Source: Beroe ovata
Taxonomy: Eukaryota; Ctenophora; Nuda; Beroida; Beroidae
Assembly: GCA_946803715.1 (NCBI GenBank)
Contig: CAMPET010000030.1
Coordinates: 156,249 to 214,787, forward strand
Direction of reading: 5' to 3'
DNA length: 58,539 nt
The position numbers and the translations under genes were made by a program. The notes under the pieces are model-generated. The model had not been told where the DNA came from, did no database searches, and saw only the letters and a list, made by a program, of their open reading frames with translations. Positions 1-58,539 of the stretch are shown here, one piece after another (positions within the stretch are counted from its first letter, which is position 1; the number at the start of each line of letters is the position of its first letter).

Positions 1-543
1 CCTTCAAGTTCATAACTCAATCATCGCTGATCACTGTAAGTCAAATTCAAAATATGGGCTCTTACCAAATCCATCGCCCTAATTTTATCACAACTCTTAG
101 GTTTTTTCGGTTTCGTGACCCCCCCCCAACCCTGCCCCTTACCCACAGGATACTTCCAAACCCTAACACGAGGGTTAAAATCGCGATTAAGTGGAAAAAT
201 GACTGGTCACGTGACCAAATCAGTTTATCGCCCCTAACTCGCAAGGGAAGCATTTTTACCCTACAAGTACATCACAAAAATAAGAATTTTCAAAGAGATA
301 AGGGCGATTAATTTAGTACGAGTGCAAAATATGTTGTCAACGGCTGAATAAAAGTTGGAGAAAACCATTACGGCACTCTAAAGATTGTACTGTTCTCTTG
401 TACTGTTCTTTTGATACTTTTTAAAGATTGTCTCTGTAGGTACACAAAACAATAATCCAATATGAATACGATGGCTATCAGTAATAGTAATACCAAGTTT
501 CGATATTGTTGCGAATAAATAAAACAAGTTGGCGCCTTCCTGT

Positions 544-768
544 CTATCTACGTCTCCGGTCGCCTCTGCGGCCAGGTGATCGTCTGGGCGGTGATCGTCC
601 TCTACCACCAGCTGGCGACTTGGCAGCTCGCCCAGCAGCCGGTGCCGACCGATCTGGTGTTCTCCAGCGAGGTACAGCGCGCGGCTTCACAAACTCTGAC
701 TCTAGTTCCGGCTCGGGGATGAAGTATCGCGGTTTCGCTTTGCTCCTTTCCTCGGCTCGGGTCTTTGC
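544..768 (-). CDS. ACIN1: Acinus last exon, Arg/Pro/Ser-rich tail
   Basis: The acceptor TTCCCCAG precedes 768. The exon encodes 74 residues beginning AKTRAEERSK, with the segment PRYFIPEPELESEF, then a basic tail of RSPPRRSPGRRGDRRRR type before a TAG stop. Acinus proteins end in a basic RS/RD-rich region, as here. The stretch is much richer in G+C than its surroundings. The opposite strand also reads open with good codon use, which could mislead gene finders. Confidence 0.85.
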   Translation of the reverse strand, partial: AKTRAEERSKAKPRYFIPEPELESEFVKPRAVPRWRTPDRSAPAAGRAAKSPAGGRGRSPPRRSPGRRGDRRRR

Positions 769-3700
769 CTGGGGAATAGTGAGACATGAAACATCAGTGC
801 ACCAAATTGAAACAGTCAATGCTAATCATGCACCATTCCAAATTACACTTCAGTAACAGCTCTTGTACCTGTTTTTCTGTGAGAGGAAGCCAGTAGATGC
901 TGGGGACTGCGACAGTTTTCTTGAACAGGTCATCCAGCATCGTCCCTTTCTCTTCAACTGGCTCTGATCGCAGTGAAATGAGTAAAATAACAAAAATAAA
1001 GATAATATTGCATAAACTGCTTTACGAGTCAATTACATCACACCTTTCTCCTTTTTCGGTTTCTTCCGTTTCTGCTCCTCAATGACCTGAATATCGATAC
1101 TATCTCCGATGAGCTCACCGTCAGTTTCACTGTACATCTGCCAAGGAAAGACTTGGTTCGAAAAGGTGATCTCAGAAGTTTTGTCACGCTTGACTATGAT
1201 GTGATTTATTATCAGTTGTGATATACCGATCCACACAGATCACAATTACATCTGTAATTAATACCAGCCTGGACAGGTATAACGTGATTGAGCAATGGGT
1301 ATCTGTGATCGTCGGTCGACCATGATTCACATCCATGGAAACTTGGTGATTTAAAACCCTCATAGTAGTGTTTCTTACAAGTATAAACTACTTAGGTTAC
1401 CATACCCATGGTTATGCTACAGAAATGGCTTGTTGTGACTATGGACTGGTCCGTGCATCTTTGAACACTCAGTTCATATCATCTCATTCGCACATCTGCG
1501 TGGTTTGCATTCGCACCATCCTCCACTTTAAGGGGATGATATCGATTGTCCGAGAAACGCGCGATCCCCCTTTTGTTGGATAAAGTCCGCCTCTGAAATA
1601 GTTTCGAGGAGCGCGTTCAGCTGGCATGAGTTAGATGATTGTCCGGCAGACATGATTCCTTCGGGTCCAGCCCTTCCTCCGACCATTAAATGAGCTTATA
1701 AGTCCCATTCGTTTTGATGCCATGATTACATTGAGATGAATAACGAATGAATGTCCCGATGAAGAGATAGCAATGTCCAAGGTGGATAGCTATCATCTGA
1801 TGGCAATGTCCGTATCAATATGTTAGAGACATCAGCAGTAGCTACTGCTCTTGAAGTAGCCAGTTCTCGTGCAGGACATCAGATTAACCGGAGACGATGC
1901 ACGTCCAGATGTTATGTGGGGGTTGCAGAGGGTCTTCGTTAAACACAGTCACATAAAGCCACAATTTCTATAGATTTGGAGAGGTGTGGGTTTAGTTTAT
2001 ATCATAGTGGATCTAAAAACCTAGGCAGTTAAGAATTACGCAAACCCTCCAAGATCGTGTACAGAAGCATCTATAATTCCACCGACTTTACTCACTCTCT
2101 CGTCCTCAGCATAGTCAACTATCAGTCGTTTAGGGCTGGTAGAGGGCCACACTGCTCCGTGTAGCGATTCTCGGGCTCGGGCTGCCTCCTCCAGCGTTGA
2201 GAACTGAGGTGAAACGTGAATATTTACTATTTCCCCTCAATTTGATTGAGCCTGTTATCATATCACGAGCCTGTAATAGTATTACAGGCTCGTAGTCATA
2301 CGTGTTCAAAAGAACCATGTTATCACGCATTATGAGCTTACCACGACGTAGCAGCGAGATTTGATAGTACTGATCCATATACTCTTAACTTTGCCACAGT
2401 GTGACAGCATCGTCTGATAGCGAGTTGTTGTTAATGAATACATAGCGATACATGTCTACAAGAGAATTACACACGGCGGATTATATACAGTGGTCTGAAA
2501 CGCACCTTGAGTTGGAGAACTGTGAAAGGTCGGATAAGATTGGTGATAAGGAGGGCTCTGTTCTCTTCTTTCCTCGAGCGAGGTGGTGGTTCGAGTGGCG
2601 GGTCTGGGAACGCCGTCGGCTCCCTTCCACTGTCTGAATGAGAATGTTATAGAGGGGATATGGAACACCTCTACAGATATTTTAACACATGGACACATTT
2701 CTACCTCTAGTGTCATCCACCATCTCTGAATTCCCGTCGTTTTCGTTATCTGACTCAGGCTCGAAGTCAAGATCTTCTTCATCTCTCCTGGCTGATCTCT
2801 TCTTTGTTTCCCCCGATGTTGTTCGTATCTCATGTCTTGATCTCCGACTACGAGTTATACTCGCTTCAACAGCTTCATCCTCCTTTGTTAACTTCACTTC
2901 TATCAAGTCCTATGGTTAAAATGGAATATAGCCAAGTATAAAGCGACAGAGCGCGCTGCGCGCACTCCCTCATAGAATGCTGGAAAAAGTGAGACTTGGG
3001 GTCCTTTCATCACGAGAAAAGACAAAGTGATGTCCCCGCGTCCGCGTACTATAGAAGATGTTTTTGTGACTTGTAACAAGCCGCGCCGCAAATTTCAGCA
3101 TTCCATGCGTAAAGCCGACATTATTTGGGCGTGGCAGGAGGTTGGTTATGTTCCTTAATGATATGCGGCCTAGCAACTCCGAAATATGATACCCATCGAT
3201 AGACAATCATTTCCGAGTCATATCCGGCCGCAAATCCCAGGTCACACATTTGTCACTCTTTTGACACAAGTCCCGAAAAACATCAACTCCCGCACACAAG
3301 AGCTAACCTTGAGCAGTCCAGTTGATATGAGATTACGAACAAGTTTGGAGTTCCATTGTATCTTGGGCTTTTCTGTGTCCGCCTCTGGTTCTGTATACTC
3401 TCTGTTGTGAATCTTTGGGGGCTGAAATATCTACGTGATAACTAGGCCCGAATAAACGTGGACAACATGGATGATTTAAGTATCTTTCATGAAGGAAGAG
3501 TCATGGTATGGGATTTTTTGGATGAGTTCTCATGAGATATGGATTATGGTATTGGCCGTTGGGCCGTGATTATAAGCAATAGAGTAACAGATGCTCGGTG
3601 ATCGACTACTGACCGGGCCCGCTACTTTCTTAGGAGCAGGTTTCGGAACATCTCCCTGTGTTACAACTTCCTGTGTTACAACTTCCTTCATTTCTGCAAT

Positions 3701-5135
3701 TGGTATCAGAGAATATGAAATCAATCGAATCAAGTTTTCTGTAATGTAATGGCCGTGAAGTCAATCATATACATTGCCTATGAAAACAACAGACACTTTT
3801 CCCTACCATCTACTTTAGGCTTCTCGCTGCCAAGTAAATCATTTTCGAATTGGTTGGATGTCAGTTCGATCGTATCATCTACAACTGCTACTGCTTCCTC
3901 ATGTGTGTCACCGTTTGTTTGTTCATCCATGGGTTGGACATCACCCCCATCACTTTGATGTGTCTCATCACTTGGCTGTTGTGCATCACTCTCCAGTGGA
4001 GCATCACTCTGTGCCTGTTCATCACTGTGTCGGTCAGCATCACTTAGCTGTTGAATAGCACTCGGCTGATCGGTTTCCCCAACATCCATACTTGATGTGT
4101 CATCCGTAACCTTACCATCTACTCCCTAGTAAAAATTCATAATTATATATTGACACATGAATTGAATTGAATGCTAAAATTCGTTTGATCAATAGAAAAG
4201 CTGTCTTGTGACAGAGTAAACGAAGGAACAATCATCGTTGACCCTAAGTGGAATCAACCTGCTTCTTTTCATCAGAACTCTCATTCTTATCACCATCTTC
4301 ACTTTCTTCTCTATCCCCTTTTTCATCTTCACAAGAATCACTACTTTCACTCTGTTCTTTATCAACTGCAGAAATGACCCACGTTTTTAGTTACTCCAAA
4401 TAGATGTTTCTGTTTTCATAAACAGCAAATTACCAAATTATCAACAGCCAATTATCAAACTGGGAATGGCAGTGGGAATTTTCACATTTACCTTTGTTTC
4501 CTTGTTCTGGGGAGGAAGCCACCTGAGGTAAGGTTTGAGTGTTTAGTCCCTTTTCTAGTGAGAAATGACAGACCTGCAGCATTGGTATTGAGACCAAGTT
4601 TTAGAATTGCTGCATTAAAAAGTGCTCTTATCATTTCTTAATTAAATCTTTGCTTATTATACCTATTAGAAATCACTGAACAGATTTTCTCAAAAAGAGC
4701 ACAAATGTCAAATTGAGTCAATATCCAAAGTTTGTTAGATTGAAAGTTAACTTTCTAATTCAATTTCTATTAACTTTCATTTCTAAACAGAACAGATAAG
4801 ATCATCATTACAGTTATCTACCTCTCCTGCTTGTTCTTCTCCTGATTGCTCTTCTCCTGGTTCTTGATCTGAAGCAAGTGCGCAATGAGAAAATGCAATT
4901 ATACGCTTTTCTGAACTTATTTATCAGGGTTAAAGCTCAACTACTAGCAATTTTGTAGTGCACGAATTTGTCATTATATTCACCTAATGAGCTATCAATT
5001 TTACTGGCATTGGTTTCTGAAATAATCTCAAGTTAAGGTTCTATAATCAAAGGATGAAACAAATTTTTCAGAAAGCAATATGACCAACAATAACTCACTG
5101 TTCAGACTCTCTTCAAAGTCAAGAGTTACATCCAT
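544..5135 (-). CDS. ACIN1: Acinus (apoptotic chromatin condensation inducer) homologue, 15 coding exons, 581 aa
   Basis: Acinus is a nuclear RNA-binding protein of the ASAP complex (Acinus, RNPS1, SAP18) and of the exon-junction-complex periphery, acting in splicing. Reading splice sites gives these exons on the minus strand: 5135-5099, 5016-4984, 4868-4822, 4522-4492, 4365-4259, 4125-3807, 3693-3614, 3421-3308, 2909-2705, 2633-2506, 2413-2342, 2203-2096, 1188-1044, 963-869, 768-544. All phases agree and the sum is 1746 nt. Residues 1-190 are acidic and low complexity (Glu/Asp/Ser/Gln). About 270-320 is an Arg/Ser then Asp/Glu stretch. About 351-427 is the RRM. 484-504 is the RNPS1/SAP18-binding motif, and the tail is Arg/Pro/Ser-rich. 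The start is the first ATG of exon 1. I see no N-terminal SAP domain, which long vertebrate isoforms have. Exon 13's acceptor is weak: AAG at 1189-1191 keeps phase, and a TAG five bases upstream does not. Identification is strong; single boundaries could be wrong. Confidence 0.9.
869..963 (-). CDS. ACIN1: Acinus exon carrying the RNPS1-SAP18 binding (RSB) motif
   Basis: This 95-nt exon encodes MLDDLFKKT followed by SIYWLPLTEKQ (residues about 484-507). The L-D-D-L-F-[RK]-K-T ... P-x-[IL]-Y-W-L-P-L-T pattern is the short motif with which Acinus binds RNPS1 and SAP18 to form the ASAP complex. The acceptor is ATCAG before position 963 and the donor is GTACAA after 869. The preceding exon ends in one base and this one starts with two, so the phase fits. 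Confidence 0.9.
2096..2633 (-). CDS. ACIN1: Acinus RRM, encoded by three exons
   Basis: Exons 2633-2506, 2413-2342 and 2203-2096 together encode an Acinus-type RNA recognition motif. The first carries LLITNLIRPFTVLQLK, which matches the conserved Acinus beta1/alpha1 element (an N-L-[IV]-R-P-F-T core followed by Q-L-K). The second carries SIWISTIKSRCYVV, the RNP1-like strand in which Acinus has W-I-x-x-I-K-S-x-C-[FY]-V. The third continues FSTLEEAARARESLHG and ends DYAEDER, the alpha2 and beta4 elements. All three introns are phase 0 on their inner sides. This is the decisive evidence for the Acinus call. Confidence 0.92.
2265..2293. repeat. Perfect inverted repeat inside an Acinus intron
   Basis: Two 14-nt arms (ACGAGCCTGTAATA and its exact complement) are separated by one base. 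They sit inside the 138-nt intron between the second and third RRM exons. Transcribed from either strand it would fold into a perfect hairpin. Confidence 0.8.
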
Positions 5136-5449
5136 AGTTCTGTTAAGTAGGGGAAGTATGTATTGATGTAATTACTATTGTAGAAACAAAATGACCCTTT
5201 GAAATCATGTGCAAACAAGGTTCAGTAAGCTTATCAACCTCTATTCAGAAAGCTCAGCTGCATAGAAGGTTAAGTCAACTTTGCATCCAATCAATTATGG
5301 ATAAGCAAAGATTAGGAACCTTAGTAAAAATATCTTATCTCACATTAGAAGAATGAAATTCTAATAATAAGAAAAGAAAACAGAGAATAAATTAGACGCC
5401 TACTGCGTCATAAATTGACAAACAACATAAAACAAAGCATCAAACATAT

Positions 5450-5670
5450 ACATATATTTCACATGCTTCAGTGATTGATGAGGTTTACATAAATTCATAA
5501 TCTCTAGGAAGTCACAAATGGATAAACAGACATATTTCACATGACAAGTCATATTTCATAGCATTTGCATTACGACATAACTCCGGTACGGCTTTATGTT
5601 GCCCTCACAGGGATTAAGCGGCTTTGAACTTTCAGCATTGTTTAGCACTAGACCTGTGCTAGAATACTTC
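5450..5670 (-). pseudogene. 3' end of a Penelope-like retroelement, 5'-truncated copy
   Basis: Read on the minus strand, this stretch matches the plus-strand stretch at about 8075-8310 base for base over long runs. Both have TTTTCATACAGAAGTATTC, then CTAGCACAGGTCTA, then the 'gagggcaacat' segment and the AAATATGACTTGTCAT segment. The plus copy continues a GIY-YIG-bearing Penelope fragment, so this one is the end of the same element family. Its translation is KYSSTGL, then LNNAESSKPLN. The body upstream is missing and (TTATC)n abuts it. Confidence 0.6.
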
Positions 5671-5683
5671 TGTATGAAAAGTG

Positions 5684-5711
5684 TTAAGATAAGATAAGAT
5701 AAGAATTTATG
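5684..5711 (-). repeat. (TTATC)n microsatellite tail
   Basis: AAGAT-type repeats on the plus strand read TTATC on the minus strand. They lie just downstream (minus sense) of a LINE C-terminal coding remnant. A short tandem repeat at the 3' end is typical of several LINE families, so I read this as the element's tail, though about 150 nt of non-coding sequence intervenes. Confidence 0.45.
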
Positions 5712-5874
5712 GTATAAACCATCACACATTTCAAGAAAATTTCATCAATACAATCTCAGCCACTAAAAAAAGGCCACCTTTTGCAAAGGTGTCCACTACC
5801 CATTATCACTAGGAAAGAAGAATACTTTTAATAAATGTTAATTTCTTTTCTTCTAGATACCTGAGGATGAGCCC

Positions 5875-6235
5875 TCAGGTATTCATTAAATCTATCTTTG
5901 TTGGAAAGGTAATTACCTCCTTCAATTTTGCTAATAACTTGAAGAGAGACATACAAAAACTGCTAGGATTCAGTGTTACAGAAGACTTCTTATACTTGTC
6001 TAATGCAACCTTAAAGATATCAATGGTTGAAGCATTTCTAACAGTTAGTGTTAAATTGTTCCAATATTCTCTAATTCTTTCAGATATAAAATTGTCATCA
6101 AGCTTTGTTATGCCATGACAAGATTTGACTAATGGTTTCCTATAAGTTAACAAGCTTCTCCTACATCTACCCAGTTTAAATAATTTCTGCCCATATTCAA
6201 CTTTATTGTTCACTATCAAGTCACCTCTCAACCTT
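5875..6235 (-). pseudogene. C-terminal remnant of a non-LTR retrotransposon reverse-transcriptase protein
   Basis: The minus-strand frame begins RGDLI, continues KLFKLGRCRR and FISERIREYWNNL, and ends with a NASTIDIFKVALDKY-type segment. This is the pattern seen after the RT domain in CR1/L2/Jockey-like LINE proteins: an R-L-R-G-D-L-I start, a block of form R-[IV]-x-x-x-W-N-x-L, then F-K-x-x-L-D. The catalytic RT core is absent, so this is a 5'-truncated copy. The family assignment rests on motif memory only. Confidence 0.6.
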
Positions 6236-6384
6236 CTCTCAGCTAAAGAAGTAAGATCTACTCAGCTAAAGAAGTAAGATCTGTGCACACGCTGCGCACC
6301 CCTGTTCTAGTAATGTAGTGTTCTACTGAACTGAAAAGTCGTAGAAAGGAGACGCGCAGCGCGCGCGGAGCATTTGGGTCACTT

Positions 6385-6498
6385 TGTCGGGCGATGCCAG
6401 ACCGCTGATGCAAGCCGCGAAGCGGCTTGCGTCTGAGAATAAGTTTGAGCCGCGCGCGAAACGAAATTCTCGACAGGGTCTATCATCGATCGACAAGG
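6385..6498 (+). repeat. Dispersed repeat with GC-rich hairpin, copy 1
   Basis: Copy 1 matches 54026-54154 nearly throughout. Shared landmarks are GACCGCTGATGCAAGCC, an internal hairpin (GCAAGCCGC / GCGGCTTGC), GAATAAGTTTGAGCCGCGCG and an end in ATCGATCGACAAG. A partial copy follows at about 6701-6751, and a divergent one lies at 52541-52627. No coding capacity is seen. Confidence 0.75.
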
Positions 6499-6763
6499 GT
6501 CACTCATATGCGGAACGGGGTAACACCCACGTCACTCGTCAAATGACCAAGCATTGTCGAAAATGCCAAGCCCAAGTTGAATAATGAACAAGAAAATATG
6601 AATATGGCTTTTATAACGATCATGAGATGAGTTCTAAAAGTTTAACTTTGTAGCTAGATTACTCCTGTTCCTCCCGTTGTTGTCAAATGATGCTTTTCCC
6701 CTGATGCAAGCCACAATTAAAATTCTCAACAAGGTCTATTATTGGTCAACAATACCGTTGCTA

Positions 6764-7404
6764 CAGTGGGGGGNTAGCCCAAAATTGTGATTGTCCACCC
6801 TACAAATACAGAACTTGACGTCTGGCTTCTGGGGACTGCGCCCCCAGACCCCTGCTTCTACTTTAAACTGCTTCTACTTAAAATTGAAGAAACACATTGA
6901 TTTAAAACTACCTGTGATACTGGAATACTACTTTCTATACAATGTGATGTTGTTCTATATCAGCGCAGTGCCCCAAGACTTGTTTATTTCCAGTGTAACA
7001 AAGCAATAAATGCAAAATTTTGAAGGATTTCACCTTATCCAACAGAACTTAATCTCTGGCTTTGGGGGGCTGTGCCCCCAGACCCCTGCTCCTGATTAAA
7101 GATGATACTCTGCTTTTGTTTCAGTACCTTGAGATATCTCATATCGGGCACTGCCCTAAAATCACTACATTTCCATTGCTATGACATACAATAAAAAGAT
7201 AAAAGCCATGTACCCTGCAATTCTAATGAGTATCTAACGCCTCAGATAATCGCATTTTCTTCAGTTCTTCACTCTTGCATAGCTTTTCTGCTCCTCTTAT
7301 TTTTTGTTACTGTGATATATTCTTTTATACCAGATTTCATCTGCAACTCGACTTGCTTTGATCCACAAGGGCCCCCCCAGAAAAATTGTCTGGCTATGTG
7401 CCTG
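6764..7404 (+). mobile_element. Non-autonomous hairpin-rich element, copy A
   Basis: This stretch aligns over about 640 nt with 44317-45022. Both copies contain repeated GGGGCTGCGCCCCCAGACCC hairpin motifs and the shared strings GTGATACTGGAAT, CAGTGCCCCAAGAC, GGATATCTCATATCGGG-like and TTGCTCCTCTTATTTTTTGTTA. Ends are CAGTGGGG...TAGCCC and TGGCTATGTGCCTG, which look like degraded terminal inverted repeats. I could not find a clean target duplication and see no encoded protein. Confidence 0.65.
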
Positions 7405-7674
7405 CACTGAACGTAGACAACCTCCAATTGCCTTTTCCAACTTCGAGGTAGCGGTATCCATTAAGGGTAGCTTCAGGTATACTTTGAGCTGTTCTGGTCC
7501 GTACATAGGGTCCTTGGATTTGGTACATGTGTAAACATTGTCCAAATATCTTTTTATCTGCCCATAAATGAAACATTCTGTATAACTGTTCATCTTCATC
7601 ATCGATTTGACACTTTCGATCTCAGTATGCCACAAATGATACGAACTAGACAACTTCCACGCCTTATCAATCAA
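7405..7674 (-). pseudogene. Penelope-like element coding fragment, inverted
   Basis: The minus-strand frame contains MYGPEQLKVYLKLPLMDTAT, then KLEKAIGGC. A near-identical protein segment is encoded in the opposite direction at 7692-7770, so two copies face each other about 200 nt apart. The K-L-P pattern followed by a basic helix resembles the linker before the GIY-YIG domain of Penelope-like elements. Only a fragment is present. Confidence 0.5.
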
Positions 7675-7691
7675 CCAAATCCACGGACTCT

Positions 7692-8310
7692 ATGTACGGA
7701 CCAGAACAGCTCAAAGTATACCTGAAGCTACCCTTCACGGATACCACTACCTCGAACTTTGAAGAGACGAATGGATGTTGTCTACCTTCAATGGGTGCAG
7801 GAGGGATACCACTAGTCGTCATCAATCAATACAGCAGAATCATGAACTGGTTCAGTGATAAGGACAAAACCCCTCAACTCATCCAGCATAACGTGGTGTA
7901 CAAAATACTGTGTTGGTGTGGTAAGTTTTACATTGGTGAAACTGAATACAATCTGATCTAGCAATTAGAAGGTCATCAGAAATCAACTGGTAAAAGCTAA
8001 TTCTATACACACCATCAGTATAGATGACTTAGAAATTCTGGGACAAATGGACTAATTCCGCATCAAGTACTTAGAAACAATTTTCATACAGAAGTATTCT
8101 AGCACAGGTCTATCGCTAAACAATGCTAAAAGCTCAATGCTGCTTAATTCATTCAACATCCCAGTGAGGGCAACATGAAGTCATACGGGAGAAATGTCAT
8201 TATGCAAATACTATAAAATATGACTTGTCATTTGAGATATGTTTGTATATCTGCTCGTGATCTCCTAGAGATAATGAAATTATGTATACTTTATCATGAA
8301 TTGTTATAAG
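7692..8310 (+). pseudogene. Penelope-like retroelement remnant with GIY-YIG endonuclease
   Basis: The frame from 7692 reads MYGPEQLKVYLKLPF, then NVVYKILCWCGKFYIGET, which is a GIY-YIG nuclease start (V-Y-K-I-x-C-x-C ... Y-I-G-E-T). A stop follows soon after. Beyond it come DDLEIL, another stop, then KYLETIFIQKYSSTGLSLN, the C-terminal part of the same domain in these elements. Penelope-like elements encode a reverse transcriptase fused to this nuclease. Here no RT is seen and at least two stops interrupt the nuclease, so the copy is dead. A GAATT microsatellite lies just beyond its end. Confidence 0.65.
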
Positions 8311-10153
8311 ATATACACGTGACTACGTGATAACTCTAATGTCATGAATTATTGAATTGAATTGAATTGAATAATTTTGACATGAATCAACACTAATATT
8401 CACTTAAGACTGATGCCTACAAGACTTCACTAGTAAGTACCCCAGTCTGGGCACCCAGAATAAAACATAATAAAATAATAATAATAAAATAAGGTGGTTT
8501 ATACACAGTAACGAGGAAACATAATAAATGTCATATATTTATATAACAACTTAATATTTATATAACAACTTAATCGAAAATTCCACAAAGACTCGCAACT
8601 CTGTTTTACTTGGAACCTTGAACAGTGGACAGATAACATCCGGCAAATCTAACTTGCCTGGCAATGCTCATAATAATTGATCGCGGCGCGCGAAATTGGT
8701 AGGTATGAAATTTCCGATAACGGTTTTTATTGGCGTATCCGCGGCGTAACGCTCCGCATGTAGCTATACCTCGCGGCTCGCGCTCAAACGCTTTCAAACG
8801 TTCATGCAAAGCGCCGCGCTGCAGAGCTGCGTTTCTGTTGTCAATCGATGATATAGTTGCTAGAGCAAGATCATGAGAGACATCTGCCGTGCCCTGAGAG
8901 CCTGGTTAGCAAAGGAGGGAAAATTAACAAGGATGTGATGATAATCTATCAATTACTGTCAATCATGTGCATTTCTGTCTTTGGATATGATTTCCGTTTG
9001 AATAGGAACCAATAACTATAACTATAAGTTCGATAGNTCGGCTGATTACGTAATATGTGAACGGTCCCTAAAAAGTGCAACTCATCCTTTTCGTCTTTTT
9101 AAACATGTGTAACACTACTTATTACAATAAAATTTGAGAAGCAAGGGCCACACCTTGATCCATCCATTCTAATAGTCAGTGTAATGATATGATATCCCAC
9201 GTTTTTTATATTATACTAGAAAACCCGCCAAGGGGACGTGATACACTACCCTTTGGAAAGACAACAGGAACATGACCTGCGATCAAAATCCAGGATACTT
9301 TTTGAACCAATGATTTTATGAAGGAGCACTTGATCACAATTCGGCCATTTCTTCGAATAAGCACAGAAAATGGTGCTTGCCCGGTTGTCTGACTTTCTTT
9401 CTTTGTTTCAATTTGCGTAATGTATTGTTATTGAAAGTACATCGTACTTTACCATGAGTCGAAAAGAATAACTGCAGAGCAGAGGCAACAACTGTAAACT
9501 CAAGAGGAATTTGACCTCGAATCAGAACCTACTTGCATTCATTCCATCAATGTAAACTAAAACATTATCAAAGCACCATCATCAGAAATGAGCTCCCGAT
9601 TCACTATTATTACAGTAGCAGCACTTATCCATGGCAACGCGCACTTTAACTTCAAAATCAGCACGTGCATTTAGTGACGGACATACAGAAATAAAGACAG
9701 ACAAACAACCAAATTATAATATAGATCCCGTTGTTTATTTATTAGAGATTAACCTAAGATTATTAGATTAACCTAAGATTATTAGATTAACCTAAGAGCA
9801 GTCTCCTTGCTATGATTCATCAAATTGAATTATATTTTGTATTATATAGGTTTGATTTATTGAATAAATCAGAGATAAGGTTTTTTAAAAATCTTATTGT
9901 CACAAATTTTTATATGACAAGCTCAATGTTGTTGCTTTGTTTTTATTGGTCAATTGTTATGAATTTATATAGTCTGTTTTGAACTCTTCTCGTTCATTTT
10001 AAAAGACTCTTTCCTTTGTTCAAACAATTGTTGAAAGCTGTAGTTGATTGAAGGCAGCCCAAGTAAATGATGCACTCCAAGGATTTTAGAAATATTCTTG
10101 TTTTGGACAGGTTTATAAGTTAGAAATTCTAACCAATCATCAAAGGTAGCCAA
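8311..10153. other. Gene-free stretch upstream of the PCGF gene
   Basis: I see no convincing exon on either strand. The stretch holds TGAAT repeats near 8354-8374, a duplicated TTATATAACAACTTAATA segment near 8540-8572, and three tandem copies of a roughly 17-nt ATTAGATTAACCTAAG unit at about 9747-9796. One unresolved base lies at 9037. The 300 nt before 10154 are AT-rich and may hold the promoter, but I see no clear TATA box. Confidence 0.5.
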
Positions 10154-10700
10154 ATGAGTCAAGCTGATCACATTAACAACTTGCAAAGGCTGTGTCGGGT
10201 ATGTGGCAGTAGGAGAAACAAAGGCCGTCCATATAAATGCCAAACTTATGAAGATGGGTTGAAGGAGATCTTTGGTATTGACATATCAGATGACAAAAAT
10301 GACATTCATCCAAAGTAAGTTCAATGTTCATTGTTCATCCAAAGTAAGTTGAATATTGACCGACTTTTTATCTCATATGCATTATCACATCTTCACATAT
10401 TGACACTACACGCAATGATATTTTTCAGAAACCTCTGCATTAAATGTCAGTTGCTCATATCAGATAATCTTGCTCCTCATGGTAAGATAATTTTGAGAAT
10501 TGAGTCTTCATTTGGGAGAATCGATGCTCCTCCTTTCAATGTACTGAATGAGTTTCCAATACTAAACGAGTTTCCAGTACTAATAACTAATTTCTGTCAT
10601 CATTTTCAGACCTAATTCCAATTGAGTGGAAGGGCCACCATGATGAAGATGACTGTTGGGTCTGTGATGTGAGGAAGCAAACAAAACAAGACACTGTTGT
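10154..10700 (+). CDS. RAG1-like zinc-binding N-terminal domain of the PCGF gene (exons 1-3)
   Basis: The first three exons encode a domain with C14-x2-C17 (LCRVCG), then LKEIFGIDISDD, IHP at 51-53, C57-x2-C60 (LCIKC), W78, H81/H82 and C87-x2-C90 (CWVC). The same order and spacing appear in the RAG1 region just before its RING: an L-C-R-x-C-G start, an F-x-[IV]-D segment, I-H-P-x-x-[LF]-C-x-x-C, then E-W-x-x-H and C-x-[VI]-C. In RAG1 this domain helps dimerise the N-terminus and bind zinc. Exon 3 ends phase 0 at 10812 (ACC before GTAAGT), in register with the RING exon. Confidence 0.72.
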
Positions 10701-12343
10701 ATTACCGAATTCCAACAAGCAGGTATCAAAGAGAGGAAAAGCTGATGTCTCAGAGAAAGAGGTACCTATAGCTGTTCAAAACAGTCTTCATAACCACCTT
10801 ATTAAGGTGACCGTAAGTGATTAATGAGAAATCGAAGCAGTCATGAGTTCAACACATTATATCAAGTTTCAGGCAGATGCTGTGCTGCTATGTGATGTTA
10901 ACGCGTTCATTACTTGTGGCATTTGCAAAGGTTATCTTATTGATGTGGCTACAATAACAGAGTGCCTTCACTCGTGTGAGTTAGCACTTTCCTTCTTATT
11001 ATTTTTATTATTATTAGCACTTTCCTTCTTATTATTTTTTAATAGTCCGATTTGTATCAACACGATGGTTCTAGGACACTAAGTCAACCATCTAGTATTG
11101 GGATGATGTATAAAGCTATATGTAAAGATATGCTAAGTTATGTAAAGACCACTGTCACTTCAGATTGCAAGTCCTGTTTGGTGCAATATCTACAGACAAA
11201 TCAAACCTGTCCCGACTGTGGGATACTGATCCATGAAACAACTCCTTTGCAGAATATTGGGTACGCACTTTCATCTGAATCCTTCCCTTTGTCACCTTTC
11301 TTTTCGAATATCAGTTATATTATAGCGTGCATCTAACTCCTTAGCTTTGATACCAAGTTGCAAGATATCATCTACAAGTTGGTTCCTGGGCTAGCTGACA
11401 ATGAGTCAGGGCGTGTGAAGGATTTCTATGCTGCAAGGAACTCAGCAGCCCCACAGAAAGGTACCCCATCTCGGCCCCTAACACCAGCGGAGTCAGGTGA
11501 TTGTTAACACTGTCTTAAACACATGAGTCTTTGTGCTCACATCACTAAATATTAACACGTGGTGTGTTATTGTCATACCTGTCATGTATAACATAACACC
11601 GACAGCTGATCAGAACAAGTTTCCACCTGATGATGGAAGGACGTGGTTCCATGCACATGATGTAAAGATAGCTCTCTGCATCGAGCCTAAAGAGTAAGTC
11701 ACTGTCCAAAACGCCCTATTTGTTGAGTTCAATAACGATTATAATAAATCCCATCTCTCCTGACCTAATAACGTCTACGCAGGAATGATAGTGCGTTGCA
11801 GCAGATGCCCATGAAGTATGTTCGGTGTTCGATGCGGCTCAAAGTGGAACATCTTGCCAAGTTTATCAAACAGAAGATGTCTATCAGTGTGAGTGTGACA
11901 TGCTGTGGCAATATCCCTTCAGACGGGGTGTTGGTTTGCGTAACGCGCGGTGACACTCACTTTGGTTGTCACGCGCGATTTGTGAACAAATTAAATTAAT
12001 TAATTCAACAAAATCTTTAGATAAATACCGCGCTTTCTGTTCCAAATGGAATGAAGAATTTCCATTTCAAACAACAATGTTCTGAATCACCCGTCACCGA
12101 TCAGATGATCAAAATAATCAGTGATCCTGCATTCCTGACTAAGAAATTCCCAATCAGGATGACCTGGAGTTGACGTGTAACAAGCAGAAACTGAGCGGCG
12201 GATCTACTTTGGAGAACATATGGCTAGATACTTGGAAAGTAAAGGTGATGGTCGTGTATTTCTGTTGTGTTGTTTATTGTTTTGTGAGCCGTGTGCAGTA
12301 CAATGTACATTGTGTGTTTCAAATTGCATGGTATGTATCATGA
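10154..12343 (+). CDS. Polycomb-group RING finger (PCGF) protein with RAG1-like N-terminal zinc domain, nine exons, 382 aa
   Basis: PCGF proteins pair with RING1 in PRC1 to ubiquitylate histone H2A in chromatin. Exons read as 10154-10314, 10429-10481, 10610-10812, 10873-10975, 11164-11260, 11345-11496, 11606-11693, 11783-11888 and 12158-12343. All phases agree and the sum is 1149 nt. ATG 10154 follows an in-frame stop with no ATG between. Residues 14-90 hold a Cys/His domain resembling RAG1's zinc-binding region. Residues 154-192 are a C3HC4 RING most like PCGF3/5, followed by a YKLVPGL segment. Residues about 257-348 are the RAWUL domain. The last 34 residues are Val/Phe/Cys-rich and unlike a normal PCGF end. 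A GTAAAG at 12239 could instead be a donor to a further exon. The family call is strong; the unity of the N-terminal exons with the rest rests on phase. Confidence 0.85.
10873..11260 (+). CDS. PCGF-type RING finger (exons 4-5)
   Basis: Zinc ligands are C154, C157, C170, H172, C175, C178, C189 and C192, a regular C3HC4 set. The sequence reads DVNAFITCGIC, GYLID, TITECLHSYCKSC, YLQTNQTCPDC and ETTPLQNIG. The G-Y-L-I-D and T-x-T-E-C-L-H elements are diagnostic of PCGF proteins, especially PCGF3/5, and set it apart from RAG1's own RING. The codon for Y174 is split across the intron, whose acceptor is at 11161-11163 (CAG). Confidence 0.9.
11606..12240 (+). CDS. RAWUL (ubiquitin-like) domain of the PCGF protein (exons 7-9)
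   Basis: Segments are HDVKIALCIEPKE, then MKYVRCSMRLKVEHLAKFIK, then DDLELTCNKQKLSGGSTLEN and IWLDTWK. The pattern K-Y-[VL]-R-C ... [VM]-x-H-L-x-K-F-[IL] ... L-x-C-N ... L-x-x-x-x-T-L ... I-W is that of RAWUL domains, which bind PRC1 partners. The intron between 11888 and 12158 is phase 0. After TWK the reading continues into an unusual tail to the TGA at 12341. Confidence 0.8.
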
Positions 12344-13995
12344 TGACTGTGTACATGGGTTTGCATAGTAAAATGTATATGGATTGGCATTGTACAATGT
12401 ACAATGTACAGTGTACACTCAGTGTATTTTGATTCATGGTTGCTGACCAGCTGCCAGCAGCTGCACTACGGTACTCTCTTTCCAACAGCCTTTTTGCTTC
12501 CTTTGTGGGAGTTCTGTATGAAAAGCATTCGCACCGGATTTCTCTATGTATGGTTCGATTTGCTGATCCATAGTTTTCTATCAGAGCATGCGATCCCCAA
12601 TTCATATCAACTTAACAACTTATGATCTTATTTACTTGCTATCACTGATTTAGGTGTTTGCTGATTTCCATTATGAATAGCTGATTCTTGCGCAGCATCT
12701 CTTCATGTACCATTAGCATTCGCTGTGTTTTCCCCGCATAGTATAACTGAAGCCAGCACCTCATAAGTGGCTCATATACAACGTTTTGACAGGAGGCTCC
12801 GATGAGGCTGTATTACAATAAAAAGTAGTGTGACGTCACACAGACGTTGTCATCTTGGCAACGAACTCGTTCTTAACCGGCGTCTCTATCGAAACAAGAT
12901 AGACTTTAGATCGGATCAGTATATCTAATCGGGACTATTGCTAAATACTGCTCTGAACTATATAATTCATAATGAAATCAAGTTTCTAGATTAACCTTTT
13001 CCAAACAAATTAACACTTAATCAGCTGTTTACCCGGTGCTTTTAGCCGCTTGTAATATTTCTATGCACTGTTTTACCATTTAATTAAATTCAATAGATAC
13101 TTACATGCAATATTTTATTTCACTAAATCATGTTTTATCTGGCCAGCACTAACATGATTCATGAATTAGACAGTGTTCCATTGTCATGTGCGGCCTCATC
13201 AGCAAATTCATCACTTTAGTTCACGATCTGAGTCAAAATCAAAGCCGTTCGGTTCGAGAAGATGTTTGTAGAATACGGTAAAATACAAGTCTCAAGAAAC
13301 GTAAAGATTTGCTATGATCTAATGTAGAAACTTAACACACGGCAAAATCCTTCATCGTCACACTTTTGAAAGTCTTTCTCTTTTTATTTTGTAAATAAAT
13401 AATAAATAAATGCTATCATGCACGTTCAAAAAGGAAAATACCCGCATTTTGCTACTACGCTTTAGATACTTTTAGTTTGCAAAGTTTTAAAATGCGAAAT
13501 ATTGAAGACCTGTTTCATATCATATAAAACTTGTCTGTAAATGACGTAAAAATCAATGAACGAAACTTCTTAATATACAAATTCTGCTTTAGAAGGTTGA
13601 AATATCAAGACGATATGCAATAAGTTAACACTTATCAATATTAATAACTTTGATGGAGTCTTTAAATTGTCGTTTCTTTTGACTGTAATAATATACGTAT
13701 GATTTCTTATTACAACCCCACTGTATTATTAGTAATTCTCATCGCGAGCTTTGGCAATTTGTTGGAATCGTCTCACTCCGGCGTCTCTCAGAAATGGGCA
13801 TTTTGCCAGAACTAGTACACCTCATCATATCATTTCGTGAGTCTCTCTATTCAGGAGCTACGTTGCTCAATACTCATGTATGTATCCATCGCTAGTCAGC
13901 TCTGTAATATGCCCGATAGCACGTGACAATTACACACGTGACAATTACACCCGTTGTGGAGAAGGGTGCGCGCGGCGCGACACCCTGCACGTGCA
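12344..13995. other. Intergenic stretch between two convergent genes
   Basis: The stretch holds the presumed 3' UTRs of the PCGF gene (plus) and of the potassium-channel gene (minus). Features seen are repeated TGTACA words at 12388-12416, a TGACGTCA site near 12831, AT-rich sequence with AATAAATAAATAATAAA near 13393-13410, and two copies of ACACGTGACAATTACAC at 13918-13950. No exon is seen. Confidence 0.5.
12817..12822 (+). promoter_or_regulatory. Candidate polyadenylation signal of the PCGF gene
   Basis: AATAAA lies about 470 nt past the stop codon at 12343, on the coding strand, in a TTACAATAAAAAG context. It is the first clear signal I noticed downstream. No independent support. Confidence 0.35.
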
Positions 13996-14265
13996 CTATG
14001 CCTTCACTTCTCCTCCTTCTCCCTCGTCCTCCTCGTCCGAGGAGACGTATCGCTCGTCCTCCTGGTACTTTAGGTCGTCGTAGCACGAGCTGAACTTACT
14101 CACGATGATTGTCATTGGCAGCGCCAGGAATATCATGGACAGGAACACGACCGCTGATCCGAGCACTTTCCCGGCGCCCGTTTGCGGGACAAGGTCTCCG
14201 TACCCGACCGTTGACATGGTAACAACTGCCCACCAGCATCCAATCATAATTGAATCGAAACCCTT
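13996..14265 (-). CDS. Kv pore helix, selectivity filter, S6 and C-terminus (last exon)
   Basis: The acceptor is CTCTTTCAG. The exon begins KGFDSIMIGCWWAVVTMSTV with the filter TVGYGDL, then the S6 LALPMTIIVSKF. Where most Kv channels have the Pro-x-Pro hinge (PVP), this one has PMT, keeping only the first Pro. The tail is 30 or so residues, ending in an acidic run, with no PDZ-binding S/T-x-V end. The stop is a TAG at 13996-13998. Confidence 0.95.
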   Translation of the reverse strand, partial: KGFDSIMIGCWWAVVTMSTVGYGDLVPQTGAGKVLGSAVVFLSMIFLALPMTIIVSKFSSCYDDLKYQEDERYVSSDEEDEGEGGEVKA

Positions 14266-17200
14266 CTGAAAGAGTGAATCAAATCGGTTCGTATCAAAGG
14301 TGAGCTGATATCAGCAGCTATCTTAGGCTGCTCTATGCTCATGTTGACGCAAAATTTTCGACAATGACCTCAACAAATTTGTTGAATTCAACCACGATAA
14401 GCGCATGCTCAATGGCAATGATGATGTTGAAATGGATTAGCGAATAACTCTGAAAATGTCGTGTATTTGGCCATGCATGTATCAGGAGCAGCTGTAACAG
14501 CACGATAAGATTTGACATCACCATGGTAATGAAGAAATTGGTTATGATTCCATCGATAATTCATTGTAGTATGGGCAAAGTGTCCTGTATCATTCTAATC
14601 ACCCCTAAATCGTCATGCTGGCAATTTTGTCAGGGTTAGCTAGAGTTAACCCTCTTCTGATGAGTGGCCGCAAGCCCATGCCTGGTCACGAAAACAGTTT
14701 GAACTGTTTTTTTGGAGAACAGTTCTCATTAAAATGACACGGGCTAACAACAACTTTTAACGGGCAGTAAATCAGTGAGAATTTGAACCCTCTTTTTACA
14801 AAATCAAGCGCATTTCATCCGTTCACCGTTAGAATACGGGACGTTCATGTTGTAAAATAGATCAAATAGAATAAATTTTCAAAAGTAAAGCAAGTACAAG
14901 TGTATCACCGAGCGTTGATTTGAAGAATGATAATCCGAAAATCAGTGATAGAAAATGATCGGAATATGTGCGAGTTAACCCATCAATTATCGTCCGCAAA
15001 TCACCGCTCTTTAAAACGCATGGAGATCTAGATTGTGTGTGTATTTGTGATGTCTCGCTAGGTGTTTCTCAATTCCCTTTCCAATGGGTCTCACTAGGAT
15101 ACACCCCATCAGGAAAAACAGCACAGCAATTGATATTTGGATGGCTTGTATAATACAGCTGATATTCATTATTGTTGACATCGGAACGCTGTTTAAAAGA
15201 TATATACGTCATTTGGTACAAGACACCGGAAACAATCACGTGCACGAATTTTTAGTGACTAAATGATCTGCGAAATTTGGGAGTCATGGTTACCATCGCT
15301 TTTGATCATACGGAATTTTATTTCAGTTATGCGGGAATGACAGGATTTTTGAAACTTTTTGGTCCCTTAATTAACAGCTAAGTCATGCTCCGTGAGCGGG
15401 ATGCACAAGCGAGTATGTTACAGGGAAACTGTGACTACCGGAGACACATGTATGTATATTGCATCATTGATCTACAGGAGACACATTCTCAGCATGTATG
15501 CATATTGCATCATTGAGCTAATTAGGGACAACAGTTTCTGAACAGCTCATTGCTCCAAGGTAACGATAAGGTCTAGTCACGATCGTTACGTACACTCGTT
15601 ACAGTCACACATATTGCTATCTTTGTGTCATATAGTTGAGCTTCTCACGAAATACACGAGGCGTTACAGACAGCATGCTTTATTTAACACTGAGCTTTGA
15701 TATACTTATGATAGCACACATTTTTACACAAAACTTTTTTCAAACAATTTAGCAATGGTCACATTTAGCAAAAATACAGATAGCAAAAAACAACATTCAG
15801 CGAGACACCACATCAAGACAGTGATGGTGATCGGCTTATTCATCCCAGATCCACGGTGTCATTCTCCAGGAGAGGGCCATGGTGGTGTCAAGTGGTGTCA
15901 CACATTGGACATGGTGCATTCTGCTGCCCGGTGGGGGCTGGCCTGCAGCTTACGACAGCTCATTGTTTGATATGCTCTCCTGGAACGGCCATATGCAGCA
16001 GGTGCTCGCTACAGTGCCAAGATCTCTGTTATCATGGCATTATTACATACCAGACACATTTCCAGAGGACCATGAGGAGAGGGGTAGACTGATATAAATG
16101 AGAGGCGGGGGCAGTGTGAGCACGGAGCATACCACCGTTCCAGGGAGAAAGTCGAGCGCTGCATGCCGACACAGAGCTCATGATCAGGTCGCACACACGG
16201 ACAGGAATGCACACACGTGCACATACAGACACATGTAGTGAGAGGGGGAGAGAGAGAGGAACGTGTGTCTGCTACATCGTCATGCGTTTATATTGTGTAT
16301 ACACCTTGTACTTACGGAAGTCTCGTTACTGCCAGGACTCACTGGGTGACCACTATCGGCGTAGTAGATGATGGAGCCGAACGTCACGATGCCAATCATC
16401 CAGAGGAGAACCAGGATACTCAACTCGTTCAGACTGAGTGGAGGAGGAAAAGAGTGAGGGGAGGAGTGAGGGGAGGAGTTAGTGGAGTAAGAAAAGAGTG
16501 GGCATGGAGAGATCAGAGTGAGATGTGATTTAGTTCTTTAGTCGAGGGGTAGGAGGTGAGAAGAGAATGAGGGACTGAGGATGGGTTTATGGTGATAAGA
16601 GGTGAACCATAGTGAGTTTTAGTGGGCATCAACTTGGGAGTTTGGAACGGAAAGGTGTGAAGAGCGGGAAGAAGGGAGGGTCAGGCATGTAGGGAATGTG
16701 TGAATGTGTGAAAGAAGCTTTGTGATGTTAAACGTTGGTATTGTGGGATAGATAGTAGGACGTAATGGAGACGACACTGTACTTAGTACCTATAGACTAT
16801 AATAGTGTCTTTCTAGAGACATTGGTCATCATTCCTTATTTCCATGCATGAGTAAAATGCGCAGTCTATAAGGTCGTATTATTCTCGTTACCGATGATAG
16901 ACATGATAATATGCCAAGATAATAAACGCATAAATGCACGCAGCTCATCTGTCATTCTATAATAGTATAATGAAGCCCTCTAAATTTTTGCATGTAGTCT
17001 TAGACTCAGTAAACTGCCATTTAACTTTTGAGCGAGTTAACAGCTTATTAACTGGGAAAAAACATCGCAGCCCAGTCCAAACAATGTAGTGGTGTTATAG
17101 CCAGAAACTCTTGCTATCACTGGTGACACCCAGAATGACGCAAAAAATCATGACCTTGAATCCAAGAGGCAAGAACCATACATTTTAAAACTGTAAAAAA

Positions 17201-20200
17201 TAACCTGAACTTTCCTCTACACTAGCAGTAGTCGGACAGCCCTAGATCACTCAAAACTGATGTGCTGTTGGTGGGCGTCGAAAATTGGCACGAAATTTCA
17301 GGCGGTAGTCCGAATCGGCATGCCCTGATCTGAGGTGGTTAGATAACTAACCTCTTTTTGAGGACGGTGACAATAATCATAAGCTGTTCGCTGTGTCTTG
17401 CCAACTTTAGGAGTCTTATCACTCGCATTAACCTCAGCACCTGCGAAGATAGGGATATTATTCACAGAGTTGTTAGACCACACTTTTTATGTAGAAGGAG
17501 CACTAGCAAGGTTTCACCTTGAAAATAACCTATCGTGGAATGTATTCCAGTTATTCACATGTTTTGAATCGGATAAAAATATACCATTCTATTTTTAGCC
17601 TAACCAATAATGCATAATGCATATTTCCTGATCAAAAAGCAGGTGTGAGCCGTGAGGTGGAATGTTACTGGATTCTTCGTGAAAAAACATTTCAAGGGGC
17701 TTGGCCGGGAATTGAACCCGGGACCTCTCGCACCCTAAGCGAGAATCATACCACTAGACCACCAAGCCGGTGGACGAGTTTCATTTACAGTCATCCTAAA
17801 TTCGATTAGACTTTGTGACTGATTATGGAATGCGATGATCATGTATTACCTTGAGCGCGACAAATTGGCCTTTCCCAACATCTTGGCTATCAGCTGCGCT
17901 ATCCATCTCAACTTCCAACATGATACTGCTGCTCTCCTTTGATACCAAGTTCTCAGTTATGAGTTGAATGAAGAACGGCAATATCGCCAGAAAGTCTAAC
18001 CAGTTCAACACTGACTTAATGAAGTTGCATTTCCCGGGCCACACAACGAAGCGTACCACAAAGTCAAATAAGAAAAATATGACACACCCCGCATCACCCC
18101 AGAAGAAAATGTGATGCCAAACTGAGTCTTTCCTGATGATCCTCTCCTTGAAGTATGGTTCGGTCTCTGCAATGAAGAGGATGATGGAACAGAGGATGAA
18201 AAACGTATCGATGCACGCCCATGCTCGCGATCTGATGTCCTCGCCAGGTTCGGCGACTATATAGTAAATCTTCCGCTGCCATCGTGGCCAGTTCGTGAAC
18301 CTCCTCGGTTTCTTCTTCGTTGTTGCGGCAGCAGCGTCCTCCTGACTGTTCCTTGCTGTTATTCTGAAAAACTCCAACTCCGTTTCAAACTGAAACAGGG
18401 ATAAATTATTAAACTCTGGTTGTTATGTTGTATTTTTGCACACACATGTTACCCAATTATTCCTCCACACTGATACTAGTGATAGCAAATTATTATTCGA
18501 TAACGATTACTCGATTACATCCATGTAAGTCTAGATCATCCACCAATTGTGTTTCATAATGCTATTTTCATAACTGCATGTCCTTGCTGCTCAGCTACAC
18601 ACATGAATAATGAATATTCCGGAGGACGCTACTCCTGATCGCTATTATGTTTGCCGAGTCGTTAGCCAATGCGCCCATAGTTACGCTCATATGCACGCAT
18701 AATTTGTCATAATATAAGATGCGATGGATCGGTTATCTGATTATAGATGGTTTCACCTGCTCCACCGCGGTAATCTCCCCAGGAGATGGAGTCACGTGAC
18801 AGCACGTTATCATTATCCTATGTTCTAGTGATGCATTGTACCTGTATATACCTATCGGAACTCGGTGAGTTTAGTGCCCGCGTTCAAAGCGCACGCATAG
18901 TGTGTAAATAGGGCACGTTGATGAATGCATAAAAGTGCAGGCATGGCATGTGCAAAGAGTCGCAGATGTCTCAATGTCACGGTATTGATAAAATCTGGAC
19001 AGGTTTTTGTACGGTTTGACGTAGCGCGCATGAGTCGATGATGGAGGTCGTGTTAAGTCAAGCACTATGTTAGCACTATATCCGGGTCTAATGAACGCAG
19101 TATGCCGTGTTGAAAACACATGTAGGAATACTTTCAGATTCCTATATTTAATTGTGTATTCTAAACTGTATATACCTAATCAAGGAAATCAAATTATGAT
19201 AGCGTAATTGCGTAATTAAGGAACCATCCGATGCAGAAGTAATAAAGGAACCATCATCGTGCTATTTAGACTTGAATTCATCACTAATGAGTTATTGGGG
19301 AACAATAAGTTAGCAAACTCACATCTTTCAATTCAAGTGAGTTAGGGCATTGTAGATGTCCTGTTCTGTAGAAATTGAGAATCGCTTCGAAAGCTTTTCT
19401 GTTCCTGGATAGGGAATAGTGTTAATCATTTCAAGTTGGTTACTATCAAATTGAATTTTCAAATTTGACTAAATACCTACTTCTGTATGTCATTTCAATC
19501 CATAACGTTGTTATAAGTCAGCAGATTATCCTCATAGGCATTTAAAATGAAATATTGCGATATTAATTCTAGACTAGATGTCGTCACTCTACGAGGGATA
19601 TCCATAAGTGTGGCAATTGTCACTTGATTAAGCAATCAGCTCGATACATGAGGTTGAATTCCCAAGAGTATTTGGACCTGATACTCTTATAGTAGTAAGT
19701 AAAACACGTAATCGAGGTCATAGATCTTTGATGATGGTTAATAGATTGGTACCTATGGTATTCTGTAAATGATAAACATTGGACTTTCTCCACTCGAACC
19801 TTATATTGATCACAGGAATGGAGCAAAATTCTTCACCTAGATAATCTTTGAACTTGATCTTATGATTTGAATTGTTACCTGTCGAAGAAGTAACAATTGA
19901 GTTCCTTGTTGAAGTGACACTCCCTGTCAGTGCTGCCTAGCAAAGTGTCTGGGTAGTTTGACAGGGTTGACAGGTAGGTGTTGTACTTGTATCCTGAGAA
20001 AGGGAGAGGTTGGGTGAGTGAGAGGGGTGGCGCGCCCCTCTTGAGCGTGGTAGGAACCAAACCGAGTGGAGTCTTGACTTCTTTCTCAACATAGCCTTAC
20101 CTGGGCCGGCCCTACCTTGAATCATTACCAACTATTCATCATCATGATCATTGTGTATTGAATTAGAATACCTATTAATTAATTAATGAATTAGAATACC

Positions 20201-23200
20201 TATTATTATAGTATTAATGAACCTATGTTGTGTGACAGTTTGACAGTACCTGACACGTTGATCTTGATAACTTTCTGTTCGGAGATACCGTTAGCAAGTG
20301 TCCTCCCATCGTGGTCATCGGCCGATGGGGTGGATGCTCTGGGGGCGAGAATTCCTGGCACCGCCGCCATCGAACTGAAATAAAAGTCAATTAATACTGG
20401 TAAGTTTGTCCCTGGGAAAATTGAGCGGAAAAACACCTATAGAAATTGTTGGGAATAGGTATGTTTTCCTGATATCTAATCCTGCAATTCCAAACCACGA
20501 TAATGCCCTAATAAACTCCAGCAAGATACTTCTCCACGTGTTTCTTTCATATTATCTAGATTGAATTCACTCCAGATCAAGAATGATACAGTTAAAATGC
20601 AGCATGATTTTGTAACTCTCTTTTTACAATTTTCTGTACAATTGCATTGACTTTGTTCTAGAATAGTACCGGGAATGTTTTAAAATACGATGCTAAGTGA
20701 TCGCGCATATGACACAGTGAAATATAACTTGGACAGTAAGATATGATTAGGGTTCAAATTCTTCAATCTTGTTTATATCCGTGTCCACTGTTCAATTTTC
20801 ATGGGGTGTCGGGGTGTGGCACTTTTCGAGGTGAAAAATATTCAATTAAGAGAGGTCAAAACCCATTATGAATGAAGACCTCTAATGTTGTACTATTGAT
20901 TTTACCTCATACCCATTTCTCATGAAAGAATTGTGTCCATCACCCTTATATATATATCTTACCTGCAGCTCTTGCTGTGTACGATGACAGCAGAGTGGTT
21001 TTTTTTGACGATACCCTGCGGGTCTCCATTGGCAACGACCCTGGTGGTCTCAGGAGATTGGTGCTCGTGCTGCACCATCTACCATATGTGTACTACACGT
21101 GTAAACTGTGCGTCTAGCGAGTTATATTGCGGCCATGTTATTCATGTTTTCCATCCCCCTTCAACTTATACCCTTCTCTCTACCTTCTGCAATAAACTTA
21201 AACATTCACACAAACTTATTTTAACTCTACCAAGTGAATATGATTTATTGCGTTTATTATGAATTCAGTATACTATATTTTGATGAGAGGGTAAAGTAAG
21301 ACATTATTTTAACCATAGATATAATACTCCAACAGCATTAGAATATAAGCCAGTCACTTTTCAACGCTTTTTCGAGGTACCACATGAGTGTATGTATGTA
21401 TGTATGGTTGTATGTGTAGTTAGTTTGTCTGTATATGGTATAGAAGGGGGAGAAGGAAAACTGTCCCTGAATTTTATATACCCCGAGAAAGACTGGAGTT
21501 CCTAATTGCAGGGTTGAGCCGATACAATGTGTCTAAGTGTGAACAAAAATAGTTTTCTTCCCTTCTAAAAAAGGGTTCGTCTCTAGTGCTGTTTGAAATT
21601 TGAATTGCTGTAGGTATACCGCGAATTGAGGAAGGTAGATGCGAAATATTAAAATGGCAAAGCAATTTGCATAGCTAATAACACGACCATAATATAAACT
21701 GAAAATCAGCTCGGAAGCACGAAAAAAAGTAATAAATTTCTCCGAAAGAAGTCAAATGCAATTCAAACATAACATGTTATTTGTGCTGGACAAAGTGGCA
21801 CTCGAGGTGTGAGCTACCGCTTCGGTGGGACTTCAAGTGTTCGGAGAAACACGGACAATGTTATCCACTATCCGTTGGGAGCAATGGTTTATCACGTGAC
21901 TAAAGTGCTATACTGCACCCGCCCTGATTTAAACTCTGGGAGATGTCATCTGCAATGACTAAACTACTCTATTAACATCGAACGTATCATTCGCGTCTCG
22001 AGATAAAGTACAGTCTTTTTCCAAGAATTACATGAGTGTGGTGTGGCCCGTAAGTGTCGTGATGTGGCCCGTCTTGTTTAGTGCACAGTGCATTACTCAG
22101 TTATATCTACTGTAGTATTGCAGCTCTATCTCTAGAGTAGATAGTAATCAAAATTAATGAAATTAAAACTATACCAAGTGATTGATCATATCAAATATCC
22201 TGTAGCAGCAATCACGTTACCTTTGTGTGTTGTGCGAAAAATCGGTGAATAGGGAGGCAGCCATGACAGCAGTAAATTAGCCGTGTGCCCACAGTGCAGC
22301 TCAGTGGTCAGCAGTCGCGGCAGTTGATACAGTGTGGTCGACACAAGGTGGTTGACACAGTAGTTAGCCCGGAGTGGTTGCCAGTGGTTACGGAGTGGTT
22401 ACCAGTCAGTGGTTGTCATGAAAAACTTCATTCACTAACAATCGATCAGGGAAACATCGAGTGCAGCATCAATTATAGCAGTAAACCCAAATCGTGCAGT
22501 GGTTTATGATACTGCACTTATAGCTGCTATCTAGGCAGTATATACCATTAGCTCCGGCCCTTTACGTCAAAAGCAAATTAACATTTTCTCGTTGAAAGGA
22601 ATTTCTGCTAGGAGCTAGATATTAATTGGCAGGGAAAAAGTAATAGGGTAATTAACATCTATTTGATAGCCTGCATGGTTGTAGTGCTGGTCATTTGTAG
22701 TGGTTTACAATAATATCTAGCATGTGAATGTGTGTGAATGTGGGGGTAGATTTAGCGCCTAGCATAGTATTGTGTGCGTGCTTGAAAATGCGTTTTTTTT
22801 TCTGTGCTTCACTGTCTCTCTTTCATACAACAGCTTCAGCTACTACCTTAATTGACTACAGGCAACAGTATATGTGCTACGTTTTACATATTTTCAAGGT
22901 ATACTATGTGTATACTAATGTGTCTTTGTATGATATTGGATAAGAATGATAGGAAGGCGTGACTATATTTTGTCTAAGAAGTACCTAGTGCTAGTACCTA
23001 GGCTAGTACCTAGTGCTAGTACCTAGGCTAGTACCTAGTGCTAGTACCTAGTGCTAGTACCTAGGTTACCTAGTGCTAGTACATAGGTTACCTAGACGTG
23101 AACTTACACACTGGACTTGCACATTACTAAACTCAGCATAATCTATGTTTTGCACAATGGAACAATGTGTTGGCTGAAGATCACTGCAGAGCTAGACAAA

Positions 23201-26200
23201 TCGGGTTCTTCAACTTTGGCTCAGTGCCAACGGCTGCTGGATCTAACAACTTAAGCATCTACTGTTACAGCTCTACTATTACGTATCAATTGATAGTGAC
23301 ATCGCTACACGTTGTGCACAAGGTGATGATGATACACATATGGAGTTATCAATGATACCCGTATGGGTGATCATGATTGTCCCTCAACAAAAGTAGGTAC
23401 TGCGGAAATCCCTACTGTATATGATGATCAAGCTGAGTTCACTAACTTCATGATAGGAGGGTGCAGGCATATGATTTCAAACACTGCTTAGTACGTACAG
23501 ATACGGTAACTATACAGAAAATCTTTTACGATAGAAGCGACATAGGTGAATGAACCAAGTTCAAATATTAGCTAAAAATACCACACGCAATTCTCGTGTG
23601 ATATAATATAAATGGGCCTGCCCTATATTCAGTAGAATTGCGACGAATCGAAATTAACGTGAACTCTGTGGTGAAGAGAAAACTCAGCATGGTATTATAG
23701 CCAGTACGCACTGCGCATTAATGAAATACGTGAGTATGAAGCAGGGTTATAAGACACATTCTAGTTTACATGAAGAGCTCTATATTCACTATTCTGCCTG
23801 GTACTCATATGATCTTATAGTTTACATTTTAGCGACATATCTTTTGCAATTTTGGATCACTATTATAGAGGTACATGATCTGTGCCGACTAATTAGAGTT
23901 TAATTTCACATTATTGAAGAGCATGAATGCTACCTGATCTGATTTAAGCTATACAGAAGTCAGTCTGGCCGTTCATGTTAAGTACCTATGACGTGTTGAA
24001 ACAAACTTTGTCAGGCCAGCTGTTTCATAATAGATTCAGAACGTCTGGAGACCCTGTGTTAATGTGAACTAAATTCGGCTTTCCTCCAGAAAGCTTATCA
24101 AGAGCTAAGTTTTAAACCAAAGATTCAACTAAATATGCACCAGCAACATGCAATTGCATGTGTTATCGTATAGCAGCAATCAGCATGTGACAAAAGTTAG
24201 GGTACGCACTTCGCAAATGTTAAAACAAGGTTCACATGATATTGACGCAGCTAGGCATATGATAGATCAGAAACTTGAGCAAACGTGACCAAGGACCCTG
24301 ACAATAAAAACCTGAGATTCACAACAGCTTTATGGCATGGTCCACGGCACGAAGTTGCTGATAAAACATTTCAAATTCTATAATTCCATGGTATGTTTGA
24401 CTAAAAGTAAGCATACTAAACGTCAGTAGGTAAACTGCAATATGTTACCTATTGTACTGTATATTCTGCAACAACACTGATCGGTTGAATATGTCCTCTC
24501 AATATTGCTCCTTGATAGGCCCTCATGGAGCAACATTGTTTCATTTTCATACGGACAACACTGACTCACTGCCAATACTGCATACACAAAGATTCCTTAC
24601 ATGTATGCTTGTCAAAAGGGTAATACCTAGCGGATTGTAACTTTTTTGACCAAACAAAAAAACTGCGATATATAAACTCGGCATTTTGGACTTGTTACAT
24701 GTGTGGCCGATAACTTCTAAACCTGGTAGTTATGTTGGGGGCACTGATAAAAACTGTCCCGATGTATGTCTGTGAGTGTAAGCGGGGATAGATTTTGGTT
24801 ACTTGTCCTAATCCCATAGGAATATTCGGTTTCTGTGACCTAAACTCCTTGAGAACCAGATGTACGTGTCACGTGACAGATAAGGTGGCATATCATGACC
24901 TGTAGGTTTAATACCAAGTGACGTTTGCATGGTATCATTATCACTGTGATGTCACTGACTCACTGACTCACTGTCCTGACCACTGACGTGTTGCTGTATT
25001 GTCTGACTATCGGACCGTTCCGTGAACATTGTTTCAGTGGGAATTGTAAAGCTGAATTGTGAAGCTGTATCACGTATGTACCATGATTGTGAACATTGAA
25101 TGAAGTCGGCAAATGCTATGTAGATGAATTTCTCGAGGGCAACAAGACAACATAAGAAGCTCGGCAAAGTCCTAGTTAGGAGAGAAAGATTGTGTGGGAG
25201 AGAGAGAGTGTGGGAGAGAGAGTCATTAAATAAAGTAGAGTACAGAGCTCCGGACCTGTATGTTACTTAATCGCGAACTATAAGGGATGCGTCAACTGAT
25301 AAGGGACGCTTCAACTGCACTCAGTGAACTAGACGGCTTACTCCATTCTGTGTTGTACTTTTTTTATGGGGTATTCCCCCGGGTCTAACGAATAGGTAGG
25401 ACATGAGTTAGATGTGCTGACCGCATGATAAATTCGACTTAATAACAGACATAACTGTCATCTACTGACGCTACAAGTAAATAATATAAAGAGACGTAGT
25501 GTCTTAAGGCGTTGGAGCTCTAGGAAAAGGGAGGCGTTGTAATATAGGAATCGATATTATAAGTGAGAGAATAAATCTGATGGAACTCAGTAGTCGGTAG
25601 CATTGCTCAAGTATCAAGTAGCAATATTATCATTTTATGTGTTAAATTCAAAGTATGTTAAGCTACAGTTCGTGTATCTATCCTTCTACTAATTGTAGCA
25701 TGTTTTAGTAGAACTCTTGTAGGGTTTTGTCAAGGTTGATCGCTACTATCAGAAGTAACGGTGATGTTACAGTGTCGTCCAGTCAGCGTGAACTACACGC
25801 CGGCCACGAGCGTAACACGCCCTCACAATCCGCGTCCATCCATTGGAGTAGACTGGACGGGATATTCTATAATAGCTGCAGAATCTCTCTACTGAGGGTC
25901 CAACTTGTGTTTACCGATGCTAAGGTCACAGCACGTACATTTCATACCAATTCGAGTCGATTCCACGTGCCTGATATATTGACAGGCATCTGAAGTCGAA
26001 AGGACACAACGGCGGCGCTGTATATCATTGAAATCCGTTTAATATCTTAACTACCGCCTATGTTAAATCGTTAAATCGTGCTCGTAAGAAAGGTCTGACG
26101 ATACCTAACTTTGTCCTACTCCCCCACGGCTTAGTGCTAGCCAGTGCATCCCATAGAGTCATATCACTGATCTTGTTTCGCATGGCTATCACCCATGATA

Positions 26201-29200
26201 CCTGACTCATTAGAAACTCCCGCCTAATTCCTGAACGTGTCTTGTTACAGTGTCTAACTTCAGCTCAATTACAGTTATATCTCGCAATCTGTGGAGACAC
26301 GTAGCGAGACTTACAGAAGAAACAGATATAGATTCTCGCCGTCATAGGGGGGGGGGAAGTGTTACAAAGTATGAAGTGTAACAATAGCTATCATCTCATC
26401 GCGTAGTGTTGATAGCTAATTACCACTTCCTGTTCCATGTTCTTCTCAAGACTATACTAGGTATAATAGATAACACTACCATGTTATAGTACCTAAAGTA
26501 TCCACCGACTTTCAACTTGGAATTTTCCTTGTAAAATAATTCGAATACCTTAGCTGCGGATAGGTGTGCAGTGATTTAATTGAAGGGCGCTATATGTTGA
26601 GTACTTCCTTCCTCTATTGAAAGTTGCTCTGGTTCAATTTATCGTGATATCTCAAGTTGGAATCCGGTAGAGCTATAGAATGAAAAATAGTACTCGGTGG
26701 TAGCATTCCACTGAGACTTAAAAAGCAGACTGCATATTATTACCTATATACCTAGAGAGTGCAAATTCCGATAGTTATGGACTAATCTCAAAACCTACCA
26801 TAAAATTGTTGAATCTTTAATCTTAGCTTTGCATTCATAACAGTTTAGTGGTATAGTAAGTTATTTTGAGTGCTGAAAGAATTATTATATGCGCATGTAG
26901 GACGTCAAGCGATCTTTTTGCGAGGTTTTATGGAGATACACGCAATAAATGATCAATATGAAGACAAACTGGGAATTGTATGGGAATCAAGTGACGGACG
27001 GATTATAGATATGGATATCTGCGGTTGCTATGCAGGGTGTGAGATTGAAGCCCGATGGGGTTCGTCATTGATACGTGATCGACGATCGTGTTGCTCTTAG
27101 GTTGTCTGAAATGGTGTTGCTAGGAGGATCATAGTCCTAGCAACATCATGCTAACCTCCTAGCAACACGACATCACGGTGTGAATGTGACAACCACTATA
27201 GTCCTGGACGATGTTGTGTTGCTGGGGTGTGGTTTGATGTTGCTTCGGGTGTGGTATGGTGCTAGGAGGGTGGTTTGATGTTGCTTGGGGTGTAAGATGT
27301 TGATTATTGGTTGCTGTTGTTATATCTTAGGAATGAACTATGAAGTTTATAGTGTGTGAGTTGTTGTTGCTAGGCAATTGCATGTTGTCTCTCACCTAAT
27401 TCTGCTAATCCGCCGTGTTGGGCCGGAAGTAGAGTTCAGGTCGGAGACCCCATCTCCCAACATTGACGCGTGTGACTGTTCACTCCGTATGGTCGTGGTC
27501 AGCATCTTGTTGACGTGTTCTCCGGGCCGTGACAGGCCCCAGCTACTCCTCGACACAAATACTAGCGATATGTATGTGTGTGTGTGTGTGTGCAGTGCGG
27601 GTCCTAGTGACACCGGCGTGTGTGTCCACACCAGATACTCAGATAGAGAGCCGAAATAGCAAAACGTGTGTGTGTGTGTGTGTGTGCGCGCTACCAGAAC
27701 AGCGGTTCTATATGTGTGAGTATGCAATGTGAAATCACACACACGCACACGCGAATACACAATGAAAATTAACGACATATCTCCCGTTTAACACATCCCT
27801 CTATCTCACACCCGCTCATATGGCAGGTTGATTGACGAAGCTGAAAAATTTTCAGAGCTGAATTTAAGTGGCGTTGTCAACACATTGAGCATATATTATA
27901 GAGAGAGTTGGATGGAACGTGCGCGAGGAGCTGGCCTTATATAATATACGTTTACAGTATAAGGTGTCTTGAAAAACTTAATCGCAGCTCGGGCGATACG
28001 GCAAATTTCACCAACAACAAGAACAAAGACTCTGCGATAGAGAGCATTGGCGGCATATATGTAACGTGTTGCACTGAAAGTAGTAGTACAAATATAGTGC
28101 AAAACATACGGTGTGGAGTGTGGGTAGCGGGCGTGAACTGCATGGTGTGTCACACATGTGCACTATAGCTGGTCACTAAAGGGTGCCCGAATACACTGTA
28201 CACGTGACTTTGCCGGCCATATGCTCAAACTACTGTTGGACTTGTCATATATTGCGTGCTGAGATACGCTGTGTTTATGTACGCGGGAACAGCCAATAGG
28301 AGCGCCCTACAATTGGTGTTTTGAAGTCGTATTAATGATGAATGTTAACAGAATAGAATGAATAGTGATGTCTGTCTTTCATACCGCAGCTGGGTATATA
28401 TATTAACAGTTTGCTCGGTCGCATATTAACGAAATTCTCAATTAGTATCTGGAGTTTCTCCCTGAGCCACATTGCATTTATTATGTACATCAGCAGCACC
28501 GGCAAAACTCGCTTACCAGTAACCCCAGTAGTAGCAAGACGCAATAGACAACTGCACTTCAAGAACGCTTCATAATTGAGTGACCAGTGAACGCGTTATG
28601 TACCTACGTCCTGCTGTTCCAATACAAAGACTCATGATATTCAATATTATAAAAAAAAGTAGCGTTCTTTGTCGATGGAAATATTTATAACGCATTTCAA
28701 CTGACAAAAGCTGGTTGCTGCTGGACGCAAACTCTACCTTTACGCGCGGCTATAGTCCTCGGTAAGTTACTATCACACCCATATAAGTCTGAACAAGACC
28801 AACAACAGCAGCAGTACAACTCTATATAAATTGTACCTTGATAAATCTCCATCGCATTCCTTGTCGAATTTGGAGTGAGAGCGAGTGTTGTGATAAAATA
28901 TATATATACACCTACCTGTTCTCACTAGGATCTATAACATATTGCGTGGATGGGCTAATATAGAGTGAGATTTGTCCCTGCATTATTTCCTGGTTAGACT
29001 GATAATAGTCATGGGTTGGAAAAATCTTCAGTAGTTACCACAAGAGACCTTATATTTGTGAAGCATTATACTATGCCCACAATAATGTTTAAAATCTCGA
29101 TTTCACTTCTGTAGAAAAAAGAACTTTGTTTTCAAAGATAGGTGTAGTTTTATGTATAGTAGACTCACTTCAGGTTTCTGACAGAGCTTTCAGACTGTGA

Positions 29201-32200
29201 GTTCACAGCAGGATGAAAACACTCCACTTTCATCCTGGTCGCTGTACGTGATGTTGAAGATTGGACAAAGCTATGATATCCTGGTTATCTTGATTAATTT
29301 GTAGGACAAAACCTGACTGCTGTTAGTTCGCATCTGATGACAAAAATGATCTGATGAGAAAGTCGACAAGAAGGATACTTACCTATCAAATTGGGTTTGT
29401 TGACGATGTGAGAAAGTGAAAAGTAAGAAATATCGAATACAGTACTGCAGAAAGGCAGCCAAAATCACAGCAGCATGATGGATTAATGGTCTGAGTGGCC
29501 GGATTATAAATGGATATGAATGTGTATCGGGCACCGCTCACGCAGACTAACCTTCACCAAACTCCTGTAGGGTGGCCGCATTTCATATTAGCCATGTGGC
29601 TTTAGGCTACCTAACTCCTATCACTAGCTTAATATGATTAGTTAGTACTGATCTCGCAAGCCTTTATTGTATGCTCTTGAAATTAAGCAGAGTTAGAACC
29701 TGTACCTATATAAAATCAACTTTAGGTGTATGTCAATTCAAATATATCGTGTTCAATACAAATACTGCCTATTCTTGCAGATTGCTCAGTTCTGAAGAAG
29801 AGAAATGATGGTAAACTTGAATTCAGTTTGGCCCAGGATCCCATATCTTCTCCAATGTTTCCCAACATTCATGCATTTTCTGGACCTGCACCTTTGCGTG
29901 TCTAGGCAGTTTATTAACCCATTAATATGGATAATGACCCTGCTTAGTTTGAAAAGCATCAGTGTTAGGTATATATGAGCCACTAGACGGTGTATCACGT
30001 TCTGATTAATAGTCTACAGTACGGATCGGATGATGAATATAGAATCAATTGTAATCCGAGTTAGGATGATTAGAATGGAATGCGCATGTTAGTTAGCAGC
30101 TGATCAGCGATCTTGATGATTCCCAGCTATAGGTGTTGAAAATTCAGGATTGATTCTCATTTTATTTGTTAGGCAGAAAATATGCAATCTCGAAGGTAAA
30201 TTAGCCCATGTCAATGAAAAGCATCTTGATGAAATAAATTTTTGGTCAATATTTAACCAGAGGCTGGAAAGATCGAGCAATAAATGAATAATAACTTCCC
30301 ATATAAGGTGTGAAGGTGAAAACCTGTTTATTTGATTACCTGTAAAGAATACCCATTCAAAGCATAAAGAAAATGTACGAAATGAAACGAAGACAGCGAT
30401 AATAAGAGCTATCTCAAATAGCAGCATAGTTAAAAGTTGCTGACGATAATAACTCTAGCTTGGGCATGCAACATGGCTGCTACTTCCCATGATATATACA
30501 ATGTGAGTGAAAAGAAAGCTATACCAGAGTTTTAAAACACAAGGAATTATATTATTTTCATCAGTGTAAGTCTCCAGGATATGTGCGAAGGTAATGTAAT
30601 GTATCAGCTGGTTTTCGTGATTTAAAAAAGCTAACATGATGTGAAGGGAGGTGCAGTGCAGGAAGTTTTGTATAGGTTATGTGGATAGTGACCCGTATAG
30701 TAAAGGGCGCGGTTGGGGCGTTCTATGAGGGATTTAAATCTCAATCAGCCAGGTTTTAACTGGATTGGCCTATCACTATCAGTATCCTATAATCACTTAC
30801 AATTTATATACTGTACCTACCACTTTATATACTGTACCGCTACAATCTACATTTTATTCTAGTCGGACAAACAACATAGGTGACTTAGGTAGGAAGTGTG
30901 CATAGACGAAAAATAGATAAGCAGTATAAGTACATTGGATCTTCCATGTTCCAGGCTGGTTCTTACCTAATTCAATGTGTTTACATGGTCTGCTATGGGC
31001 ATTTATGACATAATGCTTGAATCAATTACGCAAATTATTCTCAATTTATTAAGTGTTTTGTATACCTACTGGACAAGACTTAGATGTCTACTGAAGTCTA
31101 GTGACGTTCATCAAGTGACAGAATCCAAACAATTTTCGATTGTGTTCTTGTGTTTTTCGTGCGAAGACTATTTTCGGTAATCAATTGTGAGTGACGCGTA
31201 TTGAATTTGATGAACCTTCACCTTCTTTCCTAGCTATAAGATACCGGGTTAATGAGTTGGAGGAAGCTGTTACCTGGTAGCCAGGAAGGAATTCATTTTC
31301 TGAGGGGCCGTCCTGTGAAGCTGGTGTAAGGCGGTAATGTCATGCCCTCCAATAAGCAAGGAGCAAAACCGAGGCACAACTAACTGTTGGTTCTGGAGAA
31401 TTAAACAGTAGAGTACACAATTGGCACGACCACAGATGCATGTGCTGATGACCAGCTATGGGATTTTAATATGTGGAATATTTGTGGTTGTTCCTCAGGA
31501 ATGTCTTTAGTTTAGGTTCTGGTAAAAGTACTAATACCTATAGGTCCTTATATAGGTTTAACGGGTGAGTGGCTTAGTGGTGTGGGCACCGGACTTCCGA
31601 TCGAAGTAAAATTGATTCCCGGCCACCGCACTACTCTGCTAAGGGTGATAGATTTAACTCGAGCTTACGCAGCACGACGGTTCACTCAGTCGAGCGTACA
31701 GGAAACTGTGCGGGGGGTTAAATGAGGATGTAATTTCGAATGTTGTCATTATGTTGGTATCAAATTTACACGTCCTTAACTAAAATTCCAAAATTTTAAG
31801 TCAAGCCGAAAAACGTACTCCACTCCAATTCAATGATTCATTGCTATGGAATCACTTTTGTGTCATGTGCTTATCTACTTACCCTTCACTTTCTTTCCGC
31901 GGCAGCGTTACACTCCATTCCACATCCGATATGGATCCTAGTGACTTGTTATTGTACCTCTCAGAGCGAGGCGAGTGCTTCTGTAACACTGCTCCCGCTG
32001 AGAGGAAGAGTTTGGAGGCTGCCAGTGGAGACCAGGGTACCCTCTGGGGCACTCTCCTCCGTCTAGGGGACAAGGTGGCAGGACGGTTAGATTGTCTCCT
32101 CCCGACCTGGGAATGCCGTGGGGATGGGGAGTAGGGTGGACCGTTGAGTCTCCCTGCAGTGTAATGCACGCCTCTGTGGCTGAGAACTGGGGAGTCCAAT

Positions 32201-35200
32201 TCATCCCTGTACTGCTCAGAGTTGGCTGTAACTGATGCAAGGTGGTGCATCTTGCATATGGAGTGGTTAATTGCGATCTATTGGAAATCTTAGAATTTGC
32301 AGCTCCTTCAACCGCTGGGGTAAATGAGAAGTGCACTCAGCTGCAGATTCTGTTGATCATATGTTCATGTAGACGATGCGGTATGTCTTATCATCAGCTT
32401 CTTGAAGAGAAGGGGAAGCTATCAACATAATATTATAGTGTTAAAACTCAATTACAATTAAAACTTGTAACTTTACAGTAGGTACTCATCAATGACAATT
32501 TCCCTACTATATAATCTTATTCTTATTGCAACAGCCCATTGGTGGTAGAGCTTCTGTTATTGGAAATAGCTACTATTATTGGGAATGTGATTTTACCTGT
32601 AGATACGATTGGAATGCTAACTACCTAGGTACAATGAAGCGGGAAGCCACAAATAGTTGTTTTAGGGATGAACAGTTGCAAAGAAAACCGGGAAGATACA
32701 ATGATGCTATATTAGGACTCTTGAAAAGAGTTTTGATAAGGATAAGGAAATGTTATCGACCTATTAAAAGCTGTAGTATCTAGGTAACCCGAGGAAGAAG
32801 ACACTAATGAACTTTTAAGGTACCGCACTCAAATATGATATGCCATAAATACTTCATGATCAATTTTCACAGCATTGAATAGTTTATCATCTAGAATTTT
32901 ATCATTAACTCCTAAGCATGCTCATACACTTGACTGGGTTCCTTACTTAGTTTCTGCGTAATCCATTAATCCGATTATTACTTATCGCGATTGATAATCA
33001 AGGAAAAATCAAGCTTCTGATGATCATATATAAGGTCAATTGCTATGTACTACCATATACAAATTGTTAAACTAGAGGCTCAAAAAAGATACTAAAAAAC
33101 AGCAAATATACCGTTTTTACTACCGATCATAGGATGTGGTGAAGTGTTGAGTATAGCATCTTAACATCACCAACATTCCTTCGCTTTACGTACTTGAAGC
33201 ACGTGAGCAAAAAATCCAGGAACGATAATCGATATATTTTCGCAGGCATTATTAATGATCGTGGCTGTACAAGCTCATTCAGCCCACTCCCTCCCGTTTC
33301 AAGGCGGGTATAATACCATACTATAGCAACACCTCCATAATATACCCTGGTGCTAGAGCTGCATCACCCGAGAAATAGGCATATAGTGCAGCATGCAGTA
33401 TTGTCTAGCGGTAGTATATATCCACTGCAGTTTGATATGCATAGTGTTGGATATTGATAAGAGGCTGGAGTAAGCTACCACGGAGCCCAATGACCGCACC
33501 CGATCCCGTGTCTATGTACGTGTGTGTGTGTGTATGTGTGTGTGTGTGTGTACGTGTGTATGTGTGTGTATGGACTATGGGTGTACGTGTGCTAAAGTGC
33601 TATCAGCTTATTGAGAGGAACGTTGTACTGGATACCAAGAGCCAATTATATGTTGCTGGTGCAGTTTACTGCAGGTGTTTTCAAACGCTTGTTTCTTGTT
33701 CAAATATGATCCCTCTGATAAGAGTCTCACAACCATTGTACTCTTGGATCTTATTTTTATGTTTTGATGAAATTTTGTCTCTTGAATTTTGTTATTTATA
33801 AGACAGAGACAAGATGCTTAAATAAGCACTAGCTTGCCACTTCATTATTCATTCATCTCCACACCATAGCCCCTCTTTTCTGGATGCTTTTTTGCGTCCT
33901 ACGAAAATGCACGTCTGATTTTCTTTATCAACTTCTTGAGTGGATAACTCATATAGGTACCTACCTCGTTTTCTATAAACAAAATCGAATGCTTCAGGAT
34001 ATGAGTATAATATCATTTAAGGCCCATATCAGCACTGGCCGATCTCAGTATGGTAACTCACCGTCTAGGTCCATTGTTCGAGGAGTTGAAGTTGAGTTTA
34101 AAGGGACTGGAGAATGTTCCCGTAGACCGGCGTTCCGACATCAACTCATTTATAGTGCGTGTGAGCTACAAGGTGTACTACGCGGGTAGAGTCGGGATAA
34201 AACGAAAAACAAGCAATTAGTAAGCCAAATGAGACGAACCTATAACGCAAAAATATGAAAGGGGGAAAGAGAAATAATTTAGTGTACTGTTTACTGTTTA
34301 GCCTGTACAGTATAACATGTGATAAAATGTGCCTTTTAACAGCTTTTTAAAACTCTACTGATGCATTGGCTGACGGTCCAATTGAAATTTACATGAAGGC
34401 GTGCAGTAGTATAATGAGTCTATGATAACCAGAGTAGCGAAAGATATAGCGTGCAGTGTTTTGATGTACTACACGACTCTGTTTTTCGTTGAAATCGTGG
34501 CATCTACTCCCTGTCATAGAGTGTAAATCTGGCACATATTTAGTGTAAGTGAGGAATAACAGCTGCAGAGTACATAGCGTGTAAGCAGCTATAGCTACGA
34601 GGCACACTCATAGCGAGGGAGAGTGAACAACAATATTAGACTTTCGCGTGTTGACAAGAAAATCAGGTCTGCGAGGCCGAACGCCGACATTTTTACGGAA
34701 AATTAGGACAGAGTTCAATATGGGTACAATATTTTCATGTTGTTAGCATTATACTTAGTTGCAAGTGGAAAGAATTAGAATGATATACTCCATTTATATT
34801 AAAGCGTGAATATTTTCAAGCTGCTTGAATTATAGCAGAGCAGTTGTACTGTCATTTACAGATAATATATAGACCGTAGACCTTGTAGGCTTGACTAGAG
34901 ATAACTTGGCATTCCAGTAGGGTCTGCATAGTACATACCGATTAACAAAAACGATATGTTCCAGGCCTGGTAGTATATATTATGTGCGCGCCTAGATAAT
35001 TATAATTCATATTAATACCGAGTCAATTAATCACTCACAGTACACTTTCTCCCCCTCACCAAGTAAACAAGTGGGGTCCTTTACCCACGTGACCGCACAT
35101 GAAAAGTGTGTTTCTATATTTCAACAACAAATGTGGTATCTCACAGACTGGCTTCCTAAAGCTGTTTCTAAAAATTGAAATCCAAAATACCTTTCCATAT

Positions 35201-38200
35201 AAAGTGATGCTTATTAAGCTTGATAACTGAGCTATTGCTGTTTAGTGTTCTGCCGAAATAGTCAAATACCTCCAATGGAGGTCCTCCATAGTTCATTAGT
35301 GAATAATAGCATGGAAGTAGAATTGGAGGAAGCTGATAAAGGACGTGCAGATAAACCAAATTCCAAGAATCTCAATGATTGACATGAGCTTCGATGAATG
35401 TTTATTCTCTGCAATACCCACGCGTAATCAACCAGGAAAAAATAAACTTTCTCAAAGATTGAGGATATGCATGAATTAAGGTTCTGAGTTGAAGGTACTT
35501 AAAAATCTTTAAATTGAAGGAAATCATTTCACCGACTTAAGTTTTGAAGAATTGATTGACATTCAATTTTCTGTATTATCTGTGTCAATCCCTTCTTGGC
35601 CAATCATCACATACTCAGGCTGGAGTAGATAATAATGAGTTGGCAACTAGTATAAAACAGTATCATCCTGTGTCAGCATATAGGTTATCAGCTGCTTTAA
35701 TCATGATAAACTGTTGGTGATGATGTCTTGCTGTAGGAGATATATTCTATCAATGCAGATAATATCAGACTGTCAATAACCATTGATCCAGTGCAAAATA
35801 GATCTTTCCCACTTATACTCTTATATTATATGTTATTTATCAGCAATAAGGTCTGCAGTAGATGGGCTATGTAGGGAATCCCAGCAGCCCTGTGTTGGCG
35901 ATAATTCCATCAGTAATTATTGACTGTTGATATAAGCTGCAATATCAGGACGCTAAATTTTGACAGGTAATTTGGTGTTGATTGCAGAGTACGTCTTATT
36001 GACAGCTCTTTCATCTCGGATTAAACATTGTTCTGGATATAAAATTAGCATGCAGTTGTGATTCATAAGCATGCAGTTTGAATTATTACATTACTTCGTC
36101 CTTGTCGTTTTGACTTTTGCTTTTCAATTATTTTTTCACCATTACTTTTCATACATTCGGATCATTATCAGGAACATGTATCCATGGATGCACATTGCTC
36201 TCAATGCATCATGATGGACCGCGCCTCCCGTGCAAGCTCTTTACTGCAGTTTGCTCAATGAGCCTTATTATGCTAACTAACTCATGCTGCTAAACTAGAA
36301 GTGATAGTCCAGTCATACTGTTCCTGACTTGTGAAAAGCAAGCCGTGTCACAGCACTTCCAATCACGTATTCTGAATGAGGAGCGGATCATGCAGTGCTA
36401 TGATCATACCACTCTAATTCTTTGAGTTGTCAGCAGTCATATGATTAGATATGTTTGTAATCTAGTGGACTTGAAAATAAGCACACATTCCGGGTAAGTT
36501 CACTTACCTATATGTATTTGAGCCCATCCTTTCATTTTTGTCCATTACCTATGTCCTATAAATCTACCAATTACTCATGCTACTTTTCAACTATTCAGCA
36601 TTTTATTCGACGGGCTGTTATCACCGTGGTTTCCAATGGATGATTGGTAGAAAACACTAATAAGGAAACGTCCAAAAAAGCGGAAAAAAAGCAACTACCA
36701 TACGGTAGCAGTTGCTGTTTCAGTGTCATGCCTATTATAGCACACCCTCTTGAACTTGCACATGGCTCTAGCAGTCATAATATGTCCTCTGCATGTGTGT
36801 AAATATATTCCCAATTCTGTATCACACGTATGCAGTGCACGTCGAGTACAGTTTATGCTGGCCACTGGGGTACAAATGCTTCTACAGTGTTGGTATTCGA
36901 ATATGATGGCAGCCAGCTTGGTACTAAGACGAATATATAGATATGAAGTTTAAATCTAGCGAGTGTAATAGCAAGTTTCCAAGGCGACACTCTGGAAAAA
37001 CAGCAAACCTTATCTCATGCCTGAGGGAGTCACTAGACTACTGAAGAGGAAGCAATATCATGGACATAATCAGAATATCACCCATGTTTAAACCCCTCTA
37101 CTCCAAAGAGGCGGGAACTGAGAGTGTTCTTATTGCGAATTGAAGCTTTAAAATTGTCGATGATCGTCTCAAAGTTGATAAAATGTACACTGTACAGGCT
37201 CACATGGGATGTGAGGTTAACTGTAAAACATGACCACAAGTAATGTACTAGATCTGTACCCTTATCCTATACCTACCTTACATCATGATAACGTTTTCAT
37301 AGTCGTACTCGTAGTTATGATACGATCGATTAGAAAGTCCGAAAATGCACTTTGCTAGACTTGTTTATCAGACTCATTGCTAGGTCTCTCTCACATTTCA
37401 TCCAGCTAGAGAACATCATTATGATTGGGAGCTTGGTATGATGCTCGCTAAGAAAAACCATAATCGTGATCTTGCATGGTGCATCGACCATATCATAATA
37501 GAGTTGGTTAAAGCTTCCCATACTCTACAGTCTATTCTATTTCTGGGCAATGGCATCACGATTTACAAATTTGATGAGAAGAGACATTTCTTTCTGATTT
37601 AACATGAACAAAACTATAAACAACTTTGATGCTTTGGATGATCATCGGGTACTCTCAGAGCAATCTGTTTTCCGTTACTGTTATACTACTCTTTACTGTT
37701 CATGTAGGTATATTCGTTACTTTTTATGTATATTTACTAGGATTTTGTGATTGAAAATGGAAAAGATTTACCTCACTTCACCAGATTTCTCCTCCCAGCT
37801 TGTCCAATCCTGTTCTTCACCTTTTCTGGTTGAGGTGATGAGACTTCTCCGTCTTTTTGAAGAGACAAATGCAGCATACATAACGTCTCAGCTGTATGTT
37901 GGTAAAATAGAAACTGAATCAAAAGAATCCAAATTATGGTCACTTAACTTCCATAACGATCAGAAGCTTATTTTTATATGAGTTGTGACAATACTTGATT
38001 TTGTATTCAGATGATATAGGTACCTTGTACAAGTGACAGGAAGATAGGCAGGCATTGATACTTTATGCTGCCCCTACCTATAGACTATGGTTTCAACAGT
38101 TTTGATCAACTGTCAGATATTATATAATCCAGTTTGCATTAGCTTATTGAACTTCGGACATTGATCTTTTCTTAATTCGGAAATTTGAGAGTATGGCTTT

Positions 38201-40380
38201 GAAAGCAGAACAAGAAAAGATACAGTAGGTACAAAATGGGAAGTTTGGCAGTTCAAGGAATCCTCCAATGGTAGCATGCAAGCGGATACGCGTCAAATGC
38301 AAAGCAATGAAAAAGTGGATTCTAATTGACTAAATGGTAGACTCAAGCTCTATAGTACTGCAGTCCAAGCTCGTATGCTAGGTTTCATTGCAATTATCTG
38401 TTTGGGAGAGGAATGACGTGCATGCACTGCGTTTATATAGAGATCTCAAGTGTGTGTGTGTGTGAGTATGTGTGTGTGTGTGTGTGTGNGTGTGTGTGTG
38501 TGTGTGTGTGTGAGTATGTGTGCGAGCTACTGATGTGTGTAAGCAATTACCATACTATTTTTGCTAATGATTCATCTTAAACTCCTTGCAGCACCTTAAA
38601 ACAGGTCCACGATAATTCGGGGAAATACTATTTTATAGGACCGGAGAAGATCTGTCGGAGTTAGAGCCTCGCGTGGATAGATCCTCGGGCTTATTAAGCA
38701 ATTTGACATAGCCCGGAAATGAACAATTTAATATGTTGGTGGCAAGAAGAAAACTTAGTAATCAAGCTAAGAGAAACTGTATTGAAGCTTGAATGCATAA
38801 TATAGTTCATTAAACTTTTCATAGCTCAACCCTGCAAAATTTCCTATAAAACTTTCAAGCAGTCAACAAGCCTAATATAGTTGGGAACAATAATAATTCA
38901 TGTTTCATCATGAACTTGTAGAGCCTCGTGTAGATACTTACCTATGATATCAATTAGACAGTAGAATATCAAAGAGCCCGGTTTAACAATAATATCGGAA
39001 AAATTCATGTCAATAAAGCTGGCATGAACTGTCCAACACTCTGGCTGAAGTAACGTCTATTCAGTTTAGCATCAAATTTGATTGATATATGAATTTGAAG
39101 GCAGCATCAAACAAGTAGTATACCAAGGCTGAGCACATGTCGGCCAATGGCCCAAGGACACAGTATGGCACAGTGACACACATGTTGTATTTTCAGTAAA
39201 AATAATCCTGGAAATTTCATAGGCATCCCGTTAATGTAGGTTTCCTGTCTATAACAGTTTAACATTTGACAAGCAGCATTGCATTATTTATTGGATTTTA
39301 GGTTAGCTCCTATAGTCAAGTAAATCAAGTTGGTAGGTAATGAATTGAGCCTGAGTCCCCAAGTTTAGTCCTACAAACGTTCGCCATCAGGCATGTGACT
39401 GAGCGAGATCTGCAGGTATGTCTCAATGTGAGTCATGGCACGATGTGCTAGTCCGATGCTATACATTGCAATGGAGGGTATTAAAACTTTAAATTGCCGC
39501 TTACTAGGTACCACAGTCAGAGTTCACCATGTGAATTGTTAAAGAAAGTTGCCAAGAAAGGGATGGGGAATATCAAATGTCTGCACGATTTCTTTATAGT
39601 GGCTGGTAAAGTTTATCTGCCACTGATTTCTCATTTTGTTTTTTCTTTGATTCGAAACAAAGAATGTACGCTTACCGGATGGAGCAATATTTTTCCGATG
39701 GGTAGTCTGTCGACTGTCATTGTATGCGAACAAGGCAGGAGCTCATTGGTAGGTATACTAGCTGTACAGATAGATTTCCTGGTTTGTCCTTGAGATTAGC
39801 TCAGTAATCAGCTTATTCACTGACTTAAACAGGAAGTTGACTATTCACTTATTCAGTTTCCTGGGAACGGCAGGTTTACTCGAGCCAACCTTCATTCTTA
39901 AAGCTCCATATTGGTCTTTTTCATGGAAGTCAACGGATTTATGGGAATTTACAAAGTCCAATTGTGAAAGGCCAAAATTCATCTCTTATTAAACATATTA
40001 CTCGAAAAGAATGGATACATTATTCAATATTTCATGCTGTTGAAACAGAAAATACGTCATTCAACTTGGCGTCATTTGAACTATTTGTTACCCTTTTACA
40101 ATAAGGAATCTGCCACTTTCATCAACAGAGCAATTAAGTTGAACCGCAATGATTAACTCATTAGTAGTAGTAGATGGAAATTCATTATCATCAACACGAA
40201 AATTATCTTATACCCTCTCACAACTTGCATACTCACACTCTAGCTGAGACTTTCTTCTTGACACTGGGCACTCCACTCTCTGCAAGGAGAGAGTCCAGCT
40301 CTGTGGGAGCTTTGAACACCCCTGCTCGCCGGCGTTGGGGAACACTCCCACTCCCACTTAGGGCTATTCCCATCATATTG
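13996..40380 (-). CDS. Voltage-gated potassium channel (Shaker/Kv superfamily) with long N-terminal extension
   Basis: The gene encodes a plasma-membrane K+ channel subunit (tetramer, depolarisation-opened). Core exons are 20374-20250, 19993-19879, 19404-19323, 18389-17850, 17440-17352, 16433-16316 and 14265-13996. Upstream exons joined by phase are 40380-40237, 32179-31958, 27548-27396, 25051-24964 and 21078-20963. Every junction is in frame, and with a first exon at 49733-49636 the product is 719 aa. Order: a disordered Ser/Arg/Pro-rich extension (about 300 aa), T1, S1-S3, S4, S5, pore-S6, and a short acidic tail ending SSDEEDEGEGGEVKA. The T1-to-S6 core is certain; the far N-terminal exons are inference from codon use and phase. 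S6 and S4 carry unusual substitutions. A tRNA gene lies in one intron. Introns reach about 8 kb, against about 100 nt in the two neighbouring genes. Confidence 0.85.
16316..16433 (-). CDS. Kv exon for the S4-S5 linker, S5 and turret
   Basis: The acceptor lies in a long polypyrimidine tract (CTCCTCCACTCAG). The exon encodes LNELSILVLLWMIGIVTFGS, then IIYYAD, the equivalent of the Kv S5 ending [YF]-[FY]-A-E. It then adds an extracellular stretch SGHPVSPGSNETS. Two donors are possible: GTAAGT after 16316, or GTGAGT after 16343, which removes nine in-frame codons including an N-E-T glycosylation sequon. Confidence 0.9.
17352..17440 (-). CDS. Kv exon for the S4 voltage sensor
   Basis: This 89-nt exon has acceptor TTCGCAG and donor GAG/GTTAGT. 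It encodes VLRLMRVIRLLKLARHS followed by EQLMIIVTVLKK. With the Lys that ends the previous exon, positive charges recur every third residue: K, R, R, R, K, R. That is the Shaker S4 pattern with the first Arg replaced by Lys. It ends with two bases of a Ser codon that the next exon completes. The exon is too short for simple ORF detection. Confidence 0.95.
17682..17687 (-). terminator. RNA polymerase III terminator of tRNA-Pro
   Basis: A run of six T on the minus strand begins nine bases past the tRNA 3' end, the usual Pol III stop signal. Pol II must read through it to make the channel mRNA. Confidence 0.8.
17697..17768 (-). tRNA. tRNA-Pro (anticodon AGG)
   Basis: This 72-nt gene on the minus strand folds as a cloverleaf. 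The acceptor stem is GGCTTGG/CCAAGCC with discriminator C. The anticodon arm is CTCGC-TTAGGGT-GCGAG (anticodon AGG), and the T arm is CCGGG-TTCAATT-CCCGG. The A box (TGGTCTAGTGG) and B box (GGTTCAATTCC) are intact, and it differs from the animal consensus at few positions, so it is probably functional. No intron. It lies inside the Kv intron between the S1-S3 exon and the S4 exon, on the same strand. Confidence 0.97.
17850..18389 (-). CDS. Kv exon for T1-S1 linker, S1, S2 and S3
   Basis: This 540-nt phase 0-0 exon (180 codons) begins FETELEFFRI. S1 is about codons 58-77 (WACIDTFFILCSIILFIAET). S2 is about 95-117 and contains FLFDFVVRF, the charge-transfer-centre region, with Asp where Shaker has Glu. 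S3 is about 124-145 (NWLDFLAILPFFIQL). The S3-S4 linker is long, acidic and Ser-rich (about 30 residues). The exon ends FVALK, whose Lys takes the place of the first S4 arginine. Acceptor CTGTTTCAG, donor AAG/GTAATA. Confidence 0.93.
19323..20374 (-). CDS. Kv tetramerisation (T1/BTB) domain exons
   Basis: Exons 20374-20250, 19993-19879 and 19404-19323 encode KINVSG, then YLSTLSNYPDTLLGS, CYFFDRNR, KAFEAILNFYRTGHLQCP and LELKD. This is the T1 signature (I-N-V-S-G ... T-L-x-x-[FY]-P-[DN]-T-L-L-G ... [YN]-x-F-F-D-R ... F-x-x-I-L-x-[FY]-Y-[RQ]-[TS]-G). The first exon opens after a TTTTATTTCAG acceptor. An ATG at 20370 follows, which could serve as an internal start giving a 444-aa channel without the extension. 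The paired-Cys end of the zinc motif typical of Kv2-4 T1 domains is not seen. Confidence 0.92.
20963..21078 (-). CDS. Kv N-terminal extension exon
   Basis: Reads MVQHEHQSPETTRVV, ANGDPQGIVKKNHSAVIV, HSKSC, with donor CTGCAG/GTAAGA leaving AG (phase 2), which the next exon's T completes in frame. The acceptor may be GTAG before 21078 or TGCAG before 21069; both keep phase 0. If transcription starts nearby, ATG 21078 could be a start. The protein is polar and matches nothing I know. Confidence 0.6.
22980..23094. repeat. Minisatellite of CTAGTACCTAG(T/G) units
   Basis: About nine imperfect copies of GCTAGTACCTAG-type units lie head to tail, with repeated CCTAGG palindromes. The array is inside a Kv intron. 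Confidence 0.85.
24964..25051 (-). CDS. Putative Kv N-terminal extension exon
   Basis: The acceptor AATTCAG precedes 25051. The reading is FTIPTETMFTERSDSQTIQQ, then HVSGQDSES. Two identical CA/GTGAGT donors lie eight bases apart. The one after 24964 gives phase 0 and fits the next exon; the one after 24972 would shift frame. The exon is Ser/Thr/Gln-rich and disordered. Support is codon use plus phase on both sides. Confidence 0.5.
27110..27300. repeat. Degenerate GTTGCTAGGAGG repeats with inverted copies
   Basis: GTTGCTAGGAGG and its complement CCTCCTAGCAAC occur close together at 27115-27170, followed by repeats of TGGTTTGATGTTGCT and GGGTGTGG. A degenerate minisatellite. Confidence 0.6.
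27396..27548 (-). CDS. Putative Kv N-terminal extension exon
   Basis: Reads SSWGLSRPGEHVNKMLTTT, IRSEQSHASMLGDGVSDL, NSTSGPTRRISRI, with donor ATTAG/GTGAGA (phase 2). The acceptor TCGAG before 27548 is weak but gives the single base that both phases need. Flanking (TG)n tracts sit on each side. Disordered, with basic and Ser-rich stretches (RRIS is a possible PKA-type site). Confidence 0.5.
27571..27690. repeat. Two (TG)n tracts beside a Kv exon
   Basis: (TG)n runs at 27571-27593 and 27665-27688, just upstream (minus sense) of the exon starting at 27548. Confidence 0.8.
31560..31740 (+). mobile_element. Candidate tRNA-derived SINE
   Basis: The stretch opens with GGTGAGTGGCTTAGTGGTG, an A-box-like start. 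It continues GGGCACCGGACTTCCGATC, an anticodon-arm-like part, and then TTGATTCCCGGCCACCGCAC, B-box-like. About 100 nt of unrelated body follow. It does not fold as a normal tRNA, and I found no clear target duplication or tail. Confidence 0.4.
31958..32179 (-). CDS. Putative Kv N-terminal extension exon, Arg/Ser/Pro-rich
   Basis: Acceptor GTTCTCAG, donor GAGAG/GTACAA. The 222-nt exon reads HRGVHYTAGRLNGPPYSPSP, then RRQSNRP, LSPRRRRVPQRVPWSPLAAS and LFLSAGAVLQKHSPRSE. Phases 2 in and 2 out fit both neighbours. The S-P and R-R-R-R motifs suggest a phosphorylated basic linker. The plus strand also reads open here, but its reading lacks a matching donor. Confidence 0.55.
33520..33590. repeat. 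(TG)n with TA interruptions
   Basis: An alternating TG/TA tract in a Kv intron. It creates a spurious open frame on the plus strand. Confidence 0.85.
34062..34141 (-). CDS. Candidate alternative first exon of the Kv gene
   Basis: From ATG 34141 it reads MSERRSTGTFSSPFKLN and FNSSNNGPR, then donor AGACG/GTGAGT, leaving two bases. This phase fits the exon at 32179 exactly. No upstream acceptor gives the phase needed for an internal exon, so I read it as an alternative start giving a different N-terminus. Confidence 0.45.
38451..38522. repeat. (TG)n microsatellite
   Basis: A nearly pure (TG) run of about 70 nt with two GAG interruptions and one unresolved base. Confidence 0.9.
40237..40380 (-). 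CDS. Putative Kv N-terminal extension exon, possibly first coding
   Basis: A strong acceptor (CTCTCCCCGCAG) precedes 40380. Two ATGs follow at 40376 and 40373. The reading is MMGIALSGSGSVPQRRRAG, VFKAPTELDSLLAESG, VPSVKKKVSAR, donor GT/GTGAGT. It is a symmetric phase 2-2 exon of 144 nt, so it can be included or skipped without frame change. Upstream it is in register with the candidate exon ending at 49636. Confidence 0.55.
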
Positions 40381-43300
40381 CTGCGGGGAGAGCAGGAGAG
40401 TTTGTGTCTCGGTGGGCCTTCTTGTGTGTTCTAGGAGTCCGGCATGTAGTTTTAGCTTGTATAACGGTATAGCTAAACTGGGTAAAGTCATGGTCAGTAT
40501 GGAACAGCTGATTGAAGATAGTTTGCTGATGAGTTGATGTACGTTTGTAGAGTGATATAGTAGCTGGTGATAGTAAGATAAAAGTAGGGTGAAAGTAGGG
40601 TGATACTGTGATAGGGATTGAAAAGGCTAATTTATCAGAGACGAGGTTGCCTGACAGTGCGAATTGACAAACAAACTATAGTGATCATGAAACAATCCTA
40701 TGATCTATAATATACACACAAGCTGTAACATTTACCATCATGCACACAAAATATTATACATGTCGTCAGATTCATTACTGCTCGACTGGCAGTCCAGCTT
40801 TCTTCCATAAGCTCACACAGTAATTTGATTAATAACTGCTGTAAAGCAATACCAAGTACCCCCAGTAAGCACCATCACGATAGCTCTGCTCATCAGTGTG
40901 TACTGTGGAGAGCTGTCAGCTACGTCGTTCTTATGGATGGAAACAAATACCAGCTCAACAATATCAATTAAATATGATTGTAGAAGACCTATGTTACTGC
41001 TGATATGAAATATTCGTTTGCTTGGTTTGATAATGTAATGCGATTACTGTTGACAAGAACAAGGAGGAAGGTACGTCTTGATTTTAAATGTGAGAAAATG
41101 ATATTCAACGGCAGAAGTGTTTATGAATGGTGATGAATGTGGATTCAGAAAAAAACATAGTTACAAACAGCCATATAAACCATCGATGGGGCAAATTGTG
41201 TCACATTTTTCATGCTTCTAGCTGCTGAATGGTGTGGCGGTCAGATTATAGAAGGGAAAGCGGAAGAGCCATCATGAATACAGTCCTGAACAATGGATTT
41301 CCATGACTTATAATACAGAATATACACACCGCTTACTCATGATATCCGTGGAAACAAAGGTTGAGCAAATACGTATAGCAGAGTATTTGTGCCTATAATT
41401 TAGAGAGGAAAATAACAAAATCATATAAGATCAGCATCCTAGGAGATCGCACACAGAATCCGCCTCCTGTAATGGCCGATATCAGGAATCCTCACAGTTG
41501 AGTAACAGTAAAGAGAGGCGTGAAAGGAACCTATTATGATCGGTCGTGAAAAATAGAGATAAACTTTTCTAGGTATTTGAAAAGCAGGTTGTGGTCAATT
41601 CCTTCAGGATGGGTACTGTCATTGACAGATACAGCTCTTAATGCTTGTAACCTGTTGTTATCAGTATCACTAAATGATCCGAAAACTACCGAGCAATTTC
41701 ATAATTACTGCTATGTCTTGTGGACCTGGCCAGTCATTTAGAGGATTTAGGGAGCCAGAAGTTATGGATACAAAGTATCAGCAGCGGTATGCGGTCTGCA
41801 TTTACTGTTATTAATGGGCAGCCACATCTAATTGAGAAAAAGCGAATACTAGAGTCTCAACAATATGTAGTGGTAGCTACAGAAATATTGGCAATAATAT
41901 GAAGCATCCGAATCAACAGGTCTTTCAACAATGTATCCCTTCAGGAACAATTTCTATTTCAAAGTTACAGCGTTCAAGTCAGTGACTTTCACATCATACG
42001 AATATTTATCGAGTTATCGTCCTCTCTTGAATAATCATGAAGCCACTGATCACGTTTGTGCGCAATATCGCTGGGGTGTGCAGGATATTCTGCATAAGCT
42101 GAACTATTTCAACATAAAAACAGCTGTCACACCTTTTCTAAACTGGAACATTCTATGTGTCAAAGTGTCTTAATTTCGTGGTGCTTAGTGACATGTTGGC
42201 TTAGTTTTTCGTAGTCTTAATTTCCTACACAATCTAATATCCACTGAACATAGCAAGGTACTCGACCCTAGAATGCATGGTGATCGGAAGACATGAGTTC
42301 TCGGAAACACACAATCACACAAAAAGTTTATACTACAAGGAGTAACATTCCTCGTCCGATAATGACGGCGATAACGCTATAACACTGTAACGCATGTTAC
42401 ATGAAACTTACAAACAGTTTGTTACGAACTACCTCAAAATTTCGTGGCATGTTTAAGGCTATAGACTTGGTTGAGGTATGTGTGAGTGAGGTCTTGATTC
42501 TCTGCCACTATTATAACACGTATAGGAAACGCCGATGAGTGTGTGAAACGCCGACAAATTATATATTAAAGCTGTAGCTTTCATGTGTCTAATGTCATCG
42601 TCAGTACTAATTTCCATGTCAAGCTATGTGACGTGTGCATCCAGCCCTTACGCTGCTTGAAGTTGAATCAGTTGTAAGTCAGGTGTAGGTCAGTGATCTG
42701 TAGTAGGTGCCTACACTTGCCTGAGCGCCTGTCAAAAATTACATCTACAATACAGTTGTCGACATGGACTTTGTACGCTCGGTGCGCTTTTGATCTGTCG
42801 TCAGTGGGAGGAGCCGCGCGGCAGTACAACACAATGACCTGGCTTAGTTTTTTGGTGATGAAATGTGGTGATATCGTTTTCGACACTTCGGAATTTCAAT
42901 CATTCTCACGAAAAAATTTGTCTGTGAAGTGCGACATATTCAGTTTCATAATAATTTTAGTCAAGTTTATTGACTCGAGGCAAAGAATGAAAGTTGAGGT
43001 ATCGTAAAAAGCAAGTTTTTATAGTCGGAACTGAGGCAGCTACCTCACTCCTGGGATCTATAGAATGTGTTTCGTGGAATAAAGTGCACATCGACATAAT
43101 GGTAGCTACTGCAGTATGGTTTCATGCCGTTGCCTCTACACTAAGCATGACTCTCTTGTAGTTCATATTCCAGTATTTCAGTATTTGCAATTAGCATTTG
43201 ACCGCATTGCATAATATTATCCGCGTCATCAAATATAAAAGAAAAAGTTTTCAGAAAGGTCTAGCAATTTATTCGTGACAGATTACAAGTTTCATTATAG

Positions 43301-43698
43301 AAGTGCCCTAATGTAGCCTGGGTTAATTTCATTTTTTTTTCTTTTTTCGAGATTCTCATCAATCACATAGGAATCCCTCTCATAAGAACTTCTCATGTTT
43401 ACAACTTACATCCTCACTTTTATTAAACTTAGCAACACCAATAATACTAGGTAGGTATCGGTGGGTGATGGGGAGGTCGACATTGAAAGATCTTCTATTA
43501 TAAAACGCATTCACTGAGTTGGCATGATCAGAAGAAAAGACACTCTCCTGAACACATAAACCTATAATTCATGCAGCAGAATTAGATACTGATATCCGAT
43601 GTTATATTAATATTATGCAAAAAGTATATTAACTGATCTAGAAAACGGACAAAACAGTTCCCAGCAACAGTATACCTACTTCCGCGAAAGTTGAGAGC

Positions 43699-44069
43699 TG
43701 TAATAAATAAGAAAATGTCGTCACCATAGTCATAGTGTAAGTGTATGTCGTGGACCTTCAGGACTCAGGTCATGTAACATGTGGGCTGTTGCTGTGTGCT
43801 TTGTAATTGTTATACTGTACTAACTATGATAAAGTAGCAAATTCATTAAGCAAGCCCCATAGAGAGCTATATAGGAATATTTTTTCCAAAACCAAATATG
43901 ATTTGGTTGTTNCTGTAATAAATAAGAAAATGTCGTCACCATAGTGTAAGTGTATGTCATGGACACTCAGGACTCAGGTCATGTAACATGTGGGCTGTTG
44001 CTGTGTGTTTTGTTATACTATAAAGTAGCAAATTCATTAAGCAAGCCCCATAGAGAGCTATAGGAATAT
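43699..44069. repeat. Tandem duplication of a roughly 0.2-kb segment
   Basis: 43699-43882 and 43914-44069 share CTGTAATAAATAAGAAAATG, TCAGGACTCAGGTCATGTAA, GGGCTGTTGCTGTGTG and CAAGCCCCATAGAGAGCTAT. The second copy lacks short internal pieces. An unresolved base lies between the copies, so the exact junction is uncertain. Confidence 0.85.
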
Positions 44070-44316
44070 AAGTATTGTAATACATTATATGATGAGTGAT
44101 AACATTTTACCTACTATGTGCAAGTCTTGTACGTGTGAGCACGTACACATGATTAACTTATCTACTCCCACTTATTATGTATGTTAAGGTCGTCGTACGA
44201 GGACACGCGGTGATTCACTGGTATACCATTGCAATGTATGGTGGAAAGCACATCAGCTCAAACATGCACACTCGGATGATTGGTAAAGTACCTACTATCA
44301 TAGTATGCTACGTAGA

Positions 44317-45022
44317 CAGGGGTGGAGCCAGGGTCCGCGGCCCCCGGAATAATTGGACCTCTGATGAAAATTTTCAAGGACTTCGCCCTTCCATACAGAA
44401 CTTAACGTCTGGCGTCTGGGGGCTGCACCCCCAGACCCCTGCTTCTACTTCAAAGGAACACATTGACTAAAAACGAACTGTGATACTGGAATTCTACTGT
44501 CTATACAGCAATATGATGTCGTTGTATATCAGGTCAGTGCCCCAAGACGCGTTTATTTCAAGTGTAACAAAGCAATAAGAGGACAATTTTGAAGGACTTC
44601 ACTCTATCGAACAGAACTTGACCATTGGCTTCTGGGGCTGCGCCCCCAGACCCCTGCTACTGATTATAGATGATCTTCTGCTTTTCTTTCAGTACCTTTG
44701 GATATCTCATATCGGGACAGTGCCCTAAATCCACTATATTTCCATTGCTACAACAAACAATAAAAGCCATGTATTCTGCAATTTTAATGAGTATCTTACG
44801 CTTTGCAGATCATCGCATTTTCTGCAGTTGTTCACTCTTGCATAACTTTTTTGCTCCTCTTATTTTTTGTTATTGTGATATATTTTCTTTAATACCAGAT
44901 TTAGTTTACAACACTCAATTTTTGAAATATTTTTCGGGGGCTGCGCCCCCATACCTCTGCCTTAGCTTGCTCGCTTCGCTCGTCGAGGGCCCCCCCGGAA
45001 GCAATGTCTGGCTACGTGCCTG
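44317..45022 (+). mobile_element. Non-autonomous hairpin-rich element, copy B
   Basis: Second copy of the element at 6764-7404, in the same orientation. It starts CAGGGGTGGAGCCAGG and ends GTCTGGCTACGTGCCTG, an imperfect inverted pair (CAGG...GTGGAGCCAG against CAGG...CGTAGCCAG). It holds three GGGGGCTGC/GCACCCCC-type hairpins and no coding frame. Confidence 0.65.
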
Positions 45023-48000
45023 TCTGACAGAGACATCTTTTCCTTCATTGACTGTCAAATATGCAGCATATATCATGCAATAATGATGAAAATCCCCTCA
45101 GTTGGTCGCCATAGCAGGGAGAAACTGTAAGGTACAACATGGTGGTCAAAAATTCGTTGCCAAAAGTCTTAGTGGGCTATAATGGGCCATGCATTTCTTG
45201 TGAAGTGAATCAAGACTAAATTTATCCGCACCCCCTACTCGTCTGTTCACTAACAAGCGCAACAGGCAGTGCTATATCTGCAGCTTGCCTATCTATTGCA
45301 GCAAGTATCACTCTCTATATTGTCCTCTGAAGAGCTGTTAATAAATCTGACACATATTCTGATTCAAGAGCTAGAGGAACGAATCCTGATGCGTCTTAGA
45401 CCCTGAATACCATTACAAATTATAATTGAAAACCATAACATATGCTGTCAAAGTACTGTTAATCCATGGAACTTAAATAAACACTTCAGACTGAAACATA
45501 TTATGAAGTCTGGAATTTGATAGGTGATGGTCATTTGCAGATCAGACTATAAAAGTTCTATTTTAAGATGAATTAGGGCATTATAAAACAAAATATTTAC
45601 TGAGCACTAACTGGCATAAGGTCCGCGCATTCCTACAAACATAAAATATGAGCAAATCGTAAATTGAAAAGACTCTACTAGCGTGGTATTTGTAAATCGA
45701 GCGAAACCTCTCTATAAAAGAATGGAGGAATAATATTTCATAATGAGCAAAACTTGCAGGTGGTATAACAAAGCAGTATAATAAAGTTGTAAGTAACAGT
45801 AAGACAAACAACTGAATGAATGAGAACAAGTGTCAGAAATCAAATGACATCACACTTTTTCGACACGCGGTCCAAAGAAAATGAGAAAATCGAGAAACAG
45901 CTACTAGTAACGCAAAAACTACCTCGATACTGTACACCAGCTCCTCTATAATTTGTTGACGCTTGTATGATTTGCAATGAATACAATATACTGCATTGCC
46001 AGGATTCCTGCTTACTACACCCTCCTTCCACCATAATTGATCAATTGGGTACTAATAGTACCTCCACAGCCTAGGGTCATGGAACCTGAATCCACCTATA
46101 TACATAATGACAGCATGCTTGGTTGTGCTTGTTCAGTTGTTTCTCTAACTAGAAGTGTCTAGTACTGTTGCAATTTCTGTAATTGCCCCCCCTGGCCAGT
46201 TATACGACAGTCCTGTGACCTAGACACTATAATTGAAGCTAGATGTTACACTATCGATGGAAAAAACTGAAGGACAATGAAATGTCTTCGCGTGGCCGTG
46301 GGCATGAATCTCAGTTGTTTGTTTGCCTGTCTGTGTGAGGATGTGAAATCTGAATTCTTACGTTTTGACGTTTTGTCATGTTAACATATTATTCATTCAG
46401 TTCCCTATGCAGTACAACAAACTAAAAAGTGCAGCGCGGAGGCTATACATTTTGTAACAATACAACGCGCAATATGGCAACTGTTGAAATTCGCTGCACA
46501 TAAAAGTGCCTATTAATCTCTTTCCTAGTTTGCATACGTGATACAGCAATATTCACATCAAAATACCATTAAATGCCTACAATAACTTTTTGCGACTGCC
46601 AAGGAAATAGACATTGGTTTTCTCTGGCTTCATTCGGCTTAATTGGGATATGACACATTCTATTGGGGATTCCACGGCCTATAGGGCTCTCAGTAAATGC
46701 AGGAACTGAATTAATTGCTAAGGCAATCATATGTGTTGATAGGAGTTTAGGTTGGTCTAACAATCATTCGTAACAAAATGCTTAGCTGATTGATATTGAT
46801 AGTGAGTTCTCTATTCCCATCATGGCTGCTAATAAAGAGAGAGGACACACATGAGTGGTCGAATCGTAGGTAGGACCCCACCAGCAGCTTAATGTGCAGT
46901 AGTGTAAAACTGCATACCCAACTAGGGACGTGATCCTAGGGAGCAGGCGTGCCGGCCTGGGCTCAACATGAGTACATGATGAGTACAGGAGTGGGGAGCT
47001 TATACGTGTCCAGGTCTACAGGGGCTGAAATGATTAATTTATCAGCCGGGAATATTGTTTAAGCCAGATTGCCTGCTATGCTGTGATCGCTGGCGTAATT
47101 ATTATTATCATAATGAAGATTTATGTTGTTAGTGATGTGATAATGTTGATTGTTATGACTAATGCTGGTTGTTGAGATGTGCAGCTCCCCACCCACTCCC
47201 CATACCCGGGGGCATTTATGCCGCGGGTAGGTATCGTCGCGTTACTGCAGTTGATAAGCCAGCTATTATATGATAGAGGGGATGTCAATACGAGTGTGGG
47301 TGTTCAATGCCAGCGCGCGGCCCCATGAATACTACACAAAATGGGTGAGCAAACCTCTCCCCTCCCTCTCACTTGTACTATATAGATCAGTATTTTATTT
47401 ATATAATCGGGAGCATAAATTGCAGGACTTGGTAAAGGAGTAAGTTGATGATTAGCCCTGCAGCAGGAGTCATTAGTCAACTCCTCGTGGGTATTAGTGC
47501 CATTGTCCTGCTTATATTCCCACCTGCCATCACCCGCTACCCTTTCTAGTGTACCCGCGGCTTTGGGAGCAATTCCCTTCAATAAGGGGGAGGGGAGATG
47601 ATATACACACCCAGAACCATTGTACACATCCCTTCAACTACCTAGGTTGCTCACTGTAGTCACATGATGATCATTGGATCACATAACTATAGAATGATAC
47701 AGATGACGCATATTTGAGGATTGAACTGAAACTGTGACATACGACTGCTTAAATTGTACAACATGATGATGTGGATAATGGCTGCTGAACTGTAGACTCG
47801 CATAAGAATAAAGTTTACCATTCACAGATAATTTCAACTTTAGGTCATACCTTTGTGATGAGTGATAATGAAAGTAAGTTTGTAAGCTACCTAGTACGAA
47901 ATATACAAATTATTTTTTAAAGTGTCGTTCAATCCGGTGATCAGTGCAGGATGAAAGCTGTGTGGGAAGTTGCGAAAAGCTGTCTCAAAGTGCGCGCGCG

Positions 48001-49635
48001 CGGGCTGTAAATGTAATATATTCCTGCTGACAGTTGGTGAGCTTACTGCACACCCCAGCATACGTCCAGCACCCTCGTACCTGACTCAAACAGACCCGTG
48101 TTTTTCCCACTTCACGTGATGTAACAACTGCAATAATTGTTGCCCGAACTCCACTTACTTTAGTTCTCAACACATTCAAGCCTTTTCCTGGAAATTTTCA
48201 AGAAAAAGTGTAGCGAATGTTCTCATCAAGAACGCATGGGCCGCCCAAAATTCCTGTACATTCACTGAATCAATTAGAGACAATATAAAGCTGTTTCTTA
48301 ATCAAAGCAGAACTCGGAATTTTCCTCGTTTTCCAGGCAATTCAATAGGGTGTGTGAATTTGTAACAAGTGACATTCCGTAAGGCTAAACTCAAGCTACC
48401 CAAGTAAAAACTCCGTCGCTACCCAGTGGAACTAATTGTTTCTTCCCAGGTTTTTCATGTGACCTCCCTACCAGGTCATGTTTTGCTGTTGAAATGTCAT
48501 TTGGTGTTGCTATTGAGCAGTGTCGCCAGGCATGCACCAGGCATGCAGTGAAAATATGCTCCAAACTTACCAGTCGCGTGGTGTTTCGGACTTTCGATGA
48601 AGTTCCAATACATTTCACAATAGAACTGGCACGAAATTAGTTTAATAAGACGCTGCACTTTTTGTAGGGTTTCAGTATATGTGACGGGCGTTTTTATGAG
48701 GACTGATTATAGAGTCAGTTGGTCACAGTCTGTACTAGTCGCTGGGATATAGAGTTCATTTAGGGAAGAGAATTCTATAAAGTCCGCAGATCGTTCTTTT
48801 CGTGAGACAGATCCGCATATTAGCATATTAGCAAATCATTTTCTAAAGGTTGAGCTTTTAGGATCAGAGGTAACAGCTGAAAATTGTGTCTACCTTTCCA
48901 TATGAACCTGAAATTTGCAAAATTCGGGGAATTTGGTATTTTGTTGTACCAGGGCTAGATGACCTATAATTTCTTTCATTAATTATACTGTTTAGAAATA
49001 ATGAGATGTAGTAAGGCATCCTGCATTTACTCAAAATTCGACTGAATGCACAGACTGTTTTATTAATTGGGTGTATCACGCAAGTTCTAGGCGTAGATGA
49101 GAGATTATATCCGCAGATATGTGGTCTATGGGATGGATATTGGATAGTGGATATTGGTACGTTATCCATTCATAGGCCTTCTGAAGTGATAATCATCTTC
49201 TTTCTGAGATAGCAGCTCTGCTTTGCAGAGGTGCGCTCAACTGTGGCATCTGGAGGAGGTACGGATCACGTGTTTCTCATCCTAGTCACGTGCAGCTCCG
49301 ACAGGGCTGCCGGCCACTCTGCCCTTGTGCGACTCTGAAGCACCTCGGATCCATCCCCATATAAATAGTACAAACAGTATCCAGATAGAAAATATATAGT
49401 AGTATCATTTGGACTCTTATAATGTATAGTGTGTACCCGAAATTTCACAAGGGTTGAAAAAGTTGGAAAAATCAATTGGTTTCTGAAACTTCAAAAGCTG
49501 AGAGTGCGCATATTCTGAAGACAAATCTCGTCGGACATATATTTCATCCAGAAAAAAATTGTTCAAATATTCGAATAATCACTAATTTTCAGCAGTGACA
49601 ATATGGTAGCGACAATATGTTAGCGGGTCACTCAC
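45023..49635. other. Presumed long intron, no supported gene
   Basis: I see no exon I can defend. A coding-like minus-strand stretch at about 47400-47580 (segment GRWEYKQDNGTNTHEEL) lacks convincing splice sites on both sides. A short GC-rich stretch at 49290-49360 (segment RTRAEWPAALSELH) has weak splice sites. The rest is AT-rich. Confidence 0.4.
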
Positions 49636-49733
49636 CCGAACTTGTTGTAGAGTCTGGATGCGTTTCTAACCCTCTTTGCTTCTGATAAGTCCATTGCATG
49701 TCTCCTCTTGAACAGGGCTCCACCACTCAACAT
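49636..49733 (-). CDS. Candidate first coding exon of the Kv gene
   Basis: ATG 49733 opens MLSGGALFKRRHAMDLSEA, KRVRNASRLYNKF, and the donor CGG/GTGAGT leaves two bases, in phase with the exon at 40380 or at 32179. A short hydrophobic start followed by basic residues would suit an N-type inactivation peptide, but that is a guess. It could also belong to another gene, since nothing beyond phase links it across 9 kb. Confidence 0.4.
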
Positions 49734-52540
49734 GGTCTACAGTTATTGTCCTTGTTTGGTTGTTTGTGTCTATGTGTGTTTGTCTGCGTCTATGTATCTG
49801 CCTTGTCTGACGCCTGTACGTGTTGCTGTGAATCTGTATCTTGTTCTATACTAACTTCAGATAATGTAATAATCTGCTCTGTTTCAGCTGTCCGATGATT
49901 GACACTTTGACTCGATCCTTCTCTGATTTGAGATGCAACAGCAAAGGACAACCAGCAGATAATGATGGCAGATCCTGCAGCCTGAGGTAAATGCACACGT
50001 ATAGTGAATCACACGCTGTTAAAATGTCGGGAAGTCTATAGCTCTAGGGCAACAACGCTCTAAAATCCCATATTTTATCCCTCAATCTAACCTGACCTGA
50101 AGTGATTCACTGATTGAACGTCATGTAACCTCTTTCTAAAGGCGGTATAGGTGTATTTTCCTTTCCTATCGGTTGTAAAGTTATAATTGGCATATTTAGA
50201 GAGATGTTTAAACCTCGCTCGCTTGTGTACGCGCGCGCTTTTTGTGAAAGTCATGAGTATAATCGGGGAGTGCGCTTGCGTTCCGAAGCAAAGTTATGGG
50301 AAATTTGTTGAGTGAGACATGTTGCGGTGAGCTAGTTTTTAATCACAAGACACTAATATTACTGGAAAAGCAGGACTTTATAAGACCGATACCTCCCTAA
50401 CTCTATGATTGTTTGATGAATGGTCGCCCGAATCCGCGCTTGCAAAGTTTCAAATATTATTAGAACGCGATTACATAATATGGTAATATGGCAATATGCA
50501 CTGTTGATGGGAATGAAAATCGAATGCTGGTAAAATATAAACGATCAATCTGCAAAGGAACCGCGCTGCACGAATGTACACTGAGGCCGTTATTATTAAC
50601 CGGTAAAAACGCCTATCGATCATGACAAAGTGCACGTCTCTAGTCGAGTATTATCTTGGTCAGTAGGCACTCAATTATATAAACTAGGAAGTTCGTGTAA
50701 ATCATATCGTGAAAATAGTGTTCAGTACCCTATGCATCTCATATTCATGGAGGTTATACATTATCGCGATGAGCTTCTACACATCACCAATTGCACAATC
50801 CATGATACTCGAGCTGAATCCCTCATACATAGGGGAGCGCTTATACATCGGATGGATGCCGGCTCCCACAATATTGTCCTGACACACACCTCATTCGCAT
50901 CACGATGTTGACACGTCACGTCATGATTCCTGATATGACGTGCTAGTGTCAACGTATTTGATGGCCACCATCTTATGTCGAAGTTCTGCCTGTGGTGTCA
51001 ACAATTTGTGACGAATGTGCCCCCATTCGTCACACACGTGCAGCTGGTGTCAGTTGTCACTGTCAGAACGGTTTTGGTGTCAAAAAGTTGTGGCGAATTG
51101 CAGTAACCAGTTCGTCACAAGAGTCTGTGCTGACGCATTACAACGCCACTGGTAGTTTTACAGTAGTAGACACCAGTCGTTATGTTGGGATATGGGCGGG
51201 AATTAGCTGGCAGCTAGGTATCGGACGAGTACAAAGCAAGGAGATGCAGGGGAGTGGCAACGATAAGGAAGTTCCGCGGGATCCTGCATTATTGATGGTA
51301 CAATTTGATGATTATAAACATCTTGCAATACACTATTACAAACTGTAACTATCTAACTATCACTATAAGAGCCTTCCTCGTCCTCTGGTAGGAGATATAG
51401 GAGATAGGCTTTCTGGTCGTTATGGTATGGTCCGAGGTATAGCCCGAGGTCTTAGAAAAAGAATACGTTATGACAGATTTCCCCAACCTTGCCCAATATT
51501 ACCTCTACTGCGACTTGCACTTATATCACGATAGAACAGAAATGCGAAGTATGTGGTTGAACTATGTATCGTGAAGGGAGAGCCATGTCATACATGAAAT
51601 AGAGACTACATATATCATGACTATCAATTATAGTGAACAAATGACGGGAAATTGTAGACACAGAAATCACAGAGTTAGACGATCTGGGGTTAACTAAACT
51701 GGTTAGATTGAAAGACACTATCTGAATAAAGTCGGCTGAGGATTCTTTGGGTTCATAGTCATTCATTGGGTAATTATCATGCCCAACGAAAATGAAATTG
51801 AAACCTTGATGTAGAGTAGAGTAAGGACTAAGGATGTTATGTGATGAGTTTATGACGCATCTTTCCAAACACAAGTACTTTCATTATAGATTATTTCCGA
51901 TGGTTGCTCCAGGATCGGAAGGTATAGCTCTAGCTGATAATGTAACGCTAGACAGATTACTTTGTGCATCATGTTGTAAGATGGTGTCAACTTAGCTTGG
52001 TAATGGTGTCAACTTAATATAAGCTGGGTAATGGTGACAACTAATTATAAGCTTGGTAATACCACGAAATGGTAAACTAACTTGCAATGAATTAATCATT
52101 CGGTCCTGCTTTGTCGATACGCCATATAACTGACCCTGTACAAGGAATGTGCAAATTACAGGCGACATGGTTCACGCATCATATGAATAGGACCCCGCTA
52201 TCAGTTCAATATGACAATTGACCCGCATGCATGAGTATTCATTGCAGTGCTGCAAGCAATACATTATTGCGATGGAGAATAATACAATACATGGGTTCCA
52301 TATTGAAGATGTAGGTATTTTCATGCACAATCATGCCCCTGCCAAATATACCTCCCTCTCTTTCTCTCTTTGTTCCCCCTCTCTCACTATTCCTCTCTAG
52401 TAAACAGGCAACTGGGAGCACCAGGTTCAATGTTGGGCAATGATAGTGGAGAGTCTCCATTGGAGACCACTGCCACGGTCAAGTGAATAATTGTTGCTAG
52501 CACGATTCAATCTCCAACTTATCCTCATACGGTGTGCATA
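49734..52540. other. Stretch without a recognised gene
   Basis: A minus-strand frame at 49790-49982 starts after a TTACCTCAG acceptor and contains SAIIICWLSFAVASQI, but its stop and weak donor leave it unsupported. At 51970-52060, three copies of a TGGTGTCAACTTA / AAGCTTGGTAA unit lie in tandem. Nothing else is recognised. Confidence 0.4.
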
Positions 52541-52627
52541 CGGTGTAGCTCAGTCGCAGGATGCAGTTTTCGAGAGATCCCAGACCGCTATTGCAATTAT
52601 CAACAGGGTTTATATCGATCGACAAGG
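52541..52627 (+). repeat. Divergent tRNA-like repeat of the 6385/54026 family
   Basis: It opens CGGTGTAGCTCAGTCGCAGG, which looks like a tRNA A box, then CCAGACCGCT and ends TATCGATCGACAAGG, the shared family end. This suggests the family is a tRNA-derived SINE whose other copies have lost or diverged in the head. Confidence 0.45.
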
Positions 52628-53635
52628 AGACCAATAATTGGCTAGGCTGCCCATCTTGGCGGGAGATCACCTACCCAACCCCCCACGCCCCCTGAACATT
52701 GCAGAATACGTCCTCCGATCCCCAATCGGTAGAGCACACAACAGGGGAAACTTGGTAATAACTATCCGTATGTAATGCTATGATAATAATGGTCGGTGAC
52801 AAATGTGTGTTGCCACAGCATCTCACACAGGCTGTTACCGTGGCAATGATCGTGGTGACTGATTGATCGGTATACAAACTGTTAATATACATGGGTTGGC
52901 CTCAGCCAGTCGTTATACAATAATTATTGTAGCATTCATCTGTGGCATTTTGTAACACACTGTATGCCTACATCATATCCGAAGACGGTAGTATTGGTGC
53001 TATTCTGGTGAATGGATATTCCACGGAGGAATTTCCACCTTATTCATTATGTTATTAATATTGTGTTAGGTGGTGACTTACCCGCTGCAACGAAAAGTTG
53101 CTTCGATATCATATTCACCGAAGCCACATCTGAGAGCGTAGTCTGTGAAATATGATTCTGCAAGTGCAATTTTATTCGTACTAATACTATGAGTACTAAT
53201 ACTAATAGGCACTTAAAAGTAGAGCTACTGCTAGAGCTTTTTTATCCGTGTGTTACTCATAGTCATACTGTTAAAATGTTTTACGTACACGATTCGGATT
53301 ATGGATTAGTTTTTTGATTTTCCTTCAGAGGCCGCGGTACAGTCGCCAATGATTGATACGATTACGAAGTCTGAAAGTAGACACATGCCAACGAAAGACT
53401 GGACCGCAACGCTACTGCATCTTCAATTCACCTTGAAGTTCAAATTGAATGTTGAATTGATCGCCTAGTAGTCGTTGTGTAGGACTAGGCGATCGACTAT
53501 GGACTGTGGACTGTGGACACGGCCACGGACATAGGGGTTGGATTATATATATGAATATCTTTCATCATGATATTGATAAAATTCAATCAATTTCATTTTC
53601 AAGTTCAAATTCAGTCTCACTCTCAAGGATTCTCC

Positions 53636-53715
53636 TTGTCAGATTTTATCTGACCAGGTCACCTCTCTTTCTCGCTCGCGCGCGAGAAAAGTCAGATAAA
53701 ATCTGATTCTGACAA
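53636..53715. mobile_element. Foldback MITE with TTGTCAGAT ends, copy 1
   Basis: TTGTCAGATTTTATCTGACC at the left pairs with the complement at the right, around a CTCGCGCGCGAG core. No target duplication was found for this copy. Confidence 0.7.
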
Positions 53716-53835
53716 CTCGGACTCCTTCATCCTTGCCTGATGCTAGGCCCTCAAGGCCTCAACCCGGGCCAATCGTGGACAGGTAATCCCCCCTACACTC
53801 CCCGGGTAAGTGGAATAGTGCAGTGGACCACTGGT

Positions 53836-53876
53836 TGTCAGATTTTACTTTTAGTAAAATCTGATAATTTTACTTG
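53836..53876. repeat. Short palindrome of the same TTGTCAGAT family
   Basis: TGTCAGATTTTACTTTTAG followed by TAAAATCTGATA forms a palindrome that shares the family's end sequence, then TTTTACTTGACC. Probably a deleted copy. Confidence 0.55.
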
Positions 53877-54025
53877 ACCTCTACTTTTCTGTTTTCCATT
53901 ATCGCGCGCGGCCTGCATCAGCGCAACCGTCTGACATATGCATAGTACGCTCTTGTAGTTGTAACGCCAGTTTGCAGCTAATTTCCTCAGCTCGATAGTC
54001 GATCTAATCATGAGTCGTTAATTGT

Positions 54026-54154
54026 TGTCTGGCGATGCTAGACCGCTGATGCAAGCCGCGAAGCGGCTTGCGTCTGAGAATAAGTCTGAGAATAAGTTTG
54101 AGCCGCGCGCGCGCAAAACGAAATTCTCGACAGGGGCTATCATCGATCGACAAG
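54026..54154 (+). repeat. Dispersed repeat with GC-rich hairpin, copy 2
   Basis: Near-identical to 6385-6498, with an extra AAGTCTGAGAAT duplication inside and a longer CGCGCGCG run. It has the same end, ATCGATCGACAAG. Confidence 0.8.
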
Positions 54155-54171
54155 TTAATTGTAGCTACATG

Positions 54172-54272
54172 TTGTCAGATTTTATCTGACCTCAGTTTCT
54201 CGCGCGCGGCGCGCGCGCCTTCATCGATGAAGGCGCGCTCGCGCGAGAAACAGGTCAGGTAACATCTGACAA
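54172..54272. mobile_element. Foldback MITE with TTGTCAGAT ends and 9-bp target duplication
   Basis: Ends TTGTCAGAT...ATCTGACAA, long inverted arms through TTTCTCGCGCG, and a small CATCGATG loop. AGCTACATG occurs directly on both sides (54163-54171 and 54273-54281). A 9-bp duplication suits Mutator-like elements. Confidence 0.8.
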
Positions 54273-54474
54273 AGCTACATGTTTATTGTTTAAGCAAACC
54301 GGAGCGGACCCTAGGGGTTCCCAGCTCCCGACCCCGTTGGCGCCGCGCAATGATCAAGATTCGTCTGGGTTAAATCCAGCCACTGTGACTGAGGGTTCAA
54401 GGCCAAGGTAGAAAGTAATCAACTGCATTGCATTCCTACAAAAAGGTCTCAAAATTGACGGCTATACGGAGCGC

Positions 54475-54548
54475 TTGTCAAATATAATTACCTGACCAGT
54501 TTCTTGCGCGCGGCGCGCGCGTGAAACAGGTAAGGTAACATCTGACAA
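54475..54548. mobile_element. Foldback MITE of the same family with 9-bp target duplication
   Basis: Ends TTGTCA...TGACAA with GC-rich arms. ACGGAGCGC is present on both sides (54466-54474 and 54549-54557), an exact 9-bp duplication. The left arm has a small change near its tip. Confidence 0.8.
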
Positions 54549-54866
54549 ACGGAGCGCGCAACACTTGTGGAATATTTGGGTTAGGTAGCGCGACACAAAG
54601 CAGTAAAAAATATATAACACCATGCGTCCATGCAATATATTGCTACAATCATTGTGATAATGTGATATTGTTACTTCTGTTGTAAAAGTGGTTATTTAAT
54701 TTTTTCCTGTAATTTATTCTCTTTTCATACAATGAATGTATTGCTGCAATGTTACACAGTGTGACTTGTGATCATGAACACAATGTTCCCAATCCTCAAC
54801 TAATATTAAATTCATAAACAAACGAATGATCAAATTCCATATGAATGATCATATCCTCTTTACATT

Positions 54867-55158
54867 GGCTCGTGCTATTCTGCCTCGTTTGAATCCGCGC
54901 ACGACCGTACTTGCGACGCGCCTGCCAGCTTTTATGCTAACCTAACCCTAACCCTAACCTAACCCTTACCTAACCCTAACCTAACCCTAACCATAGTACC
55001 CAAACCCTAACCCTAACCCTAACCCTAACCCTAACCCTGACCCTAACCCTAACCCTAACCGTTAAGGTTAGGGTTAAAGTTAGGTTAGCATAAAAGCTGG
55101 CAGGCGCGTCGCAAGTACGGTCGTGCGCGGATTCAAACGAGGCAGAATAGCAGCTGGG
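54867..55158. mobile_element. MITE with 73-bp class inverted ends and a telomere-like centre
   Basis: From 54874 and back from 55151, more than 70 bp are exact inverted repeats (outer end GCTATTCTGCCTCG, inner end CAGCTTTTATGCTAACCTAAC). The centre is CCCTAA repeat with variants. CTTTACATT lies on both sides (54858-54866 and 55159-55167), a 9-bp target duplication with the seven outermost bases of each end poorly matched. This indicates transposition of a Mutator-like non-autonomous element. Confidence 0.8.
54938..55061. repeat. Interstitial telomere-like (CCCTAA)n array
   Basis: About 15 mostly perfect CCCTAA units with CCTAA and CCCTGA variants, in an array that starts in the left inverted repeat of the MITE and ends with a switch to the complementary TTAGGG orientation. 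The animal telomere repeat, but here inside a mobile element. Confidence 0.9.
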
Positions 55159-55167
55159 CTTTACATT

Positions 55168-58100
55168 ATTGAGACTTGTGTGCCTTAATAATACCATATA
55201 TTGTCATAATATTGTAGTAAACGGCACTGGATTATCAGTTTTCAAATTCCTTCATTTTTAAATTCATTCATATTCTCTTTCTTGTAAAACTAGATATTTT
55301 CACATCGGCTATTTTTCAAAATTTGCCCAAAATCAATTGATATCCCAGTTTAAATTTTTGCTGATCATTTAATATCTTTACTTTGAACCGGGACTATTGA
55401 AAAGTAAATTCACAGCTGAAATTTTAACAAATTTGCTTTTACAATAACGAATGCCTCGCAAAAATAAAGGGGTATTCAGTACCCAGATTTGCCTATTTGA
55501 TAGTTGAATCCTTGAGTTTCTCTTGATTGATGAAATATGACAATATCTCAGGTCAATGATTTGCAGTCAATGGATTATATAAAAGCCTCTTCCATACGTG
55601 AGTTCTGCACAAACAATTCTTTATACCTTTATATATTCGATTTCATGTACCCAGGTTTATCATTCTATAACTTGTAAATAATGACAAATATATAAGGAAA
55701 TTCTAGCTGTAGGAAGGCAGATTATAGTTAGACAGATAACTCAACTTCAGCTAGATTTTCCTGACAAATTTATCATTGTCTACAGTACTTGTTATAGAAT
55801 GATAAACCTGAGTGGCTATCATTCTACAAAAGCACAGATATCATTTTTTGATAATAGAGTATCAACTTGTGTTTTACCAAGAGCATGTCTGAATACTATG
55901 TTCTAGATGGAAATATAATTCCTTTTTTATCAGGAGGTGAACACTAAACTTGAATCACTGAACATCTTCCTTATTTGGCAGCTGGAGTATTACTAGAGGC
56001 ATCTTGCTAGATGGCAACATGGTGCTTAAGAATTAATCTAGTCAATTAAAAATGAATTTTACAGCACATATGTACATCATATACATTATACACCACCCAT
56101 ATGGAAGGTCATTCCACTATCTGAATAAATTCTCACAAGCACCTTAAACAGAGCATTCGATTTCTATGCAACTTCTATGTTAATTGTTGTAGTGCAATTT
56201 GAATATAGTAACATATTCTAGAGTTTATATTCCTAACGTTTTCAATAAAACTGAGCTCTGTTAATGAGATTATGGGGGTCACATAATCAACACTTCCTCA
56301 TAGAATGTTGATTCATCTTTACCGTTACATGACAAAGCATATCCAAACTAGTCACAGTGTCTGAATCTCTTGTGAGAATTAAACAAACCACTCCTACAAT
56401 TATTCAAATGAACTAAAATTAGAAACACATCACAAGTAGTCTGCACAGTATAGCTCATCAGCAGAATCATCACGTTTCGTTGCTTGGCTTTTATTCTCCC
56501 AGTTAAGTAAACATGAACTGGGTGAACTGCAGGGGTTTTCTCTCACAGATGATGAGGTAGGTGGCTGAAGTATTTTGTCTACCGGTGTGGTCCTGATTTA
56601 GTGAAGCACCATTTTTGAGACAGATGTAATAGGTATGGGTACTCTTGCTGATAATAACTCAATTCCGAGTACAGTCATGAACACCATCTTTAGATCATGG
56701 GGATGGTGCATATTGTGTGCGAAAGTGATGCCTATTTTCACTTATTCCTCCACAATTCCTATTATAGGTGGGTCCCTCATTCATGGTGACCTGATAACAA
56801 ATATAAATTATGATAATATGTTCTTTTATAAAAGGAACGCAATCGTAACGGTATTAAATATGAATATTAATATATTCCTGGTCACATGGTATGAACATAT
56901 AACATTCTAACATAACATATAGGGCTGATTGGCCACATGCCAGTCAGAATCTGTATATCTGCACTGCAGGTAATAATAGCTGTATAGTCATAGTGTATAC
57001 CCATATTTCTTTGTGGTTTCTAGAGAAAAAATATGTACGTGTTATGCGGACAACACTGAATTCCAGGAAGCTGAGCTATAGATTTCCTTTGTTCATCTCC
57101 CAGTAGTCATCCATCATGTGCCACTGCTTCAATCTTTAGCCCTCAATCCCCATTATCAATGTCGGAATAGTATTATTCTCGGTAGCATGATGTACAACCA
57201 GTATAATCGGTGACTGACGTAGTATTTTCAGCAAAACTCGGGTTTTCAACTCATGATAGGCTGAAAGTTCTACCGAGCGTGATTACTTATCGTACTAATT
57301 GTAGCGCTGTGATGGAGATAGTGCTCAGTCAGCAGCTCTTACTTCTTCTATTTATAGTTCTCAAATTCATTAGCTGAGGGTGTGGGCTTTGACGTAGTAG
57401 ATATATTTGAGTTTATTATTGAGTTATGGTCAGCTATTGATCGTCATGTTGACCTTTCCGTGTATGTGTGTACAATTACACATCATAAATCAATAAGTAC
57501 ACACAAGCACACATAATCCATGGTCCTTGTAGAATGAAACACAGAGCTGTGATAGGCTATGATCGTGTGTGTGGCCTATAATAATCGATATATACGATGG
57601 CCTATACACGTTATGTGAATGTATATACTGGAAAAGATCTGGCAGTAATAGTACGAGTTGTATTGGCCATCTGGTGGCTGTGATGGCTAATTATGGACTA
57701 GGGAAGTCCCTGAAATGGTACATCGGGACGAGTATTAATCATAAACTCCTCAAAAGAGAGTGGCCGCATCATGGTTGCTGGGGTTTAGTTTTCAATGGGC
57801 TACATCTCACACAGGGTATGTAGACATATAATACTGAATACATCCCCACTATGCCACTTCAATACCTGTGTTGAACTGGGTGACAGCACTTGACTACCCC
57901 AAATTTCATCCTCGATTTTGAAACGGTATGTTTTACCTTATAAGGTTGCTAAGAGCTCATAGTTAAACTTGTAAAGTTTATGATGTTGTCCAGTGATTGG
58001 ATGTCACTAATGCTCCAAATGACGTCACAGTTACTCTGGTTGATTTAGCACCGAATTTGGCGATATATTCAACAAAACGGTGGTTTCTCGGACCGGATGT

Positions 58101-58440
58101 AAGTTTGGGCACTCATATCAAAGTCTGGGTTACTTTCATATCGTTGATTTCGCATGCTGGTTACAATGTTGTGTTACTCAGTCATCACGTACGAATACCA
58201 TTTTATCGCAGAGTGTAGGACCCATCTTCAATTCATTCAAAGCAATGTCATGTGATAATATTGCACGAATGTGCCATACACACCACACACGCACACACAC
58301 AACACCACACTTTACACACAAACACGTAGTCATAGTGATGACATTTCTCTTTCAATGACGTCATTTTTATCACGGTTAGGCGTCACGTGACCTTGTTTAA
58401 CACCTTCTGGCGCGCTGCCAGCGCCAGTGGGATGTAGACA
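55168..58440. other. Stretch without a recognised gene
   Basis: AT-rich sequence with scattered short open frames that show no splice context or family motif. Two perfect TGACGTCA palindromes occur at about 58020-58027 and 58357-58364, and a GTCACGTGAC palindrome lies near 58383. Confidence 0.45.
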
Positions 58441-58539
58441 GTGGTGTGTGTGTGTGTGTGTTTGCGTGTATGTGTGTGTGTATGCTTGTGTGTATGTGTG
58501 TGTATGTGTGCATGTATGTGTGTGTGTGTGTGTGTGTGT
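58441..58539. repeat. (TG)n microsatellite at the window end
   Basis: An alternating TG run with TA, TT and CA interruptions, continuing to the last base. Confidence 0.9.

Follow-up and report, generated by a model that had tools for sequence, protein, structure and literature searches.

A predicted gene fusing a zinc domain like the central non-core domain of RAG1 to a Polycomb RING-RAWUL protein

Why should a zinc-binding domain that resembles part of RAG1 stand directly upstream of the RING of a Polycomb protein? As far as the literature available to us in part describes it, the central non-core domain (CND) region of RAG1 occurs only in RAG1, RAG1-like sequences, Chapaev/Transib-type elements and N-RAG-TP. 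A conserved CND in a Polycomb protein provides a second, recombinase-free context for studying its function. Such a fusion makes two further matters testable. One is whether a PCGF protein can bring its DNA-targeting part along on its own chain; the other is whether the domain passed from host chromatin proteins to the forerunners of the V(D)J recombinase or in the opposite direction.

The predicted gene lies on the plus strand of the window, by which we mean the whole 58.5 kb stretch of DNA that was analysed. Its features are as follows.

10154 to 12828, plus strand: whole coding region, ten exons, 361 codons and a stop, open frame, GT-AG at 9/9 introns
10154-10314, 10429-10481, 10610-10812, 10873-10975 and 11164-11260, plus strand: coding exons 1 to 5
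11345-11496, 11606-11693, 11783-11888, 12158-12244 and 12793-12828, plus strand: coding exons 6 to 10
10154 to 10671, plus strand: RAG1 CND-like zinc domain, residues 1-92, in exons 1, 2 and the start of exon 3
10672 to 10812, plus strand: poorly conserved linker, covering what remains of exon 3 up to a phase-0 intron
10897 to 11231, plus strand: RING, residues 148-196, in exons 4 and 5 (Pfam zf-C3HC4, 1.2e-9)
11606 to 12828, plus strand: RAWUL region, exons 7 to 10, by homology to the predicted protein P0001

The initial annotation placed the zinc domain immediately upstream of the RING, and the splice agrees with this. The intron between exons 3 and 4 is 60 bases long, in phase 0 and GT-AG, and keeps the frame into the RING exons. 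Exons 4 to 10 encode the RING, the PCGF region that follows it and the RAWUL. Exons 9 and 10, the latter encoding EAPMRLYYNKK and the stop, were placed with three related predicted proteins (P0001, P0002 and P0003) as a guide. When the next 6000 bases were scanned with the C-terminal residues of these homologues (BLOSUM62), the last exon scored 56 and the best place elsewhere 17. Coding extends to 12828, and the end previously given for the gene, 12343, falls inside the last intron. An alternative last exon at 12021, ending ...FPIRMTWS, was ruled out by the C-termini of P0001 and P0002. The 371-residue draft that contained it was the query in the whole-protein Pfam and PDB searches and in the search of about 5.8 billion predicted proteins, while the final 361-residue model was used for the later profile search and for the identity figures. 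The donor region of exon 1, TTCATCCAAAGTAAGTT (window 10300-10350), is repeated about 32 bases downstream (10333-10349), where there is a possible second donor.

Genes in the window are intron-rich. On the minus strand there is a voltage-gated-type ion channel frame at 13996-14310 (Ion_trans_2, 1.4e-12, with a TVGYGD motif) and a second channel frame at 17823-18422 (Ion_trans, 9e-11), perhaps of the same gene. Genes rich in introns and channel frames of this kind would point to an animal genome. A tRNA-Pro (AGG) gene at 17696-17768, also on the minus strand, lies 55 bases from the second frame.

The zinc motifs that had been noticed in exons 1-3 are all found in the translation: C14-x2-C17, F40-G-I-D, I-H-P-K-N-L-C57-x2-C60, W78-x2-H81 and C87-x2-C90. 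Comparison with Pfam bears out the likeness to RAG1. The isolated domains of the window protein, P0001 and P0002 score 30.6, 29.2 and 29.2 bits against RAG1_imp_bd (PF12560), so that all three pass its curated cut-off of 23.3 bits, and it is the best Pfam family for each (E-values of 3.4e-7, 8.9e-7 and 9e-7). As whole proteins, the window draft, P0001 and P0002 score 28.3, 30.6 and 23.5 bits. P0003, which carries only the end of the zinc domain, falls below the cut-off at 22.5 bits. When 177,635 distinct PDB sequences were searched with a profile of the three isolated domains, RAG1 headed the ranking, with 21wb at 4.1e-6 and full-length chains at 7.7e-4, while the first unrelated chain had an E-value of 0.33. 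The window domain as a single query is a weaker witness: 21wb was again first at 0.0019, but full-length RAG1 at 0.02 was close to an unrelated cytochrome b5 at 0.029. Mouse RAG1 scores 28.5 bits against the 3-sequence domain profile. None of 2000 shuffled versions of the mouse domain reached this score when the cysteines were kept in place (best 11.3 bits), and none of a further 2000 did so when Cys, His and Trp all kept their positions (best 13.0).

The alignments point the same way. With hhalign the match to mouse RAG1 has a probability of 94.7 over 79 columns, stopping before the last cysteine pair. In a MAFFT alignment C110/113, C175/178 and C210/213 of RAG1 are all paired with cysteines of the window protein, P0001 and P0002, and 18 columns, including the six cysteines, W203 and H206, are identical across these three and mouse RAG1. 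Arbuckle and colleagues mutated the same six cysteines and found them to be needed for the integrity of the RAG1 CND (PMC3124419). The final part of the zinc domain of P0003, VEWEPHSEDCTVC, aligns to mouse RAG1, VEWHPHTPSCDIC, with no gaps. The His of the I-H-P motif is replaced by Gln in P0002. AlphaFold, given 22 alignment rows for P0001 and 2 for residues 1-110 of that protein, yielded models of low mean pLDDT, 55.3 and 52.8, respectively. Taken at the level of sequence, these comparisons confirm that residues 1-92 of the predicted protein match the zinc-binding CND of RAG1. The name zinc-binding dimerisation domain, used in the initial annotation, has to be dropped, as the part of RAG1 that matches is the CND (87-217) and not the RING-containing dimerisation domain (265-380).

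To what extent is the same fusion found elsewhere? The draft gave 44 matches at E <= 1e-5 among the roughly 5.8 billion predicted proteins. P0001 (356 residues) and P0002 (352 residues) have the whole zinc domain-RING-RAWUL architecture, and P0003 (303 residues), whose first residues are M-V-E-W-E-P-H, sets in part-way along the zinc domain and has the RING and RAWUL after it. Their identities to the final model are 58%, 55% and 48% at coverages of 99%, 99% and 79%. The contigs from which they derive, of 1324, 1407 and 1124 bases, leave scant space for introns, so these are probably transcripts. In P0001 and P0002 a single reading frame spans both parts, so the assignment of exons 1-3 and the RING exons to one gene is upheld. 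A profile search with the final model gave 1128 matches at E <= 1, and the listing covers 120 of these. Within it P0001, P0002 and P0003 stand at 685, 688 and 467 bits, followed by a match at 233 bits. With 3 of the 120 matches listed (of 1128) carrying it, the fusion is rare among them, yet not private to the genome of the window. RAG1_imp_bd is absent from the precomputed Pfam annotation of the other PCGF matches listed. Residues 1-140 alone as a protein-search query gave 23 candidates, none at E <= 1, but since this search missed P0001 and P0002 its empty result carries scant meaning. Among the papers listed by searches of the open-licence PMC literature there was none on a fusion of PCGF and the RAG1 CND.

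The window protein and P0001 agree at 53 of 85 positions of the zinc domain, at 34 of 49 of the RING and at 71 of 98 of the RAWUL region, whereas in the linker they agree at 10 of 34 aligned positions, with 16 gapped. The zinc domain is thus conserved almost as strongly as the RING. In a tree of the RING-RAWUL regions the four fusion sequences form one clade with support of 100/99; an earlier 26-row tree with long branches also recovered the clade (93/98), with no placement among the PCGFs. Together these comparisons confirm 10154-12828 as a predicted gene in which a RAG1 CND-like zinc domain is fused to a Polycomb RING-RAWUL (PCGF) protein.

The C-terminal part had been described as plainly PCGF3/5-like. 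The RING and RAWUL of a PCGF protein are indeed predicted, but the subclass is less plain than that. In the PDB the draft matched PCGF1 (2.6e-42, draft residues 143-320), a RING2-BMI1 chimera (1e-37), BMI1 (4.9e-37) and PCGF5 (1.1e-29, a shorter chain). The Pfam RAWUL family is found in P0001, P0002 and P0003 at 1.3e-18, 3.2e-16 and 6.4e-15; the draft, with its wrong C-terminus, gave 3.4e-6, below the cut-off, and the corrected end aligns with the three proteins. Among the matches listed, the database relatives of the final model are a mix of PCGF3 and PCGF1. The tree groups the fusion with a Halichondria protein and PCGF3 (97/95), and the topology tests gave p-AU values of 0.388 for the fusion with PCGF3, 0.248 with Halichondria and 0.142 with PCGF1, which is thus not rejected. 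The tree leans to PCGF3 as a tentative subclass. Contig C4 of the same genome has a second, divergent PCGF-like gene; in the part of it that could be read, downstream of its start, the visible frames give RING and PCGF pieces and no CND.

Given a CND followed by a RING in both proteins, the initial annotation had supposed that the two might be an old module common to a Polycomb protein and RAG1. Draft residues 29-194 do align with RAG1 147-330 in the PDB (3.9e-7), a figure that combines the CND match with the RING match. The RING of RAG1 does not support the idea: among 60 of its 140 matches listed, the nearest outside RAG1 are the RINGs of TRIM21, BRCA1, RNF125, TRAF6 and the UHRF type, and the lone entry containing PCGF sequence is the RING2-BMI1 chimera, matched over stretch 30-85 in its RING2-like part. 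The order of CND and RING is common to both proteins but their RINGs are not close kin, so that independent joining in the PCGF fusion and in RAG1 would be the simpler reading.

What might the domain do in such a protein? The isolated RAG1 CND is a monomer that binds two zinc ions and, in a zinc-dependent manner and at 0.8-3 uM, double-stranded DNA, and it has a part in bringing RAG1 to the nucleus (PMC3124419), while the RING region of RAG1 ubiquitinates histone H3 (PMC3949197). Mammalian PRC1 variants rely on separate targeting proteins, namely KDM2B, MGA/E2F6 and USF1 (PMC6561742). By analogy, we propose that the predicted protein would belong to a PRC1-type ubiquitin ligase acting on histone H2A, and that its CND may equip this ligase from within for contacting DNA and for reaching the nucleus, a proposal to which we would give an even chance. 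The partner of the RING would be a RING1 protein; the genome has a candidate gene for one (RING1-like pieces on contig C388 at 82%, 69% and 56% identity), and together the two would attach ubiquitin to H2A. Like the CND of RAG1, that of the predicted protein would bind zinc and have a weak affinity for double-stranded DNA, and in this way it may do in cis, on the same chain, what KDM2B, MGA/E2F6 and USF1 do as separate proteins.

The main rival is that the domain makes a protein contact, as an adaptor, importin-binding or dimer-forming part, and not a DNA contact, the protein still being a PCGF subunit of PRC1. An acidic run (EDD/DDDDD) precedes the last cysteine pair and the linker is only mildly basic, with 9 Lys/Arg in 50, features that fit DNA binding poorly. 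ZAD, a family to which the domain is weakly similar, forms dimers, and Drosophila insulator proteins need their ZAD to localise to the nucleus (PMC5081699), and the Pfam model RAG1_imp_bd takes its name from importin binding. However, the DNA binding and monomeric state reported for the isolated RAG1 CND (PMC3124419) run counter to such a role, which we regard as a real possibility, though a rather unlikely one.

Turning from the DNA-contact proposal to the origin of the domain, Kapitonov and Koonin described Chapa, a domain of the Chapaev and TransibSU transposases, as corresponding to the N-terminal part of RAG1, with a RING after it in two Chapaev subgroups (PMC4411706), and N-RAG-TP of Aplysia is a RAG1 N-terminal-like sequence (PMC8355894). 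Chapa and the RAG1 CND would then be one domain, an equation drawn from published descriptions and not from sequence. Several groups of transposons are on record as having the domain, the fusion is rare among the matches listed, and Halichondria P0054 (224 residues, with its RING from residue 16), the sole sponge protein among them, does not have it; capture by a PCGF gene therefore seems likelier. The domain would have joined the PCGF gene once, in an ancestor of the four known sequences, perhaps via the phase-0 intron, and a RAG/Chapaev-type element is more likely to have been its source than its recipient.

The opposite direction, in which the domain was first in a host Polycomb gene and RAG/Chapaev-type transposons took it from there, draws on the presence of the fusion in four sequences as divergent as 48-58% identity, on the RING-like constraint on the zinc domain, and on the searches for a second CND in the genome (77.8 Mb in 534 contigs), which found none but have little power across introns. 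We nevertheless think it improbable, given the several transposon groups on record (PMC4411706, PMC8355894), the rarity of the fusion (3/120 matches listed, of 1128) and a RAG1 RING that is not PCGF-like among the 60 of 140 matches listed. It would likewise be a long shot that an old Polycomb lineage used the CND as the DNA-targeting part of PRC1 and that RAG/Chapaev transposons drew it from such a host protein; if this were true, part of the V(D)J recombinase would have started out as a targeting domain of a Polycomb protein.

The same genome was searched for further copies of the domain, and a possible donor for capture by the PCGF gene was looked at. The domain's own sequence as query hit three places, all within the 10154-12828 gene, and the domain profile over 47 genome sequences found the domain solely there. 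A degenerate codon pattern gave 25 matches compared with 19 in a backwards control. Genome searches with PF12560 and PF12940 had no match even at 14 controls, PF12560 missing the 10154-12828 gene itself, so they say nothing on absence; the mouse CND as query likewise missed this gene. Around the gene 9 inverted-repeat pairs were seen, none convincing as transposon ends. Contigs C26, C37, C193, C459 and C475 carry a low-copy, dispersed family of transposase-like frames, the copies being 42-53% identical to one another. The one on C26 faintly resembles the RAG1 core (0.0176; 0.0059 in Pfam, under the cut-off; 0.16 in the PDB). A second C26 frame was without a Pfam match, as were five others, four of them on C37 and one on C26. 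Six loci of the family were examined for a CND and gave none, the best E-value being 1.2. The family is a possible donor.

Could the domain instead be ZAD-type, or another treble-cysteine domain that resembles the RAG1 CND without close kinship? Such a domain might explain why the single-sequence PDB match to RAG1 is just 0.0019, and the isolated domains of the window protein, P0001 and P0002 do match zf-AD at 0.011 (16.4 bits), 6.6e-5 (23.5 bits) and 2.4e-5 (24.9 bits). All of these are below the zf-AD cut-off of 28 bits, while RAG1_imp_bd is above its own each time. The initial annotation had named a better match to ZAD as grounds for refutation; ZAD comes second, the corresponding RAG1_imp_bd values being 3.4e-7, 8.9e-7 and 9e-7. 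The ZAD of arthropod zinc-finger factors has in common with our domain the first two cysteine pairs and the weak profile match, whereas the third cysteine pair and W-x2-H, which align with RAG1, lie outside the matched part. In addition, the mouse RAG1 CND itself matches zf-AD weakly (0.0067), so the ZAD likeness is common to it and is not evidence against the assignment to RAG1. We consider this alternative very improbable. Scarcely credible is the idea that two adjacent genes were joined by mistake in the prediction or the assembly, since, though the window protein is a hand-spliced model, P0001, P0002 and P0003 keep the same order with conserved sequence on either side and the exon 3-4 intron is a frame-keeping GT-AG intron of 60 bases.

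With the domain taken as RAG1 CND-like, the predicted protein may be set beside known systems. With the RAG1 CND it has in common three C-x2-C pairs, W-x2-H, F-x-I-D and the place upstream of a RING, though the first two cysteine pairs are separated by 61 residues in RAG1 and by 39 here. A RAG1 or RAG1-like recombinase differs further, as the RING of the window protein leads into PCGF sequence, RAWUL and a stop, with no Transib-type catalytic core. Chapa of Chapaev and TransibSU, and N-RAG-TP, have, by their descriptions (PMC4411706, PMC8355894), an N-terminal zinc part in common with RAG1, but these are transposon proteins, while the window gene has neither a transposase core nor convincing terminal repeats. 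PCGF1-6 of PRC1 have the RING and RAWUL in common with it and, among the PCGF matches listed other than P0001-P0003, are without RAG1_imp_bd. Finally, in PRC1.1-KDM2B, PRC1.6-MGA/E2F6 and PRC1.3-USF1 a PCGF complex is supplied with a DNA-binding part, as the window gene may also do; there it is a separate targeting protein (PMC6561742), whereas here it would lie within the PCGF chain itself.
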